Positions 1 to 50,847 of a stretch of DNA of 50,847 bases are shown one piece after another. A program made the position numbers and the translations under genes. This stretch comes from a virus. The DNA lies in the IMG/VR virus record IMGVR_UViG_3300029922_001797, positions 1 through 50,847 of that record, one strand, 5' to 3'. Within the stretch, counting starts at the first letter, position 1. Each line of letters starts with the position of its first letter. The notes below the pieces were generated by a model that was not told the origin of the DNA, searched no databases, and saw only the letters and a list, made by a program, of their open reading frames with translations.

Positions 1-825
1 GCTGTAAAGTGAACTATTGATAGAAGGTTGGCTTCCGTCAGTAGTATAATAAATTGAAGCACCAGCAGTTGCTGAACTTAAACTAACAGTTTGTGAAGAT
101 CCATAAGTACCAGCATTTGGAGAAAATGTAGGAAGAGCAGCCGCTTGACTAACAACCGTTGGAATTACAGTAACTTTGTTGCTAGAGACTGAAGAGGTCG
201 CAGCAGCTACATCCAAAGCAATTGCGGCCTGGGTTTTAGTGGCAATCGCAGCAGCCGAGTCAGAACTGAGGATGGTAGCTTCGATACCGGTAAAACCGAT
301 AGGAGCTGGATTAACGTTAGTTCCGCCCGATACATTGTACCAAATATCGTACTGATTTGTATTACCAGCGGTAAATAGAGTGAAATATGCTCCGGCTCCA
401 AAACTAGGGAAAGCGCTTCCGGCTGGCATTGAGAGAGAAATAACAGGTTGTTGTGCAGGTCCTTGAGTAACAGTGCTAGCACTGAAACCAGATGGCATAG
501 AGATATTTTGAGGACCAGTATTAGGAATGGGCACTCCGATACCTACACCACCAGCCAAATTAGATAAAACGTCTGCTAAAGATGCGATAGGTAATTCGAA
601 ACCGTCTGTAACGAATTCGATGTCACGAGCACTCAAGGCATAATTTCCTAAGATACAGTTTTGAAAATTTTGTGCAACTTGATTTTCCCCAAAACAACTC
701 TCAAGTCGGGTAAAAGAGGACGGTGAAAGTAGGGCTTGAGTTTGGATTGCGTTAATAAGCTCGGCACCAGCAGTATTGTCGCCCATGCCCGAGATTAGAA
801 AGGGAAGAGATGAAGATTGTAACAT
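1..825 (-). CDS. Virion structural protein with chitobiase C-terminal-like domain (partial)
   Basis: The frame is open from the ATG at 825 to the window edge (275 codons), so the C-terminus is missing. A good Shine-Dalgarno (AAGGAG) lies 7 bases before the start. Residues from about 235 on read PTFSPNAGTYGSSQTV then IYYTTDGSQPS. That is the signature of the CHB_HEX_C beta-sandwich found appended to glycan-active and phage surface proteins. The middle part is Ala/Ser/Gly/Thr-rich like the tail proteins at 40-46 kb. I infer a tail or particle surface protein; the exact role is unknown. Confidence 0.7.
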   Translation of the reverse strand, partial: MLQSSSLPFLISGMGDNTAGAELINAIQTQALLSPSSFTRLESCFGENQVAQNFQNCILGNYALSARDIEFVTDGFELPIASLADVLSNLAGGVGIGVPIPNTGPQNISMPSGFSASTVTQGPAQQPVISLSMPAGSAFPSFGAGAYFTLFTAGNTNQYDIWYNVSGGTNVNPAPIGFTGIEATILSSDSAAAIATKTQAAIALDVAAATSSVSSNKVTVIPTVVSQAAALPTFSPNAGTYGSSQTVSLSSATAGASIYYTTDGSQPSINSSLYS

Positions 826-912
826 GGTTTTTTCTCCTTAAATTTTAGTCATATACTCTTACAGACTTACCTAAAAGATTGGATTACTATCGGTCATATG
901 GTATAAACCGTT

Positions 913-938
913 GATTTTATTCAGTTATAGATAAAATC
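913..938. repeat. Inverted repeat between two minus genes
   Basis: GATTTTAT (913-920) and ATAAAATC (931-938) are perfect 8-base arms around a 10-base loop, at the stop codon of the nuclease gene. No long T-tract follows, so it is a weak terminator at best. It may separate the structural gene from the nuclease transcript. Confidence 0.35.
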
Positions 939-1362
939 ACTCCCCATATTTACCAAAATACCGTATAGCACTTCTTAATAGTTTCTTGCTGTCCAATTTA
1001 CCTATGGCCGTATTACACTTTGTACAGAGTAATCCTCTTATTTTACCGGTTTTATGGTTGTGATCTACGCCGAACTTATATTTAAAATCTTTAGGGATTT
1101 TCTTGCAAATAGCACATTTGTTTTTCTGTTCTCGTAACATATTTTCGTAATCGTCTATTGTGATACCGTACTTCTTTTTTAAATTTCTACTTCTATACCA
1201 TTGGGATGATTTCTCATGATGATCTTTCCTCCACTGAATAGCATGCGCGTTCTTACACTTCTTACAAATTGAACGAGGACAAGTCTTCTTGTTTGGTCCA
1301 AAAGTTCTTGTATTGAATAAGTCTAATGATTTCCATTCTTTACATTTAATGCACTGTTTCAT
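937..1362 (-). CDS. Endonuclease VII-like HNH nuclease
   Basis: The 141-aa protein has the recombination endonuclease VII (Pfam Endonuclease_7) layout. An N-terminal Cys cluster (C4xxC7, C28/C33/C36) precedes YGIT..DYE..L, then CAIC (83-86), DHNH at 100-103 with TGKIRGLLC, and CTKC. The DHNH plus paired CxxC motifs bind zinc and form the beta-beta-alpha-metal active site. In T4 the family resolves branched DNA; many phage copies are mobile nucleases. The start overlaps the stop of the upstream 230-aa gene by 4 bases, so it is translationally coupled. Family assignment is confident; resolvase versus homing role is open. Confidence 0.85.
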   Translation of the reverse strand: MKQCIKCKEWKSLDLFNTRTFGPNKKTCPRSICKKCKNAHAIQWRKDHHEKSSQWYRSRNLKKKYGITIDDYENMLREQKNKCAICKKIPKDFKYKFGVDHNHKTGKIRGLLCTKCNTAIGKLDSKKLLRSAIRYFGKYGE

Positions 1363-2051
1363 TTTCTTCTACTTCTTTTGGTACCAGGCATTGTTCTAAA
1401 GGAATAAGGGGAATCATGACCATGGTTTGCAGCTTTTATCTCATCACTGATAGGTCTAGGTTCTTTTGGTGGAGTACCCAGTACGCCGCTAATGAACATA
1501 TATATACTTTGGAAGAGTGTATATGGATCTTTTTGTGTTTGATAACTAAGCAATTTAAGGTTAGGATTCAAGGTAATTGCCTTATCTTCCTTGTCTGGAC
1601 GTTCGCATAGGATCACCGGACAGTTGTAAATTTCGTGTAATCTTGTGAGTCCAGAAAATGCCTTGTCATTAAAGAAATGTTCGATTCCTTTTGGATTGCC
1701 AACATAGTGAGTTCGCCAGAAGCTCCAGTAACTAGAAAAGGGAATTCCTTTGGCTAGAGCGAAATCAACCGCTTTATGGGCAGAGTAAAAATTGAACTTG
1801 CCATGGAGATAATGGTCGAATTGGACAAAAGGAATTGCTTCCCCACAAATCAAAAGTATTCCGCCTTTAGTCCACCAAGAATCGTGGTGTCTGTTTGGTG
1901 GGAGTTTTTCTATAAGATCATGGAGTGGGGTTTGTCTGGTCTTATTAGGCTTAAGAATCTTAGATGTTTTTCGGTTATAGACCACGGTCTTGTCTATACC
2001 AAGTCCCATGGCAGAATCGTAATAATCATGAAAGTTAGAAGCAATTAACAT
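1359..2051 (-). CDS. Conserved phage protein of unknown function (230 aa)
   Basis: It starts MLIASNFHDYYDSAMGLG and is rich in aromatic and His residues (HYLHGKFNFYSAHKAVDFALAKG). I recall similar uncharacterised phage proteins that begin with this NFHDYYD stretch, but no function is established. The tail (residues ~195-230) is polar and basic. The start overlaps the deformylase stop by 7 bases, so the deformylase, this gene and the nuclease form one translationally coupled unit. Confidence 0.7.
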   Translation of the reverse strand: MLIASNFHDYYDSAMGLGIDKTVVYNRKTSKILKPNKTRQTPLHDLIEKLPPNRHHDSWWTKGGILLICGEAIPFVQFDHYLHGKFNFYSAHKAVDFALAKGIPFSSYWSFWRTHYVGNPKGIEHFFNDKAFSGLTRLHEIYNCPVILCERPDKEDKAITLNPNLKLLSYQTQKDPYTLFQSIYMFISGVLGTPPKEPRPISDEIKAANHGHDSPYSFRTMPGTKRSRRK

Positions 2052-2545
2052 TTAGACTTACCGAAATTAATCCTACTGTATTGTTTAAGAACTCTACCCT
2101 TCTTAATCATATCTAAATTGTCAACATAAAGCATTCCCTGAAGATGCTGAACCTCGTGTTGGGCGCACTGAGACACAACGCCTTCTGGCAATGTTTCCAT
2201 ATGCAGAGTACCATTTTTATCATTATAGGCTATGGCAACCTGATTATATCTAAGAATTTCATGTCCAACATTTGGTAAGCTTAGACATCCTTCTTGCATC
2301 TTAATCGGTTCGCCTAAACGACGAGTGATCACACAATTGAGATAAGCTCTAGGCGCAAACCCTTTGTCTGGATACATAATAAACAGATTCATGTCCAGAC
2401 CAACCTGATTGGCTGCCAAACCATAACCCTTCTTTTCTTCCATTATCTTAATCATTTGATCAATGGTTTCATCCCAGATACCAAATTGGTCAACATCTTT
2501 GGCTTTCTTATGAAGAATGGGGCTTGGATATGTGACTAATTTCAT
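2045..2545 (-). CDS. def: Peptide deformylase
   Basis: A 166-aa metalloenzyme that removes the N-formyl group from nascent proteins at the ribosome. All three signature motifs are present: GYGLAANQ (residues 40-47), EGCLSLP (85-91, metal ligand Cys87) and HEVQH (130-134, two His ligands and catalytic Glu). The third motif has Gln where HExDH is usual. Length matches bacterial and phage enzymes. Phage deformylases are known and are thought to keep formyl removal working during infection. Start is the ATG at 2545; the tRNA-like element lies just upstream. Confidence 0.93.
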   Translation of the reverse strand: MKLVTYPSPILHKKAKDVDQFGIWDETIDQMIKIMEEKKGYGLAANQVGLDMNLFIMYPDKGFAPRAYLNCVITRRLGEPIKMQEGCLSLPNVGHEILRYNQVAIAYNDKNGTLHMETLPEGVVSQCAQHEVQHLQGMLYVDNLDMIKKGRVLKQYSRINFGKSKC

Positions 2546-2563
2546 AGTATACCTTTATGAATT

Positions 2564-2660
2564 GCGGTAGGCGACGGAATCGAACCGTACTTATACCTGC
2601 CTTAGCGAAGGTGGAATCGAACCACCGTGAGGAGTTACCCCAGACCAACTCACCTACCGC
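2564..2660 (-). tRNA. Atypical tRNA-like element with two T-arm motifs
   Basis: The ends pair perfectly over 8 bases (GCGGTAGG with CCTACCGC), plus a T.G pair. Inside on the minus strand are a GG-containing D-arm-like hairpin (GAGTT/AACTC), a stem-loop GGTGG-TTCGATT-CCACC and a terminal T-arm ACGG-TTCGATT-CCGT. At 97 nt it has class II length. If the middle hairpin is the anticodon arm the anticodon is CGA (Ser), but U at position 37 and 5 extra bases before the arm are abnormal. Alternatives are a fusion of two tRNAs or a degenerate tRNA. No CCA is encoded. Confidence 0.4.
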
Positions 2661-2669
2661 AAACTTTAA

Positions 2670-2846
2670 TTATCCTTTTAGTTTAGCTTCAAGAATTGCA
2701 ATTTGTTCTTTTACGTATTGAACTTTATTGTTAAGGCCGGAATCCGTGGTGTCTGTGTTCTTGGATCCACTTAGTTGTTTCTTGAGGTTCTCAAGAGCTA
2801 CGGTACGTTTTTTCTTTACATTGCCTGGAAAATTAGTTGGGTTCAT
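2670..2846 (-). CDS. Small unknown protein (58 aa)
   Basis: ATG at 2846 (MNPTNFPGNVKKK) is preceded by AGAAAGAAGGATC, a good ribosome-binding site, so the longer in-frame extension upstream is unlikely. The protein is polar and Lys-rich, with a C-terminal heptad-like helix (VQYVKEQIAILEAKLKG). It lies directly upstream of the tRNA-like element. Function unknown. Confidence 0.6.
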   Translation of the reverse strand: MNPTNFPGNVKKKRTVALENLKKQLSGSKNTDTTDSGLNNKVQYVKEQIAILEAKLKG

Positions 2847-2877
2847 ATTGATCCTTCTTTCTTTTAATAGTATATCA

Positions 2878-3180
2878 TTATACTTTGGTAAAGTCAATTT
2901 TATTTTTAATAACTCTTCGGTACATTCCAGTACATCCAACAGCGCCCCTATCTTCTGGATCAATCATAAGACCCCTAGATGCAAGGACTTTTTCTGCTTC
3001 CTTGATATGTTCTTGATACTGTGAACCGGTTTGGCGATGAATGTCCATGCCTCCGTTTGTATACACCAAGAGTTTTACCTGGAAAATAGTTCCGTTCCAC
3101 CCATCGTCTGGTCCTTCAAATATGGCTTCCTGAGTACCACCTACATCCTTACAAACTTCAAATAGCGGTAATCGTTCCAT
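2878..3180 (-). CDS. Unknown small protein (100 aa)
   Basis: Starts at the ATG at 3180 (MERLPLFEVCKDVGG) with an AGGTG motif upstream, one base after the preceding gene's stop codon. Mixed alpha/beta composition with a Lys-rich C-terminus. No motif recognised. Part of the packed leftward array. Confidence 0.6.
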   Translation of the reverse strand: MERLPLFEVCKDVGGTQEAIFEGPDDGWNGTIFQVKLLVYTNGGMDIHRQTGSQYQEHIKEAEKVLASRGLMIDPEDRGAVGCTGMYRRVIKNKIDFTKV

Positions 3181-3181
3181 A

Positions 3182-3448
3182 CTATTCACCTAAAATAGCT
3201 TTCTTCAAATTTTTCATTTGATATTCATGACAGGACTTGTTTTTCCAGTTATCGGTACAATAAGAATCTACATAATTAACCATACAATATGCTCTGGCGG
3301 AATCGCTATCTGGCATACCCTCACATTTGTTCTCTGCCATCTCAACAATCTCTTTCATGGTAGGATCTTTAAGTCCAAAATAAAAGCATAGGGCCGCAAC
3401 CGGTAATAGGATAAAACAAAGGGTGATCTTAAATTGAGTATGTTCCAT
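3182..3448 (-). CDS. Small membrane-anchored Cys-rich protein (88 aa)
   Basis: ATG at 3448 (MEHTQFKITLCFILLP). Residues 7-28 are one hydrophobic segment (an uncleaved anchor or signal peptide). A domain of about 55 residues follows with five cysteines (KCEGMP, YCMVN, YCTDN, SCHEYQ), suggesting a disulfide-bonded periplasmic domain. Similar spaced cysteines occur in the secreted proteins at 8542 and 12970, so the array encodes several envelope-directed peptides. Confidence 0.6.
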   Translation of the reverse strand: MEHTQFKITLCFILLPVAALCFYFGLKDPTMKEIVEMAENKCEGMPDSDSARAYCMVNYVDSYCTDNWKNKSCHEYQMKNLKKAILGE

Positions 3449-3449
3449 A

Positions 3450-3728
3450 TTATTGAAGAGATGCGAAGAAATCCTCACATTTAGATCCTGTGCGTGGATT
3501 CTTAAGTTTGCGTTTCAGGGGTTTTTTAGACTTACCTTTTTTAATAAGTTTTCTACATTGCTTTGGATGCATGTGATGTCTTTCTTCTGGCCAATCAGTT
3601 GGCTTGCAAATTAATCGATCCCATTTATCATATCCAACAACGGTAGCTTTGTCGCCATCCCAAAAAGTAGAATTTCCGTCTCCACACCCGTACATCTTAA
3701 TTTTTGTACCTATCTTAAATTTTTCCAT
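3450..3728 (-). CDS. Small basic protein, SH3/KOW-like start (92 aa)
   Basis: ATG at 3728 (MEKFKIGTKIKMYGCG). The first half (FKIGTKIKMYG..DKATVVGYDKWDRLICKP) has the alternating pattern of a small SH3-like beta barrel. The second half is strongly basic (KKGKSKKPLKRKLKNPRT) and could bind nucleic acid. Fold and function are inferred only. Confidence 0.5.
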   Translation of the reverse strand: MEKFKIGTKIKMYGCGDGNSTFWDGDKATVVGYDKWDRLICKPTDWPEERHHMHPKQCRKLIKKGKSKKPLKRKLKNPRTGSKCEDFFASLQ

Positions 3729-3729
3729 A

Positions 3730-4041
3730 TTAATCATCATCTTCCCAACCACAACCCTTTTTCGGTCTTGTGGTATCAATATCAATACCTTTCTTGGTAC
3801 GATCTTGGGCAAACCACTCTTTATCAAACTGAGCGTCTTTTGCTTCAACTAAACCATCGATTGGATCTGGTTTGAATTCTATGCCTAATTTCTGTGCAAA
3901 TTTAATGGCGTCATTATAAGTACTCACAGCGTATGTAGCTCTACCATGTGCGTACCTACGCGCCATCCATTGGATTTCTTTGATTATGAACTCTCTTTGT
4001 GTACATCCGTGACAAGGCTCTTGTTTCTTTTCTTTTTTCAT
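3730..4041 (-). CDS. Unknown small protein with CxxC (103 aa)
   Basis: MKKEKKQEPCHGCTQREF gives one N-terminal CxxC; no second metal-binding pair is obvious. The C-terminus is acidic (WEDDD). It starts two bases after the stop of the upstream membrane protein. Function unknown. Confidence 0.6.
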   Translation of the reverse strand: MKKEKKQEPCHGCTQREFIIKEIQWMARRYAHGRATYAVSTYNDAIKFAQKLGIEFKPDPIDGLVEAKDAQFDKEWFAQDRTKKGIDIDTTRPKKGCGWEDDD

Positions 4042-4042
4042 A

Positions 4043-4420
4043 TTAATCGGCCTGAACTACTTTTATGGTTTCTACATCACATATTGGGACGTAGGTATCT
4101 GTTTCATTATGAAAATATCGGGAAGCCTTAAAAGACTGTTCGATCTTTGTCTCGGCCAATTCTTTAGACGTGTGCGTAAGATAAGTCCAATGGAAAAAAT
4201 GTTCAATATCGTAGTTAGGCTTAAAAAATTTAGACTCATAAGCCGTACCGTTCTTAGCGGTTACCACAATTTTAAATGGTGGCTTCTGTAATTCTTTATA
4301 AAGCCATTCTTTGGCGTCGGATTCAACTTTGGCGCGTTCTTTTTTTTTAGACTTACAATCTAACCAAATAGATAGTGGGATACATGCAAGGAACATACAG
4401 ATAAAAAATAAACCAATCAT
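4043..4420 (-). CDS. Membrane-anchored unknown protein (125 aa)
   Basis: One N-terminal transmembrane helix (MIGLFFICMFLACIPLSIWL) is followed by a Lys-rich stop-transfer stretch (CKSKKKERAK) and a soluble domain of about 95 residues. This predicts a cytoplasmic C-terminal domain. The start overlaps the stop of the 62-aa gene by 4 bases. No family recognised. Confidence 0.65.
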   Translation of the reverse strand: MIGLFFICMFLACIPLSIWLDCKSKKKERAKVESDAKEWLYKELQKPPFKIVVTAKNGTAYESKFFKPNYDIEHFFHWTYLTHTSKELAETKIEQSFKASRYFHNETDTYVPICDVETIKVVQAD

Positions 4421-4605
4421 TTTGCGTAAATCTCCTTAAAAGTTTCTTTGTCCAAATCGCCCTCTTCAACCCGCGTAATAGCACAAATTAAGGTAAGAAT
4501 CGCAATTGCATGCTTGGGCTCGAACATTCCGCTTAATGTGCGAATTGTACGAATTGCAGTCTGATGACCATCGATATATTCATCTAAAAGAGATTTGATT
4601 GTCAT
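4417..4605 (-). CDS. Small helical unknown protein (62 aa)
   Basis: Predicted mostly helical (MTIKSLLDEYIDGHQTAIRT). It sits one base after the upstream gene and overlaps the downstream one by 4 bases, which supports coding by coupling. Function unknown. Confidence 0.6.
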   Translation of the reverse strand: MTIKSLLDEYIDGHQTAIRTIRTLSGMFEPKHAIAILTLICAITRVEEGDLDKETFKEIYAK

Positions 4606-4606
4606 T

Positions 4607-5095
4607 TTAAAACCTACTCTTTACTAATACGCCATCGGCAAAAATAAAATCTGACAATTCATAGGCTTGTATTGGAATTCCTTTTTTGGGAAACCGCTCA
4701 AAATGTTTTTTCTGAACAAAAAAACTTAACCGTTCTGGTTTTTGGCTTCCTTTTGGAAGAAATGTAAGGTACAGATTGTCTGGTACTTTTCGTGATACTA
4801 AAATATATTCATTCATTTGAAGCGAGAACCCTTTTTCTTCGGCTTCCTTCTTAGAAAGAGTCCCTGCACGTTCGCCCTCTTTGGCCTTACGGACATAATC
4901 AAGATCACGGTAGTAGGTAAATATCCCTTTTGGTTTAACGATCTTGTAGACCAACTTTGTTTCTTGGTCTTGAGCATAAATATCAGTGCCGAGTTCGGCC
5001 ATAATAACATTTAGTTTTTCGTAAGCTTGCTCTAGCTCTTCTTTAACTCGCTCTACATTTTTTGCAGCTTCGATGAATTGATTTTCTTGTGACAT
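4607..5095 (-). CDS. Unknown protein with N-terminal coiled coil (162 aa)
   Basis: Residues 1-35 form a likely coiled coil (FIEAAKNVERVKEELEQAYEK). The rest is mixed, with repeated Tyr-Leu-Val strands. An AGGAGAAAAT ribosome-binding site precedes the ATG at 5095. I recall similar uncharacterised phage proteins but cannot name a family. Confidence 0.65.
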   Translation of the reverse strand: MSQENQFIEAAKNVERVKEELEQAYEKLNVIMAELGTDIYAQDQETKLVYKIVKPKGIFTYYRDLDYVRKAKEGERAGTLSKKEAEEKGFSLQMNEYILVSRKVPDNLYLTFLPKGSQKPERLSFFVQKKHFERFPKKGIPIQAYELSDFIFADGVLVKSRF

Positions 5096-5103
5096 ATTTT
5101 CTC

Positions 5104-5349
5104 CTAGTATTTTAATTTAATTACCATTTCAGAATCTGTGTCCTGATTTGTAATACCTACGGTTGCTGTTGAAGAGCCGCTATTGCCCCTTCCAGATCCA
5201 CCGCCTCCGCCGCATTTAACAGAAACACTAACCCACTTTACTCCTTTTGGTACCACGAAGACACCTTCACCGGTTTTAAGTGGTTTCTTTTTTAAAAAAC
5301 GGAACAGAGATGCGGTTAATAAGGACCCAATTAATACTCCTAAAATCAC
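5104..5349 (-). CDS. Small membrane protein with Gly-rich linker (81 aa)
   Basis: An N-terminal hydrophobic helix (MILGVLIGSLLTASLF) is followed by a beta segment (GVFVVPKGVKWVSVSVKCG) and a glycine/serine run (GGGGGSGRGNSGSS). Phage surface proteins often carry such glycine-rich patches. Overlaps the upstream gene by 4 bases. Confidence 0.55.
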   Translation of the reverse strand: MILGVLIGSLLTASLFRFLKKKPLKTGEGVFVVPKGVKWVSVSVKCGGGGGSGRGNSGSSTATVGITNQDTDSEMVIKLKY

Positions 5350-5588
5350 TTTACTTCTCCTGTATCTGCGAACCGTAAGAGCTTCTTTGCAATCTGTCTA
5401 GCCTGTACGCGGTTAAGGTGCATTCTGTTATTTACATCCTTGTTGTCCATATGAGGTCCGGTATTGCTTAGACCAAGCCAAATACACTCTCTTTCGGCAT
5501 TACTGCTATGTTGTAAGGTGCAAACTTGGGCATAGTCATCTGCAAATTCTAGGTATCCAAACCCACGACCTGTTGTTTTGAATTTCAT
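5346..5588 (-). CDS. Unknown small protein (80 aa)
   Basis: MKFKTTGRGFGYLEFADDY; ends with a basic helix (NRVQARQIAKKLLRFADTG). Strong resemblance in form to small phage proteins read as one beta hairpin sheet plus a helix. Coupled on both sides by 4-base overlaps. Function unknown. Confidence 0.6.
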   Translation of the reverse strand: MKFKTTGRGFGYLEFADDYAQVCTLQHSSNAERECIWLGLSNTGPHMDNKDVNNRMHLNRVQARQIAKKLLRFADTGEVK

Positions 5589-5821
5589 GGTTGCTCCAAT
5601 CTCATTTTGACTGTTTTTGGTTGCTCTTCATCTAATACGATCCTGTATGAGGTCTCACAACCTTCGCAGTAAGTTTGATCTCCATCTACAGAAATCGCTA
5701 TTCCTACAGGAACTTCATCTAAACAATACGTTCTTAAAAGACAGTCTCCGGCCTTACTTTGGTATTCTAAGGATGAACCGCAATTAGGACAGCTTGCCAT
5801 TACACTATCAAACATTCCCAT
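5585..5821 (-). CDS. Small zinc-ribbon phage protein (78 aa)
   Basis: MGMFDSVMASCPNCGSSLEYQSKAG with a second pair CEGC near residue 55: two CxxC knuckles about 40 residues apart, a zinc ribbon. The MGMFDSV...CP.CG start is typical of uncharacterised phage zinc-ribbon proteins. Role unknown; possibly protein or nucleic-acid binding. Confidence 0.7.
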   Translation of the reverse strand: MGMFDSVMASCPNCGSSLEYQSKAGDCLLRTYCLDEVPVGIAISVDGDQTYCEGCETSYRIVLDEEQPKTVKMRLEQP

Positions 5822-5822
5822 A

Positions 5823-6023
5823 TTATGACCCCTGGGAAGTAACTACTTCCATATCGCTGTGTTTTATTTGATATTTTTCCCATGCAGCAACTAGATCGTC
5901 TAAAGCGCCCTTCCAATCAACTTGGCCTTTACGTCTAGACTGTTTGTTGACTTCATAGGCCCATACAGCTGTATCGACCGCTTTAAGAAGTTCTATTAAT
6001 GATTCTGGTGTTGGGTGTTTCAC
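5823..6023 (-). CDS. Unknown small protein, leaderless GTG start proposed (66 aa)
   Basis: The frame is open upstream to a TTG at 6059, but no ribosome-binding site precedes it and that TTG is part of a -35 box. The promoter TTGACT-17-TACACT (6031-6059) would start transcription at about 6023-6024, exactly at an in-frame GTG. I therefore choose GTG 6023 (VKHPTPESLIELLKAVD). Helical protein of unknown function. Confidence 0.5.
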   Translation of the reverse strand: MKHPTPESLIELLKAVDTAVWAYEVNKQSRRKGQVDWKGALDDLVAAWEKYQIKHSDMEVVTSQGS

Positions 6024-6030
6024 TGTAATT

Positions 6031-6059
6031 AGTGTACCAAATAAGGTAGGATTAGTCAA
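6031..6059 (-). promoter_or_regulatory. Sigma70-like promoter
   Basis: Minus-strand -35 TTGACT (6054-6059), 17-base spacer, -10 TACACT (6031-6036). The predicted start site falls on the GTG at 6023, giving a leaderless transcript that reads into the 5823 gene and the array beyond. Confidence 0.6.
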
Positions 6060-6107
6060 TAATAAAAATACGTGAATTTTTAAAAAAGATATGATATATT
6101 CTTATTA

Positions 6108-6220
6108 GTACCCTTAATCGGGTATAGTCTTACTGATCATTTTAGTAGCCTAAGACCATGCCTAGCATGGAACGTCGGTGCAAGTCCGGCTCAGTAAGCG
6201 TTCAGGTTGCCTGATCAGCG
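6108..6220 (+). other. Structured intergenic element with tRNA-like fold
   Basis: On the plus strand TACCC/GGGTA makes a hairpin (6109-6124). Then TTACTGA (6130-6136) pairs with TCAGTAA (6191-6197) as an acceptor-like stem. Inside are CCAT-GCCTAGC-ATGG, with CTA at the anticodon position, and a T-arm-like GTCGG-TGCAAGT-CCGGC. It is 69 nt to the discriminator position. The D-loop lacks GG, U33 is C, and the T-loop deviates, so a functional tRNA is doubtful. It opposes the neighbouring minus genes. Could instead be a leader structure. Confidence 0.3.
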
Positions 6221-6228
6221 TAAAACCC

Positions 6229-6426
6229 TTAAAAAAGGTTCCCTGTTTTTAATTTTTCGAGTTCTTTTTCGAGTTCTTCGATACGACTATTTAAATGGAA
6301 TACTTCTTTTAATAGAAAACCATTTTCTTTTGCAAGAAATACATTGAAATTACCAAAATCAAGTGGGCTCTCGATCTCTGGTTTCTTGGTAAATGGTGCT
6401 ATTAATACGGCTAATAGTTTCTTCAT
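6229..6426 (-). CDS. Small coiled-coil protein (65 aa)
   Basis: ATG at 6426 with AAAGGAAGT before it (MKKLLAVLIAPFTKK). The second half is a coiled coil (NSRIEELEKELEKLKTG). An upstream extension would run into the tRNA and is rejected. It follows the tRNA-Ile within about 20 bases, so it probably shares its transcript. Function unknown. Confidence 0.6.
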   Translation of the reverse strand: MKKLLAVLIAPFTKKPEIESPLDFGNFNVFLAKENGFLLKEVFHLNSRIEELEKELEKLKTGNLF

Positions 6427-6444
6427 ACTTCCTTTAAAAATGGG

Positions 6445-6581
6445 TCCAAGGGGCATGACTCGAACATGCGACACCCAGTTTATCATTCTGGTACTCTACC
6501 TTTAAGGTTACAATCATTCGGTCTGCGTTTCCCTTAAGACTACTCCGCAAACTTCCTTTTCACCATCTGAGTTACCCTTGG
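6445..6581 (-). tRNA. tRNA-Ile(GAT) with a 64-nt insertion in the D-loop
   Basis: Acceptor CCAAGGG (6575-6581) pairs with CCCTTGG (6446-6452), discriminator A at 6445. D-stem ACTC/GAGT is perfect. The anticodon arm CCAGA-ATGATAA-ACTGG has anticodon GAT, the variable loop is GTGTC and the T-arm is GCATG-TTCGAGT-CATGC. The D-loop reads AGATGGT, then 64 foreign bases ending in another GGT, then A; removing 6498-6561 leaves an ordinary 73-nt tRNA. CCA is not encoded (CCC follows A73). Either a novel small intron/insertion or a disabled gene. Confidence 0.7.
6498..6561 (-). other. Insertion inside the tRNA-Ile D-loop
   Basis: 64 nt, bounded by a GGT duplication. It contains a 7-bp hairpin GTTTGCG/CGCAGAC. 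Its 10-base segment at 6505-6514 is the exact complement of the tRNA leader at 6585-6594, which would form a pseudoknot across the acceptor stem. It is far too short for a group I or II intron core and I see no ORF. Confidence 0.55.
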
Positions 6582-6674
6582 AAAATTGTAACCTACCGGT
6601 ATGGTGAGTTACTTGCAGTTATGCTGTCTGTGGCAGCACCGCACTTCAATCCACAGAATCCTTCAAGTCTAATA
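6582..6674 (-). other. Structured spacer between tmRNA and tRNA-Ile
   Basis: 93 nt, minus strand, with TCTGTGG/CCACAGA (7 bp) and a second hairpin beginning GTAAC and ending GTTAC that contains ACC/GGT pairs. Probably the processed spacer of a tmRNA-tRNA precursor. No tRNA or ORF found in it. Confidence 0.4.
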
Positions 6675-7075
6675 TGGTGGACCTGAGAGCATCGAAGCCC
6701 TGTCCGTCGATCATTTCAAAATCAATCTACGAGCGTAGGCCGTTTAAAGTCCGGCTCAGACTTAGGACCATCACGATTAAATGACGGGCTCCACCATCTT
6801 TGTGTGGCAACCCCAAAGCGGGTATAGAAGCAAGCCAAACTCACCACTTGGATCGGCAGGTGACGCCGTTGTTTCCAGAATTATTTTACACAGTCACTGG
6901 ATACTGCGACAAACTTCTTATTTCTAAGCTGCTTGTAACTCTTCGTACTCTTCGTACAAAGAATCTTGAGAGTCTAACTCTGCATTTGTTTTTGATCAAT
7001 TTTTAAGGTAGCCGTTGATCAACTACCGCTCGCATAATAATGTCCTAAACCTCCGTCGAAAACCTTTACAGGCCC
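6675..7075 (-). ncRNA. ssrA: Transfer-messenger RNA (tmRNA)
   Basis: A 401-nt minus-strand RNA. 5' GGGCCTG (7069-7075) pairs with CAGGTCC (6679-6685), followed by A and an encoded CCA. The D-domain TTTTCGACGG matches the conserved tmRNA 5' motif. A pseudoknot (GGTAG/CTACC, with loop TTGATCAA pairing to 6992-6999) ends 8 nt before resume codon GCA at 6983. The tag reads AELDSQDSLYEEYEELQAA, stop TAG 6924-6926. The 3' end GGACAGGGCTTCGATGCTCT is the T-arm, with a slightly odd loop. tmRNA rescues stalled ribosomes with SmpB and tags the product for degradation. Phage copies are rare. Confidence 0.92.
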
Positions 7076-7082
7076 AGATTTA

Positions 7083-7111
7083 AGATTGCCACTGATTTGA
7101 GTGGATGTCAA
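7083..7111 (-). promoter_or_regulatory. Putative tmRNA promoter
   Basis: -35 TTGACA (7106-7111), 17-base spacer, -10 CAATCT (7083-7088). Seven bases after the -10 comes the first G of the mature tmRNA, so the RNA may start at its final 5' end. The -35 overlaps the space after the nuclease stop codon. Confidence 0.55.
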
Positions 7112-7115
7112 TGAC

Positions 7116-7877
7116 TTATTTGATTAAATTTAGGACGCTCAATACAATCGGATCAATAGCCATATTTGATCGAACTTTGATCCTAAATATTTTCCACCCA
7201 TTTTCTATGGCCCATTGATCTTTTTCGTCTTCGTATTCTTTAACACATTGATATCCGTGACCTAATCCATCGAATTCGATTAGGATTTTAGTATCAAATA
7301 AGGCAAGATCGTAAATAAAATTCCCCATTCCGAATTCAAACTCGTGCCGTATTTCCTTTATATCTAAAATATTTTTTATTTCCTGATATTTCCAGGCCTC
7401 TCTGAGTTTAAGAGCTTCTTTCGGAGAAATGAGATTGCTTAATGCTTTCTGTTTAAATATTGGATCTACCCTTATTTTTTCTTTCATCGTATCTGACAGC
7501 TTTTTACGACTCTCTTCTGTGTGATCTCTAGAATGGCGCACGTAGAGGCAGTTTTTGGCGCTACAAAATTTATTGTCTCTTTCTTTAAACGATAAGGGAT
7601 TTTTACAGTTTACACAGAATTTAGGATTAGCACAATATATGCGTATTGTTTCAAAAAGCTCTTTTCCTCTACGTTCTTTCATGTATTTGGATATACTACT
7701 GTACCCATTTGCGGCTCGTTTGTTGGCCGCTGCTTGTTTTTGATTTTTTGTTTCTTCGGAAAGTAAGGGATTATCTGGATATTTAACAGCGAACTGTTCT
7801 AGAGACATATCGTGCATTTTTAAATGAGAATTTGTCAATTGTTTAAAATTTCTACTACAAATGGGACAACTGATCAT
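7116..7877 (-). CDS. Vsr-like (EDxHD/PD-(D/E)XK) homing endonuclease
   Basis: 253 aa. The N-terminus has a C2H2 finger (C4PIC7...H18LKMH22), then a Lys-rich DNA-binding middle with a second Cys cluster (FCVNCKNPL, FCSAKNC). The C-terminal quarter, GNFIYDLALFDTKILIEFDG..H, then an A..NGW.IFRI ending, resembles the very-short-patch-repair fold used by free-standing phage homing nucleases such as I-Bth0305I. Location directly 5' of the tmRNA fits a mobile nuclease that landed next to an RNA gene. Function inferred from motifs. Confidence 0.75.
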   Translation of the reverse strand: MISCPICSRNFKQLTNSHLKMHDMSLEQFAVKYPDNPLLSEETKNQKQAAANKRAANGYSSISKYMKERRGKELFETIRIYCANPKFCVNCKNPLSFKERDNKFCSAKNCLYVRHSRDHTEESRKKLSDTMKEKIRVDPIFKQKALSNLISPKEALKLREAWKYQEIKNILDIKEIRHEFEFGMGNFIYDLALFDTKILIEFDGLGHGYQCVKEYEDEKDQWAIENGWKIFRIKVRSNMAIDPIVLSVLNLIK

Positions 7878-7885
7878 TTACAAAA

Positions 7886-8227
7886 CTATCCAAGACCCAC
7901 AAAATACATGTGGCACCGGTTTGAACAGAAAGCGTAATTTGACTCAAAAGAAAAATCAGCTTCTTTCCCTTCTTTACCACATTCTGAACAAGAAACGTTA
8001 CCATCAAACTCCACGTATACACCCGAACCATTGGAAGGAAACTGTTTTGCTGTAGGATCTACGATAGTACCGTCTGGTTTGGTACACCACCAATGAGGCT
8101 GCTCTCCCCAAACATGGCAATAATAATGACCACGAACTAAGGTTAAAGTTGGATCTTGGGCACAAAGTTCTTCGGACATTTCTTTACATTTACCACGATA
8201 TTGTAAGTAATCTGATTCTTCGCTCAT
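7886..8227 (-). CDS. Zinc-ribbon protein of unknown function (113 aa)
   Basis: MSEESDYLQYRGKCKEMSE. The middle reads HWWCTKPDGTIVDPTAKQFPS, a stretch I recall from phage proteins of unknown role. The C-terminal CSECG...FCSNRC forms a four-Cys zinc site. Overlaps the preceding gene by 4 bases. Confidence 0.68.
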   Translation of the reverse strand: MSEESDYLQYRGKCKEMSEELCAQDPTLTLVRGHYYCHVWGEQPHWWCTKPDGTIVDPTAKQFPSNGSGVYVEFDGNVSCSECGKEGKEADFSFESNYAFCSNRCHMYFVGLG

Positions 8228-8502
8228 ACTAAACTCCCCTTAAATAATTTACCTTGTTTAAATCTACGATTAATTCTGCGCTTACGTCTTTTGTCTGGTC
8301 TTGCTACTTTACCAGAATCAAGGCACTTCAAAGAACACCAAACCTCGCCATAACCCCAAGGTAAAGAATGATGGCCCCAAGCCTTTGAATATTTGGGCTT
8401 TTTACCGCAGGCCACACATCTATGATACTCTATGAAACTCCCAATATAATTAGGATCGCCAAAAGGAAACCATTTATTTAGGGGTACTGGATATATGCTC
8501 AT
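8224..8502 (-). CDS. Zinc-binding basic protein (92 aa)
   Basis: CVACGKKP (from about residue 29) and WCSLKC (from about residue 55) form a probable zinc knuckle. The C-terminus is very basic (RPDKRRKRRINRRFKQG), suggesting nucleic-acid binding. Coupled to the downstream zinc-ribbon gene by overlap; the two may act together. Confidence 0.65.
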   Translation of the reverse strand: MSIYPVPLNKWFPFGDPNYIGSFIEYHRCVACGKKPKYSKAWGHHSLPWGYGEVWCSLKCLDSGKVARPDKRRKRRINRRFKQGKLFKGSLV

Positions 8503-8541
8503 AATATAATTCCCGGCTTAAGTACAAAATATGTTGTCATT

Positions 8542-8784
8542 TTATTTCCTTTTATTCTCTAGCCAATCACGGAAACGGTTGGCAGCATCTGGACAAAGGC
8601 CATTCATTTCTTCATAACAAGAAAACTTTTCTGGAGCCTTTACGTATTTTTCACATACATGGATTGACGCCTGATAGCAACCACTTGCGTAACTCATTTC
8701 TGACATCTTCATGCGCCTTGTACGATCTGGATCTGCAGTAGAGCAAGAAGTAATAATTATAAAAAGTAAAAATATCCTAGTCAT
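8542..8784 (-). CDS. Small secreted lipoprotein (80 aa)
   Basis: Hydrophobic signal MTRIFLLFIIITSC with lipobox ITSC (Cys14). The mature part of about 66 residues has four more Cys (GCYQASIHVCEKY, FSCYEE, LCPDA). Predicted to be lipid-anchored in the host envelope. Phage lipoproteins can block superinfection, but that role here is conjecture. Confidence 0.65.
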   Translation of the reverse strand: MTRIFLLFIIITSCSTADPDRTRRMKMSEMSYASGCYQASIHVCEKYVKAPEKFSCYEEMNGLCPDAANRFRDWLENKRK

Positions 8785-9010
8785 AATATTGAAAAATCTT
8801 AAATTGAGTCTGTTCGTTCTCTATAGAAGTCTCTAGTATTTTTGCATGAGAAATTAAAACAGCACCATTAATATCAACTATAGCGACAGTTCTACCGACA
8901 ACGTTCATTGCGTTAATAACTTCAGGTAATACAAACCAATCCTTGACTAGGGCTGTTACTGGGCCAATTGACTCACGCGTGTCATGAAAATATATGCCGT
9001 ACTTATTCAT
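8777..9010 (-). CDS. Unknown small protein (77 aa)
   Basis: MNKYGIYFHDTRESIGPVTA. Alternating hydrophobic segments suggest a small alpha/beta fold. Overlaps neighbours on both sides by a few bases. No motif. Confidence 0.6.
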   Translation of the reverse strand: MNKYGIYFHDTRESIGPVTALVKDWFVLPEVINAMNVVGRTVAIVDINGAVLISHAKILETSIENEQTQFKIFQYYD

Positions 9011-9180
9011 TTCAATTTCCTTGCAAGACCCAAAAGTCTGTCGCGATAATCCACGTCTGTTTCGAGTTGCGTATGTTCAGCCCTGGCAAAATCAGATTGC
9101 AGCCACATGCCCAATATGTACCCTAACCAATCAAGTTGGGGTCCGTAGGCGAGTTGAATGGCATATTCCAGAGCGCTCAT
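9007..9180 (-). CDS. Small unknown protein (57 aa)
   Basis: ATG at 9180, AAGGAA ribosome-binding site; MSALEYAIQLAYGPQLDWLGY. Its TGA overlaps the ATG of the 77-aa gene (ATGA), the arrangement common in this array. Fills what would otherwise be a gap between coupled genes. Function unknown. Confidence 0.65.
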   Translation of the reverse strand: MSALEYAIQLAYGPQLDWLGYILGMWLQSDFARAEHTQLETDVDYRDRLLGLARKLK

Positions 9181-9181
9181 G

Positions 9182-9562
9182 TTATTCCTTAGTAAGTTTT
9201 ATGACTAAACGACGAAGATGCTTGACCTGTTTTTCCAAAGAATCAATACGCTCATCAATAGTTTTTGGTCTAGGATATACTACGGGTTCACATAAAGGCC
9301 CAGATAATGCAGGGGTCGATTGACCTTCTCCAGCGCCTCCTGGCAGATAAGTATATCCATTGGATTTACCATACATAAAATCTTTGAAATCGCTTTCAAG
9401 CATCATCTTTTTGCCTTGAACATCTGAGCAAAGTACATACGTGTGCTTTCTGTCTTTTAGTCTATAGGCATTATATTTAGGCGGATAACTGGTCAAAGTA
9501 AGGCTCGTGTCCGCAACATATTCTTCGTCATCTTTTTCAAAGACTGGATATTTATTAAACAT
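9182..9562 (-). CDS. Unknown protein with C-terminal coiled coil (126 aa)
   Basis: ATG at 9562 (MFNKYPVFEKDDEEY) with GAGGAG upstream; a longer in-frame start would overlap the next gene by 86 bases and lacks a site. C-terminal heptads (DERIDSLEKQVKHLRRLVIKL) predict oligomerisation. Function unknown. Confidence 0.65.
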   Translation of the reverse strand: MFNKYPVFEKDDEEYVADTSLTLTSYPPKYNAYRLKDRKHTYVLCSDVQGKKMMLESDFKDFMYGKSNGYTYLPGGAGEGQSTPALSGPLCEPVVYPRPKTIDERIDSLEKQVKHLRRLVIKLTKE

Positions 9563-9827
9563 CTTGTTTCTCCTCTGGCCAATACTTATGAGCCACAAAG
9601 TCCGCTTGATCAATAGCTCTAGTCGCAAGATAAGACCCAATACTAACTTGGAGTGTTCCTGGACCTTTTAATCTCTGAATAAGTTCAATACTATCTCTAA
9701 ATTCTTCTACCATAACAGATACGCGATTTAAAAATTCTACGTCCATATAAATAAAGCCGGTACCTGCAGCATAATCAGGTTTATTTGCCATACAAATAAT
9801 ATCGCGTAATTCTTGATAGGTTGACAT
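9555..9827 (-). CDS. Unknown small protein (90 aa)
   Basis: MSTYQELRDIICMANKPDY; predicted helical with a conserved-looking FVAHKYWPEEK end. Shares 1- and 8-base overlaps with neighbours. No function recognised. Confidence 0.6.
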   Translation of the reverse strand: MSTYQELRDIICMANKPDYAAGTGFIYMDVEFLNRVSVMVEEFRDSIELIQRLKGPGTLQVSIGSYLATRAIDQADFVAHKYWPEEKQDV

Positions 9828-10030
9828 TAAATTTTCCCTTGGCGCACCATTTCGTAAACATGTACAAGTTCTCGAAGTAAGGGACTAAGTTGTAAATCAT
9901 CACTGTAATTCAAAAGCATGAGTCTTAGATTTCCTTCTGGAATAGATAAAAATACTTTCTGTTCGTCACACACGTTTGATTCATAAAAATCATGTCCTAA
10001 AATACCTTCTTCAGTGTCTAAACTTTTCAT
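9827..10030 (-). CDS. Unknown small protein (67 aa)
   Basis: MKSLDTEEGILGHDFYESN, acidic at the start and helical at the end. Starts inside the stop of the 101-aa gene (4-base overlap) and ends on the next start. Function unknown. Confidence 0.58.
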   Translation of the reverse strand: MKSLDTEEGILGHDFYESNVCDEQKVFLSIPEGNLRLMLLNYSDDLQLSPLLRELVHVYEMVRQGKI

Positions 10031-10332
10031 GCTTTGTCCTCTTTCAATTTTTCTAGTTGATAAACGCCACCTTCTGTTTGGAAGGTAACGCCTGTGGTGG
10101 AACTATCTAAAATAGCAACAACTGGACTAGTACGAATATATGTAGGGTCAGAAAATCCAGGCCTATCTCTAGCGCTATTGTCTACGAGTACCATTACAGC
10201 GTAATCGTCTCTTTCAAGTGTAGTAAAGGATCCCTTAACGGACTCTCCAACGCCAACCATTGATGCCCGGAGACTTTTAATCTTGGTAAGTTGATACTTA
10301 TCTTTTGGGGATAATTGCTTAAATACTTTCAC
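10027..10332 (-). CDS. Unknown beta-rich protein (101 aa)
   Basis: MKVFKQLSPKDKYQLTKIK. The middle (AVMVLVDNSARDRPGFSDP then SPVVAILDSSTTGVTF) is beta-rich with Ser/Thr, and could be a small binding domain. No family recognised. Ends in the Lys-rich KLKEDKA. Confidence 0.6.
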   Translation of the reverse strand: MKVFKQLSPKDKYQLTKIKSLRASMVGVGESVKGSFTTLERDDYAVMVLVDNSARDRPGFSDPTYIRTSPVVAILDSSTTGVTFQTEGGVYQLEKLKEDKA

Positions 10333-10341
10333 GATCGTCCA

Positions 10342-10551
10342 TTATGGCTTCTGAGCAATATGATTTTGTAATTCATGCATTGTATCTACATATACAGCCG
10401 CATATCCGCGAGCCAACATAGACTCAGCCCATTTTTGAATCGCTGCATGGTTCTCTTCTTTTGAAAATTCAAGCACAATGCATTTACCAACAGCTTTACC
10501 GTTGGCTTTTTCTACTGTATATTTTTGCTTAAGACCGTCTTGCTTATTCAT
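10342..10551 (-). CDS. Unknown small phage protein (69 aa)
   Basis: MNKQDGLKQKYTVEKANGK...CIVLEFSKEENHAA. The pattern 'KY.V.K.nGk...k.iVLe......A..A...YA' is one I recall from many tailed phages, where it is uncharacterised. Ribosome-binding site AAGGAGACAA precedes the ATG. Confidence 0.6.
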   Translation of the reverse strand: MNKQDGLKQKYTVEKANGKAVGKCIVLEFSKEENHAAIQKWAESMLARGYAAVYVDTMHELQNHIAQKP

Positions 10552-10559
10552 TTGTCTCC

Positions 10560-10895
10560 TTAAAGAACCGTATTTTGATATGCTTGGGTTACAGCGCGGC
10601 TAAGACGGCTTGTAGTCGTATTATCAGTTTTTTCGTTACCGAATGTGCGGCCTACCGCTTGGGCAACCTGAAGAGCTGTTACTGGAGTTTTGTTGGTAAG
10701 CAGGTATCCGCCACCCGGACCACGAACAGAGGTGACAATCCCGGCTGTACGGAGATTGCGCATTACTTGTTCGAGAAAATTGGTTGTTGTTCCAACTTTA
10801 ACCGCCAAGTCTTGTGTACGAACAGGTTCTGTTCCAAGAGTTTTAAGTGATTCTACTGCTTTGATTCCTAGTTCTAGTTTCTTATTCAATTTCAT
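10560..10895 (-). CDS. Rrf2-family winged-helix regulator lacking the cluster cysteines
   Basis: 111 aa. Residues ~10-66 match the Rrf2 fold (IscR, NsrR, CymR relatives): AVESLKTLG, then VRTQDLAVKVG, FLEQVMRNLRTAGIVTSVRGPGGGYLL, where the RGPGGGY wing is diagnostic. The three C-terminal Cys that hold a [2Fe-2S] cluster in IscR/NsrR are absent, so it probably does not sense redox. The C-terminus ends soon after the dimerisation region. A phage-encoded DNA-binding regulator of its own or host genes is likely. Confidence 0.8.
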   Translation of the reverse strand: MKLNKKLELGIKAVESLKTLGTEPVRTQDLAVKVGTTTNFLEQVMRNLRTAGIVTSVRGPGGGYLLTNKTPVTALQVAQAVGRTFGNEKTDNTTTSRLSRAVTQAYQNTVL

Positions 10896-10926
10896 ATTTC
10901 TTCCTTCTTTGTTTAGCGAACCTTAT

Positions 10927-11184
10927 TTATGATACTGGTTGGTCGTTTGGTTCAAAACGATCCATTTCATCTTTAATTGTTTGTAGAGCAAATATTAACT
11001 GCTCAACAGATTTTTTGTCATGAAAACGTAAATTAAATTTGTTGTGAAATTCAACATCTATCGGTGATTTAACTTCAAGAATCTCAATACAAGGTATTCC
11101 GTAATAATCAGGATTTACAGAAATATTAGTCCTAATTTCACTACAGTTAATTGTGTAAGTTGTACTTGTGGATTTAAACATCAT
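10927..11184 (-). CDS. Unknown small protein, near-leaderless (85 aa)
   Basis: MMFKSTSTTYTINCSEIRT; beta-rich first half and a helical end. Its own promoter TTGTAT-17-TAAAAT ends 6 bases before the ATG, so the mRNA would start at the start codon. Function unknown. Confidence 0.55.
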   Translation of the reverse strand: MMFKSTSTTYTINCSEIRTNISVNPDYYGIPCIEILEVKSPIDVEFHNKFNLRFHDKKSVEQLIFALQTIKDEMDRFEPNDQPVS

Positions 11185-11190
11185 ATTATT

Positions 11191-11219
11191 ATTTTACACC
11201 ATTTTTGTCAGGAATACAA
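11191..11219 (-). promoter_or_regulatory. Sigma70-like promoter, leaderless spacing
   Basis: -35 TTGTAT (11214-11219), 17-base spacer, -10 TAAAAT (11191-11196) on the minus strand. The ATG at 11184 lies 6 bases downstream of the -10. Confidence 0.5.
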
Positions 11220-11226
11220 CAATTAT

Positions 11227-11460
11227 TTATTGTTTGTCCGATTCTTGCATACGACCTAAATCTTGAAGTAGGAGATAGTGATTTGTCTCTAAGGCCCCAT
11301 CAATTAGGTCCTGTACGGGTTTATCGGACATAAGCCTAATTGCATCCAAGAAATCTACAAGTCTCTTTTCGCGTTCAAAAGTCCTAATAGCTCTATATTC
11401 CATACCCTTAATAAGTTCCAATACAGCATCATCTGAAAAATTTTTACCGCGAATATTCAT
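11227..11460 (-). CDS. Unknown helical protein (77 aa)
   Basis: MNIRGKNFSDDAVLELIKGM, nearly all helical and charged. Overlaps the 60-aa gene by 4 bases. No family recognised. Confidence 0.6.
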   Translation of the reverse strand: MNIRGKNFSDDAVLELIKGMEYRAIRTFEREKRLVDFLDAIRLMSDKPVQDLIDGALETNHYLLLQDLGRMQESDKQ

Positions 11461-11639
11461 TTTGTGTCCTTTTCCTTATTCCATACTAACTTTAGGCTTT
11501 CTACTGGAAGCCTCGTTCCTTGTTTAAGGCCTGTTTCTTTCGCATCTTTCGCCAATTCACTTAGACATTGTTGGATAGTCTTCCTTGGTCCCAGAATATA
11601 AATAAAGAAAGTCTTTATGCGACTAAATAGAGTCTTCAT
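11457..11639 (-). CDS. Small basic amphipathic protein (60 aa)
   Basis: MKTLFSRIKTFFIYILGPRK has an aromatic/aliphatic N-terminal helix that may associate with membrane; the rest is charged. Starts on the stop of the 201-aa gene. Function unknown. Confidence 0.55.
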   Translation of the reverse strand: MKTLFSRIKTFFIYILGPRKTIQQCLSELAKDAKETGLKQGTRLPVESLKLVWNKEKDTK

Positions 11640-12244
11640 TAGGCCTTTTTCTTGGGTAATGAATAGCGATATGGATCTCCGCTCTTACCACTACCGGTTC
11701 TAGATATCTTATTGTTTTTTACGAGTTTTTTAAGAAGAGGAAGAAATCGATCTCGCCTAACTTGACTTGCTTTTTGGAATCTATACGCTGTAAGACCCGA
11801 AGGAACCCATTTAAGGATCTCAAGCATTGATTTGGCATTTTCAGTAGCTATTTTTTTCTTGGTCTTCTTCTTTTTAGACTTACCCCATTTAAAGCCTTTT
11901 TGGGGATACGCAAGAAGGCTGCCATCTGATCCAATTTCAAGGCGAGGTGTTACATTAGGAAATTCATATATAAGGTCGCCCATACCGCCGCATCCATACC
12001 CACCTCTAGGATCTCCGGGGTGTGTACTATTAGAGGAGTCGGTATTTGAATTTCCAGCAACTCCTACAGAATCTGGGCCACTAATTGAATCTCCAGATCC
12101 TCCGTTACCAACGGAATAGCAATATGGCTTTTCGGGAATATCTAGGCATTCCGTAATAATAAGACCGTGTTGTGGCGATATATATCTAGGTTTAGGCCTA
12201 AAAAAACCAAGTAAACTATCAACTAACTTCAATAAACTTTTCAT
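11639..12244 (-). CDS. Unknown protein with basic linker and winged-helix-like end (201 aa)
   Basis: Residues 1-20 are an amphipathic helix. Residues ~45-90 are Gly/Ser/Asn-rich. A lysine run (KSKKKKTKKK) precedes a C-terminal domain of about 65 residues (WVPSGLTAYRFQKAS...LLKKLVKNNKISRTGSG) that reads like a helix-turn-helix domain. Both N-terminal hydrophobicity and the similarity to the start of the 60-aa gene suggest a duplicated N-terminal anchor. Function unknown; possible DNA-binding protein. Confidence 0.6.
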   Translation of the reverse strand: MKSLLKLVDSLLGFFRPKPRYISPQHGLIITECLDIPEKPYCYSVGNGGSGDSISGPDSVGVAGNSNTDSSNSTHPGDPRGGYGCGGMGDLIYEFPNVTPRLEIGSDGSLLAYPQKGFKWGKSKKKKTKKKIATENAKSMLEILKWVPSGLTAYRFQKASQVRRDRFLPLLKKLVKNNKISRTGSGKSGDPYRYSLPKKKA

Positions 12245-12268
12245 TCGTATTCCCTTTCAAAGAAATCA

Positions 12269-12955
12269 TTAGAGCTTTTTACTAAATCTATCCATTTTCA
12301 TTTCTTTCCACAGGGCAAGAAAATCGCGTCTCGCTTTGGCTCGATACGCTCTCCACATTCTCTGCTTCATGTGGGCGGAAGGAAGGGTAAGAGCGTTAGA
12401 GGGCAAAAGGGAAGTCCTCACCAGGCGGAAGCCGATGTAGAAGTAGCGAAGGCCAGCGTCGCCGTTGCTGCGCTGGGCGGAACGCAAGAACAGCGGATCG
12501 CCGTACCAACTGCCCCCGCGAAGCACGCGGTACGAACTATCCTTGAACCATAAATCTTGGCACCATTCCCAAACATTTCCATGCATATCGTAAAGGCCGA
12601 ATTTATTAGGCTTCTTTAAGCCTACCGAATGGACTTTATTGCCTGAATTTGTGTAGAACCATGCATAATCTTCTAATTCTTTTTCGTCATTGCCGAAGCA
12701 GAAATCGGTTGTACTGCCTGCTCTGCAGGCATATTCCCATTCTTCTTCAGTAGGGAGTCGGTAGGTATATTTTCCTTTTTTGGAGTTCACTTTACTTAGG
12801 AATTCCTGAACATCGTTCCAGGAGACTTGTTCGACTGGATTTTTATTGCCTTTAAAGTAAGATGGATTATTTCCCATTACTTTTTGCCATTCAACTTGGG
12901 TGCATTGATAGACAGACATTTCAAAATCTTTACCGGGTATTTTAACGAATTTCAT
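12269..12955 (-). CDS. FGE/C-type-lectin-fold protein, probable DGR target
   Basis: 228 aa. VKIPGKDFEMSVYQCTQVEW, NPVEQVSWNDVQEFL, YRLPTEEEWEYACR and LYDMHGNVWEW are the formylglycine-generating-enzyme/sulfatase-modifying (SUMF1) fold. The catalytic Cys pair of true FGE is absent. Near the C-terminus RVLRGGSW...IGFRLVR frames a GC-rich stretch whose exposed residues sit at NNC/NNT codons. This is the pattern left by adenine-directed mutagenesis of AAC/AAT template codons in diversity-generating retroelements. Probably a ligand-binding protein rather than an enzyme. The ~45-residue tail after the variable region is basic. Confidence 0.85.
   Translation of the reverse strand: MKFVKIPGKDFEMSVYQCTQVEWQKVMGNNPSYFKGNKNPVEQVSWNDVQEFLSKVNSKKGKYTYRLPTEEEWEYACRAGSTTDFCFGNDEKELEDYAWFYTNSGNKVHSVGLKKPNKFGLYDMHGNVWEWCQDLWFKDSSYRVLRGGSWYGDPLFLRSAQRSNGDAGLRYFYIGFRLVRTSLLPSNALTLPSAHMKQRMWRAYRAKARRDFLALWKEMKMDRFSKKL
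12417..12531 (-). other. Putative DGR variable region (VR)
   Basis: Spans RVLRGGSW to GFRLVR, clearly more GC-rich than the rest of the gene. The putative variable codons read TAC, GGC, GAT, TTC, AGC, AAC, GGC, GAC, GGC, CTT, TAC, TTC, TAC: each is reachable from AAC or AAT by changing only adenines. No template repeat or reverse transcriptase was seen in this window. Confidence 0.65.
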
Positions 12956-12969
12956 ATAATAGAAGTTCC

Positions 12970-13164
12970 TTATTTATCGAATTTATTTTTGCAATAATTC
13001 TTAAGGCTATCTTCATCTACGGCCTTAATGTCTAGATCCTTATAAAGCTCTCGAAAGATCTGGCGACACGCTTCGCGTTTACCATCTAACCTTAACTGTT
13101 GGGCGCACAACACATTAACTCCCAAGAACATGGCCGCCGTCAAAACTAATATAACGATCCTCAT
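12970..13164 (-). CDS. Small secreted protein (64 aa)
   Basis: First gene of the leftward array. Signal peptide MRIVILVLTAAMFLGVNVLCA, likely cleaved after Ala22; no lipobox in the right place. The mature 40 residues contain two Cys (EACRQ, NYCKN) that may form a disulfide. Strong AAAGGAG site; promoter at 13184-13212. Being first in the operon, it is probably made early and exported. Confidence 0.65.
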   Translation of the reverse strand: MRIVILVLTAAMFLGVNVLCAQQLRLDGKREACRQIFRELYKDLDIKAVDEDSLKNYCKNKFDK

Positions 13165-13183
13165 ATTTAATTCTCCTTTGTAC

Positions 13184-13212
13184 AGTATATAACAAATTAG
13201 GATTTATGTCAA
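13184..13212 (-). promoter_or_regulatory. Strong leftward sigma70-like promoter
   Basis: -35 TTGACA (13207-13212), 17-base spacer, -10 TATACT (13184-13189), minus strand. Near-consensus. Drives the leftward array from 13164. Divergent from the rightward promoter 47 bases away, an arrangement typical of an early control region. Confidence 0.8.
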
Positions 13213-13258
13213 GTATTTTTATTTGATAGTTTTAGTCTTTTTTTGTATCAAAAAATAC

Positions 13259-13287
13259 TTGCTTTTATCATACAAATAGAGTATACT
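13259..13287 (+). promoter_or_regulatory. Rightward sigma70-like promoter, leaderless spacing
   Basis: -35 TTGCTT (13259-13264), 17-base spacer, -10 TATACT (13282-13287). ATG 13296 is 8 bases downstream, so the predicted start site is at most one or two bases before the codon. Very similar to the promoter at 37493. Confidence 0.7.
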
Positions 13288-13295
13288 TTAAGAGT

Positions 13296-13490
13296 ATGGT
13301 AAAAAGAGTTTTAAAGTCATTCGGTGTTACTTGTCTATTATTTTCGGGTGCGATTGCGCTTTTTCTTATTGGTATACTATTCCGTATTCTTGGTGAGGTT
13401 TTTGGATATCATAATGGAGAATCGATAGCGGCTTTATTTTTAGTGGTATTTATGGTATCGTATTTGTTTGTATGGGGAAATGAACAATGA
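13296..13490 (+). CDS. Small two-helix membrane protein (64 aa)
   Basis: MVKRVLKSFGVTCLLFSGAI with two hydrophobic segments (about residues 9-30 and 42-60). First gene of the rightward operon, probably leaderless. No Shine-Dalgarno is visible. Function unknown; an early inner-membrane protein is plausible. Confidence 0.6.
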   Translation: MVKRVLKSFGVTCLLFSGAIALFLIGILFRILGEVFGYHNGESIAALFLVVFMVSYLFVWGNEQ

Positions 13491-13861
13491 ATCACGAGAA
13501 AAAAGAACAACCTAAGTATGAAATTGTTGGTAAGTGCCAAGATGGAGTTACTAGAAACATCTTTAAGGACGACAAAACATATGTTAGAAAATCAATGGCC
13601 GAAAGAATGTGTTTGGAGATGCAAGAAATTGTAGATGAAGAGCTTTTTGTACGGGAGGTTATTTGTAACGACCCAAAATTGCTTAACAACGAATTCTTCC
13701 TAAAGATCGTTCGTGACTGGAAACATTCCTGGATGAACCAACGACAAAATGATGAAGCAGATTTTCAGAATTATTACAATAGAGCTTTTGGGATTGATTC
13801 TAATATGATGCATTCATTGGCTAATAGATTGTCGGATGCAGTTAATGGAGATGACAAATGA
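13487..13861 (+). CDS. Unknown protein (124 aa)
   Basis: MNHEKKEQPKYEIVGKCQDG; mostly helical, C-terminal half Asn/Asp-rich (NYYNRAFGIDSNMMHSLANRL). Overlaps both neighbours by 4 bases (ATGA). No family recognised. Confidence 0.62.
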   Translation: MNHEKKEQPKYEIVGKCQDGVTRNIFKDDKTYVRKSMAERMCLEMQEIVDEELFVREVICNDPKLLNNEFFLKIVRDWKHSWMNQRQNDEADFQNYYNRAFGIDSNMMHSLANRLSDAVNGDDK

Positions 13862-14127
13862 GCATTAGAAATTTACAGAGATCAAAAAAATTAAAGAAAC
13901 TCAAACTTTCCCGTCAACAAATATCGGAACGCGCTTTAGAGATTGCCAAGCAAATGATTGATCACGGCGGATACAAAAATGCCGTTGCTGGTATTGGGCG
14001 AATGAAAATTCTAGCTCAAGCCGTAAACGATGGTTATTGGGAAGAAAAAAGATCTATGGGCGAAGAATACGAAGAGTATTATTTACTTCATGGGGATCAA
14101 AACGTAAAGAGTAGGGCTGTAGAATGA
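13858..14127 (+). CDS. Small basic helical protein (89 aa)
   Basis: MSIRNLQRSKKLKKLKLSRQ, strongly basic N-terminus, then a helical stretch (ERALEIAKQMIDHGGYKNAVAG). Could bind nucleic acid. Coupled to neighbours by 4-base overlaps. Confidence 0.58.
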   Translation: MSIRNLQRSKKLKKLKLSRQQISERALEIAKQMIDHGGYKNAVAGIGRMKILAQAVNDGYWEEKRSMGEEYEEYYLLHGDQNVKSRAVE

Positions 14128-14552
14128 AGACCTACGAAGAAGAACGTGATGAGGCTGCAGAAGCAGACGATTCTGAAAACATAAATACGACTGCAGCAGC
14201 TTTTGTTCGAGGTGCAGACTGGGCTAATGATAGGGCGGCAAAAGAACTCAAAGAATTGGATGATCGACTCAAAGGAATGGCTTTAGAGTCATTTGATTTA
14301 AACTTTAAAATTATTGGATTGGAAGAAGAACTGAAGACGGTTCGGGCAGATCGCGACTTACTCGATGAGGGCAATATTGTATTGAATCATAAGTTATTGG
14401 CTAGGGACGCAATGATTCAAAAAATTGGCACAGAATTTCAAAAATTAAGAGACACAATTGAATTTGGTCCATTTTTTGGCGATATTGCAACAAATTGTGT
14501 GGTAGAAGCCGATCTGGTACTTAAAGAATTAGAAAAATGGAAGAAATCATAA
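14124..14552 (+). CDS. Coiled-coil protein (142 aa)
   Basis: Acidic and Ala-rich. Residues ~30-110 have long heptad runs (RAAKELKELDDRLKGM, IIGLEEELKTVRADRDLLDEG). The start FVRGADWAND resembles the short phage segment 'F..GA.WA' seen in many small operon proteins. Function unknown. Confidence 0.6.
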   Translation: MKTYEEERDEAAEADDSENINTTAAAFVRGADWANDRAAKELKELDDRLKGMALESFDLNFKIIGLEEELKTVRADRDLLDEGNIVLNHKLLARDAMIQKIGTEFQKLRDTIEFGPFFGDIATNCVVEADLVLKELEKWKKS

Positions 14553-14698
14553 TGAAGACCCAAACTTTCTTAACCGTTAATAAGGCTCAACATCACGATA
14601 TAAGAAAAAAACTTGAATTTGCGTTAGACCAATATGGACTATTGGTATGGAGCGCTGAAGACATAAATAATTGGTATTTTATATTCGAGAGGGGTTAA
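14552..14698 (+). CDS. Small unknown protein (48 aa)
   Basis: ATG overlaps the preceding TAA by one base (TAATG), so translation is coupled. MKTQTFLTVNKAQHHDIRKK; ends in aromatic WYFIFERG. Too short to classify. Confidence 0.5.
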   Translation: MKTQTFLTVNKAQHHDIRKKLEFALDQYGLLVWSAEDINNWYFIFERG

Positions 14699-14699
14699 A

Positions 14700-15080
14700 A
14701 TGAAAAAAGAATATGTAATTGATACTGATACCTGTACCGAATCAGAAGAACAACTTCGATTCCTGATGATGGAAAATGAGATTTTCATAAATAACGGCTG
14801 GTGGTACAAAGAAGACGGTAAACCGTGGCCCGAAGACCATATCACTATTCATGTAATCTGCAATGATGTTTTTGCCTGGGGATGCTCCGACTCTGAAGAC
14901 TTGCTTTATGGAGAAATTAAAGACCTATTTGATCACTATATTAAGGATTCTAGATGGGGGACTGCCATTTGGTGTATTAAGAAGAGAAAAATACCTCCTC
15001 AGAAGCCGGTATATGACATGATTAAGAATGAAGGGGTTTGGCCTATTGACGAGATCCTAAAATCTTTTGAGGAGAATTGA
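14700..15080 (+). CDS. Unknown acidic protein (126 aa)
   Basis: MKKEYVIDTDTCTESEEQLR; GAGGGG site just upstream. Rich in Trp (WWYKEDGKPWPEDHI). I recall phage proteins with the CNDVFAWGCSD-type stretch, uncharacterised. Coupled to the next gene by an ATGA-like overlap. Confidence 0.62.
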   Translation: MKKEYVIDTDTCTESEEQLRFLMMENEIFINNGWWYKEDGKPWPEDHITIHVICNDVFAWGCSDSEDLLYGEIKDLFDHYIKDSRWGTAIWCIKKRKIPPQKPVYDMIKNEGVWPIDEILKSFEEN

Positions 15081-15226
15081 TGGCTACCTGGGGACAGAAA
15101 AAGGTTAATTTTGACAAGTATTACCCACACTCAAGTTTATACTACGAGTATAATACAACGTCTGATTCCTATTACCTTAAATTAGATACAGAAAACGACT
15201 ACGGTATTGGACCAGAGAAGTATTGA
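15080..15226 (+). CDS. Small Tyr-rich protein (48 aa)
   Basis: ATG overlaps the TGA of the preceding gene; GGAGAA site inside that gene's end. MATWGQKKVNFDKYYPHSSL, with eight Tyr. Function unknown. Confidence 0.5.
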   Translation: MATWGQKKVNFDKYYPHSSLYYEYNTTSDSYYLKLDTENDYGIGPEKY

Positions 15227-15228
15227 TG

Positions 15229-15269
15229 TTTTTTCATCGCGGGCCAAGGACTTTTAATTAGGCTATAAG
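15229..15269 (+). repeat. Dispersed element, copy A
   Basis: Shares CATCGCGG, CCAAG, AATTAG and TATAA in the same order and spacing with copy B at 16937-16978. It lies just upstream of the 15295 gene, so it could be a promoter or leader element. Confidence 0.4.
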
Positions 15270-15294
15270 TCTTATACGGTAATAGGAGATAGAT

Positions 15295-15597
15295 ATGAAG
15301 CACATAAAGACAGAGACTGAAACGGTTCAGCGTGAAAAGATAATTAAGACAGAGTGTGACTTCTGTGACGCTACGATCAAATATCACGAGGATGAGAACG
15401 AAATTAAGGCTCTCTATGATTTTGAGAAATGTGGTTACGATGTGGACGCGGACACTGAGATCAAAATTAGACTAAGTAGTTCATATCCTGAATGTGGCAA
15501 TTCAAAAGAGATCGAGATGGATATCTGCGCAAAGTGCTTTAAAGAGAAGGTCATGAATCAGGCTAAACAGTATCGTGAAGTCGATGCGGATTGGTGA
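15295..15597 (+). CDS. Zinc-binding unknown protein (100 aa)
   Basis: CDFCDATIKY (residues ~23-32) and CAKCFKEK (~80-87) form two CxxC knuckles, a probable zinc ribbon, split by an acidic beta segment. AGGAGAT site before the ATG. First gene after copy A of the dispersed element. Role unknown. Confidence 0.65.
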   Translation: MKHIKTETETVQREKIIKTECDFCDATIKYHEDENEIKALYDFEKCGYDVDADTEIKIRLSSSYPECGNSKEIEMDICAKCFKEKVMNQAKQYREVDADW

Positions 15598-15600
15598 GAT

Positions 15601-15876
15601 ATGGACAAACTTAAAGAAAAAATTACAAGAGCTGCTAAAAAATGTGCTGGACCTGACGAATACGAATCGTGTCAGGATAAGGTGTATCAAACCTTTAGTG
15701 GTCTTTACGAAATACGAAGAAGTTGTTTTAGACAGGGTGCAGATTTTGCTACTCCTTTGGCAATGAAAGAGGGCTTTATGGAAGCAATGGACTATTTTGC
15801 TCGTAAGGGCGATGGAGCTACTTTATTTGACTTGGCAGAATACGGTAAGAAGATCGGAATTTTAGATGGAAAATAA
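15601..15876 (+). CDS. Unknown helical protein (91 aa)
   Basis: MDKLKEKITRAAKKCAGPDE; helical with three Cys (KCAGP, SCQDK, SCFRQ). Follows the zinc protein by 3 bases and overlaps the next gene by 11 bases. No family. Confidence 0.58.
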   Translation: MDKLKEKITRAAKKCAGPDEYESCQDKVYQTFSGLYEIRRSCFRQGADFATPLAMKEGFMEAMDYFARKGDGATLFDLAEYGKKIGILDGK

Positions 15877-16108
15877 TGCATGCGAGTGTGCTTACACTCC
15901 AACAAGACGAGATAAATTAAGACGCTTTTACGGAAGTATTAAGCATTGGGCTTATATGAAATGGCATGGGTTTTATTGGAAGGTGCTGCATTTGACAGGA
16001 CTAACTAGACCTTATTCGGTAGCGATGTGTAAACTAAACTGGTACAGCAAGTTTATGGACGGGCGGTGTCAATGGTGTGGTAATGATCATAGGAAAGGAA
16101 AAGCATGA
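15866..16108 (+). CDS. Small basic Cys-containing protein (80 aa)
   Basis: MENNACECAYTPTRRDKLRR with CEC at the start and CQWCGNDH at the end: a likely zinc site joining both ends of a basic, aromatic helix (HWAYMKWHGFYWK). Coupled to the next gene by a 4-base overlap. Confidence 0.58.
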   Translation: MENNACECAYTPTRRDKLRRFYGSIKHWAYMKWHGFYWKVLHLTGLTRPYSVAMCKLNWYSKFMDGRCQWCGNDHRKGKA

Positions 16109-16335
16109 AAAAGTACTTGGTCATTGCAGATTACGTTCGATCTAAAAACGATGGTGATCGACACTACATTGGTTGTAATAAGTTAATGAACCTTTATGGC
16201 GTTCATGCGGAAGAGTGCATTTGTTTAGATAGCGGTGATAGGAGTGCTCCATCTATCGGCTGGTATCACAAGCGCTATCCTGGCATAGTTGAGCTTCGTC
16301 CAAGTTATATCGGGGATTATACGTTAGGAATTTAG
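16105..16335 (+). CDS. Unknown small protein (76 aa)
   Basis: MKKYLVIADYVRSKNDGDRH, a short alpha/beta protein, last gene of this rightward operon. I recall similar phage proteins with 'DR.YI....L..LY.v...EC.....' where the function is unknown. AAAGGAAA site upstream. Confidence 0.6.
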   Translation: MKKYLVIADYVRSKNDGDRHYIGCNKLMNLYGVHAEECICLDSGDRSAPSIGWYHKRYPGIVELRPSYIGDYTLGI

Positions 16336-16372
16336 GTGATATAAGTGGGGTAGCCTATTACATTTCTGACCC

Positions 16373-16906
16373 TCAAAATGTGTTCGGATCCACTATATTT
16401 GATTGGATAGAGTTCGATTCAATATTTTTATGGACCGAATTAATCCAATTAATAAACTCGCTTACGGTTTTATCCATCTTTCCTTTATTGCACCATTCGC
16501 AACAAGGTACACAATTGTTAACAAAATAACCTTTCGTGTTGTCAAGTCGATCAACTCCATTGTATTTTAATAAATGCCTGTATGTTTTATTTTTGGGTTT
16601 TATGTCACAATAAAAACAATTTCGTTGAATTAAAAGAAATAATTCTTCATTACTTAAATCCCAAGATAGCCCTCTATTCCTTGCTGCAATTTTATAACTC
16701 TTAATTACTTGATTGTAAGCAGATTTTTTGTGTTTCTCACATCCACAACAATTATATCCGCGCTTACCTGTTAAGTATTGAGATCTTGCAACTCTAGTAT
16801 TTCCACAATCGCACAAACATTTCCAAGAAGCATTCTTTTCTACGTCAACTCTTTCAACAACCAATAATTTCCCAAACCTAGTATCTATAAGATCTTTAAA
16901 TTTCAT
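16373..16906 (-). CDS. HNH homing endonuclease with zinc-finger N-terminus
   Basis: 177 aa. Residues ~10-55 (RFGKLLVVERV...WKCLCDCGNTRVA) are the Cys-rich N-terminal module common in phage homing nucleases. Residues ~95-150 (CFYCDIKPKN, YNGVDRLDN, GYFVNNCVPCCEWCNKGK) are the HNH zinc nuclease, with D-R-L-D-N replacing the classic DHIxP. It is convergent with the operon before it and has an extended -10 (TGATATAGT) 6 bases before the ATG, so it is a self-contained mobile gene. Confidence 0.82.
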   Translation of the reverse strand: MKFKDLIDTRFGKLLVVERVDVEKNASWKCLCDCGNTRVARSQYLTGKRGYNCCGCEKHKKSAYNQVIKSYKIAARNRGLSWDLSNEELFLLIQRNCFYCDIKPKNKTYRHLLKYNGVDRLDNTKGYFVNNCVPCCEWCNKGKMDKTVSEFINWINSVHKNIESNSIQSNIVDPNTF

Positions 16907-16936
16907 ACACTTACTATATCACAAGACACCCTATTA

Positions 16937-16978
16937 TTTTTCCATCGCGGTACCAAGAGTTCTGAATTAGCGTATAAA
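16937..16978 (+). repeat. Dispersed element, copy B
   Basis: Related to copy A at 15229-15269 (CATCGCGG..CCAAG..AATTAG..TATAA). No rightward gene follows, so if it is a regulatory element it was probably cut off from its gene by the nuclease or the next minus unit. Confidence 0.38.
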
Positions 16979-16987
16979 ATCAATACA

Positions 16988-17734
16988 CTAAAGTATGGAA
17001 TTGTGTCCTTCACGGGAAATGTACCTAATATGAACTGGCAATTTTACGGACTTAAGCATCCCGTCGATCTCTACAAAACGATTAACATACGCAATCATAA
17101 CTTCTTTAATGTCCGCTAAAAGTTCATTCTGGAAGATAGCCTCGTATTGAGGCGTAGTTGAGAAGACGGGGCAAACTCTCAGGTTTACTAGGCTTGTGTC
17201 TTTAGGCAGAAGGCGCAGGATGTCTTCCACCTGCTCGGCGGTGGCAGCCTCCATATCGAATCCCTTAACTACGGTCTGAGCCATCGAAATCCCGAAGTTA
17301 CAGTAGAACTGGCCTCTAGGCAGGTCGAGATTCAAGCAGGCGGTGTCGCCAATCATGCCTTCCGGGAAGGAATAGCCAGCAGCTAATACTTCGGCATCGG
17401 CGAGGCGTGAAGCCGGGACGAGGACAAATGCGTGAGCCACAATTGCCGAGTGACGACCCGGACCATGGTAAAGATCGATGGTATTAAGCGGTGCAATAGT
17501 CGAATGGACCAAGCCGTAGGAAACCAGTGTATTGATCAGTTCGGCCAGTTCAGAGACTGCTAATTCCTTATCAGTGGTCTTAGAAATCTTGGTAAGGTAG
17601 ATAGCCTGGTAGACCTTGTCGTCCTCTACTAGCGTGGAGGTAGTGGCACGCTTACCCATGAGAGTTTGGGCTTCGGGGCTAAGATAACTTAGGTATTGAC
17701 AGTCAGTGGTGGTGGCCGGGTTATCAGGATTCAT
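16988..17734 (-). CDS. Unknown protein from a GC-richer island (248 aa)
   Basis: Roughly 50% GC by eye against under 40% in the flanks, suggesting recent transfer. Mixed fold; notable stretch DLYHGPGRHSAIVAHAFVLVP, and PRGQFYCNFGISMAQTVVKGFD. No catalytic motif recognised. The 70-aa gene upstream overlaps its start by 11 bases, so the two are one unit. It is flanked by a nuclease and the repeat-rich non-coding region. Confidence 0.6.
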   Translation of the reverse strand: MNPDNPATTTDCQYLSYLSPEAQTLMGKRATTSTLVEDDKVYQAIYLTKISKTTDKELAVSELAELINTLVSYGLVHSTIAPLNTIDLYHGPGRHSAIVAHAFVLVPASRLADAEVLAAGYSFPEGMIGDTACLNLDLPRGQFYCNFGISMAQTVVKGFDMEAATAEQVEDILRLLPKDTSLVNLRVCPVFSTTPQYEAIFQNELLADIKEVMIAYVNRFVEIDGMLKSVKLPVHIRYISREGHNSIL

Positions 17735-17936
17735 TCGATACCTGCCTGCCCTTCCTAACGAGCCCGTCTAGAGCTTGTTGATCCTGGACCATGTGCATAG
17801 CACATTGAACCAAGAAAAACTCCAACGCTTCCTGACCATCTTTTATACCGGTTATAGCTGATAGTAAAGAGAATTGATTTTCAGGGTCTTTTAGGGTCAC
17901 CGTAATGTCCCACGACGATTTAGGTTTAATAGTCAT
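17724..17936 (-). CDS. Small unknown protein (70 aa)
   Basis: MTIKPKSSWDITVTLKDPEN then a helical end. AGAAGGAAC site before the ATG. First gene of the GC-richer minus unit. Function unknown. Confidence 0.58.
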   Translation of the reverse strand: MTIKPKSSWDITVTLKDPENQFSLLSAITGIKDGQEALEFFLVQCAMHMVQDQQALDGLVRKGRQVSNES

Positions 17937-17983
17937 AAATTTGTTCCTTCTAGCGATTATGTATCACGGGTCTACTAACAGGG

Positions 17984-18002
17984 TTCCGTTTTAAAAACGG
18001 AA
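17984..18002. repeat. Perfect 9+1+9 palindrome
   Basis: TTCCGTTTT-A-AAAACGGAA. It lies about 50 bases upstream of the minus unit start. Fits an operator for a dimeric regulator, or a short hairpin. Confidence 0.55.
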
Positions 18003-18768
18003 GTAGTGTAATAGAGATAAGTCATTGTAATTTTTAGGAAAAATTTTTAGAAATTATTTTGGTGTTTTTGGTCATAACACTATTTCTACTACCATGGGGG
18101 CTTGTGGGCAAGGACTATGCCAAACACCGGTTTGTGGTATGTATGTGTAAACATTTACATTTTAGTCGTAATGCATACAATGTGCCATTACTACCCACTA
18201 ACTGCCGTGACCATGCCCTCATAACTCGGTCATGCCTATATGCTACCATAAGCCATGCTAGCAAGTCAAGGGCTCTCTCTCAATTCGATTTAAGACACTT
18301 TATAGTAAAGTTTGATTAGATGCCTATCCTCATAAGGTCATGCCTGTACGGGGCTATTAAACGAATTAAACGAAACGAACTATATAGGCTTGCATATTCC
18401 ATCAAGGTTATATTATACTTATAGCATGCGCTACCCTATAACGGCCTATAGCCTTGAGCTCTCACCTTGTATCATTAACATAGTTTTTGTTACATATTAA
18501 CCCTATACTATCAAGGCCTCATATCGTGTAACTAATACAAATGTTTTTGTTACAATGATTCAATCAAAATAATTGAAAATGGACGTGGAAATGCCCTGCA
18601 ATGAAAACCGTAGAATCCCTTGCAAGGCATTAGTATTCGTAGAGCTCAAAAAAAGCTCTCAATTACAGATTATTCCGTCATGTTCGAATATGCTAGACGC
18701 AATAGTCCAGTATTAAGATTAACTAATAATCACTATTAATGCCTAATGGCGGCTATTGGTGAGTACCT

Positions 18769-18812
18769 GAAAGGGTATAAAATCATTGAATTCACTTAAA
18801 CTATACCCTTTC
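18769..18812. repeat. 11-bp inverted repeat
   Basis: GAAAGGGTATA (18769-18779) and TATACCCTTTC (18802-18812) are perfect arms around 22 bases. Could be a hairpin or a paired binding site. Confidence 0.6.
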
Positions 18813-18820
18813 ACATACTA

Positions 18821-18936
18821 TTTTGCATAGTGTCGCAAAATGCGATTAATCTATGCAAAATGCGACACTGTAAGTAATTGTATTAATTAGGCTTATAGCA
18901 ATATAGCTTAATAAAGTGTCGCATAACGCGATTAGG
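18821..18936. repeat. Nested inverted and direct repeats (AGTGTCGCA family)
   Basis: TTTTGCATAG (18821-18830) is the exact complement of CTATGCAAAA (18851-18860). AGTGTCGCA occurs at 18829, at 18915 and inverted (TGCGACACT) at 18861-18869. The two direct copies extend with GCGATTA at equal spacing (18 of 20 bases shared). Each direct copy has its own TCGC..GCGA dyad. Fits iterons, a partition site or repressor operators. Confidence 0.6.
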
Positions 18937-18973
18937 TCAATATGCCTATCTCATAATTACAATGACTTACCCA

Positions 18974-18989
18974 TGGCATACCCTATGCA
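18974..18989 (+). promoter_or_regulatory. Sigma54-type (-24/-12) promoter
   Basis: TGGCATACCCTATGCA: GG (18975-76), exactly 10 bases, GC (18987-88). The ATG at 19002 is 13 bases past the GC, so the start site would be at or next to the codon. Same layout as 20140. Confidence 0.55.
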
Positions 18990-19001
18990 ATACCTATAAG
19001 T

Positions 19002-19175
19002 ATGAAGACTTTAAAACTAGGCGATACAGTAACCATCTATAACAAACTAACCAGTAGAGATGAAAATGCTACAGTAATTGACTATAATAAACATACTGTT
19101 AGCGTTATAACTCAAAATGATGAAATGATCGACGTATCAATGAAAGACGTTGTAATTTTGGATGAGGTAGCCTAA
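19002..19175 (+). CDS. Small unknown protein (57 aa)
   Basis: MKTLKLGDTVTIYNKLTSRD; a likely small beta-barrel (GDTVTIYN...VIDYNKHTVSVI) like SH3/KOW modules. First gene of the long rightward region, without Shine-Dalgarno, directly behind the -24/-12 promoter. The stop overlaps the next ATG (TAATG). Confidence 0.55.
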   Translation: MKTLKLGDTVTIYNKLTSRDENATVIDYNKHTVSVITQNDEMIDVSMKDVVILDEVA

Positions 19176-19351
19176 TGAAATGCTTTAAAATTGACTATAG
19201 TATTCAGAATGAATCAAAAACGGCATGGGTCAAGTCTTACGGTAACATTGATGCTATTAAACAAGTAACAAAAACCCTATCCCCTACCCTCAAGCTAACA
19301 TTTAAACTAGTATCTATTTCAATCGTTTCAATTAATACGGCCAGGAGTTAA
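19175..19351 (+). CDS. Small unknown protein (58 aa)
   Basis: ATG shares a base with the stop of the preceding gene. MKCFKIDYSIQNESKTAWVK; ends with beta-rich LTFKLVSISIVSI. Coupled. Function unknown. Confidence 0.5.
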   Translation: MKCFKIDYSIQNESKTAWVKSYGNIDAIKQVTKTLSPTLKLTFKLVSISIVSINTARS

Positions 19352-19355
19352 CCCT

Positions 19356-19637
19356 ATGACTAAACTAATAATCGTTATCTGTACCCCTGACCAATATAAA
19401 TCAAAGCAGGGTATTCATTTAAATAGCCCTGACACATGGTATTTAAAAGATGCCGTTAATTCAGCTCATGCCAAGGGATTTAATGAAATCTATTGTCATT
19501 ATGAGCCTGAAGGTCTTTATTATAAATTGAGTCAAGATATCTTGCATCGTTTAATTGTATTAGGCAAGTCTCATACGGTATCTATTGCGCATCCTGCATC
19601 TATTGAAAACCATGAGCATTCTTTAGCTAACTATTGA
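19356..19637 (+). CDS. Unknown protein (93 aa)
   Basis: MTKLIIVICTPDQYKSKQGI; alpha/beta with several His. An AGGAG site lies in the end of the previous gene. No family recognised. Confidence 0.58.
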   Translation: MTKLIIVICTPDQYKSKQGIHLNSPDTWYLKDAVNSAHAKGFNEIYCHYEPEGLYYKLSQDILHRLIVLGKSHTVSIAHPASIENHEHSLANY

Positions 19638-19645
19638 GGTATATT

Positions 19646-19978
19646 ATGGCTAAATTTACACTGTACACTTATGACTTATGGGCCGATCAATCCAATTGCA
19701 ATGACTGCCATAGTCCTAGAATTGACGATATAGGGTGCCTAGAATGCAAGTCTAGGGATATCCATACAAGTTATTCAGTAAATGACGTATTTAGAGTTCA
19801 AACGATTGAGGCCGATACATTAGAGGCCGCAATGATTGAAATGGGATTGCATTTAGATAAAATTGAAGAAGACTTAAATATAGATAATTCAATGAATATT
19901 GTTTACTTTCGATATACTGATAAGGCTGGAAAATTTGCCTATAGTCCCGCATGCGAGATTAGAATAGAGTGTAATTAA
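19646..19978 (+). CDS. Zinc-binding unknown protein (110 aa)
   Basis: ATG at 19646 with GAGG upstream (MAKFTLYTYDLWADQSN); an earlier TTG in frame is rejected. CNDCHS and CLEC (residues ~18-34) form a short zinc ribbon, followed by an alpha/beta domain. The 'YtYDvWgn..dg..VNdv' layout resembles uncharacterised phage proteins. Confidence 0.6.
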   Translation: MAKFTLYTYDLWADQSNCNDCHSPRIDDIGCLECKSRDIHTSYSVNDVFRVQTIEADTLEAAMIEMGLHLDKIEEDLNIDNSMNIVYFRYTDKAGKFAYSPACEIRIECN

Positions 19979-20139
19979 TTTAGTTTAGACTGTCTAGTCT
20001 TTATATGTGTCATACTTTTAAGGCCTAATTGATATATCTGAATATATTCAACTAGATACGCTATTATATCGTGATAACTGTATTTAGTTTTGACACACTA
20101 TTTCAATTGATAAAACGCTAACCTATTGTTATTACATGT
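19979..20139 (+). other. Intergenic region before the second -24/-12 promoter
   Basis: 161 bases. Contains the small hairpin AGACT-GTCT-AGTCT (19985-19998) followed by T-rich DNA, a possible weak terminator for the 19002-19978 genes. No ORF. Confidence 0.35.
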
Positions 20140-20155
20140 TGGCATACCTGATGCA
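20140..20155 (+). promoter_or_regulatory. Sigma54-type (-24/-12) promoter
   Basis: TGGCATACCTGATGCA, GG-N10-GC (GG 20141-42, GC 20153-54). ATG 20168 is 13 bases past the GC, the same distance as at 18974. TATAAG also precedes the ATG in both. Confidence 0.55.
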
Positions 20156-20167
20156 TTTACTATAAGC

Positions 20168-20407
20168 ATGACACTCACTAACCATGCTATAAAACGTATC
20201 ATTGAACGAAACAAGGCCGCTAGTTTTATGACGCCCAAACAATTGACTTCATTAGCTAATAGCGCTGAAATCATTAATGACGGCCATATTAAATACCTTA
20301 TAATGAAATCAATTGATATTGTACTAGTCCTCAATACCTCTAATGATCAAGTTTTAACTACATATCGATTCAGTAATTCTAAATTTAATGAAAGGCCTAC
20401 CCAATGA
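20168..20407 (+). CDS. DUF4258-like / small nuclease-toxin-like protein (79 aa)
   Basis: ATG 20168 (MTLTNHAIKRIIERNKA) chosen because the promoter ends just before it; no Shine-Dalgarno. The pattern 'T.HA..RI.ER' followed by beta strands ending ..LTTYR.. recalls DUF4258 / RelE-type small proteins. No antitoxin is evident unless it is the 66-aa neighbour, which overlaps by 4 bases. Function not established. Confidence 0.5.
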   Translation: MTLTNHAIKRIIERNKAASFMTPKQLTSLANSAEIINDGHIKYLIMKSIDIVLVLNTSNDQVLTTYRFSNSKFNERPTQ

Positions 20408-20604
20408 AAACAACATATTTAATTGAAAATAATTTAAATGAAGTCTTAGGCTATTCCAGTCAATTACATGAGGCAAAACGCATACTTGAGCATAAAACCG
20501 ATAGCGGTAAAATAACTAAACTTGTAGGGCACTATTTTGGTGAGGGCTACCATGCTTATTATTTAATATACGACGGTAAAAAATACACTAGGGCGAAAAA
20601 ATAA
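20404..20604 (+). CDS. Unknown small protein (66 aa)
   Basis: MKTTYLIENNLNEVLGYSSQ; alpha/beta. Overlaps the 79-aa gene by 4 bases, so they are expressed together and may be partners. Confidence 0.55.
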   Translation: MKTTYLIENNLNEVLGYSSQLHEAKRILEHKTDSGKITKLVGHYFGEGYHAYYLIYDGKKYTRAKK

Positions 20605-20607
20605 TGC

Positions 20608-20636
20608 TTGACTCTCTATTTCACTAATGAGATACT
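20608..20636 (+). promoter_or_regulatory. Sigma70-like promoter, extended -10
   Basis: TTGACT (20608-20613), 17-base spacer ending ATGA, GATACT (20631-20636). TGA before GATACT makes an extended -10. Same design as 22024 and 28561. Confidence 0.68.
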
Positions 20637-20675
20637 TTAATTAACGAAACGGTTATACCCCTTGAAAGGAATAAT

Positions 20676-21281
20676 ATGAAAAAAGTCAAAACAGTAAAAA
20701 CATTTAAATCCGCTAAATTAGTCCAGTATAAAGGAGGTGGACATGACGGCTGTTTTTGGGAATGGAATTTTGCCCTGTTAGTTGACGGTGTATTCCATGA
20801 CGTGCTTGGTTCGGGCCGCAATGCTATTAAGAATAAGGCCGAATTGCTAGACTATATTAAAAAAGGTGTATCGGTTTATACTTACAATTTAAATAAAAAA
20901 GCTGATATTCTTGAATTCACTAAAGAGACCAATGAAACTACTCAAGGCAATGTAATTGCTGAAGTAAATAGAATTCTTAATTGTGATATCATGTTTTTTG
21001 ACTGTACTTACTGCAAAAACCATATTTTTGCTCGAAACGATAGGCCTCATGATGCGGACTATCCTCAATTTTTCCATGATGACCAAGCGTATCATGGTAA
21101 TGGCGGTATTGGCATTGTTTTTACTACTATTTTATGTGAGGATTGCTATTGTAATACATGCGAAAATTGCAATTCAATTTTTTCGCCTGATGACGAAACA
21201 TTTACAATTGAGAACAAAAATGGATATGAATCAAGAGTATGCCAGTATTGTAAAGAACAAAGTGAAAAACAAGCAAGTTAA
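20676..21281 (+). CDS. Zinc-cluster unknown protein (201 aa)
   Basis: TTGAAAGGAATAATATG start cassette. The first ~75 residues (LVQYKGGGHDGCFWEWNFALLVDGVF) form a beta domain. The C-terminal part is Cys-rich (CTYCKNHIFA, CEDCYCNTCENCNSIF, VCQYCKEQ), enough for two or three zinc sites. Layout 'GGG.DGC.WEWN' recalls uncharacterised phage proteins. Function unknown. Confidence 0.62.
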   Translation: MKKVKTVKTFKSAKLVQYKGGGHDGCFWEWNFALLVDGVFHDVLGSGRNAIKNKAELLDYIKKGVSVYTYNLNKKADILEFTKETNETTQGNVIAEVNRILNCDIMFFDCTYCKNHIFARNDRPHDADYPQFFHDDQAYHGNGGIGIVFTTILCEDCYCNTCENCNSIFSPDDETFTIENKNGYESRVCQYCKEQSEKQAS

Positions 21282-21312
21282 TAAATAGGGCAATAGTTCG
21301 AAAGGGAATAAT

Positions 21313-21783
21313 ATGAATAACAAGCATTTAATAGAACAATTCGAGGGTTTATCAACTGAAATCATGTATCAGTATAAGAGTAAGGATAGTTCATGGCCTT
21401 GTTTTAAATGGCTATTAGTTATTAATGGCGTTTCATTTGAGTATAGTACCGGATTAGGCCATGCGGTGCCGCTATTGTCTAAGGACAATAAGAGACGTAC
21501 TCAACCATTAAGGTCATTCTTATTGAAAAAGAGTGAGGGTTATTTTAATGGTGTATGGGTATCAGTGCCTAAAGTAATTGATATTTTGGATTGTTTATTC
21601 CGTGAGTCGACGTGCTCATATATGACCTTTGATGATTTTTGCGATGCAATGGGTTACTCGAATGATTCTATCAAGGCATTAGATACCTATAGGGCAATTC
21701 AAAACAATACGGCTAAACTTAAAAAGGCATTAGGCCATAGATACGATGAAATCGAAACTAAAATAACTGAAATGGAGCTTTAA
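21313..21783 (+). CDS. Conserved phage protein of unknown function (156 aa)
   Basis: MNNKHLIEQFEGLSTEIMYQ. Features WPCFKWLLVINGVSFEYSTGLGH, then VPKVIDILDCLFRESTCSYMTFDDFCDAMGYSNDSIKALDTYRA. I recognise the 'F.DfC...Gyd.DS.ka..tY' ending from many tailed-phage proteins of this size, none characterised. Same ribosome-binding cassette as the gene before. Confidence 0.68.
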   Translation: MNNKHLIEQFEGLSTEIMYQYKSKDSSWPCFKWLLVINGVSFEYSTGLGHAVPLLSKDNKRRTQPLRSFLLKKSEGYFNGVWVSVPKVIDILDCLFRESTCSYMTFDDFCDAMGYSNDSIKALDTYRAIQNNTAKLKKALGHRYDEIETKITEMEL

Positions 21784-21798
21784 ATGAAAGGAATTGAT

Positions 21799-21999
21799 AT
21801 GGCTCAATTAAAATGCGCATCAATGTTAGGTAAGGAATGCAATGACTTAGTTACCCATATTGACAATAGGGGTTATGTATACTGTAAGGCATGCGGGACT
21901 ATTCGCCGCTTGTATAGCCTATACGGTATGAAAGTCAGGCAATTAAAACCGAGTGAATTAAAATCATTGGAAAATGGCGAGCTACTAACAGAATATTGA
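21799..21999 (+). CDS. Small zinc-ribbon-like protein (66 aa)
   Basis: ATG 21799 (MAQLKCASMLGKEC). An upstream ATG overlaps the AAAGGA site itself and is rejected. C6, C14 and CKAC (~31-34) form a probable zinc ribbon. Function unknown. Confidence 0.58.
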   Translation: MAQLKCASMLGKECNDLVTHIDNRGYVYCKACGTIRRLYSLYGMKVRQLKPSELKSLENGELLTEY

Positions 22000-22023
22000 A
22001 AGGAAAATAATAAAAATTAATAC

Positions 22024-22052
22024 TTGACGGACTATATCAATTGTGAGATACT
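22024..22052 (+). promoter_or_regulatory. Sigma70-like promoter with hairpin leader
   Basis: TTGACG (22024-22029), 17-base spacer ending GTGA, GATACT (22047-22052). The leader holds the hairpin GGGC-AATA-GCCC immediately before GAAAGG of the next gene, so it could tune ribosome access. Confidence 0.68.
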
Positions 22053-22087
22053 TTTTATAACAAAGGGCAATAGCCCGAAAGGATACT

Positions 22088-22912
22088 ATGTTTAATCAAA
22101 ATGATTCAATCGAAAATACTATCGTCAATCCGGTCGAACAAACTAGGGCACTAACTGACCGTGACTCATATGGCTTTGTTAACACTACTGAAGTATTAAA
22201 CGCTTTTAGTAGCGCTGGGTGGCTTCCTATAGATACTAAAGTAGGCCGAGTTAATAAGCCTGAAAAACAAGGATTTCAAAAACACCTAATTCGTTTAGAG
22301 AATCCACTATTTAGATCTATTGAGGGATTAAGTCAGGCTAACCATTCCGTGCCTCAATTAGTTCTATTGAATAGTCACGATTGCTCTACCTCTATGCAAT
22401 TGTTTTTCGGTCTAGTCCGCATTGCATGCCTCAATGGTATCATTGCAGGTACAGCGCTAAACTCAATGAGATTAGTTCATAGTAAATCAATTACGTCGAA
22501 ACTACCTCAAGCTATTGAGTATATGGTCAATAATTTTGGTAACTTTACTAATCAAGTAGTGGCGCTTCAAAATAAGACTATGAGTCAAGCGGCGCAACAT
22601 GAATTCGTAAGACGTGTTTACTCCGCTCGCCTTGAAAGTGTTAGTAATATTCAGCGCATTGATTTTAGCCTACCTCATGCATTGCGTCACGCCGATACTG
22701 GTACTGATGCGTATAGCATCTTCAATCGAGTACAGGAAAAACTTATTCGTGGCGGTATCCAATACGTTTATACTCGCCATACTAAAAATGATCAAGGTGA
22801 GGTCATTGACTCAAGGCTTGTTAGTAGTACCACTAGAAAAATTGCAAGTGTTACGGCTCAAGTTAAATTGAATCAACTTGTTTATGATACCGCAATGGAA
22901 TTAGCCGCTTAA
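22088..22912 (+). CDS. DUF932 phage/plasmid-like protein
   Basis: 274 aa. Matches the DUF932 (phage/plasmid-like TIGR03299) pattern: DRDSYGFVNTTEVLNAF, then LVLLNSHDCSTSMQLFFGLVRIACLNGIIAG, a C-terminal conserved region and a basic end. The family is widespread on phages and plasmids, linked by context to replication or recombination, with no proven activity. One of the larger genes of the rightward region with its own promoter, so probably a core accessory function. Confidence 0.82.
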   Translation: MFNQNDSIENTIVNPVEQTRALTDRDSYGFVNTTEVLNAFSSAGWLPIDTKVGRVNKPEKQGFQKHLIRLENPLFRSIEGLSQANHSVPQLVLLNSHDCSTSMQLFFGLVRIACLNGIIAGTALNSMRLVHSKSITSKLPQAIEYMVNNFGNFTNQVVALQNKTMSQAAQHEFVRRVYSARLESVSNIQRIDFSLPHALRHADTGTDAYSIFNRVQEKLIRGGIQYVYTRHTKNDQGEVIDSRLVSSTTRKIASVTAQVKLNQLVYDTAMELAA

Positions 22913-22982
22913 TTCGTTTTTTCATCAATGGTATCGGTCTATTAGATCGGTATCATTGAATGGTTAAATGAAAGGTATTTAT

Positions 22983-23153
22983 ATGACTAAAAAACAAAAA
23001 ATTGATAGCATAGTTGACCTATGGATTGATAACATTGATTTACATGATTTAATTGCATTTTACAGAGACGAAACGGCAAAACAATTAAATTTATTAAGTA
23101 ATAAGGAAATCAATGGAATATATAGACAAAATGTATTAAATGAGGAGAATTGA
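22983..23153 (+). CDS. Unknown small helical protein (56 aa)
   Basis: ATG 22983 (MTKKQKIDSIVDLW), chosen over an ATG that overlaps its own AAAGG site. Ends ..NVLNEEN, the same ending as the 76-aa protein at 24961 (FLNEEN), with GAGGAGAAT carried inside for the next gene. Confidence 0.55.
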   Translation: MTKKQKIDSIVDLWIDNIDLHDLIAFYRDETAKQLNLLSNKEINGIYRQNVLNEEN

Positions 23154-23155
23154 TT

Positions 23156-23320
23156 ATGAATAAACTTAAATCATTGACTTTAAATCAAGCGGTATTATTG
23201 CGCGATGCACTAGAACTAATTGAGCCTGACTCAAGGAAATCTCAAGTAGACAAATATTATTTACTAGCTCAACTTGAAACTATTATTGAGCGCTCAAGTA
23301 TCGATGAGGTAGCGTCATGA
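23156..23320 (+). CDS. Small unknown protein (54 aa)
   Basis: GAGGAGAATTG site; MNKLKSLTLNQAVLLRDALE. Mostly helical. Its stop overlaps the ATG of the DUF7007-like gene (ATGA), so translation is coupled. Confidence 0.58.
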   Translation: MNKLKSLTLNQAVLLRDALELIEPDSRKSQVDKYYLLAQLETIIERSSIDEVAS

Positions 23321-23667
23321 GTCTATTTAGTAGGTCTAGGGGTATGAGTACGCCATGGGGTGCCTGCCAAAATAAAACAGTGTTAGGGCGTGGTGTTTTT
23401 ATAGTCGATACGGCAGGTCATGGCGGCATGGCAATTAGTAAAGGTCTAGCATTGCGCCTATTAAGCAAAACAGCCATTGAGCAAGCGGCTATTGACTATG
23501 GCGCTTATTATTGGTTCGAGGAGGATTGCGCTATATCAATTCCTTTAGTTGATAGTAACTATATACTTGATCTATTTTGCACTAAACTACAGAGAGATAA
23601 ATCAAAAACATATGAAATTGCAAGTGAAAGTAACAAGCATTATTTTCCTAATTATAACTTATTTTAA
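23317..23667 (+). CDS. DUF7007-like phage/plasmid protein (116 aa)
   Basis: TPWGACQNKTVLGRGVFIVDTAGHGGMAIS then YYWFEEDCAISIP. The 'WG..Q....g.Gi....T.gHGG....S' and 'EEDC' blocks match a phage/plasmid domain I know as DUF7007, shared among tailed phages and plasmids, uncharacterised. It sits between DUF932 and GP88-like genes, a common neighbourhood for such proteins. Confidence 0.65.
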   Translation: MSLFSRSRGMSTPWGACQNKTVLGRGVFIVDTAGHGGMAISKGLALRLLSKTAIEQAAIDYGAYYWFEEDCAISIPLVDSNYILDLFCTKLQRDKSKTYEIASESNKHYFPNYNLF

Positions 23668-23682
23668 TTGAAAGGGAATAAT

Positions 23683-24366
23683 ATGACCAAACTACTAGTA
23701 CAGAATTCAAAAATCAAAAAATCAGGTAACAATGAAATTGTAGTCTATAATTTTGGTATCCCTGCCCTTAAGTCTAAACAAGGGCTATCTACTTGCCCTA
23801 TGGCTAGTAAATGCGCGGTAGGATGCTACGCTAGAAGCGGCGCATATCTGTTTAGTAATGCAGCGCTAGCATACGAAAATAGACTTAAGGCCGCGCTATC
23901 ACCTCAATTCAGTGCATTGATTCAGGTAGAGCTCAATGCGGCCAAAAAACGCGCTAAAACGAAAAAGATTTATATTCGTATCCATGATTCAGGCGATTTT
24001 TTTAGTCCCGAATACTTTAAAAAATGGCTAGTAGTTATGCTAAATAATCCTGAAGTTACCTTCTATGCTTATACGAAAATGGTGTCATTCTTTAAGGGTA
24101 TTAAATTGCCTAGTAACTTCATTTTGATTTATTCATTAGGCGGACGTGAGGATAACTTGATTGACCAAAATACCGATAGACACTCAAGGGTATTCGAAAC
24201 AATTGAGGCATTGACTAATTCCGGTTATGTTAATGCGTCAAGCGATGACCTTCAGGCATTAGGAGATAGTCCCTTGATCGGCCTACACTTTCACCATGCT
24301 AAAAAATGGTCTAATACGTCATGGGGTAGCGTCGAAACGAATGAGGATATTAAACAAGCGGCTTAA
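23683..24366 (+). CDS. GP88-like protein
   Basis: 227 aa; start MTKLLVQNSKIKKSG at 23683 behind GAAAGGGAATAAT. TCPMASKCAVGCYARSGAYLFSNAALAYENR is the Cys-rich core of the phage 'gene product 88' family (first seen in mycobacteriophages), followed by RIHDSGDFFSPEYF and YAYTKM. The four spaced Cys may bind a metal or cluster; no enzymatic activity is known. Confidence 0.8.
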   Translation: MTKLLVQNSKIKKSGNNEIVVYNFGIPALKSKQGLSTCPMASKCAVGCYARSGAYLFSNAALAYENRLKAALSPQFSALIQVELNAAKKRAKTKKIYIRIHDSGDFFSPEYFKKWLVVMLNNPEVTFYAYTKMVSFFKGIKLPSNFILIYSLGGREDNLIDQNTDRHSRVFETIEALTNSGYVNASSDDLQALGDSPLIGLHFHHAKKWSNTSWGSVETNEDIKQAA

Positions 24367-24456
24367 ACTAAAGTAATTGTTTAATTAATTTAATTAATAC
24401 ATGTGTCAATTGGGACATGTGTAGTGTCTGCCGTGTGTCAGAAAAAAGTGTGTCTT

Positions 24457-24921
24457 ATGGGATCTTCGCATTATTTTGAAATCAATGAAATTAAAGGAAT
24501 GGCTAAAGTAAATGAAATGCGCTATAAGCGTGCAATACAGGATTGTCAACGAATTGTAAGGACATACTATAAAAAATATGGCGGCCTATCAGGGTATTCA
24601 GCGCATACCGTGATAGGGCAATACGGCGGCCTATCAGTCAATGGTAAGGGTCAGTTAGCTCATGAGGATTTTACTTTAAGAGAACATTTCAATCAAAATA
24701 AGGGATTCAACTTCTGTAAAACTGATGACAAGCCATATGACCTAGTGGTAACGGCATGTTTAGCCGTGTTAGCACATAGATTAGGGGATGCTTTTAAGGT
24801 ATCAAGCGATGGTAACGCAAAACACTGGACTAAGGGCGTAGCATATGCACGTAAGGTAACGGGCCTAGCTATTAAAAATCCTATAGGGGTACCCCATGGT
24901 AAAAAATTGACTACAATCTAG
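24457..24921 (+). CDS. Unknown protein (154 aa)
   Basis: The frame is open earlier, but ATG 24457 (MGSSHYFEINEIKG) or ATG 24499 (MAKVNEMRYKRA, right after AAAGGA) are the credible starts; neither has a perfect site. Middle part YGGLSGYSAHTVIGQYGGLS, C-terminal helices with ACLAVLAHRLGDAFKV. I recall no family. Confidence 0.5.
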   Translation: MGSSHYFEINEIKGMAKVNEMRYKRAIQDCQRIVRTYYKKYGGLSGYSAHTVIGQYGGLSVNGKGQLAHEDFTLREHFNQNKGFNFCKTDDKPYDLVVTACLAVLAHRLGDAFKVSSDGNAKHWTKGVAYARKVTGLAIKNPIGVPHGKKLTTI

Positions 24922-24930
24922 TGATTTTAT

Positions 24931-24943
24931 AAAAGTGAATTTT
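24931..24943 (+). repeat. AAAAGTGAATTTT dyad, copy 1
   Basis: Imperfect dyad AAAA-GTGAA-TTTT, between a stop codon and the next ribosome-binding site. Related copies at 25729, 26213, 31598 and 31659. Confidence 0.3.
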
Positions 24944-24960
24944 GAGTGAAAGGTATTGAT

Positions 24961-25191
24961 ATGACTGTTAGAAAAGTATGGAGTCTTTTAGATGAAGGTA
25001 AGGCAGTGTATTGGACTAATACCCTATATAAAGTCTACATTGAGGACGTCAATACAGGGCATCAAAATCAGAGAGAGCATTTTACTAGGCGCGGTAATAA
25101 ACTTCTATCGGTTAGGTGTACCGATAACGGTTTTGGGTCTATTATGACTCCGAGTGACTTACCTAAACTATTTTTAAATGAGGAGAATTAA
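24961..25191 (+). CDS. Unknown small protein (76 aa)
   Basis: ATG 24961 (MTVRKVWSLLDEGKA) behind GAAAGG. Predicted beta-rich; ends FLNEEN with GAGGAGAATTAA for the next gene. I recall phage proteins of the 'V...w.lL..G..VyW.n..Y.V' type. Confidence 0.58.
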   Translation: MTVRKVWSLLDEGKAVYWTNTLYKVYIEDVNTGHQNQREHFTRRGNKLLSVRCTDNGFGSIMTPSDLPKLFLNEEN

Positions 25192-25194
25192 ACA

Positions 25195-25407
25195 ATGAAA
25201 ACAATTAACTTAAATTCAATGACATCCGGTGAGCGTTTAAATTATTATCGTATAAAGAAAGAATTAACCCAAACAAAACTTGCAGTTCTATCGGGCATTG
25301 GACAGCCTAACATTGCATCTTATGAAACTGGGAATAGAGTTCTAGGCTTGAATGCGGCCAAAAAACTAGCTCATGCATTGCAAGTTGATTACAGGGAATT
25401 GATTTAA
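25195..25407 (+). CDS. XRE-family helix-turn-helix regulator (70 aa)
   Basis: MTSGERLNYYRIKKELTQTKLAV... is a lambda-repressor-like HTH: LTQTKLAVLSGIGQPNIASYETGNRVLG with recognition helix around GQPNIASYE, and the second helix pair AAKKLAHALQVDYRELI. Only the DNA-binding domain is present, so it resembles Cro or an antitoxin-type regulator. It may act on the inverted repeats of this region. GAGGAG site carried by the previous gene. Confidence 0.85.
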   Translation: MKTINLNSMTSGERLNYYRIKKELTQTKLAVLSGIGQPNIASYETGNRVLGLNAAKKLAHALQVDYRELI

Positions 25408-25421
25408 TGAAAGGGATGAAT

Positions 25422-25682
25422 ATGAAAGAAACTCAAAGCGATATCAAGATGAATGATATTCAAAAAATGATGAGATTTGCAATGGAATTACAGGCACTAG
25501 CGCATAAGCATGGCTACGAGATTTTTAGAGATGCGGCAGCGCAAGCTTGTTTCATGGCGTCGGATGACACCGAGGATTTTGAGGATAAGTCATTGACGCA
25601 AAAATACAGATACTTAGCTAACTGTTTAACTGATGCCGAGACCAATGAGCCTATTTTTAGCAGTTCATACATTGAGGATTGA
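25422..25682 (+). CDS. Unknown helical protein (86 aa)
   Basis: ATG 25422 (MKETQSDIKMNDIQ) behind GAAAGGGATGAAT; helical and acidic at the end. Directly follows the XRE gene. Function unknown. Confidence 0.57.
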   Translation: MKETQSDIKMNDIQKMMRFAMELQALAHKHGYEIFRDAAAQACFMASDDTEDFEDKSLTQKYRYLANCLTDAETNEPIFSSSYIED

Positions 25683-25728
25683 AGGATACCCCCAGTGCAA
25701 TTTTTGAGCCAAAATAAAGTGTTTTTCC

Positions 25729-25741
25729 AAAAGTGAATTTT
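25729..25741 (+). repeat. AAAAGTGAATTTT dyad, copy 2
   Basis: Preceded at 25716-25726 by AAAGTGTTTTT, so two related sites lie within 26 bases between the 86-aa and 61-aa genes. Confidence 0.3.
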
Positions 25742-25757
25742 TTGAGGAGTAAATGAT

Positions 25758-25943
25758 ATGAATCCAGTTGAATGTTTTTTGGTAGCTCTGTATGCTCTTG
25801 TTGCTGTAGGTGTATTTTTTATGAGCATAGATAGTCGATTGAACGGTAGACAAGTTGCGGCCAATGCTTTGTTTTGGCCTATCTTTGGAGTAATTCATTT
25901 GGCAATTGGAATAATTGAAAACTTCAAGGATCTTAATAGATAA
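25758..25943 (+). CDS. Small membrane protein (61 aa)
   Basis: MNPVECFLVALYALVAVGVF, then a second hydrophobic segment (ANALFWPIFGVIHLAIGII): two transmembrane helices. GAGGAGTAAATGAT site. Function unknown. Confidence 0.6.
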   Translation: MNPVECFLVALYALVAVGVFFMSIDSRLNGRQVAANALFWPIFGVIHLAIGIIENFKDLNR

Positions 25944-25957
25944 TGAAAGGAATGAAT

Positions 25958-26173
25958 ATGGATAGCCAAGATATTGAGAACTTTAAGAACATTGTATATG
26001 TTCAAAGCATGGTAGCCTGTGCGTCTATTGAGTTAGCAGCAATGCAAACCGAAAACAAACGAATGGAATTATTAGGTTTCGCGCCTACTTATACAGAGAA
26101 AAACTTTCAAGATCTTATCCTACAATACGGTATCCATCACAATGCTGTAGTTGAGAGAATGATTAATAGATAG
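25958..26173 (+). CDS. Unknown helical protein (71 aa)
   Basis: ATG 25958 (MDSQDIENFKNIVYVQSM) behind GAAAGGAATGAAT. Helical, two Cys. Last gene before a 113-base gap. Confidence 0.55.
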   Translation: MDSQDIENFKNIVYVQSMVACASIELAAMQTENKRMELLGFAPTYTEKNFQDLILQYGIHHNAVVERMINR

Positions 26174-26210
26174 GGGGAGTATCGAAAATAGATATACGGG
26201 TAAGTATTTA

Positions 26211-26227
26211 CCAAAAGTGTTTTTTGG
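26211..26227 (+). terminator. Hairpin CCAAAA/TTTTGG, possible weak terminator or operator
   Basis: CCAAAA-GTGTT-TTTTGG: 6-base arms with a T-rich side, in the gap after 26173. It is also the third copy of the AAAAGTG dyad. Too weak to be sure it ends transcription. Confidence 0.35.
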
Positions 26228-26240
26228 CAGAGTATAATCC

Positions 26241-26269
26241 TTGACTTTATCTGTAGTATATTTTAAAAT
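26241..26269 (+). promoter_or_regulatory. Sigma70-like promoter
   Basis: TTGACT (26241-26246), 17-base spacer, TAAAAT (26264-26269). Drives the 26287 gene. Confidence 0.7.
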
Positions 26270-26286
26270 TGAGATAGGAGATAGTT

Positions 26287-26904
26287 ATGAGTAAATTTAA
26301 TTTAGGCGATCAACTTATGTTTATGGATGCTAACGGTAAATATATTAGAGTTACCGTACAGAGTATTATGAACCGAGTTAATTACAGCGCTGTCATACCT
26401 ACTAGCTACTTCTATGCGGTCACCGATACTAGCACGGGCCTGACATTGAGAAGCATTGAGGAATATGAACTAATGACTGTTAACGAATACCTCAATAAAA
26501 TAAATGGGACTTGTAGTCCTGGTATAAATGGATTAGGAATCACGCCTACTATGCCTAAATTTAACATAGGTGATGATGCAGTGTATATAGATACGTGGTC
26601 GGGAATTGCGTATCAAGTAACAGTAGCAAATATCGTACCATCAGGAGGTGTCCTTATTTATGAGTGTACCGTTACTGCTATGCCTATGACGAGCGTTCAA
26701 GTAGAAGAAAGAGATTTGATGACTCCTGCCGAATACGTTGCAGGTGTAAGTTCAATGTATAACTATAGTCCTAGCCAGGTCAATGAATACGAACCTGCTA
26801 CTAAAACTATTGACCATAATGAATCAACGTCAAATCAAAAGCATCAATGTAAATGCGAGTTTAGAGCTCTACTTATGGATGGCTGTAAATGTGGTGGAGT
26901 TTAA
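26287..26904 (+). CDS. Tandem-repeat protein with C-terminal Cys motif (205 aa)
   Basis: Two related halves: KFNLGDQLMFMD...YIRVTVQSIM...EEYELMTVNEYL (1-75) and KFNIGDDAVYIDT...YQVTVANIV...EERDLMTPAEYV (95-165). They look like duplicated small beta-barrels. The tail (HQCKCEFRALLMDGCKCGGV) is a Cys-rich zinc motif. Related in design to the 28107 and 30497 proteins, which start KFN.N/KFNKGN and end CxCGAHAVKDARHS. GGAGATAGTT site. Confidence 0.68.
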   Translation: MSKFNLGDQLMFMDANGKYIRVTVQSIMNRVNYSAVIPTSYFYAVTDTSTGLTLRSIEEYELMTVNEYLNKINGTCSPGINGLGITPTMPKFNIGDDAVYIDTWSGIAYQVTVANIVPSGGVLIYECTVTAMPMTSVQVEERDLMTPAEYVAGVSSMYNYSPSQVNEYEPATKTIDHNESTSNQKHQCKCEFRALLMDGCKCGGV

Positions 26905-26916
26905 TTAAAATATTGC

Positions 26917-26945
26917 TTGACTTAACTTGTATTGTATTGTAAACT
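26917..26945 (+). promoter_or_regulatory. Sigma70-like promoter
   Basis: TTGACT (26917-26922), 17-base spacer, TAAACT (26940-26945), just before the lipoprotein gene. Confidence 0.68.
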
Positions 26946-26961
26946 AAATAAAGAGGTAACT

Positions 26962-27534
26962 ATGAAATCACTAATGATTGTTCTAATTGTAATCGGTTTG
27001 TCAGCTTGTGGCCAATTTAAAGGAGCGCAAGGAAATGCTGGAGTAGCTGGCACTAGCGGTCCTTCTGGGGCGACTGGCTCTCAAGGCTCTCCTGGAGTTT
27101 CTGGGGCAGTCGGAGCGACCGGGGCGGCAGGTTCTAATGGTAGTAGTTGTAGCGTAGCAACGCTAGCAGTAGGCTCTGTAGTGGCTCCTAATGGCGGCTC
27201 TCTCATCACTTGTTCGGATGGTAGTTCATCGGTAGTATTAAATGGAAGTGTAGGAGCTACCGGCTCCGTTGGGGCTACCGGACAGACGGGCAGTTCTGGG
27301 GCGGCTGGTACTCCCGGCACAGTAATCACTCCAATACAGTTTTGTGCAGGATTTACACAGAGTTATCCAAATACTTTTGCAGAATCGGGAATTTGTTTGG
27401 GTGGTGTAATGTATGGCGTTTACAGTTTAAATGGAGGCTTCCTTGCAGAGTTACCGCCAGGTGAATATAGTTCGGATGGTGTAAATGCAAGTTGCACATT
27501 CACAATTGGCGCTAATTGTAGCGTAACTCAATAG
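26962..27534 (+). CDS. Collagen-like lipoprotein
   Basis: 190 aa from ATG 26962 (AGAGGTAACT site). Signal MKSLMIVLIVIGLSAC with lipobox LSAC (Cys16). Then Gly-X-Y repeats (about 15 triplets, 25-70 and 105-135), interrupted by a small domain (CSVATLAVGS..GGSLITCSDGSSSVVLNG). The C-terminal domain reads PIQFCAGFTQSYPNTFAES..GVYSLNGGFLAELPPGEYSSDG. I associate this layout with Bdellovibrio-type lipoproteins. Probably a lipid-anchored, trimeric surface protein of the host envelope, carried as a moron-like gene with its own promoter. Confidence 0.8.
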   Translation: MKSLMIVLIVIGLSACGQFKGAQGNAGVAGTSGPSGATGSQGSPGVSGAVGATGAAGSNGSSCSVATLAVGSVVAPNGGSLITCSDGSSSVVLNGSVGATGSVGATGQTGSSGAAGTPGTVITPIQFCAGFTQSYPNTFAESGICLGGVMYGVYSLNGGFLAELPPGEYSSDGVNASCTFTIGANCSVTQ

Positions 27535-27541
27535 GAATAAT

Positions 27542-27751
27542 ATGGTTACTTATATAATCGTTTTCTTTTGTTACTTTCTTGTTAGTTCTATCTCCATGTT
27601 TTCTTTAATGATGTGTAATCCTTACGACTCTGAAACATGTAATGGATGTCATATAACTGTGTTTGGGGTTTTGTGGCCTGTTTTGGTGCCGATTATACTC
27701 TTCAAAAATCGCGGTAAACTTCTTAAAATAATTAAAGATATTGTAAAATGA
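27542..27751 (+). CDS. Small membrane protein (69 aa)
   Basis: MVTYIIVFFCYFLVSSISMF and a second hydrophobic stretch (ITVFGVLWPVLVPIILF): two transmembrane helices with a Cys-containing loop (CNPYDSETCNGC). AGGAATAAT site. Confidence 0.6.
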   Translation: MVTYIIVFFCYFLVSSISMFSLMMCNPYDSETCNGCHITVFGVLWPVLVPIILFKNRGKLLKIIKDIVK

Positions 27752-27837
27752 GTGACTCAACTTTACGTAACTTATTCTGTTTTTTTAGCGGTCTGTTAAT
27801 CGGGTTACTAATTGCCAAGGATGTTTTGTTCAAATAA
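27748..27837 (+). CDS. Very small membrane peptide (29 aa)
   Basis: MSDSTLRNLFCFFSGLLIGL then LIAKDVLFK: one transmembrane helix. Its ATG overlaps the preceding stop (ATGA), which supports translation. Confidence 0.45.
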   Translation: MSDSTLRNLFCFFSGLLIGLLIAKDVLFK

Positions 27838-27840
27838 TAC

Positions 27841-27869
27841 TTGACTTAATTTATATATCTTGTTATCCT
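27841..27869 (+). promoter_or_regulatory. Sigma70-like promoter
   Basis: TTGACT (27841-27846), 17-base spacer, TATCCT (27864-27869). Confidence 0.62.
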
Positions 27870-27886
27870 ATTTATGAGGACTTAAT

Positions 27887-28105
27887 ATGAATACTAATGC
27901 ACCTAAAAAATATGTCCGCATGAATACATTGGTAAGATATGGGCTTGCCTACCAAATGAACTACGGTAATGGATACACTCCTGAGCAATCGAGTCAGTTA
28001 GCCTTAAAACAAATAGGCTTACCCTCAGACTTTAAACGCGATGATTACCAATTGATATGTGATGGTCAAAGCCCTGCCGATTACGGGTTAGTGGAAGGAT
28101 TTTAA
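27887..28105 (+). CDS. Unknown small protein (72 aa)
   Basis: MNTNAPKKYVRMNTLVRYGL; GAGGACTTAAT site. Mixed helix with Gln-Ser repeats (PEQSSQLALKQIG). Function unknown. Confidence 0.57.
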   Translation: MNTNAPKKYVRMNTLVRYGLAYQMNYGNGYTPEQSSQLALKQIGLPSDFKRDDYQLICDGQSPADYGLVEGF

Positions 28106-28106
28106 T

Positions 28107-28439
28107 ATGACACTTAAATTTAACCTAAATGATTCTGTTTATTACGGCGATAAAGAAGGTATGGTTTACGCACTCTATCCCTTGAATGGTGGACATACCC
28201 CATTTGTTTATAAAATTGGCTGGGGTAATGGTATCTATGAAATTATGGGCGAGAATGAGTTATTGAGTGAAAACGAACACTTTATTAATAAAATACGGGG
28301 CCAATTTCAGGCAACGATACAGGCCTATGGATTCAAAACTCCCATTATTGGTGCCTCAAACTATGGCCCTAAATGCGTATGCGGAGCTCATGCTGTAAAA
28401 GATGCTAGGCATAGTTCGTGGTATGAGATTAAACAATGA
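28107..28439 (+). CDS. CxCGAHAVKDARHS-family protein (110 aa)
   Basis: Starts MTLKFNLNDSVYYGDKEGMV, a beta-barrel-like domain as in the 26287 repeats. The C-terminus CVCGAHAVKDARHSSWYEIK is shared almost exactly with the 30497 protein (CSCGAHAVKDARHSTWCDIK). The Cys/His pair motif looks like a small zinc site. A duplicated family, function unknown. Confidence 0.66.
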   Translation: MTLKFNLNDSVYYGDKEGMVYALYPLNGGHTPFVYKIGWGNGIYEIMGENELLSENEHFINKIRGQFQATIQAYGFKTPIIGASNYGPKCVCGAHAVKDARHSSWYEIKQ

Positions 28440-28552
28440 AATTACTTGAATATATAGTCTTAAGGATTTTACTTGGTATATTCCTATTGTTGCTCTGCTA
28501 TGCACTTGATCACAGCGGAATAGAGAAATCATTTATTTTCGCATTTGATTAA
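28436..28552 (+). CDS. Very small membrane peptide (38 aa)
   Basis: MKLLEYIVLRILLGIFLLLL, one strong transmembrane helix. Overlaps the previous stop by 4 bases. Just upstream of the next promoter. Confidence 0.48.
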   Translation: MKLLEYIVLRILLGIFLLLLCYALDHSGIEKSFIFAFD

Positions 28553-28560
28553 AATAATGA

Positions 28561-28589
28561 TTGACTCTTTTAATAGGATATGAGATAAT
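28561..28589 (+). promoter_or_regulatory. Sigma70-like promoter, extended -10
   Basis: TTGACT (28561-28566), 17-base spacer ending ATGA, GATAAT (28584-28589). Confidence 0.68.
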
Positions 28590-28608
28590 AAATACAAGGG
28601 AGAACGAT

Positions 28609-28878
28609 ATGAATAAAGTATTTTGTGAAGCATTAAAGTTAGCGGCCTATGTTTATGTAAATGGCACTCAAGATAGTGGTCATGGGGATGAATACCTAAC
28701 TGAACAAGCCAAGGGCGTTTTAAAAGCGGCTACTGAGCATGGTTTAGTAAGATGGGTTAATAACATGCCATTAGTTAATATTGAGAAAATGACAGGCGAA
28801 GTCCCTGCCAATGGAGACTCCGATGAAGTCAATGAACTTCTGATTAATGGCTATTACTCACGCAAAAAGGATAAATAG
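28609..28878 (+). CDS. Unknown small helical protein (89 aa)
   Basis: ATG 28609 (MNKVFCEALKLAAYVYVNG), AGGGAGAAC site. A longer start would overlap the promoter. Function unknown. Confidence 0.58.
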   Translation: MNKVFCEALKLAAYVYVNGTQDSGHGDEYLTEQAKGVLKAATEHGLVRWVNNMPLVNIEKMTGEVPANGDSDEVNELLINGYYSRKKDK

Positions 28879-28879
28879 A

Positions 28880-29071
28880 ATGAATAAGAAAGAGAAATTA
28901 GCAAGACTTAAAGAAGCAGAAGCAGCAATCAGATTGGTTGAATTCTCCTATCCTATTGGACATCCTATAAGGCACGCATTGTTTCGTTTTGTTGCTAATA
29001 ATTTCTCTTTTATCGGAGAGATGCCCAACATTATAAAATCGATCGCTGAGGAGGACGAAACAAATGAATAA
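28880..29071 (+). CDS. Unknown small protein (63 aa)
   Basis: ATG 28880 (MNKKEKLARLKEAEAAIRLV); helical. Overlaps its neighbour at the 3' end by 8 bases. No family. Confidence 0.55.
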   Translation: MNKKEKLARLKEAEAAIRLVEFSYPIGHPIRHALFRFVANNFSFIGEMPNIIKSIAEEDETNE

Positions 29072-29255
29072 TAACTTAGACGACAGGCACTATCGTGAAG
29101 AGCTCATTAAGGTATTAAGTGAATACGACTTAACTATTAATGAAATCAATGGACCAAAGCACGATCAATTTTATTGGGATCAATTTGAAACAAGTTTTTT
29201 GGAAGCTTGTTATAAGGTTGCAATGAATAAATTACACGGCGTTAAGATCGTTTAG
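29064..29255 (+). CDS. Unknown small protein (63 aa)
   Basis: MNNNLDDRHYREELIKVLSE, acidic helical. GGAGGA site in the previous gene. Function unknown. Confidence 0.55.
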   Translation: MNNNLDDRHYREELIKVLSEYDLTINEINGPKHDQFYWDQFETSFLEACYKVAMNKLHGVKIV

Positions 29256-29267
29256 CGAAAGGGCAAT

Positions 29268-29648
29268 ATGTATAATTTAATCAATGGATATACTAAAAAA
29301 GCAATGATTGCAAAGATTTTAGAAGGTAACAAGGGCTGGAAAAGCACTCGATCTTCTGAGAAAAATGGAACATGTGTTTATAGAGCAAGTGACGGAAACA
29401 AATGTGCGGTAGGGTGCTTTATTCCAGATGAGCTATATGAGCCTGAAATGGACGAGGGTCAGAGTGAATATGATGGAATCGATGCCAAAACATTACTTAA
29501 GACATACCCAAAACTCAATAATTTCATGCCTTTGGAAGTAGAAGGATTATTGGAATTGCAATCCGTTCATGATGCTTTTATTGATGGTATAGGTGTAAGT
29601 TTAAAACAAGCCATTGCACATTGGATTGAGAATAATGTTCGGGATTGA
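29268..29648 (+). CDS. Conserved phage-type unknown protein (126 aa)
   Basis: MYNLINGYTKKAMIAKILEG. CVYRASDGNKCAVGCFIPDELY and a closing LKQAIAHWIENNV. I recall proteins with this 'C.Y....G..CavG..ip' core in several phages, uncharacterised. GAAAGGGCAAT site. Confidence 0.63.
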   Translation: MYNLINGYTKKAMIAKILEGNKGWKSTRSSEKNGTCVYRASDGNKCAVGCFIPDELYEPEMDEGQSEYDGIDAKTLLKTYPKLNNFMPLEVEGLLELQSVHDAFIDGIGVSLKQAIAHWIENNVRD

Positions 29649-29681
29649 TAAGTAAATCAGTCGATAAACTTATCACTTTTT
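29646..29681 (+). terminator. Intrinsic terminator (weak, AT-rich)
   Basis: TGATAAGT (29646-29653) and ACTTATCA (29668-29675) pair over 8 bases, then CTTTTTAAA. It closes the transcript from 28561. Confidence 0.5.
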
Positions 29682-29696
29682 AAAATAAGGAACAAT

Positions 29697-29831
29697 ATGA
29701 AAGATTGTAAATGTCTAACATGCGAAAGAGTAATTGTAACTAGCTACCCCTCCGATCGATTTATTTGCCAAGAGTGTGTCTCGTTACTAGAATTGATTTT
29801 TAGGGCACATCCACACTGGAAGCCAACTTAG
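29697..29831 (+). CDS. Small zinc-finger protein (44 aa)
   Basis: MKDCKCLTCERVIVTSYPSD: CLTC and CQEC (residues ~6-27) make one zinc knuckle. AAGGAACAAT site. One of several tiny zinc proteins in this region. Confidence 0.55.
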   Translation: MKDCKCLTCERVIVTSYPSDRFICQECVSLLELIFRAHPHWKPT

Positions 29832-29838
29832 ATCATAG

Positions 29839-29867
29839 TTGACAAAATAAGTATTGCTATTTTAAAT
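29839..29867 (+). promoter_or_regulatory. Sigma70-like promoter
   Basis: TTGACA (29839-29844), 17-base spacer, TTAAAT (29862-29867). Confidence 0.55.
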
Positions 29868-29914
29868 TGTTTAAGATACAATAAGAAGAGTTCGATAAAC
29901 CAAAAGGAAGAAAT

Positions 29915-30145
29915 ATGAAAAAGAAGAAAAAAGAACCTAAATTTAAAGTTAACCCACATAATGTCGCAAAGAGCATGAAGAAGCAACTAGGCGAATTCCA
30001 TGCCCAGCGCGTAGTAAGGGAAATAGTTAATTCTAATAAGAACTTTAGCGTCGCCGATATTAATACTAAAGATATTTTTAACCTTGATGAAGTAAAACGC
30101 AATCATCGTATCTGGGAACAAGTCTACCATATCCTCCATAAGTAA
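29915..30145 (+). CDS. Small basic protein (76 aa)
   Basis: MKKKKKEPKFKVNPHNVAKS, very basic, helical (AKSMKKQLGEFHAQRVVREIV). Could bind nucleic acid. AAGGAAGAAAT site. Confidence 0.57.
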   Translation: MKKKKKEPKFKVNPHNVAKSMKKQLGEFHAQRVVREIVNSNKNFSVADINTKDIFNLDEVKRNHRIWEQVYHILHK

Positions 30146-30161
30146 TGGGGGTAGGGTTAAA

Positions 30162-30500
30162 ATGGAAACTTGCAAGACATTAATCTCAAAAGTGGATTTT
30201 AGCAAGGATTCACTAGAAGTAAAAATAAATATTAAGTACCAACACAATGATTGGAAGAGACTTGAAGATTTCTTCGAAGGTGACGAAGAGAGGATTACTG
30301 AAGCATACGATAGGATAGCAAATGGAAAATCTAAATTTTTAACCATTTTGGTGGAAGTTGAGTTTGAAAATATGCGCGGAACAGATTGTATGGGTTCGGT
30401 ATGGATTGATTCTACATATACTATTCAGGATTGTGTTGAAGAAAATAAAATGATTTCTAGGGCTACGAGCGATCTATTTAATCGAATGGAGTTAAAATGA
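30162..30500 (+). CDS. Unknown protein (112 aa)
   Basis: METCKTLISKVDFSKDSLEV; alternating beta/helix, acidic (FFEGDEERITEAYDRI). Overlaps the next gene by 4 bases. No family recognised. Confidence 0.58.
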   Translation: METCKTLISKVDFSKDSLEVKINIKYQHNDWKRLEDFFEGDEERITEAYDRIANGKSKFLTILVEVEFENMRGTDCMGSVWIDSTYTIQDCVEENKMISRATSDLFNRMELK

Positions 30501-30814
30501 ATCCTAAATTTAATAAGGGAAATATGGTATACTACCGCAATAATCCTTGGCTCATTACTCAATTATACCAATATGTCAACCAACAATTTTATGTAATAGA
30601 AGACAGTAATCGCATTATGGTTAAGGTTTACGAAGCAGAACTTCTAAGTAAAGAAGATTGGGAATCCAGCCATAAGGCTAGTCAAGCCTTTATTGGAAGA
30701 ATGGCTTTTGAAAGAGGCTTATCAGGGAAGGTCGATCAGTATAACGGTTGCTCTTGTGGAGCTCATGCTGTAAAAGATGCTAGGCACTCTACATGGTGCG
30801 ATATTAAAAATTAG
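30497..30814 (+). CDS. CxCGAHAVKDARHS-family protein (105 aa)
   Basis: Paralogue of the 28107 protein: MNPKFNKGNMVYYRNN start and near-identical CSCGAHAVKDARHSTWC end, with divergent middle. About 2 kb apart, so a recent or selected duplication. Confidence 0.66.
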   Translation: MNPKFNKGNMVYYRNNPWLITQLYQYVNQQFYVIEDSNRIMVKVYEAELLSKEDWESSHKASQAFIGRMAFERGLSGKVDQYNGCSCGAHAVKDARHSTWCDIKN

Positions 30815-30831
30815 ATACTTAAAAATAATAC

Positions 30832-30860
30832 TTGACTAATAGTATAATATTTGGTAAAAT
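30832..30860 (+). promoter_or_regulatory. Sigma70-like promoter of the candidate sRNA
   Basis: TTGACT (30832-30837), 17-base spacer, TAAAAT (30855-30860). Start site expected near 30867. Confidence 0.72.
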
Positions 30861-30866
30861 AAAGTA

Positions 30867-30946
30867 AGACAGTCGGCAATCTCTCCCCCGAAAATGCTGA
30901 CTCCCTAACCCAGTATATTGATCCCCCTCAGTATACTGGGGTTTTT
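30867..30946 (+). ncRNA. Candidate small RNA with two C-rich hairpin loops
   Basis: Lies between a consensus-like promoter and an intrinsic terminator with no ORF inside. Hairpin 1: AGTCGGCA/TGCTGACT (8 bp) with loop ATCTCTCCCCCGAAAA. Hairpin 2: CCCAGTATA/TATACTGGG (30909-30917, 30932-30940) with loop TTGATCCCCCTCAG, then TTTTT. Both loops carry a CCCCC run; C-rich loops are known to bind Shine-Dalgarno sequences (RsaE-type sRNAs). About 80 nt. Confidence 0.6.
30909..30946 (+). terminator. Intrinsic terminator
   Basis: CCCAGTATA/TATACTGGG 9-bp stem, then G and TTTTT. It ends the sRNA and precedes the cold-shock gene by 24 bases. Confidence 0.75.
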
Positions 30947-30969
30947 AAAAGTTAACAATGAAAGGCAGT

Positions 30970-31173
30970 ATGACAAAGGCGAATGTGAAGTGGTTTAACG
31001 ACAAAAAAGGTTTTGGATTCTTAACAGTTGAAGGTGGACAGGATGTATTTGTCCATCACTCTGAAATCCAAGGCGAAGGATTTAAAACTTTAAAAGAAGG
31101 TGAGCCAGTAACTTTCGATCTATATGAAACCCCTAAGGGCCTAATTGGAAAGAATGTTAAGAGGGATGTATGA
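30970..31173 (+). CDS. Cold-shock-domain protein
   Basis: 67 aa; ATG 30970 (an upstream ATG overlaps the AAAGG site). [16 protein letters not shown] is RNP1 and [12 protein letters not shown]2, then an [17 protein letters not shown] end: the single-stranded nucleic-acid binding CspA-like beta-barrel at full length. Cold-shock proteins melt RNA structure and occur in several phages. It follows the sRNA's terminator and has no separate promoter visible, so some read-through may be needed. Confidence 0.88.
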
Positions 31174-31376
31174 ATACGGTAGTTTATCAGGGTGAAGTTG
31201 ATGTCCTAATCGCCATTGACAATGTTCGCAAAGAACTTGCAGAGGCTTCTAGACGAGACGCTGATCTAACAGAGATGCGCGAGATTCATGGGCGTCTAGT
31301 ATCTCTGTACGCCGTACTAAATATTGACAATATTCTTGTTATTATTGACCAAATTGATTATAAGAGGAGCGCTTAG
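31170..31376 (+). CDS. Unknown small protein (68 aa)
   Basis: [20 protein letters not shown]; alpha/beta acidic. Overlaps the cold-shock stop by 4 bases, so it is coupled. Confidence 0.56.
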
Positions 31377-31377
31377 A

Positions 31378-31599
31378 ATGAAAAGATATGATGCTGTCCT
31401 AATTATTGCTCAGTGCTTGGTAGAGCCACAAGAAGATAGTGTGATGAAAGAAGCTTCTAGGATTCTATACAAATTACAAAAAGCAGGATTGATGCCTCCT
31501 TCTATAACTAAACATTATCCAAAAGGAAGTTCTGAAAATAAACACTATCCTTCAGGTATGCTATCCAATACATGGGAAACTGATGAAGAGGAAACATAA
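31378..31599 (+). CDS. Unknown small protein (73 aa)
   Basis: ATG 31378 (MKRYDAVLIIAQCLVEP), behind GAGGAGCGC. Contains repeated HYP.G words (KHYPKGSSENKHYPSG). An in-frame upstream start is rejected because it lies within the previous gene. Confidence 0.55.
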   Translation: MKRYDAVLIIAQCLVEPQEDSVMKEASRILYKLQKAGLMPPSITKHYPKGSSENKHYPSGMLSNTWETDEEET

Positions 31600-31601
31600 A
31601 A

Positions 31602-31799
31602 GTGAATTTTACATCGACCAATACAGAAGTGTTTTTGAAATCTAGTAGCAATAATTACAAAAGTGTTTTTTATAAGTGTAATGCCTGTAAGAAGAAAGTA
31701 GATATCACAGAACTTCAAAAGCATGCAGAGATTCACAATCCTGTATTTAGGTTTCTCGAATGGAATAAAATTCTTAACCTTTATACTTTAAATTTTTGA
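31602..31799 (+). CDS. Small C2H2 zinc-finger protein (65 aa)
   Basis: GTG start at 31602, in a palindrome of the AAAAGTGAATTTT type. Residues ~26-45 read CNACKKKVDITELQKHAEIH: C-x2-C-x11-H-x3-H, a classic single C2H2 finger. No good ribosome-binding site, so the start is uncertain. Function unknown. Confidence 0.45.
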   Translation: MNFTSTNTEVFLKSSSNNYKSVFYKCNACKKKVDITELQKHAEIHNPVFRFLEWNKILNLYTLNF

Positions 31800-31809
31800 G
31801 GAGATAGTG

Positions 31810-32091
31810 ATGAGTACCGTACATGAATCAGTGGATACCATTAGAATTACTGGAACCGGCATAGAGTCTTGTGGGTCCACAATAAAGGTAGAATATCCAC
31901 GAAAGATATTCGAGCTTTATGATCCCAATGGAGACACTATCTCGTACCATAGTACACTAAAGGGCGCTCTACTAGCAATGCGGGATAAGATTGAACTTGA
32001 AACCCCAGGATTGTGCCATGCATTTGAAGATGATACTGAAATCAAAATAGATTTAAGGTATTGTATTGACTCAATTGAATTAAAAGATTAG
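31810..32091 (+). CDS. Unknown small protein (93 aa)
   Basis: MSTVHESVDTIRITGTGIES; GAGGAGATAGTG site. Beta-rich acidic protein with two Cys. Last gene before the tRNA remnant and terminator. Confidence 0.57.
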   Translation: MSTVHESVDTIRITGTGIESCGSTIKVEYPRKIFELYDPNGDTISYHSTLKGALLAMRDKIELETPGLCHAFEDDTEIKIDLRYCIDSIELKD

Positions 32092-32131
32092 TCGTGCTAA
32101 GGGGTTCGAATCCCCATGCTGGCTTGCAACC
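32092..32131 (+). other. tRNA 3'-end remnant (possible attachment site)
   Basis: A T-arm GGGG-TTCGAAT-CCCC (32101-32115) is followed by a likely acceptor strand, but no matching 5' half exists upstream (it is inside the 93-aa gene). Phages often carry the 3' piece of a host tRNA as attP, and a serine recombinase lies 1.2 kb away. Remnant of a captured tRNA is the alternative. Confidence 0.4.
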
Positions 32132-32141
32132 ACGGCTAGAG

Positions 32142-32178
32142 GCCCATTCCTTTATAGGGAGTGGGCTTTTTTATTTTT
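32142..32178 (+). terminator. Strong intrinsic terminator
   Basis: GCCCATTCC (32142-32150), loop of 7, GGAGTGGGC (32158-32166): 9-bp stem with one wobble, then TTTTTTATTTTT. Ends transcription of the 30970-32091 genes. Confidence 0.85.
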
Positions 32179-32271
32179 CCAGAAGTATTTTCTGTGACCA
32201 AACATTTTACATACGCATAAATTATATACATAGGTTTGAAAGACACATCTTGATTTCATTAGTATTTTAGT

Positions 32272-32287
32272 TGGCACATCTCATGCA
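32272..32287 (+). promoter_or_regulatory. Sigma54-type (-24/-12) promoter
   Basis: TGGCACATCTCATGCA, GG-N10-GC (GG 32273-74, GC 32285-86). Closest of the three to the TGGCAC-N5-TTGCA consensus. Here an AGAGG site follows (32301-32305), so this transcript has a normal leader. Confidence 0.58.
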
Positions 32288-32311
32288 TTATATAGTAGTA
32301 AGAGGTATGGT

Positions 32312-32536
32312 ATGAAACATAAAGTTTGTATTTTTAATGACAGAACAAGGAATATGCATTTGCAGGTTCAAAATGGTGACGGTGCATCTTATGATGTAAC
32401 AGTTTTGCCTAAGACCCATTTCATAGCAGCACTTGAACTTGGAGAAGGTCAGATTCCATATTTAAAAATATGGGAGACAGGACAGGCACTGATTTCATAT
32501 ATTAATCCCACTTGGCTAGAAGGAGAAACAAAATGA
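32312..32536 (+). CDS. Unknown small protein (74 aa)
   Basis: MKHKVCIFNDRTRNMHLQVQ; beta-rich. The 'FNDR...m.l.v.....ydv...p...' pattern resembles phage hypothetical proteins I have seen but cannot name. First gene of the unit behind the third -24/-12 promoter. Confidence 0.58.
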   Translation: MKHKVCIFNDRTRNMHLQVQNGDGASYDVTVLPKTHFIAALELGEGQIPYLKIWETGQALISYINPTWLEGETK

Positions 32537-32751
32537 AGAAGTTTAATGAGTTAGATTTAGGACAGCAATCAAAGGCTTTGAAATTTATTGAAGACGAATT
32601 GAAAGTATTAATGCAAGACGCAACATATCAGAATTTCTTTAAGAAAAAAGAAAATTGTAAGGAAATCAGAAAGCATATCAAGAAGATTGCAAATGAGACC
32701 GTGTATGACAATAACGGAGACATAATGGTTGAAGAGAGTTTGAGGAATTAA
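32533..32751 (+). CDS. Small helical protein (72 aa)
   Basis: ATG 32533 (MKKFNELDLGQQSKALKF); GGAGAAAC site. Helical with a Lys-rich middle (FFKKKENCKEIRKHIKK). Ends on the start of the next gene. Confidence 0.57.
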   Translation: MKKFNELDLGQQSKALKFIEDELKVLMQDATYQNFFKKKENCKEIRKHIKKIANETVYDNNGDIMVEESLRN

Positions 32752-32960
32752 TGATTAATCAATACAATGACTTCTTAGGGTTCTCTGAACTATCCTTGGC
32801 AGCACTATCTAATGATGATATGTTAGCATTTTTCAGGGAGAATAGGTTTATCTTTAAGAACCAGAAAGGTAAGAGGGAAGAAGAATCCCTATATACCATT
32901 GAAGAGTATGTAGTAATTAGAGAAGGTTTTTTGAAATGGGTAAAGGATAAAAATGAATAA
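32751..32960 (+). CDS. Unknown small protein (69 aa)
   Basis: MINQYNDFLGFSELSLAALS, starts on the preceding stop. Helical, Lys/Glu-rich. No family. Confidence 0.55.
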   Translation: MINQYNDFLGFSELSLAALSNDDMLAFFRENRFIFKNQKGKREEESLYTIEEYVVIREGFLKWVKDKNE

Positions 32961-33159
32961 GGTTAAGAAATCTAAAAACGTCATTCGGTACAATGACAAG
33001 GATTGTACCATAACTGTAAATGGAAAAGTTGTGGCTACATGGAACGACGAAGCTAATTGTGATTATCCAGAGGATTTAATCTGGGGCAGGGATATTGGGG
33101 CACTATTTACTAAAGCTTTTGAGGCTGGTTACGATTTAGCAAAAGAAGAAAAAGAGTAG
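32953..33159 (+). CDS. Unknown small protein (68 aa)
   Basis: MNKVKKSKNVIRYNDKDCTI; beta hairpin then helix (FTKAFEAGYDLAKEEK). Its stop is two bases before the next promoter. Confidence 0.56.
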   Translation: MNKVKKSKNVIRYNDKDCTITVNGKVVATWNDEANCDYPEDLIWGRDIGALFTKAFEAGYDLAKEEKE

Positions 33160-33188
33160 TTGACAAGAATGATAATTCATGGGAGAAT
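33160..33188 (+). promoter_or_regulatory. Sigma70-like promoter
   Basis: TTGACA (33160-33165), 17-base spacer, GAGAAT (33183-33188). The -10 is poor; it may serve the 55-aa gene and the recombinase. Confidence 0.5.
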
Positions 33189-33194
33189 AGATAT

Positions 33195-33362
33195 ATGGAC
33201 AAGTATACAAGAACCTATGACGGATATTATATTGTAGAATACTATACCGATACTGAAACACCCACTTCTAATTCAGGAGTAGTTATCAACATTAAGTCAT
33301 GGTATCCAGCATGGTTAGTAAGATTGGTTGTTCGTTATAAGCTATCAAGGAGTAAGTCATGA
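33195..33362 (+). CDS. Small unknown protein (55 aa)
   Basis: MDKYTRTYDGYYIVEYYTDT, Tyr-rich start and basic end. Its TGA overlaps the recombinase ATG (ATGA). Probably a coupled leader gene. Confidence 0.52.
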   Translation: MDKYTRTYDGYYIVEYYTDTETPTSNSGVVINIKSWYPAWLVRLVVRYKLSRSKS

Positions 33363-33964
33363 AACACGTAGCAGTTTATTTGCGAGTAAGTACAGAAGGA
33401 TTAAAAGGTGGTAAAGAGCAGACCACTGGTTCTCAACGTTTAGAGATTGAGATTTATCTTAAATCCAAAGGTATTACCGATTTTGTAGCGTATGAGGATT
33501 TAGGAATAAGCGGCACCAAGAAAGATCGCCCATCGCTAAAAAAATTGATGACTGACTGTCGCCAAGGAAAAGTTTCTATGGTGGTATGCTACAAGATGGA
33601 CCGCCTCTTCCGAAGTCTCCCCGATTTGCTAGAAACTTTAGCGGAATTCACGAAACTAAGTATAGAGTTCGTAGCCTTGAAAGATGGGATCGATTTGTCC
33701 AATGCTACCGGTCGCCTTATGATGCAGATTCTTGGGGCATTCGCAGAATTCGAGGCAAGCGTAACGAAGGAAAGGGTATTGTCAGGTCTGGCCAACGCCA
33801 AGGCTAAGGGCGTGAAACTGGGGCGTCCTATGAAGACTGGCCATGCGGTTGTGGATAAACTTAAGGGTGAAGGACATAGTGTTATAGAGATTTCAAATAT
33901 TACGGGACTAAGTCGGCAGAGCATTTATAGGACTTTGAATAAGGAGAATCGAAATGAAAACTAA
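33359..33964 (+). CDS. Small serine recombinase (resolvase/invertase family)
   Basis: 201 aa. VAVYLRVSTEG has Arg and catalytic Ser11; the E-helix arginines lie in KMDRLFRSLPDLLETL, with FAEFEASVTKERVLSGL after. The C-terminus has a resolvase HTH (GHSVIEISNITGLSRQSIYRTLNK). Length matches Hin/Gin/Tn3 resolvase. It cuts and rejoins DNA at two short sites by a covalent Ser-DNA link. Could invert a tail-fibre segment, resolve multimers of a phage-plasmid, or integrate. No inverted recombination sites were found adjacent. Confidence 0.9.
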   Translation: MKHVAVYLRVSTEGLKGGKEQTTGSQRLEIEIYLKSKGITDFVAYEDLGISGTKKDRPSLKKLMTDCRQGKVSMVVCYKMDRLFRSLPDLLETLAEFTKLSIEFVALKDGIDLSNATGRLMMQILGAFAEFEASVTKERVLSGLANAKAKGVKLGRPMKTGHAVVDKLKGEGHSVIEISNITGLSRQSIYRTLNKENRNEN

Positions 33965-34196
33965 ATCTGATGATCCAATAACAGGATTTGCATCCCCTAA
34001 TCCACATGTAGGTGGTGGTAGCATTGGGTTAACCAAAAGAGAATATTTTGCAGTCATGGCCATGCAAGGTTTGGCGACGAGAGAACAGATCGACGCAAAC
34101 AGAAATTGGAATGAGGGTCGCAAGGAAGAGTTATCCTTATATGCCGTAAAGATGGCCGATGCTCTTATTGCAGAACTTAATAAGGAGAAATTATGA
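33954..34196 (+). CDS. Conserved small phage protein (80 aa)
   Basis: MKTKSDDPITGFASPNPHVG with SIGLTKREYFAVMAMQGLAT and a closing YAVKMADALIAELNKEK. This 'GLTKREYFAAMAMQG..AD.LI..L' layout is common in tailed phages and prophages, uncharacterised. Overlaps the recombinase end by 11 bases. Confidence 0.7.
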   Translation: MKTKSDDPITGFASPNPHVGGGSIGLTKREYFAVMAMQGLATREQIDANRNWNEGRKEELSLYAVKMADALIAELNKEKL

Positions 34197-34426
34197 AACT
34201 CACAAACGAAACCGATAAAGAACTGGAAGTTAAAGCAGATGAATATGCTGAAAATACTGAGTTAAACTATACTGATGAATTGTCGGAGGCCTTCAAAGCT
34301 GGAGCAGCTTACGGTGAAGCCAGGGCGTGGGAGAGTTTTTATTGGTTGATCGCAAGAGACTTCGGAAGCGGACCAATTAACCCGAATCATTTGCTAGAAG
34401 AAATTAAACGCCGAGGCATCCTATGA
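34193..34426 (+). CDS. Unknown small protein (77 aa)
   Basis: MKLTNETDKELEVKADEYAE; acidic helical with Trp pair (ARAWESFYWLIA). GGAGAAAT site; overlaps neighbours by 4 bases. Confidence 0.58.
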   Translation: MKLTNETDKELEVKADEYAENTELNYTDELSEAFKAGAAYGEARAWESFYWLIARDFGSGPINPNHLLEEIKRRGIL

Positions 34427-35328
34427 AAATCACAAACGAAAAGATTGAAGAGATACTAAGATTAATTAACGAGCTTAAGGGTGTCACGGATTTAGATTCA
34501 AATTATTACGATGTTTATTTTGGGCCAGATACGTACAAGCCATCTTTTAAAGATTTTGAAATGCTCTGCTTGGAAATTCTAGAACACCGCCGCCTCGCAA
34601 CTCCGGGCGAGGATTTGGATAAGAGGATTGATGACGCTGCCATTCTTCACGGCATAGACGACATGGGAATTGTTGGCAAGGAAGATGTGCTCACACCATC
34701 GGGATTTAAAGTGGGAACAAGAGATGTGATTTACCCGCATGTGGAATGCCGGACATCATTTAAAATTGGCGCTCATTTCGTAATCCCAATCATCAGGGCT
34801 GAGTCGAAGTCAGCTATAAACGCGCTGATGCAGGATTATGAATATAAAGTGGAAAACATTATATCGCTTCAACACGCGGCTGAAGAAATGGAAAAAACGT
34901 ATAAAATCTCGGTTGATAAAAGAATAGAGCTTCAGCGCAGGATTGATTCTTTATTGCGCACGCTCAGGAATATTTACACCTCTTACTGTCCATCAAATCC
35001 TTCAATGCTTATTGCAGAACAAAATAAATGGATATGTGGTCTAGCAAAAGATGCGGTACTTGATTATGAAGCAAGATCTTTAGTTGACGGTCAACCAGAC
35101 CAATCTGAAATCGCAAGCTTGCAGGAGCAGGTGAAAATTTGCGAAGATGCGCTTGAAAAGAATGTCGATTTAGTTCCTTTAGGCGAGCGCCGCGATTGTA
35201 CAGGATGTGACTATGATGGTTATATTAACCAAAATCATCATCGGGAATGCATTCATGTATCCTTATCTGAAGGCCTATCCAAACTCCACGCCCTCCGCGT
35301 TCAGGGTAAAGAGGGACGGAAGGAATGA
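34423..35328 (+). CDS. Unknown protein with coiled coils (301 aa)
   Basis: MKITNEKIEEILRLINELKG; an N-terminal helical part, a beta region (DVYFGPDTYKPSFKDFEML) and long central heptads (ISLQHAAEEMEKTYKIS...RIELQRRIDSLLRTLRNI). A Cys pair (CTGCDYDG) near residue 265 lies before a basic end. Somewhat GC-richer than neighbours. Possibly a hybrid of two phage proteins; function unknown. Confidence 0.6.
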   Translation: MKITNEKIEEILRLINELKGVTDLDSNYYDVYFGPDTYKPSFKDFEMLCLEILEHRRLATPGEDLDKRIDDAAILHGIDDMGIVGKEDVLTPSGFKVGTRDVIYPHVECRTSFKIGAHFVIPIIRAESKSAINALMQDYEYKVENIISLQHAAEEMEKTYKISVDKRIELQRRIDSLLRTLRNIYTSYCPSNPSMLIAEQNKWICGLAKDAVLDYEARSLVDGQPDQSEIASLQEQVKICEDALEKNVDLVPLGERRDCTGCDYDGYINQNHHRECIHVSLSEGLSKLHALRVQGKEGRKE

Positions 35329-35681
35329 GTTTAGTTAAGGGAAGAAATAATAAATTGAATTTAGGCGATAAAATAGAATTCACGGAAGAAATGGTTAAAT
35401 TCTATGTGGAACATGTTAACGATTTCTTTTTAGCGCCAGGTGAGAAAGAGGTCGATAAGGAACATTATACCTTGATTGCTGGATTCTATCATGCTTTTCT
35501 TACAGGTAATCTCCCAAAAGGAAAAGTGACTGGATATGGCTCCAACGATTCAGGACCTAAGCCCTGGAATGGCAAGAAGTGGGTTGATCTCAAAGACAAA
35601 AAGGTAGTCAGGGTAAAAGTAAAATTAAAGTATTCTGAATATGAGACTTATGTTTCAGAAAGACATACAAGAAAGATTTAA
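35325..35681 (+). CDS. Unknown protein (118 aa)
   Basis: MSLVKGRNNKLNLGDKIEFT; Lys-rich, beta/helix. Ends convergent with the 55-aa minus gene, the stop codons overlapping by 3 bases. Confidence 0.58.
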   Translation: MSLVKGRNNKLNLGDKIEFTEEMVKFYVEHVNDFFLAPGEKEVDKEHYTLIAGFYHAFLTGNLPKGKVTGYGSNDSGPKPWNGKKWVDLKDKKVVRVKVKLKYSEYETYVSERHTRKI

Positions 35682-35845
35682 TAGTCCTCGTCGTCGTCTT
35701 CCTCTTCGTCATCTATTTTCCATAAAAGTGTTTCTGCCTCGATCATGGCTGACAGTTTTTCATAGATGTCTTGCTGAAGAGTTTCTTGATCGTCTTCATC
35801 GCCCTTTACTTTGATCGGGTTCAATATAATCTTTAGATATTTCAT
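35678..35845 (-). CDS. Small acidic protein (55 aa)
   Basis: ATG 35845 with TTAGGAGAAC before it. MKYLKIILNPIKVKGDEDDQ, ends in an Asp/Glu run (DDEEEDDDEDY). Acidic tails like this occur in DNA mimics and chaperones, but nothing more specific can be said. Convergent with the plus gene before it. Confidence 0.58.
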   Translation of the reverse strand: MKYLKIILNPIKVKGDEDDQETLQQDIYEKLSAMIEAETLLWKIDDEEEDDDEDY

Positions 35846-35875
35846 AGAGTTCTCCTAAGTGCAAAACAAACATTA

Positions 35876-36376
35876 TCATTTATTTGGTTCTTTGTCAAAC
35901 CCTGATTTACCAGATTCTAGGTTTTCTTCGAGTTTCTCCAATTCACCAAAACTCATCGAGCCGCTCTTAGGCTTCTGTATCTCTTTTTTCTTTATCTCGG
36001 CCTGAATAGTTTCTTGGGTAGGTCTTTTCTTCTTAGACAACCGTTGGATTTCTTTATTGAGGACTGCATCTACCAAGTCTTCCATCTCTTCTTTGCTTAT
36101 TGGAGAGTAACTTGGATCTTTTATCCTGTAAAGTTGTTCTAGGATCTCATTTAGTTCTTCATCAATGATTTTTGGGGAATACTGGATCTCGTAAAGATGC
36201 TGTAATACGAAAAGGGGATCGAGTTCTCTTTCTACAATGTGAAGTGGCGTATGGAATTTCTCGGAGTACTCCCTACAACGCATCCGATAAATAGATTCAG
36301 TTGTTGGATCTATAGCACGGGCAATAGCTTTCAACCTGCATATTTCAAATAGATCGTAGAAGGAATTCATTTTCAT
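35876..36376 (-). CDS. Unknown protein, possible tail-assembly protein (166 aa)
   Basis: MKMNSFYDLFEICRLKAIAR. YRMRCREYSEKFHTPLHIVE, then charged C-terminal helix runs (EEMEDLVDAVLNKEIQRLSKKKRP). The unit with the 133-aa and 150-aa genes precedes the lysis region in transcription order and resembles the small-gene set before phage tape measures, but a tape measure is not in this window. Tail chaperone is conjecture. Confidence 0.5.
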   Translation of the reverse strand: MKMNSFYDLFEICRLKAIARAIDPTTESIYRMRCREYSEKFHTPLHIVERELDPLFVLQHLYEIQYSPKIIDEELNEILEQLYRIKDPSYSPISKEEMEDLVDAVLNKEIQRLSKKKRPTQETIQAEIKKKEIQKPKSGSMSFGELEKLEENLESGKSGFDKEPNK

Positions 36377-36778
36377 TTAAAAAGACAACGGTGGGGTAGT
36401 AATTTTAGGAATTGGCACAACTTCCCCAATTCCAAACACTGCAGAGTTTGTAGGGACTCCAGTTCCACCCACTCCAACCACAGGATTATAGGTGGGGACA
36501 CTAGAGGCCGAAATATATCCGTCAGGATGTCCAATGGTTGAAACAGATGCGCCATTAGATGGGTTACATCCAGAAGTAATAATCCATGGATTTATTCCTG
36601 GACCGGGATAGGGAGGTTGTTGAGTAGGATTATATGGTTCCTGAAAAGGATTTACCGGAGGATAGTAAACAGGAGCAACTTTAAGTCGTTCAACTTCACC
36701 CTTCAAAAAATTGATTAATTCATTTTGCAACTTGATAATTTGATTAAGATATTCAGTTTCTTTATTTTCAGTACTCAC
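36377..36778 (-). CDS. Pro/Gly-rich unknown protein, GTG start (133 aa)
   Basis: GTG at 36778 behind AGAGGAATAAT (MSTENKETEYLNQI). After an N-terminal helix comes a proline stretch (YYPPVNPFQEPYNPTQQPPYPGPG) and Gly/Val/Ser repeats (YNPVVGVGGTGVPTNS). The style resembles linker regions of virion proteins. Function unknown. Confidence 0.55.
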   Translation of the reverse strand: MSTENKETEYLNQIIKLQNELINFLKGEVERLKVAPVYYPPVNPFQEPYNPTQQPPYPGPGINPWIITSGCNPSNGASVSTIGHPDGYISASSVPTYNPVVGVGGTGVPTNSAVFGIGEVVPIPKITTPPLSF

Positions 36779-36779
36779 A

Positions 36780-37232
36780 TTATTCCTCTCCCCTATTTTT
36801 CTTGTCGGCTAAGGCTTCGGCGCTTCTAATTGTGCTATCCAAAAGAGATTCTTTCTCTTTCTGAAGTCTTTCTTGGAACATGGATTCAGCTATCATGGCT
36901 TTCTCAAGCACCATTACTATAATATTTAGGTCGGGAATATTTCCAGCATAGCCAGAGTCTTGTAGGGTAGCAGTCCAGAATGGTGGAGATTTAATAATAC
37001 GGTACTTTAATTCAACGAGAGCAAACGAAATATTCTTTTCTTTTTCACTGGCGTATTCTGGAAGGTTACCAAGCAAGCTACGATACTCTCTACCGGCCTC
37101 CAACATCTGGGTAGGGGTTAGGTAGCATTTAAATTCAAACGCTCCAGAATAGGATCCTAGGACTTCTCCTTGGCTTAAGGGAAGAACCCATTTGGCGGTA
37201 TTTCCAGTGATGAGAATTTCGTTGTTATCCAT
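36780..37232 (-). CDS. Unknown protein (150 aa)
   Basis: MDNNEILITGNTAKWVLPLS; alpha/beta, then a long C-terminal helix (MIAESMFQERLQKEKESLLDS). GAGGCTCAAT site. The upstream gene of a three-gene unit. Possibly a tail-assembly protein by position only. Confidence 0.55.
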   Translation of the reverse strand: MDNNEILITGNTAKWVLPLSQGEVLGSYSGAFEFKCYLTPTQMLEAGREYRSLLGNLPEYASEKEKNISFALVELKYRIIKSPPFWTATLQDSGYAGNIPDLNIIVMVLEKAMIAESMFQERLQKEKESLLDSTIRSAEALADKKNRGEE

Positions 37233-37528
37233 ATTGAGCCTCTATCGTATTTATTGAAGACGGATTTGTGCTTTTTTTAGAAATGATTTCAATTTAATTT
37301 TTCCTCTATTAAATAACCATATAATTAACCAAGAAATAAACCTTCTAATTCTCTAATTGTCGATCAGTCTTACTAGCCATATATCATATAAAATATTAGA
37401 TATTTAATATATTATAATAAATAGTGAAAATAAATTATTATTACCAGGTTAAATAATTATAAAAATAAGAGATAGAAAAATTTTAAAAAAAATTGCTTTT
37501 AAATTTGCAATATGTTACCATACTAGGT
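37233..37528. other. AT-rich divergent intergenic region
   Basis: About 296 bases, over 75% A+T by eye, between a minus gene unit and a plus gene. Several TATAAT-like words (37390-37440) and the clear rightward promoter at 37493. No ORF. Could hold promoters for both sides; no repeat pattern stands out. Confidence 0.45.
37493..37521 (+). promoter_or_regulatory. Sigma70-like promoter, leaderless spacing
   Basis: TTGCTT (37493-37498), 17-base spacer, TACCAT (37516-37521). ATG 37529 is 7 bases further. Matches 13259 in -35 (TTGCTTTTA) and distance. Confidence 0.58.
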
Positions 37529-37804
37529 ATGTCAGATAAGTTGCCTGCAGGCTGTAATTGTTTTATCGTTCATTGTTGTGAACCCAATGTATTTAAGGGT
37601 GGCCACATGATTCGCCATAGGGATACCCTAGACATAGACTTAGCTATCCTCAATGTTCATTGTGAGACCGACAGTTATATAAAATTAAAAGTGTTGTATT
37701 TCAATAGAAACTACCAACAGGTAGTGGATCTTAAATCTACAGTGGTTAAGATCAAGGCTTCAGATAAGCATAAGTGGAGCTTTGTTAAGAAACATCACTA
37801 CTGA
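37529..37804 (+). CDS. Unknown small protein (91 aa)
   Basis: ATG 37529 (MSDKLPAGCNCFIVHCC); an earlier TTG in frame lies inside the promoter and is rejected. Cys-rich N-terminus then alternating beta strands. No family recognised; no Shine-Dalgarno beyond AGGT. Confidence 0.55.
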   Translation: MSDKLPAGCNCFIVHCCEPNVFKGGHMIRHRDTLDIDLAILNVHCETDSYIKLKVLYFNRNYQQVVDLKSTVVKIKASDKHKWSFVKKHHY

Positions 37805-37839
37805 TTTTAATAGTCGGTTATTAGATATAATAATGAGAA

Positions 37840-38211
37840 TTATTTTCCATCGATCAATTTTGTCAAAAGGCTCAAAATCCCCGTATGTTGAGTTTTAAGT
37901 TCATCTCTAAGATTGTCGATTTTTTCAGTTAAATTCTTGATTTCATTAGAATAAGATTCTTTTAAAAATCCAATATCTTTATAAATACTCTGCTTTTGAG
38001 TCTCTATTTCGGTTTCTAGTTTTTCAATTTTTTCTTCAAGTTCTACCTTAAACTTCTCAGTTTCACTACGGGCTTGAGAGAGAATGTCCTGTTTGTACTT
38101 CTCTTTTTTGTCGGCGGAATGCTTTATCCATTTTTTAACAGCGGTATAGACACCACCGATGGCCGTGATGGCTCCTGCAGCGGCTTCAAGTGCTATATTA
38201 GGGTCAATCAT
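37840..38211 (-). CDS. Coiled-coil protein with hydrophobic N-terminus (123 aa)
   Basis: MIDPNIALEAAAGAITAIGG is a moderately hydrophobic N-terminus. Residues ~35-105 are a continuous coiled coil (YKQDILSQARSETEKFKVELEEKIEKLE and on). It lies opposite the lysis genes. Could be a holin-type or regulator protein; no family assigned. Confidence 0.55.
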   Translation of the reverse strand: MIDPNIALEAAAGAITAIGGVYTAVKKWIKHSADKKEKYKQDILSQARSETEKFKVELEEKIEKLETEIETQKQSIYKDIGFLKESYSNEIKNLTEKIDNLRDELKTQHTGILSLLTKLIDGK

Positions 38212-38282
38212 GGCAATTCCTCTCAGAATATAAGATTGGGACTAATTTTCCTATGATATATAGGGGTGAACAGGAGATTATT

Positions 38283-38555
38283 ATGCCACAGTGGCTTGCA
38301 GATTTTTTAGAAGTGTTTCAGGATGTCAACAAAACGAGCCTAATGATAGGTTTGTTGATTTTAGCGTCTATTTTTCGCGTCAAAGGCTTTATTGATGGAG
38401 GCCAATTCGTTGAATTGATTAAAACTACCACCGTATCTTATTTTGGGACCAATACAGTAATTCATTTTACTAGTATGGTTAAAGAAGCTATTGCTAGTAA
38501 GTCAGTCCCTAAAACTCCATCAGAAGTCGTAAAAGACATTGTGGAGGCTCAATGA
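38283..38555 (+). CDS. Holin-like membrane protein (90 aa)
   Basis: ATG 38283 (MPQWLADFLEVFQDVNK) behind CAGGAGATT. Hydrophobic segment at about 17-35 (TSLMIGLLILASIF) and a second weaker one near 48-65. Small size, membrane segments and position ahead of spanin-like genes fit a holin, but the family was not recognised. Confidence 0.5.
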   Translation: MPQWLADFLEVFQDVNKTSLMIGLLILASIFRVKGFIDGGQFVELIKTTTVSYFGTNTVIHFTSMVKEAIASKSVPKTPSEVVKDIVEAQ

Positions 38556-38782
38556 AACTAGTGATCGATAAACTTACCGAACACTTACGGAAAGACGAAG
38601 GATACTATTATGCTTGGCAAGCAAATATTGCTATGGCATTTTACGATGAGTTTCGTCGCTCTAAGCCTAAGAATCTAACCCAGGTTCATAAAACTGCAAA
38701 TGAGGCCGCTAAAAACTTTTTAGATATGCTAATCAATTTAAACGAAAATTACGAGAAGTCAAAATATGTGGTTAAAGATTAA
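38552..38782 (+). CDS. Unknown helical protein in the lysis cassette (76 aa)
   Basis: MKLVIDKLTEHLRKDEGYYY; helical, Lys/Asn-rich. Overlaps the holin-like gene by 4 bases and the next gene by 17. Function unknown. Confidence 0.55.
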   Translation: MKLVIDKLTEHLRKDEGYYYAWQANIAMAFYDEFRRSKPKNLTQVHKTANEAAKNFLDMLINLNENYEKSKYVVKD

Positions 38783-39077
38783 AGCGTTCTTTGTTGCTGT
38801 TGGAAGTGATTTCGCGGATACCTGGAAAAGGATCAAAGTCCTCGTATTTGCTATTGCTGGACTTATTGTTTACCTAGAATTCAGTAGGATCAAGGACGCT
38901 ATCATTGCTTATAATGGGAAGAAAGAAATCGATTCTACCCAAAAACAAGATGACAAAACACAAGTTCAGGAGGATGCTAATAATAAACAGGCTGATGCCT
39001 TAGTCACTCAAGCGAACGCTCTACCCTCTCAAGAACAGCCGGTCACTGAAGACTGGAACACAAAGGAAAAACCATGA
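38766..39077 (+). CDS. Spanin/holin-like single-pass membrane protein (103 aa)
   Basis: MWLKIKAFFVAVGSDFADTW, one transmembrane segment around residues 24-42 (VLVFAIAGLIVYLEF) and a Gln/Asp-rich soluble tail (KQDDKTQVQEDANNKQADAL). Topology is that of an inner-membrane spanin or antiholin. Overlaps the next gene by 4 bases. Confidence 0.5.
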   Translation: MWLKIKAFFVAVGSDFADTWKRIKVLVFAIAGLIVYLEFSRIKDAIIAYNGKKEIDSTQKQDDKTQVQEDANNKQADALVTQANALPSQEQPVTEDWNTKEKP

Positions 39078-39460
39078 AAAAATTAATTGCTTGTATTTTA
39101 TTGTTTGTAAGTTCAGCAAATGCTTTTGCAGATTGTGACTGGTCAACCATTAAGAAACTACCTGATGGTGGGTACGAATATACCCCAGCATTACATTTAT
39201 GCGTAGGAAATTTAGTCCAAGACAATAAGACTAAAGATCTACAAATTGCAGATTTGAATCAGGCCATCACACTAAAAGACCTAGCCCTTAAAGAGTCAGA
39301 CGATCGCGTGGTTTTATGGGAAAAAACTGCTGGGGATGAACTAGATCGATTGAATAAAATTTCTAATGACCAAAAACATAACGACTGGCTGTATTTTGGT
39401 TTAGGAGTAGCAACTACATTCTTAGCTGGATATGCAGCAGCTAAGTTGGCTGGGCGCTAA
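39074..39460 (+). CDS. Secreted coiled-coil membrane protein, spanin-like (128 aa)
   Basis: Signal peptide MKKLIACILLFVSSANAFA, then CDWSTIKKLPDGGYEYTPAL and a coiled coil of about 40 residues (VQDNKTKDLQIADLNQAITL). A C-terminal transmembrane segment (YFGLGVATTFLAGYAAAKL) closes it. This recalls phage/prophage lysis proteins of Bdellovibrio-like hosts. Predicted to span the periplasm, so a spanin-type role fits. Its end overlaps the minus hydrolase gene by 20 bases. Confidence 0.6.
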   Translation: MKKLIACILLFVSSANAFADCDWSTIKKLPDGGYEYTPALHLCVGNLVQDNKTKDLQIADLNQAITLKDLALKESDDRVVLWEKTAGDELDRLNKISNDQKHNDWLYFGLGVATTFLAGYAAAKLAGR

Positions 39461-39962
39461 CAGGTTTGAATCCTTTACTAACGACAAAGTTGTAAACGTC
39501 CTTAGGTGTCATCGTAGATGGATCGAAAGTACCATCATTTATCTCTACAAGAACATCCCCCACTAATTCCGAACATACAAAAGAACTCGCACTATAAAAA
39601 GGGTTCTTTACATTCTTACCGAAAAGCCTCATAAATAAAACCCAGGCAAATCCCACTACTTGGCCTACACCATAAGGTGAACCGCATTTATCGATAGCTC
39701 CCTGAACAACAGATTGTTTTGTTGAATCTGAAATTGGCACGACGAACTCCGCATATATGTCTTCTAAGCCATCAAACATTGTATCGCCAATAAAGTTCAC
39801 TTTTAAACCACTAGCCTGAAATACAATCCAGCGATCTGTATAGGTATCGTAATATCTGACATAGGCATGCGAATAAGGCGACCAAGTAACTAGCCTGATT
39901 AACCAAGAAAACGGTTGGAATCCACCTTTAGGTCTAGAGAAACCAATCGTAATAGAGTCCAT
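39441..39962 (-). CDS. Papain-like (NlpC/P60, YiiX-type) hydrolase (173 aa)
   Basis: ATG 39962 (MDSITIGFSRPKGGF) behind AGGGGAAACAT of the upstream gene. SPYSHAYVRYYD gives a conserved His near residue 31 and SFVCSELVGDV a Cys near residue 129 in the permuted order of YiiX/lecithin-retinol-acyltransferase-like papain-fold hydrolases. Could cut cell wall peptide bonds or lipid esters. Last gene of the structural operon, next to the lysis genes. Confidence 0.65.
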   Translation of the reverse strand: MDSITIGFSRPKGGFQPFSWLIRLVTWSPYSHAYVRYYDTYTDRWIVFQASGLKVNFIGDTMFDGLEDIYAEFVVPISDSTKQSVVQGAIDKCGSPYGVGQVVGFAWVLFMRLFGKNVKNPFYSASSFVCSELVGDVLVEINDGTFDPSTMTPKDVYNFVVSKGFKPVSAQPT

Positions 39963-39963
39963 A

Positions 39964-40464
39964 TTATGTTTCCCCACTTAAGTAGTTTTGCATTTGCGTA
40001 ATATAAGAATTTAAAGTTTCTTGGGTTAACAATGCACTTGGTTGTATAGATTGAATTACTGTTAATGCGGTTGTTATAGAACCAGACATTAATAAAGACT
40101 GAATTGAAGCTAATTGCTGAGAAATTTGAATTACTTGGGAAACATTTAGTCCAGCCGCTCTATTGGCAGCACCAAATTGAGCAATAATGCTTATACCGAA
40201 ACTCATATCTTTTAAAATTTGGTTTATGTTTTGTTGCGTTTGTGGTAATTCATTAACGTAAGAAGACATCAATGAATTTAATGTTGTTTGATCGTTAGAT
40301 GAAAGGGCATCACTAAACCAAACCAATACAGACATAGATGGCCCACTACCTTCTCTTTCTAAATAAGAAAGAGGTGTCGAAATAGAACTAGATTGTATAC
40401 TTGCAACTAACAAGTCTGGGTAGTCTATTTGTTGAGTGAATGGGTAACTAGTCATTGTAGGCAT
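39964..40464 (-). CDS. Unknown virion-type protein (166 aa)
   Basis: MPTMTSYPFTQQIDYPDLLV; Gln/Ser/Ile-rich helices (NQILKDMSFGISIIAQFG). Starts on the stop of the preceding tail gene. Likely structural by position. Confidence 0.55.
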   Translation of the reverse strand: MPTMTSYPFTQQIDYPDLLVASIQSSSISTPLSYLEREGSGPSMSVLVWFSDALSSNDQTTLNSLMSSYVNELPQTQQNINQILKDMSFGISIIAQFGAANRAAGLNVSQVIQISQQLASIQSLLMSGSITTALTVIQSIQPSALLTQETLNSYITQMQNYLSGET

Positions 40465-40940
40465 TATGCTAACCTCACTACATCAAAATTCAATCCTGTT
40501 ACTGTAATAGTACCAGCGCTTGTAACGGCCTCGAGCGCAATTGCTTGACTACCGTTTACAGTTACTAATTTGTTGGTAGAAATTGTCATATTTTGAAAAG
40601 CATTTAAAGCTCCAGTACCAGTAGGCATCGCTGTTCTCTTTGTGTCTGCCTGAGCAGTTCCACCTACATATATCTGAAAAGTTAAGATATTGCCGGCAGC
40701 ACTTGAGGCAGTGATGTTACCGCTGGCGATAACCAAATAAGTGCCCGCTACAGGAGTTACTGTGGCACTTCCTATGACTCCGACCGTAGTTGTAACTGTT
40801 ATTGCAGCAGAGCTGTTTACTTCGTTGTTGTAAAGGCCAAATGCAAGGTTACCACCGTTGTCAACCAACGGCGCACCAGAGTTAACCCCAGGAGCGTTGA
40901 TGTACTGGCCTTGAAATAATATAGAACCGTTAACCGGCAT
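40464..40940 (-). CDS. Beta-sandwich virion protein (158 aa)
   Basis: ATG 40940 (MPVNGSILFQGQYINAPG) overlaps the stop of the 903-aa gene by one base (TAATG). Alternating strands TVTTTVGVIGSATVTPVAGTYLV look like a C1q/TNF-like jelly roll, common at the tip of phage fibres. Role inferred. Confidence 0.58.
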   Translation of the reverse strand: MPVNGSILFQGQYINAPGVNSGAPLVDNGGNLAFGLYNNEVNSSAAITVTTTVGVIGSATVTPVAGTYLVIASGNITASSAAGNILTFQIYVGGTAQADTKRTAMPTGTGALNAFQNMTISTNKLVTVNGSQAIALEAVTSAGTITVTGLNFDVVRLA

Positions 40941-43651
40941 TAGGTTATCTCCTGAATACCAATATATGTAGTAGAGCCAGAAGTAATAGCGTACACAGCC
41001 CCGGTGCTGAACGAATACTCGTCCATCCAAAACTTCTCTCCAGGAAATAGAGTGAGTCCGTTTTGATAAGCAGCGGCGTTCCCGTTAAATCCCAAAGATA
41101 TCTGCTGAGTAGCCGTCGTATTGCTTAAGTAAAGACCCTTTCTGTTTGCGTTTGCAGCGAGAATCAAAGTTGAGGTCGTATTAACCAAAGCAGTAGTAGG
41201 GGCAGAATAAGTTCTTGGAACTTTTGTGGAAACGAACTGCGCACCGTTTGCGTCTGATTGGTTATCAGCTCTTTGTCCGTTTGTGAAAGTCGGTAAGGTA
41301 GAGTTGTAAACCGCTGAGGTTTTTACTCCGTTACCAGAATCTGCCGTTCCGGAAGCAACGTTGCCGACAATCTGCTGGTTACCGTTGGCATCAACGGCCA
41401 GCGTTTGAGCGCTTCCAGAAGAAGCGTCCATGGTCACGTTAACGGTTCCAGAAGTATATGTAGATGCCCTGATCCTAACTTGGGTAAATCCGCCTGAACC
41501 TACGGTGTAAAGGTTGTTTGTCGTAAAAGAAGAAATATTTAATCCACCGTTTGGGTTTCCAACGGCAAGCGTGTACCAAATTCCGTCTCCAGATTGGCCT
41601 TCCATGACCAAAGTAGCAACCCAAGTACCAGATATCGAAGCGTTTACAGAACTAGTTCCGTTTGCTGCGATGACAACGGTTCCGTTCAAGGCTGTAATGG
41701 TTCCGGTGATGTTTTTGTCTGAATTAGTCGCTATCACCTTGACGTTTGTAAGAAGGTTTGCGGCGTTATCTAGTTGTAAAGGGGAGCTGTTACCGGATGA
41801 AATGGTAGTAGGCGTTGTATTAAACTGACCAAGAACAGCGATAGCAGATGCGGGCGTCGTAACGTTTTGGGTAGTTAAGGCATCGATGATCCCGGTAACA
41901 CCAGAAACGCGTAAACCACCAGAGGTATTTAAAGACAACGGCTGGTTAGTTGCGGTAGAGTACGTGGGCACCGCGGTGGTTACGGCACCATAACCCAGCG
42001 TGTTTAAGTTTGCTGGGTTAAACTGAACGGCCTCTACGTTTGCCACGGCAGCCGACGTGTTTATGACCACGGTCGCTGTTCCTGACGTATATGCTGTCAT
42101 CACAGCTTGGATGCTGGTGAAGCCAGCGGACAGCGCAATTCTGACGCCGCCGTTGGTCGTAAAGCCGGCTGCTGTATAAGCGTTTGTCTGACCGCCTTGA
42201 ACCGCTGTTAACGGAACAAACGTTACCCCGTCAACACTTCCTTGGAACTGGATGGTTCCTACCCACGTGCCGCTTATTCTTGCATAAGCAGATGAAACGT
42301 CGTTTATAGGTAGGTTTACTAACGTGTTTAACGCTGTCAGCGTACCAGTTATAGAAGAGTCTGGCTTTATAGTATATAAGGAGGTTCCCGCGGTGTAAAG
42401 CGGCGACCCTAGCGCGTTTCCGTTACCGTCCGTGTTGTAGGCGGTGACCAAAACGTTTGCTGCACCGCTCGGGTTATAGATCTGAAGTTGATGAGGATAA
42501 GCTGCAGAGTTCCAGCTTACGGTAGCTGTACCAGAGGTCCATGCCGTCGCGATGACTCGAACCTGAGCATAGCCGGCGCAGTTAAGCTGAGCGGTCGTGT
42601 TTACGGTTGTCGTGCTGGTCGTGTATGAGCCAGTGGTCCCTAAGTAAACATAGACAGTGCTCCAGTTACCGTCGCCGTTCTGTGCTTGGAACGTAAGTGT
42701 CCCCACCCAGGTTCCAGTAACGTTAATAAAAACGCTGCCGTATCCGCCGGTCGTTGCGACGACCTGCTGGTTGACAGCGGCTATAGTTCCGTTGCCTTGC
42801 AGAGACCCGGCCTGAGACGTAGATGAGAGCGTTTCAGACGCGCTTAGGATGCAGCTTGCGGTTCCGCTCGTGTAGGACGTGACGATGACTCGGACGTTGG
42901 TAGAGCCACCGACCGGAACAATACCTAGTATGGTTAAGACGTTGGCAGAAGAAAAGGAGTATGAGTTGGTGATGTTTCCGGTAGTGGGGTTTAAGAAGTT
43001 ACATGTCACCCAGCTTACACCGCCGTCTACGGAGCACTGAGGTGTTATGGTTCCGATAAAAGTACCAGCAGCCATCTGAAAACCTACTGTCTGTAGGCCT
43101 GTCATTGCTATAGAAATGCTGGCGCTCAAAGCACCAAGCGCTACTGGCGCTATCGTCGTGTTTGGTACTTGTACGCTTAAGAGCTGCTGCCCTGCGTAAC
43201 CGTTGCTGGCTGACGATATCGCGTTTCCAGAGCCGTCGTATAAGTTCGACGCGGTTCTTAAGGTCTGTGCTGATGTGGCACCCGCACCGAATGTTGCTGC
43301 ACCGGTGGCGTTGCCTATCTGTGAAGCGGTTCTAAGAGTGTTGGCACCTACGGTGCCATAATTGTGGTCTTCAGCTAATGTCCCTTGTGTGGTTGGAGCA
43401 ATGATGATGCGACCGCTAGAATCCAATTGAATTGCGGATTGCTGAGTATTGGTAAGAGTCGGTAAAGTTGAGTTGTATTGGCCGCCTATTAAATCGGAAT
43501 AGGTCGCAGCAGTACCGGCAGTTACCGATCCTGCGGTAATTTGATGGACGAGCATATTCCCATTAGAATCCGCATTTACTGGATAAGTGGGAACGCTAGA
43601 TAGATTTAGTCCAGTAAGACCTACTGGTAGGTTTGAACTAAAATCGCCCAT
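40940..43651 (-). CDS. Large repetitive tail/fibre protein (903 aa)
   Basis: At least four repeats of about 90-110 residues. Each has GTWVGTL..., then GDGNW or SVDGV..W/F, then AGF..VRV/VRI..., then YTSGTATV. The N-terminal segment (GTAATYSDLIGGQYNSTLPT, then a QLDSSGRI stretch) is a module shared with the 413-aa neighbour. Trimeric-fibre-like composition. Positions ~41.9-43.4 kb are visibly GC-richer than the flanks, hinting at a mosaic origin. Host adhesion is likely. Confidence 0.72.
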   Translation of the reverse strand: MGDFSSNLPVGLTGLNLSSVPTYPVNADSNGNMLVHQITAGSVTAGTAATYSDLIGGQYNSTLPTLTNTQQSAIQLDSSGRIIIAPTTQGTLAEDHNYGTVGANTLRTASQIGNATGAATFGAGATSAQTLRTASNLYDGSGNAISSASNGYAGQQLLSVQVPNTTIAPVALGALSASISIAMTGLQTVGFQMAAGTFIGTITPQCSVDGGVSWVTCNFLNPTTGNITNSYSFSSANVLTILGIVPVGGSTNVRVIVTSYTSGTASCILSASETLSSTSQAGSLQGNGTIAAVNQQVVATTGGYGSVFINVTGTWVGTLTFQAQNGDGNWSTVYVYLGTTGSYTTSTTTVNTTAQLNCAGYAQVRVIATAWTSGTATVSWNSAAYPHQLQIYNPSGAANVLVTAYNTDGNGNALGSPLYTAGTSLYTIKPDSSITGTLTALNTLVNLPINDVSSAYARISGTWVGTIQFQGSVDGVTFVPLTAVQGGQTNAYTAAGFTTNGGVRIALSAGFTSIQAVMTAYTSGTATVVINTSAAVANVEAVQFNPANLNTLGYGAVTTAVPTYSTATNQPLSLNTSGGLRVSGVTGIIDALTTQNVTTPASAIAVLGQFNTTPTTISSGNSSPLQLDNAANLLTNVKVIATNSDKNITGTITALNGTVVIAANGTSSVNASISGTWVATLVMEGQSGDGIWYTLAVGNPNGGLNISSFTTNNLYTVGSGGFTQVRIRASTYTSGTVNVTMDASSGSAQTLAVDANGNQQIVGNVASGTADSGNGVKTSAVYNSTLPTFTNGQRADNQSDANGAQFVSTKVPRTYSAPTTALVNTTSTLILAANANRKGLYLSNTTATQQISLGFNGNAAAYQNGLTLFPGEKFWMDEYSFSTGAVYAITSGSTTYIGIQEIT

Positions 43652-43664
43652 ATTTTTTTAACCA

Positions 43665-44906
43665 TTAGGTAATTTGGTTACCTTCGATAGTGACGTATGC
43701 ATTAGATGCGCCAACGTCAATATTGAAGACTTGTACTGTTACAGTGTTTCCTGCAACAATAGTTGGAGGAGCAGTAACCGTGAGATCAATATTTGGATTT
43801 GAAGAACTATTGAAAGCCGTAAATATTGCTGTTCCGTTATTAGATACAATGATTTTAATTCTAACTTCAGCACTTACAAATACACGCTCTAAGCTGAATG
43901 TATGGGTAGCCGGAACAGTATATGTTGCGGTAGCATTTCCAAGAACTGCAATGCTAGTCAGGACTGTAAAGTTCTGAATCGGAGTACCAGAAGAAGCAGA
44001 AGTGATAGTTACTGGTACTGGATTAGATAAGGTAGCGGGAGAACCTGAAACATAGATATTTGCATTAGTAGCACCAATGTTATTGGTACCTGCAGGGAGT
44101 GGGGTCGCTAAATCGACTTTTAAATTACCATTAACATCTAATTGAAGAGCCGCTTGTTGTCCTGTAGTAAGAGTCGGTGCAGAACTATTATATTGACCAC
44201 CGGCAAGAGATGAATATGTACCAGCAGTACCACCAGTTACAGAACCATCCGATTCATCCTGAGTAACCCACGGAGATGTGGATTGGGTAACAGCTACAGT
44301 ACCAGATACAACCCAAGGAGAAGTTGATTGGGTAACAGGAATTGCACTTTGATTAGAAGCAATGGTAACCGGAATAGATGCAGACATTGTAGTCTGACCT
44401 AAAGCAATTGCGGATCCACCAACTTCAGTTAGATTCGTAGTCCAAGGACCACCAGCTTGAGTAACAGCACCGATCGTGTTACTACCAGCAGGAATTGGAG
44501 TTTCTAAATTTACTTTTAAATTACCAGAAGCGTCACCTTGCAATGCTGCTTGCTGACCATTGGTAAGAGTGATACCGCTTGATTCATATACTAAGCCACC
44601 CAACATTGATTTGGTACCGGCTGTTCCAGGAGCAACAGAACCGTCTGCTAAATCAGAAGTAATCCATGGAGAAGTTCCTTGGTTTACAGAACCGATAGTT
44701 GCAGATCCTGCAGGTAATGGAGAATTTGGTGAGAAGGCCACAACAAGTGCGGTATTGGTTGCAATTGCTGATGTTGAAGCAGGAAGGACCGTAGCCAATT
44801 GAGTTGTTGGATTGGTACCGTCTCCAATTTTAATAATAACATCATCTGGAAGCGATTGTCCTGGATACTGCGACCGAATTGGAAGTTCACTACTGTAATC
44901 TGACAT
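43665..44906 (-). CDS. Repetitive tail protein sharing modules with the 903-aa protein (413 aa)
   Basis: Repeats: 'IGSVNQGTSPWITSD', 'VTQSTSPWVVSGTVAVTQST', and twice a GTAGT..S.L.GG.Y.....TLT.GQQAALQ.D..GNLKV module. The C-terminus (about 290-413) is a beta domain ending in YVTIEGNQIT. The modules are typical of phage particle proteins. Likely a fibre or collar component. Confidence 0.68.
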   Translation of the reverse strand: MSDYSSELPIRSQYPGQSLPDDVIIKIGDGTNPTTQLATVLPASTSAIATNTALVVAFSPNSPLPAGSATIGSVNQGTSPWITSDLADGSVAPGTAGTKSMLGGLVYESSGITLTNGQQAALQGDASGNLKVNLETPIPAGSNTIGAVTQAGGPWTTNLTEVGGSAIALGQTTMSASIPVTIASNQSAIPVTQSTSPWVVSGTVAVTQSTSPWVTQDESDGSVTGGTAGTYSSLAGGQYNSSAPTLTTGQQAALQLDVNGNLKVDLATPLPAGTNNIGATNANIYVSGSPATLSNPVPVTITSASSGTPIQNFTVLTSIAVLGNATATYTVPATHTFSLERVFVSAEVRIKIIVSNNGTAIFTAFNSSSNPNIDLTVTAPPTIVAGNTVTVQVFNIDVGASNAYVTIEGNQIT

Positions 44907-44918
44907 AAAGATCTCCTA

Positions 44919-45107
44919 TTATTCTGCTGCTAAAGCGGCCTTTAATTTTTCTTCTAATTCTTTTTCTGATGCAATAGACACATCTATACTTTTTTGAATT
45001 CTAGCAATAGTATCTTGAAGTTCAAGTACACGTAATTCTTGATCTTCTTTACCCAAAATTACTCTTTTTAAGTCAACTTGTAATTTTTTAATTTCATATG
45101 GAGTCAT
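44919..45107 (-). CDS. Small coiled-coil protein (62 aa)
   Basis: MTPYEIKKLQVDLKRVILGK followed by heptads to the end. Located between tail genes, no anchor. Likely a scaffold or chaperone of the fibre, by position only. Confidence 0.6.
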   Translation of the reverse strand: MTPYEIKKLQVDLKRVILGKEDQELRVLELQDTIARIQKSIDVSIASEKELEEKLKAALAAE

Positions 45108-45144
45108 AGCATCGCCTTTTCATAAAGATTGCAGTTGTTTGTTT

Positions 45145-46011
45145 TTAAGCTGGAAGAACTAGAACTTGAATCCGACCCTCAAACGAGGCCGATGAAGCTC
45201 TAAAATTATAAACCTGAACCTGTATAGTTTGACCAGCAGGGATAATTAAACCTGAGTCATTTCCAGTAGTAAAATTAAATTCCCCTGTATAATCACCAGC
45301 ATAGTTAGTTCTGGCAGTAGCCTGTACAGCCCCATTAATGAATAAATCGTATCTGGCAATGTTTTCTCCAGAAAACGCAGCTCTTTGGAATACTGCTTGC
45401 ATGCCTGCTGGGACAGTGTAACTCACTATAAAGGAGGTAATTCCTCCTGCTAAAGTTACCTCGCTATAAGTATTGACAACAGTTGAGTTTGGGCTAGGGA
45501 CCGCTTCTACAATTACATTAATTGACCCGTCAGGGTTGACGGTCATTGTATTGCCACCCTCGATAATAGAGACGGCCCCTATACTTATGCTTCCTTCGAG
45601 GGCTACAGGAAGAGGGTTTGAGTTATTGTAGTGATTCCCGTACTCATCTACCGGAATCGTTCTCCAGGCGTCTACAGGATCGTTTTCATAGGTTGCTAGG
45701 AGTCTAGCTTCCATGGGAACTGTTTGTTTAGGCTGTTCCGCAGCGGAAATGGTGGATAGTGTAGCAGTCGTAAACATGCTCACGTCTACATTGTGGTCCA
45801 TCCCACCTTTTGTAGCGCCAACCCACAAGGTTGTAGAATCCACAACTCTCTTGATATAAACTGTTAATTTGGTAGGAGTATTATTTGCAAGCGTGGCTTG
45901 CATCTGGACATAAAAGCCTGAACTATCAACGACTTGTACGACACCCTCTGTGCTACCATTTGCGGTAAGCGATACAGGTGGAACCGCATTATAATTGCGT
46001 TCTGTAGCCAT
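45145..46011 (-). CDS. Virion surface protein (288 aa)
   Basis: MATERNYNAVPPVSLTANGS; N-terminal beta domain with YIKRVVDSTTLWVG, a middle with WRTIPVDEYGNHYNNSNPLP and a C-terminal beta domain (YTVPAGMQAVFQRAAFSGEN) as in the 413-aa protein's end. Probably a head or tail decoration protein. Confidence 0.62.
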   Translation of the reverse strand: MATERNYNAVPPVSLTANGSTEGVVQVVDSSGFYVQMQATLANNTPTKLTVYIKRVVDSTTLWVGATKGGMDHNVDVSMFTTATLSTISAAEQPKQTVPMEARLLATYENDPVDAWRTIPVDEYGNHYNNSNPLPVALEGSISIGAVSIIEGGNTMTVNPDGSINVIVEAVPSPNSTVVNTYSEVTLAGGITSFIVSYTVPAGMQAVFQRAAFSGENIARYDLFINGAVQATARTNYAGDYTGEFNFTTGNDSGLIIPAGQTIQVQVYNFRASSASFEGRIQVLVLPA

Positions 46012-46086
46012 TTTCCATTTTCCTTAACCTAGAATCATGACCCATGCCATGAAGCTGATGTAGTTAAGATTGCTTGTAATTAATTG

Positions 46087-46446
46087 TTAAGAGGTCCAGG
46101 AAATCTGAATTCTTGGTGGGCCTGGATAAGCGTGATCGAAGAAGGGGTTTATGTATCCTGGAGGGAGCACTTCTGGAAATCCCGGCACAAATGATGGATT
46201 GTAGCCATATACAGGATAAATTGGGAAAAGTACGGCATATCCCAAGTTAGTAAAATAAGTCTTAACGTAGGCCGAAGTCACCAAAGGCGGTAATACTGGC
46301 TGTACAAGGAATAGACCGTTAGATATAGCCTGATTGATTAAAACGGTCGTAGCAGCTATGAATTCGCTTTGGGCAGCAGCCACATCAGCTGTATTGGTTG
46401 CTGTAGATTCTGTATTTGCAGTTGATGCGTTCGGTAAATTAACCAT
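46087..46446 (-). CDS. Unknown structural-type protein (119 aa)
   Basis: MVNLPNASTANTESTATNTA; Ala/Thr-rich start, then Pro/Tyr/Phe-rich ending (YPVYGYNPSFVPGFPEVLPP). Structural by position. Follows the HNH gene within 15 bases. Confidence 0.55.
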   Translation of the reverse strand: MVNLPNASTANTESTATNTADVAAAQSEFIAATTVLINQAISNGLFLVQPVLPPLVTSAYVKTYFTNLGYAVLFPIYPVYGYNPSFVPGFPEVLPPGYINPFFDHAYPGPPRIQISWTS

Positions 46447-46461
46447 ATTTATAAGATTGGA

Positions 46462-47127
46462 CTAAGAGATAAGCTTATTTCCTTTAGAGACATTCTCGTG
46501 TCCCGTTAAGATCTGCAGATTCCAAGGAACATGAAGACCTCTTATATTCTTACCCTGAATAGGAACAATATGGTCTACATGATAAGAAATTCCGGTAGTT
46601 TTACTTAAGTCGTTTGCTTTTATGTAAAAATTCTCTATTTCCATTAATTGATCTGCCGTTAACCATTTAGGAGTGGCTTCAACCTTTAAAGCTCGACGTT
46701 TAGCGATCCTAGCGTTTTTTCTGCCCTGATTAAGCCTATCATATGTGGCGTTTCTATTATCTATTAATTTCTTGTTTTTAGCGTAATATACTGACATATA
46801 TTCAGCTTTTTTTATAGCAATTTTTTCTTTATTTTTTAGGCGATACTCTAGATGCTGTAGGGCAATTTTTTCCTTGTTTTTTAAGCGATATTCTGCCCTT
46901 TGGGAATTTATTCTTTTCTTATTTTCGTGTTGATAAATAGCATTTTTATTTAAGATTCCATCTTTGTTTTTCTTATAATGTATTGATTTATAAATCCTAC
47001 AACATTCTTTACACCAAGAATTCAATCCATCTTTCGTAGTCTTTAGCTTATCGAATTCCGATAGTGGCTTTACTAAATTACATTTTTTGTTAGAACAAGT
47101 CTTTAAATTAGGGTGAGCAATTGACAT
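46462..47127 (-). CDS. HNH homing endonuclease with repeat helices (221 aa)
   Basis: Cys-rich N-terminus (CSNKKCNLVKPLSEF, CKECCR), a Lys-rich helix with EYRLKNKEKIA repeated, and a C-terminal HNH (YHVDHIVPIQGKNI, then PWNLQILTGHENVSKGNK). It lies behind the terminator of the tail tube with its own promoter (TATAAT at 47137-47142), so it is expressed apart from the structural operon. Mobile nuclease inserted into the tail cluster. Confidence 0.85.
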   Translation of the reverse strand: MSIAHPNLKTCSNKKCNLVKPLSEFDKLKTTKDGLNSWCKECCRIYKSIHYKKNKDGILNKNAIYQHENKKRINSQRAEYRLKNKEKIALQHLEYRLKNKEKIAIKKAEYMSVYYAKNKKLIDNRNATYDRLNQGRKNARIAKRRALKVEATPKWLTADQLMEIENFYIKANDLSKTTGISYHVDHIVPIQGKNIRGLHVPWNLQILTGHENVSKGNKLIS

Positions 47128-47136
47128 ATATCTAAG

Positions 47137-47166
47137 ATTATATCATATTACAATGACTTACAACAA
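47137..47166 (-). promoter_or_regulatory. Promoter of the HNH gene
   Basis: -35 TTGTTG (47161-47166), 18-base spacer, -10 TATAAT (47137-47142). The ATG lies 9 bases past the -10, leaving a leader of only a couple of bases. Confidence 0.55.
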
Positions 47167-47197
47167 AAAAGCCCCATATAATTAAATATATGGAGCT
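47163..47197 (-). terminator. Intrinsic terminator after the tail tube gene
   Basis: On the minus strand AGCTCCATATA and TATATGGGGCT pair over 11 bases (one wobble) with loop TTTAAT, then TTTTTT. Near 27 bases after the 47224 stop. Separates tube/sheath transcription from the downstream tail genes, at least in part. Confidence 0.85.
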
Positions 47198-47223
47198 TAA
47201 ATATTAAATATTTTAATATCCGA

Positions 47224-47736
47224 TTAAGGAAGAGAAACTGCGCCTGCTTCAGAATCGTTAGGAGCAGATTCATCAGTAACAGCGATACCTTTATAGGTAA
47301 GGTTGATCTTGCTGGTTGCACGAGATTGAAAATTATTCGAATTGGTATCAGGAAGACATCCAATAATTGTAGCCATAGAAGCTCCAGTTGGGTTTTCACG
47401 GTCAGCAACGGTAATTGTAACTGGTCCCAAACCAAGTAATTGATTCAAGGTAGGGAATTGTCCAAGAGCTTTCACTCCGTATCCATAAACCCTAAAACCT
47501 GTACAAGCAACGTTAACTGCATTGTAGCTTACCAAAGTAATTTCATCTGGTGAATAACGTCCAAGAAGATGGATATCTTCAGAAGAAATACTTTCACTGA
47601 TTTGACAAGAATCAAAAATACCAATTACGACTGGTCCAGATCCATTGTCAATCGATACAACTGATCGACCACCGGTAATAACTTTTGATGCTGCAGCGGA
47701 AATTCCGCCCCGTCCACTGTCATCTATAATTGCCAT
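47224..47736 (-). CDS. Probable tail tube protein (170 aa)
   Basis: MAIIDDSGRGGISAAASKVI. Beta-rich with GSGPVVIGIFDSCQISESIS and NAVNVACTGFRVYGYG. Directly downstream of the sheath gene, the standard sheath-tube order of contractile phages. Size fits gp19-like tubes. No sequence match recalled, so the call rests on order, size and fold pattern. Confidence 0.6.
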   Translation of the reverse strand: MAIIDDSGRGGISAAASKVITGGRSVVSIDNGSGPVVIGIFDSCQISESISSEDIHLLGRYSPDEITLVSYNAVNVACTGFRVYGYGVKALGQFPTLNQLLGLGPVTITVADRENPTGASMATIIGCLPDTNSNNFQSRATSKINLTYKGIAVTDESAPNDSEAGAVSLP

Positions 47737-47757
47737 AAACTATCTCCTTAAAATCTA

Positions 47758-49908
47758 TTATGAAGCAGATTGTGTAACTGCACTAAGAGCAAGATTGATT
47801 GCTACGAAGTAAATGCTGGTTGTTAATTTTGCTTCCACATTCACATACATTGAGGGAGCCGTAATTTGGATACTTGCATTCTTGTATCCAAGTGGCGCAT
47901 CACTTGAAGTGGTAGTCATTTTCAGTTTTTTGTAATAATCAAAACGTTGTTGCAGGAAACTTAAAGCTGAAGCAGCAGAAACGTCCGCTACAGACTTACC
48001 AACGATCGCAGTTTGGAAACTTTGTGCCAAGTCAAGAGATAAAATATCAGAAAGATAAACTGATTGAATTGAATTGTATACAAAGTTTTGGTCGAGTCCG
48101 TAAGTAGTTTGATCTGATACCCAAAGAATGCCTGAAGTGTTTTGAGCAAGAACTAAAAGTCCTGCAGTCAAAGCATCAGAAACATCATCTGGATCACCAG
48201 AGTTATAACCAGCAGGATCTTGGAACGAAATTGCGTTCGTCAAATGATTGCAAATTGATTTGTAGAAACCTGCAGTCTGCATCCCAGCAGCCAAACAAGC
48301 AGCATACCAAGGCAAGAACAAGGTACTATTACCCAAAGAGTTAATTTGTGTAACTTGCTGACAAGTCAAATCACAACGATAACTTGCAAGTTCTTGAGCT
48401 TGAACTTTGCAATTTGCATAAGTATCGTTGATCGATAAAATTGCAGTACGATTGCGTTTCAAAGTAGGAGTTGAATATTGAATACAATGAGATTTTAGCA
48501 ATTCATTGATCGCATTAATCGTATAGGTAGAAGATGGAGAAGTATTGCCAGCAGCGATGTCAGCAGTTGCATCTTGAGAAAATAAAGGAACAATAATGTT
48601 CACTTGAATTCCAGCAAATTGGGCAATTGCATTCACGATATCAGCAGCGAGAGTCGGTCCGAGCAATCCACCTGAAAGATAAGCAAGAGCAGCAGGATCT
48701 GGAAGACCAGCAACTGCCGTTGAAGTAAAGTTAACCGCAGTAGAGGTTGAGAGAGCGGCTTCGAAAGCAGCAACAGAGTTTTTGATACGACCTGGCTGAA
48801 CATCTGCGGTAGAAGCGATCCCAAGAGCAGTTACTTGATCTAAAGCAGAAGTAGGATTTGAATTTACTGAAGAATTGTAACTAGCCGAATAACCTGGTTG
48901 AGAATTAATGTAGGCCGCAAGTTGACCAATAGTGGTGAATTGATTTAATTCTATAGATAAATTTGCTCCAATTCCACCAGTTACAGTAGTAGTTAATGTA
49001 GTAGCATTAATGGTAACAGTTGCAGTTGTTCCTTCATAGCCCATAGAAAGAGCGATTACTGGAGAAATATTAAGAGTCTCATTAAGACCAGTGCTAGAAT
49101 TAACGATTTGAACTTCAACCGCTGGTTCATCCGAAGAAGTATAGAGACCTGAAGAAAATCCTAATGCAGCCAAATCACCTGGAGTCGAATCGATTAACTC
49201 AAACGATTTTCCGAATCCTTCGCTATAAGCAGCAGCATCGGCTGGAAGACTGATAGAAACAGTATTTGGAGCAGTTCCAGGAGCAGCAACTAAAGTTGTA
49301 GCCATTGCTGTGAAAGTAGCATTTAATGAAGTTACCAATGTCGCAACGTTAGTAATTGTTCCTGTAGGAGTAATTACTATGGAAGGACCACCATTTACCC
49401 GAACAGTAAAAGTAGCACCAGAAAGACCACTGTATGAAGTGATAGTATTTCCGGTAATGGTTGGAGCAACTTCAGCTTGAAGTGCGGTAGTGGTGTAACT
49501 ATATTGATTTCCACCGGATCCATAGTTTGAAGCAACTAATGTCCCATAAGTAGAAGCAGAATGGGTCAACATGAAAGCAGATGCTTCACGACCTCTATTT
49601 GTTTTACAGATATAAATTGAAGATGGAGCACCGGTAATATCTGGATCATTGCTTGAAGCACATAAAGCTGCGAAACCATCAACGATTGGACCTGAACCAT
49701 AAATACTTCTAACGGTATTTAAGGCAGAAGGACCAAAAAAGTTATTGGCTAATGTTGTAACGGTATAATCAGGACCCGCACTAGCTTCGCCCATGATGAG
49801 GACGACACCTGAGGTAGCCAAGCCAGATGCATTTGAAATCACCTGAGTGTTGGTATAGGCACCTGGGACATTTGTGTTTAACCACGGAGTAACAATTCTT
49901 TGTGACAT
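47758..49908 (-). CDS. Tail sheath protein
   Basis: 716 aa. Start MSQRIVTPWLNTNVPGAYTN, then GVVLIMGEASAGPDYTV, as in sheath N-termini. The centre is variable and repetitive (VTINATTLTTTVTGGIGANL). The C-terminal region has LFLPWYAACLAAGMQTAGFYKS and NFVYNSIQSVYLSDIL, then the RFDYYKKLKMTTTS end typical of contractile sheath subunits. Sheath forms a six-stranded contractile tube around the tail tube. Presence makes this a myovirus-type particle. Confidence 0.88.
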   Translation of the reverse strand: MSQRIVTPWLNTNVPGAYTNTQVISNASGLATSGVVLIMGEASAGPDYTVTTLANNFFGPSALNTVRSIYGSGPIVDGFAALCASSNDPDITGAPSSIYICKTNRGREASAFMLTHSASTYGTLVASNYGSGGNQYSYTTTALQAEVAPTITGNTITSYSGLSGATFTVRVNGGPSIVITPTGTITNVATLVTSLNATFTAMATTLVAAPGTAPNTVSISLPADAAAYSEGFGKSFELIDSTPGDLAALGFSSGLYTSSDEPAVEVQIVNSSTGLNETLNISPVIALSMGYEGTTATVTINATTLTTTVTGGIGANLSIELNQFTTIGQLAAYINSQPGYSASYNSSVNSNPTSALDQVTALGIASTADVQPGRIKNSVAAFEAALSTSTAVNFTSTAVAGLPDPAALAYLSGGLLGPTLAADIVNAIAQFAGIQVNIIVPLFSQDATADIAAGNTSPSSTYTINAINELLKSHCIQYSTPTLKRNRTAILSINDTYANCKVQAQELASYRCDLTCQQVTQINSLGNSTLFLPWYAACLAAGMQTAGFYKSICNHLTNAISFQDPAGYNSGDPDDVSDALTAGLLVLAQNTSGILWVSDQTTYGLDQNFVYNSIQSVYLSDILSLDLAQSFQTAIVGKSVADVSAASALSFLQQRFDYYKKLKMTTTSSDAPLGYKNASIQITAPSMYVNVEAKLTTSIYFVAINLALSAVTQSAS

Positions 49909-49923
49909 TTTTAATATCTCCTA

Positions 49924-50205
49924 TTACTTAATCTTTTTAAGCCCGAAGTGAGCTAAGCCATTAGCAAAACTTTCTGGCGTATCCATATTGATTGCTTTTA
50001 AATGTAGCCAAAGCGCTTTTTCAATAGATTTGGCTTTTTGATATTTGGATTTATTTGCGGCCCAAAAAATACGAAAAGCTTCTCTCTTTTGATCTTCATT
50101 TAAAACTTTTGGAGTTGGCTTATAAAGCGAAGTTCTCCATTGACGGGCTTCTTCTAAGCTCATTTCGTCTGATTTAAATTCTTGTTGTTTCTTTTCCTTA
50201 GCCAT
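49924..50205 (-). CDS. Small conserved phage protein (93 aa)
   Basis: MAKEKKQQEFKSDEMSLEEA, then RTSLYKPTPKVLNEDQKREAF and IEKALWLHLKAINMDTPESF. I recall similar proteins in several large phages, uncharacterised, near sheath genes. Likely a virion or assembly protein. Confidence 0.62.
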   Translation of the reverse strand: MAKEKKQQEFKSDEMSLEEARQWRTSLYKPTPKVLNEDQKREAFRIFWAANKSKYQKAKSIEKALWLHLKAINMDTPESFANGLAHFGLKKIK

Positions 50206-50209
50206 CTTA

Positions 50210-50847
50210 TTATCCTGGTAACTTTGGTTTTGACATTTGATGAATTTGATTCAAAGTAGCTTCATGAATACTTTTAGCGCCTTGTTTTGCTTCTGCCGCA
50301 CCTTTAGGAGTAGAAAATTGTGCATTGCGAACCATATTTCCGGCTTCGCTCATTCCGCCACTACGACCGTTATTTCCGGTTTGATTAATACCAGTTTGAT
50401 TTTGATTGCTTTCAGTTGTTGCGCGAACATTACCGGTTTTTCCACTCATTTTAGAAGCATCTTCACTGAGTACGCCTTTACGAGCTTCTTCACTTTTATC
50501 CATCTCTTTAGACTTTTGACCTTTTTTGTGCTCCATGCGTCCCATAAACTTAGCCAGCTTAATGTGACCTCTCATTTGTGGCTCTGCATGTGCTGGATCT
50601 GAATTCTTCTCTTCATGTTCCTGAACATCTTGCTCTACTTTTTCACCAAGGTCCGCATCTGCTTTTGCATCAGGATTTTGCCCTTGTTCATCGGATTTAT
50701 TCATTTTTGCTTTAATAGCGCCATCGATTTTGTCGGCACTCTCTTCAGAATAGCCTTCACGTTTCAATTTGGAATGAATTTTAGCCCAATCCCCTTTAGC
50801 TAGGCTAGAGGATTTATAGAGTTCTTCGGCTTTTTTAAGAACTAAAA
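50210..50847 (-). CDS. Hydrophilic unknown protein, partial at window edge
   Basis: The frame stays open to the last base, so the N-terminus is missing; a TTG at 50767 is not a credible start because the upstream codons read as protein (LVLKKAEELYKSSSLAKGDW). The visible part is Lys/Glu/Gln/Asn-rich without hydrophobic core (EKVEQDVQEHEEKNSDPAHAE, NQNQTGINQTGNNGRSGG). Looks like a disordered virion or packaging-associated protein. Function unknown. Confidence 0.6.
   Translation of the reverse strand, partial: LVLKKAEELYKSSSLAKGDWAKIHSKLKREGYSEESADKIDGAIKAKMNKSDEQGQNPDAKADADLGEKVEQDVQEHEEKNSDPAHAEPQMRGHIKLAKFMGRMEHKKGQKSKEMDKSEEARKGVLSEDASKMSGKTGNVRATTESNQNQTGINQTGNNGRSGGMSEAGNMVRNAQFSTPKGAAEAKQGAKSIHEATLNQIHQMSKPKLPG

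Follow-up and report, generated by a model that had tools for sequence, protein, structure and literature searches.

The gene at positions 12269..12955 (minus strand) of the window, that is, the whole 50,847-nt stretch analyzed (phage record IMGVR_UViG_3300029922_001797), almost certainly carries a genuine variable repeat (VR) of a diversity-generating retroelement (DGR) on a phage that lacks a DGR. A sequence-only reading had proposed a DGR target without reverse transcriptase (RT), either orphan or served from elsewhere. This is upheld by the adenine bias, the homing site (IMH), a conserved 3' block, the fold, and the lack of an RT and of a template repeat (TR). The 96,304-nt contig IMGVR_UViG_3300029914_000011 includes the entire window; the two differ at three of the 50,847 nt, none of them in the VR or the rest of the finding. 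The two near-identical genomes of this bog phage have the same VR, and the one sibling genome compared thus gives no sign of ongoing diversification.

The predicted product of 228 residues is an FGE-type C-type-lectin variable protein (Pfam FGE-sulfatase PF03781, E = 4e-39). Its best PDB match by sequence is 2y3c, the DGR variable protein TvpA of Treponema denticola (E = 2.7e-28), and the same entry ranks first by fold (E = 1.5e-18) with the predicted structure of the protein (AF2 model, pLDDT 88). The C-type-lectin fold of a DGR target is, hence, recovered from both the sequence and the predicted fold. TvpA shares the FGE-type fold but is bacterial, whereas the phage protein has a read-through tail of 48 residues. 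In true FGE enzymes, the C-terminal segment holds two catalytic cysteines (C336/C341 in human FGE). Residues 140-182 of the phage protein contain no cysteine, and the catalytic pair of an active formylglycine-generating enzyme is missing. No effector, tail-fiber or other domain is fused to the 228-residue protein, which is why a binding or decoy role is proposed below.

The gene body (12533..12955, minus strand) has a phage-like composition (GC 0.38, GC3 0.39), in a window with a mean GC of 38.7% (sd 6.7). The VR (12425..12532, minus strand; codons TAC..CGC, YRVLRGGSW...IGFR), identified by the adenine-column test, has a GC of 0.67 and a GC3 of 0.83. The segment had been described as GC-rich like known VRs, and indeed no other 115-bp stretch of the window reaches its GC content (67%). 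The GC excess of the VR over the gene body amounts to 0.29, compared to 0.10-0.27 for bacterial VRs. As the latter are likewise richer in GC than their own gene bodies, this richness loses weight as proof of a recent import. At 8633, the 96-kb contig has a second GC peak, which was rejected as a VR; it corresponds to collagen-like GPAGP repeats.

Bacterial relatives of the window segment show 67-75% nucleotide identity. The adenine test was run against the TRs of related DGRs, taken from RT-bearing loci in the genomes of these relatives, G224 (L146) and G006 (L151), and from a Chlorobiaceae cassette (L006/L160). Compared to these three TRs, the window VR is changed at 16 of the 23 TR-adenine columns and at 3 of the 49 other invariant columns (p = 3.9e-8), and all four letters are represented at the adenine columns. 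Changes are thus confined largely to template adenines, as judged on the TRs of related DGRs and not on the phage's own. In the positive controls, all 14 differences in the 90 bases of the L006 TR/VR pair lie at TR adenines, as do 16 out of 18 in the G006 pair. Ordinary FGE genes were scored by the same test, since constraint at the protein level might mimic part of the adenine signal: non-adenine changes number 3/43 in the window, 0-6/43 in DGR VRs and 11-13/43 in ordinary FGE genes (e.g., Laspinema). At the codon level, the earlier statement that 13 candidate codons are all NNC/NNT holds for 13 of the 14 codons aligned with AAC/AAT in the bacterial TRs (11/14 are NNC; P = 9e-6 given the phage's third-base use) but not for the fourteenth, which is CAG.

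The VR ends in the IMH GGCTTCCGCCTGGTGAGGAC (12414..12433, minus strand), identical to that of bacterial VRs. The homing site is of the VR type, GTGAGGAC, whereas both bacterial TRs that reach this point (2/2; G224 and G006) read GTGAGTAC. At the standard spacing of +20, a 22-nt block, GCCCTCTAACGCTCTTACCCTT (12383..12404, minus strand), deviates from the consensus at three positions, and no such match was encountered in 100 shuffles. Most of the related bacterial VRs have a block near GCCCTTTTACGCTTTTACCCTT at +20 or +27, around or after the stop codon; in bacteria, this block lies outside the coding frame, and it is absent after the TRs. Retrohoming cannot have delivered the block, which lies outside the TR; ordinary gene transfer is needed for its arrival. 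In the phage, a TTG codon (12404..12406, minus strand; alignment with L126/L129) replaces the bacterial stop TAG, so that the block is translated into a C-terminal tail of 48 residues (12269..12421, minus strand), with a long helix predicted at residues 194-227. The protein does not, as had been assumed, end at IGFRLVR: the frame continues through what is the noncoding 3' flank in bacterial targets. A possible downstream hairpin or cruciform is located at 12346..12396 (minus strand; arms 12390-12396/12346-12352 and 12369-12374/12353-12358). It is weak (z = -2.7, with 1/200 shuffles equally stable; z = -2.55 on a shifted stretch) and is not the canonical stem-loop with a GRNA loop. The bacterial VRs of the group span z-values from +0.6 to -6.

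Neither an RT nor a TR had been seen in the window, and the enclosing 96,304-nt contig likewise contains none. RVT_1 has no match in either, and the RT of a complete DGR cassette is thus missing; nor does it match the phage contigs G756 and G757 or five Microcystis phage records. A local RT profile gave no match in about 100 viral loci, while the control RT of L006 was recovered at 3e-56. The TR of a complete cassette is missing as well, the VR matching only itself in the 96-kb contig. Pattern searches of viral contigs for a near-identical TR or VR returned only the phage's own contig, and blastn of the VR against plasmid and phage records gave no match. Sampled bacterial genomes of three phyla yielded no matching TR, and their best matches (67-75%) are all VRs; in the third phylum (396 genomes, searched without a positive control), no TR or VR match was found.

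Genes of this kind are present on other RT-less phage contigs. Two of these, unrelated to the window phage, both have terminase, portal, head and tail genes. IMGVR_UViG_3300012038_000009 (G757) contains one VR in the same gene type, with an IMH and a read-through like that of the window, and IMGVR_UViG_3300021432_000024 (G756) contains three VRs and, over 37 kb, neither a TR nor an RT. The latter three vary at 25/34 template-adenine columns versus 11/88 other columns (p = 1.6e-10). On the G756 contig (L162; 7350-9131 and 3085-3291), an HNH ORF interrupts one FGE gene just upstream of its VR, and two VRs occupy ORFs of their own, roughly 70 codons long and apart from any FGE body. A short IMH pattern was found in eight further viral loci, with a VR in L176 only; the other seven were rejected as chance matches in other frames. 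L176, a 10.8-kb viral contig, displays three tandem VR-like segments (724-1120, minus strand) spaced about 150 nt apart, the third with the IMH GAGGACTTGCC.

A protein search added 78 further viral contigs, most with cyanobacterial-type VRs, and dozens of cyanophage contigs possess FGE variable genes without an RT. The RT-less viral contigs L217-L220 (cyanophage-like) and L276 pack six to seven different FGE variable genes into 9-13 kb, which amounts to a small repertoire for each phage. Gp037 of Microcystis phage LMM01 and its relatives, annotated as kinase or hypothetical, resemble the window case in being RT-less, with at least one FGE gene, a variable tip and conserved flanks. Their VR scaffold and 3' end, unlike those of the window, are of the cyanobacterial type and not of the GTGAGGAC group. 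As other phages without an RT carry such genes too, it may be that phages exploit a bacterial diversity machine or copy what it has produced.

Cyanophage pairs with gene bodies at least 98% alike, from many metagenomes, have VRs that are at least 97.6% alike. As near-identical cyanophages keep the same VR, rewriting over short periods is infrequent, if it occurs at all. The L204 group and L214, on the other hand, share 91.8% of the body and 96.4% of the downstream flank versus 65.5% of the VR, and for the phage pair L222 and L224, the values are 96.3% (body) and 76.5% (VR). Between LMM01 and MaMV-DC, the flanks are conserved and the FGE tips are different. A codon-position test on phage pairs pointed in the expected direction, with borderline p-values of 0.016-0.12. 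Taken from sequence comparison, this pattern fits an episodic replacement of the VR, brought about by a host DGR in trans or through recombination with genes of the host, and argues against fast continuous diversification.

We lean towards the explanation that the VR was taken from a bacterial DGR target and that a host DGR rewrites it in trans inside the phage. The phage would have acquired the 3' end of such a target gene, including the FGE-type C-type-lectin domain, the VR, the IMH and the block, the scrambling of its codons being the work of a DGR located elsewhere, most probably on the chromosome of the host. The window VR would remain a usable acceptor. Once the phage enters a host whose DGR matches, the RT of that host would reverse-transcribe the TR RNA, introducing errors at adenines, and the resulting cDNA would take the place of the phage VR in trans; such events would be episodic and would not happen in each generation. 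Speculatively, the product may be a binding protein that acts inside the host, and perhaps a decoy of the host's DGR-diversified sensors. Several observations speak against rewriting by a host DGR: no TR matching the window VR was found in the sampled genomes of the three phyla, the VRs of both genomes of the window phage are identical, and the hairpin is weak and non-canonical. Moreover, recombination with host genes could also yield the VR divergence between relatives, and the contigs may be incomplete.

An already diversified target end could also have been captured from a bacterium and one variant retained as a fixed binder or decoy, with no DGR action in the phage. This is the main competing explanation, although we rate it as somewhat improbable. 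The identical VRs in the window phage and the constant VRs of near-identical cyanophages from many metagenomes are in agreement with it, as is the post-VR block, which lies outside the TR and, hence, arrived by ordinary gene transfer and not by retrohoming. Against such a frozen state, the IMH and block of the window are preserved as well as in bacteria, the three G756 VRs are compatible with one template, and cyanophage relatives combine conserved flanks on both sides with strongly different VRs. A complete DGR of the phage's own, in a part of the genome beyond the 96-kb contig, is very unlikely. Virus records of this type may be fragments, and the tail-sheath relative Mx1 is 169 kb in size, but the phage DGRs described in PMC12629997 and PMC11792537 have the RT alongside the repeats, G756 and G757 have no RT, and neither do the complete circular genomes of LMM01, MaMV-DC, Mic1 and MaMV-DH01, with the same FGE-VR arrangement. 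Hardly credible is an ordinary FGE-like phage protein with a merely VR-like C-terminus: the scaffold RGGSW...GFR is also kept in genes that have no DGR close by, yet the nucleotide signature, the IMH and the noncoding 3' block are not expected from chance or protein selection.

The DGR of Bordetella phage BPP-1 (mtd/brt/avd) is alike in having its VR in the 3' end of a C-type-lectin gene, a terminal IMH and adenine-specific variation. BPP-1, however, possesses an RT, a TR and Avd of its own, and its target is a tail protein, whereas the window phage has no RT or TR, and its gene is located outside the tail genes. FGE/C-type-lectin variable proteins far from an RT are known from bacteria, in cyanobacteria (PMC7517822) and in Thiohalocapsa PB-PSB1 (PMC10907252). 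In these, the distant TR is matched and the RT is in the same bacterial genome, in contrast to the RT-less phage. Trans action of DGRs is established between loci within one bacterium (PMC10907252), and in an engineered system, a plasmid-borne DGR acting in trans rewrites the VR of a phage (PMC3240598).

It is doubtful, and proposed only tentatively, that RT-less phages routinely parasitize host DGRs via VR-IMH acceptors, through which the host system would mutate phage proteins in trans, possibly as decoys against the host's DGR-diversified sensors. The literature search returned no report of VRs on RT-less phages; its coverage is incomplete, so this is not proof of novelty. Since surveys detect DGRs by an RT with nearby repeats, RT-less carriers would go uncounted. 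Roux et al. state that their survey misses remote targets (PMC8144416), and in one prophage survey, a DGR-positive genome is one with RT and repeats present (PMC12629997). Should phage genomes be rewritten by host DGRs, hypermutation would be a resource common to phage and host in their conflict. An antigen-sensing role has been proposed for FGE-type DGR targets of bacteria (PMC10907252); stand-alone copies of this domain on RT-less phages offer a direct test. Thanks to their cultured hosts and complete genomes, the Microcystis phages already open the question to experiment.

As for the host, the tail sheath of the window phage (47758-49908, minus strand) has a sole match among catalogued phages, Myxococcus phage Mx1 (41%), and several of the DGR relatives belong to genomes labeled Deltaproteobacteria or to the same phylum. 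Together, these sequence matches are only a hint towards the host. Related metagenomes contain several near-identical contigs with a sheath gene. PADLOC gave no match. Other proteins of the window include a resolvase/invertase, an Rrf2-type regulator, a peptide deformylase and several endonuclease VII/HNH proteins. A complete phage-borne tmRNA gene (6675-7075, minus strand; Rfam 65.5 bits; ARAGORN) encodes the tag peptide AELDSQDSLYEEYEELQAA.
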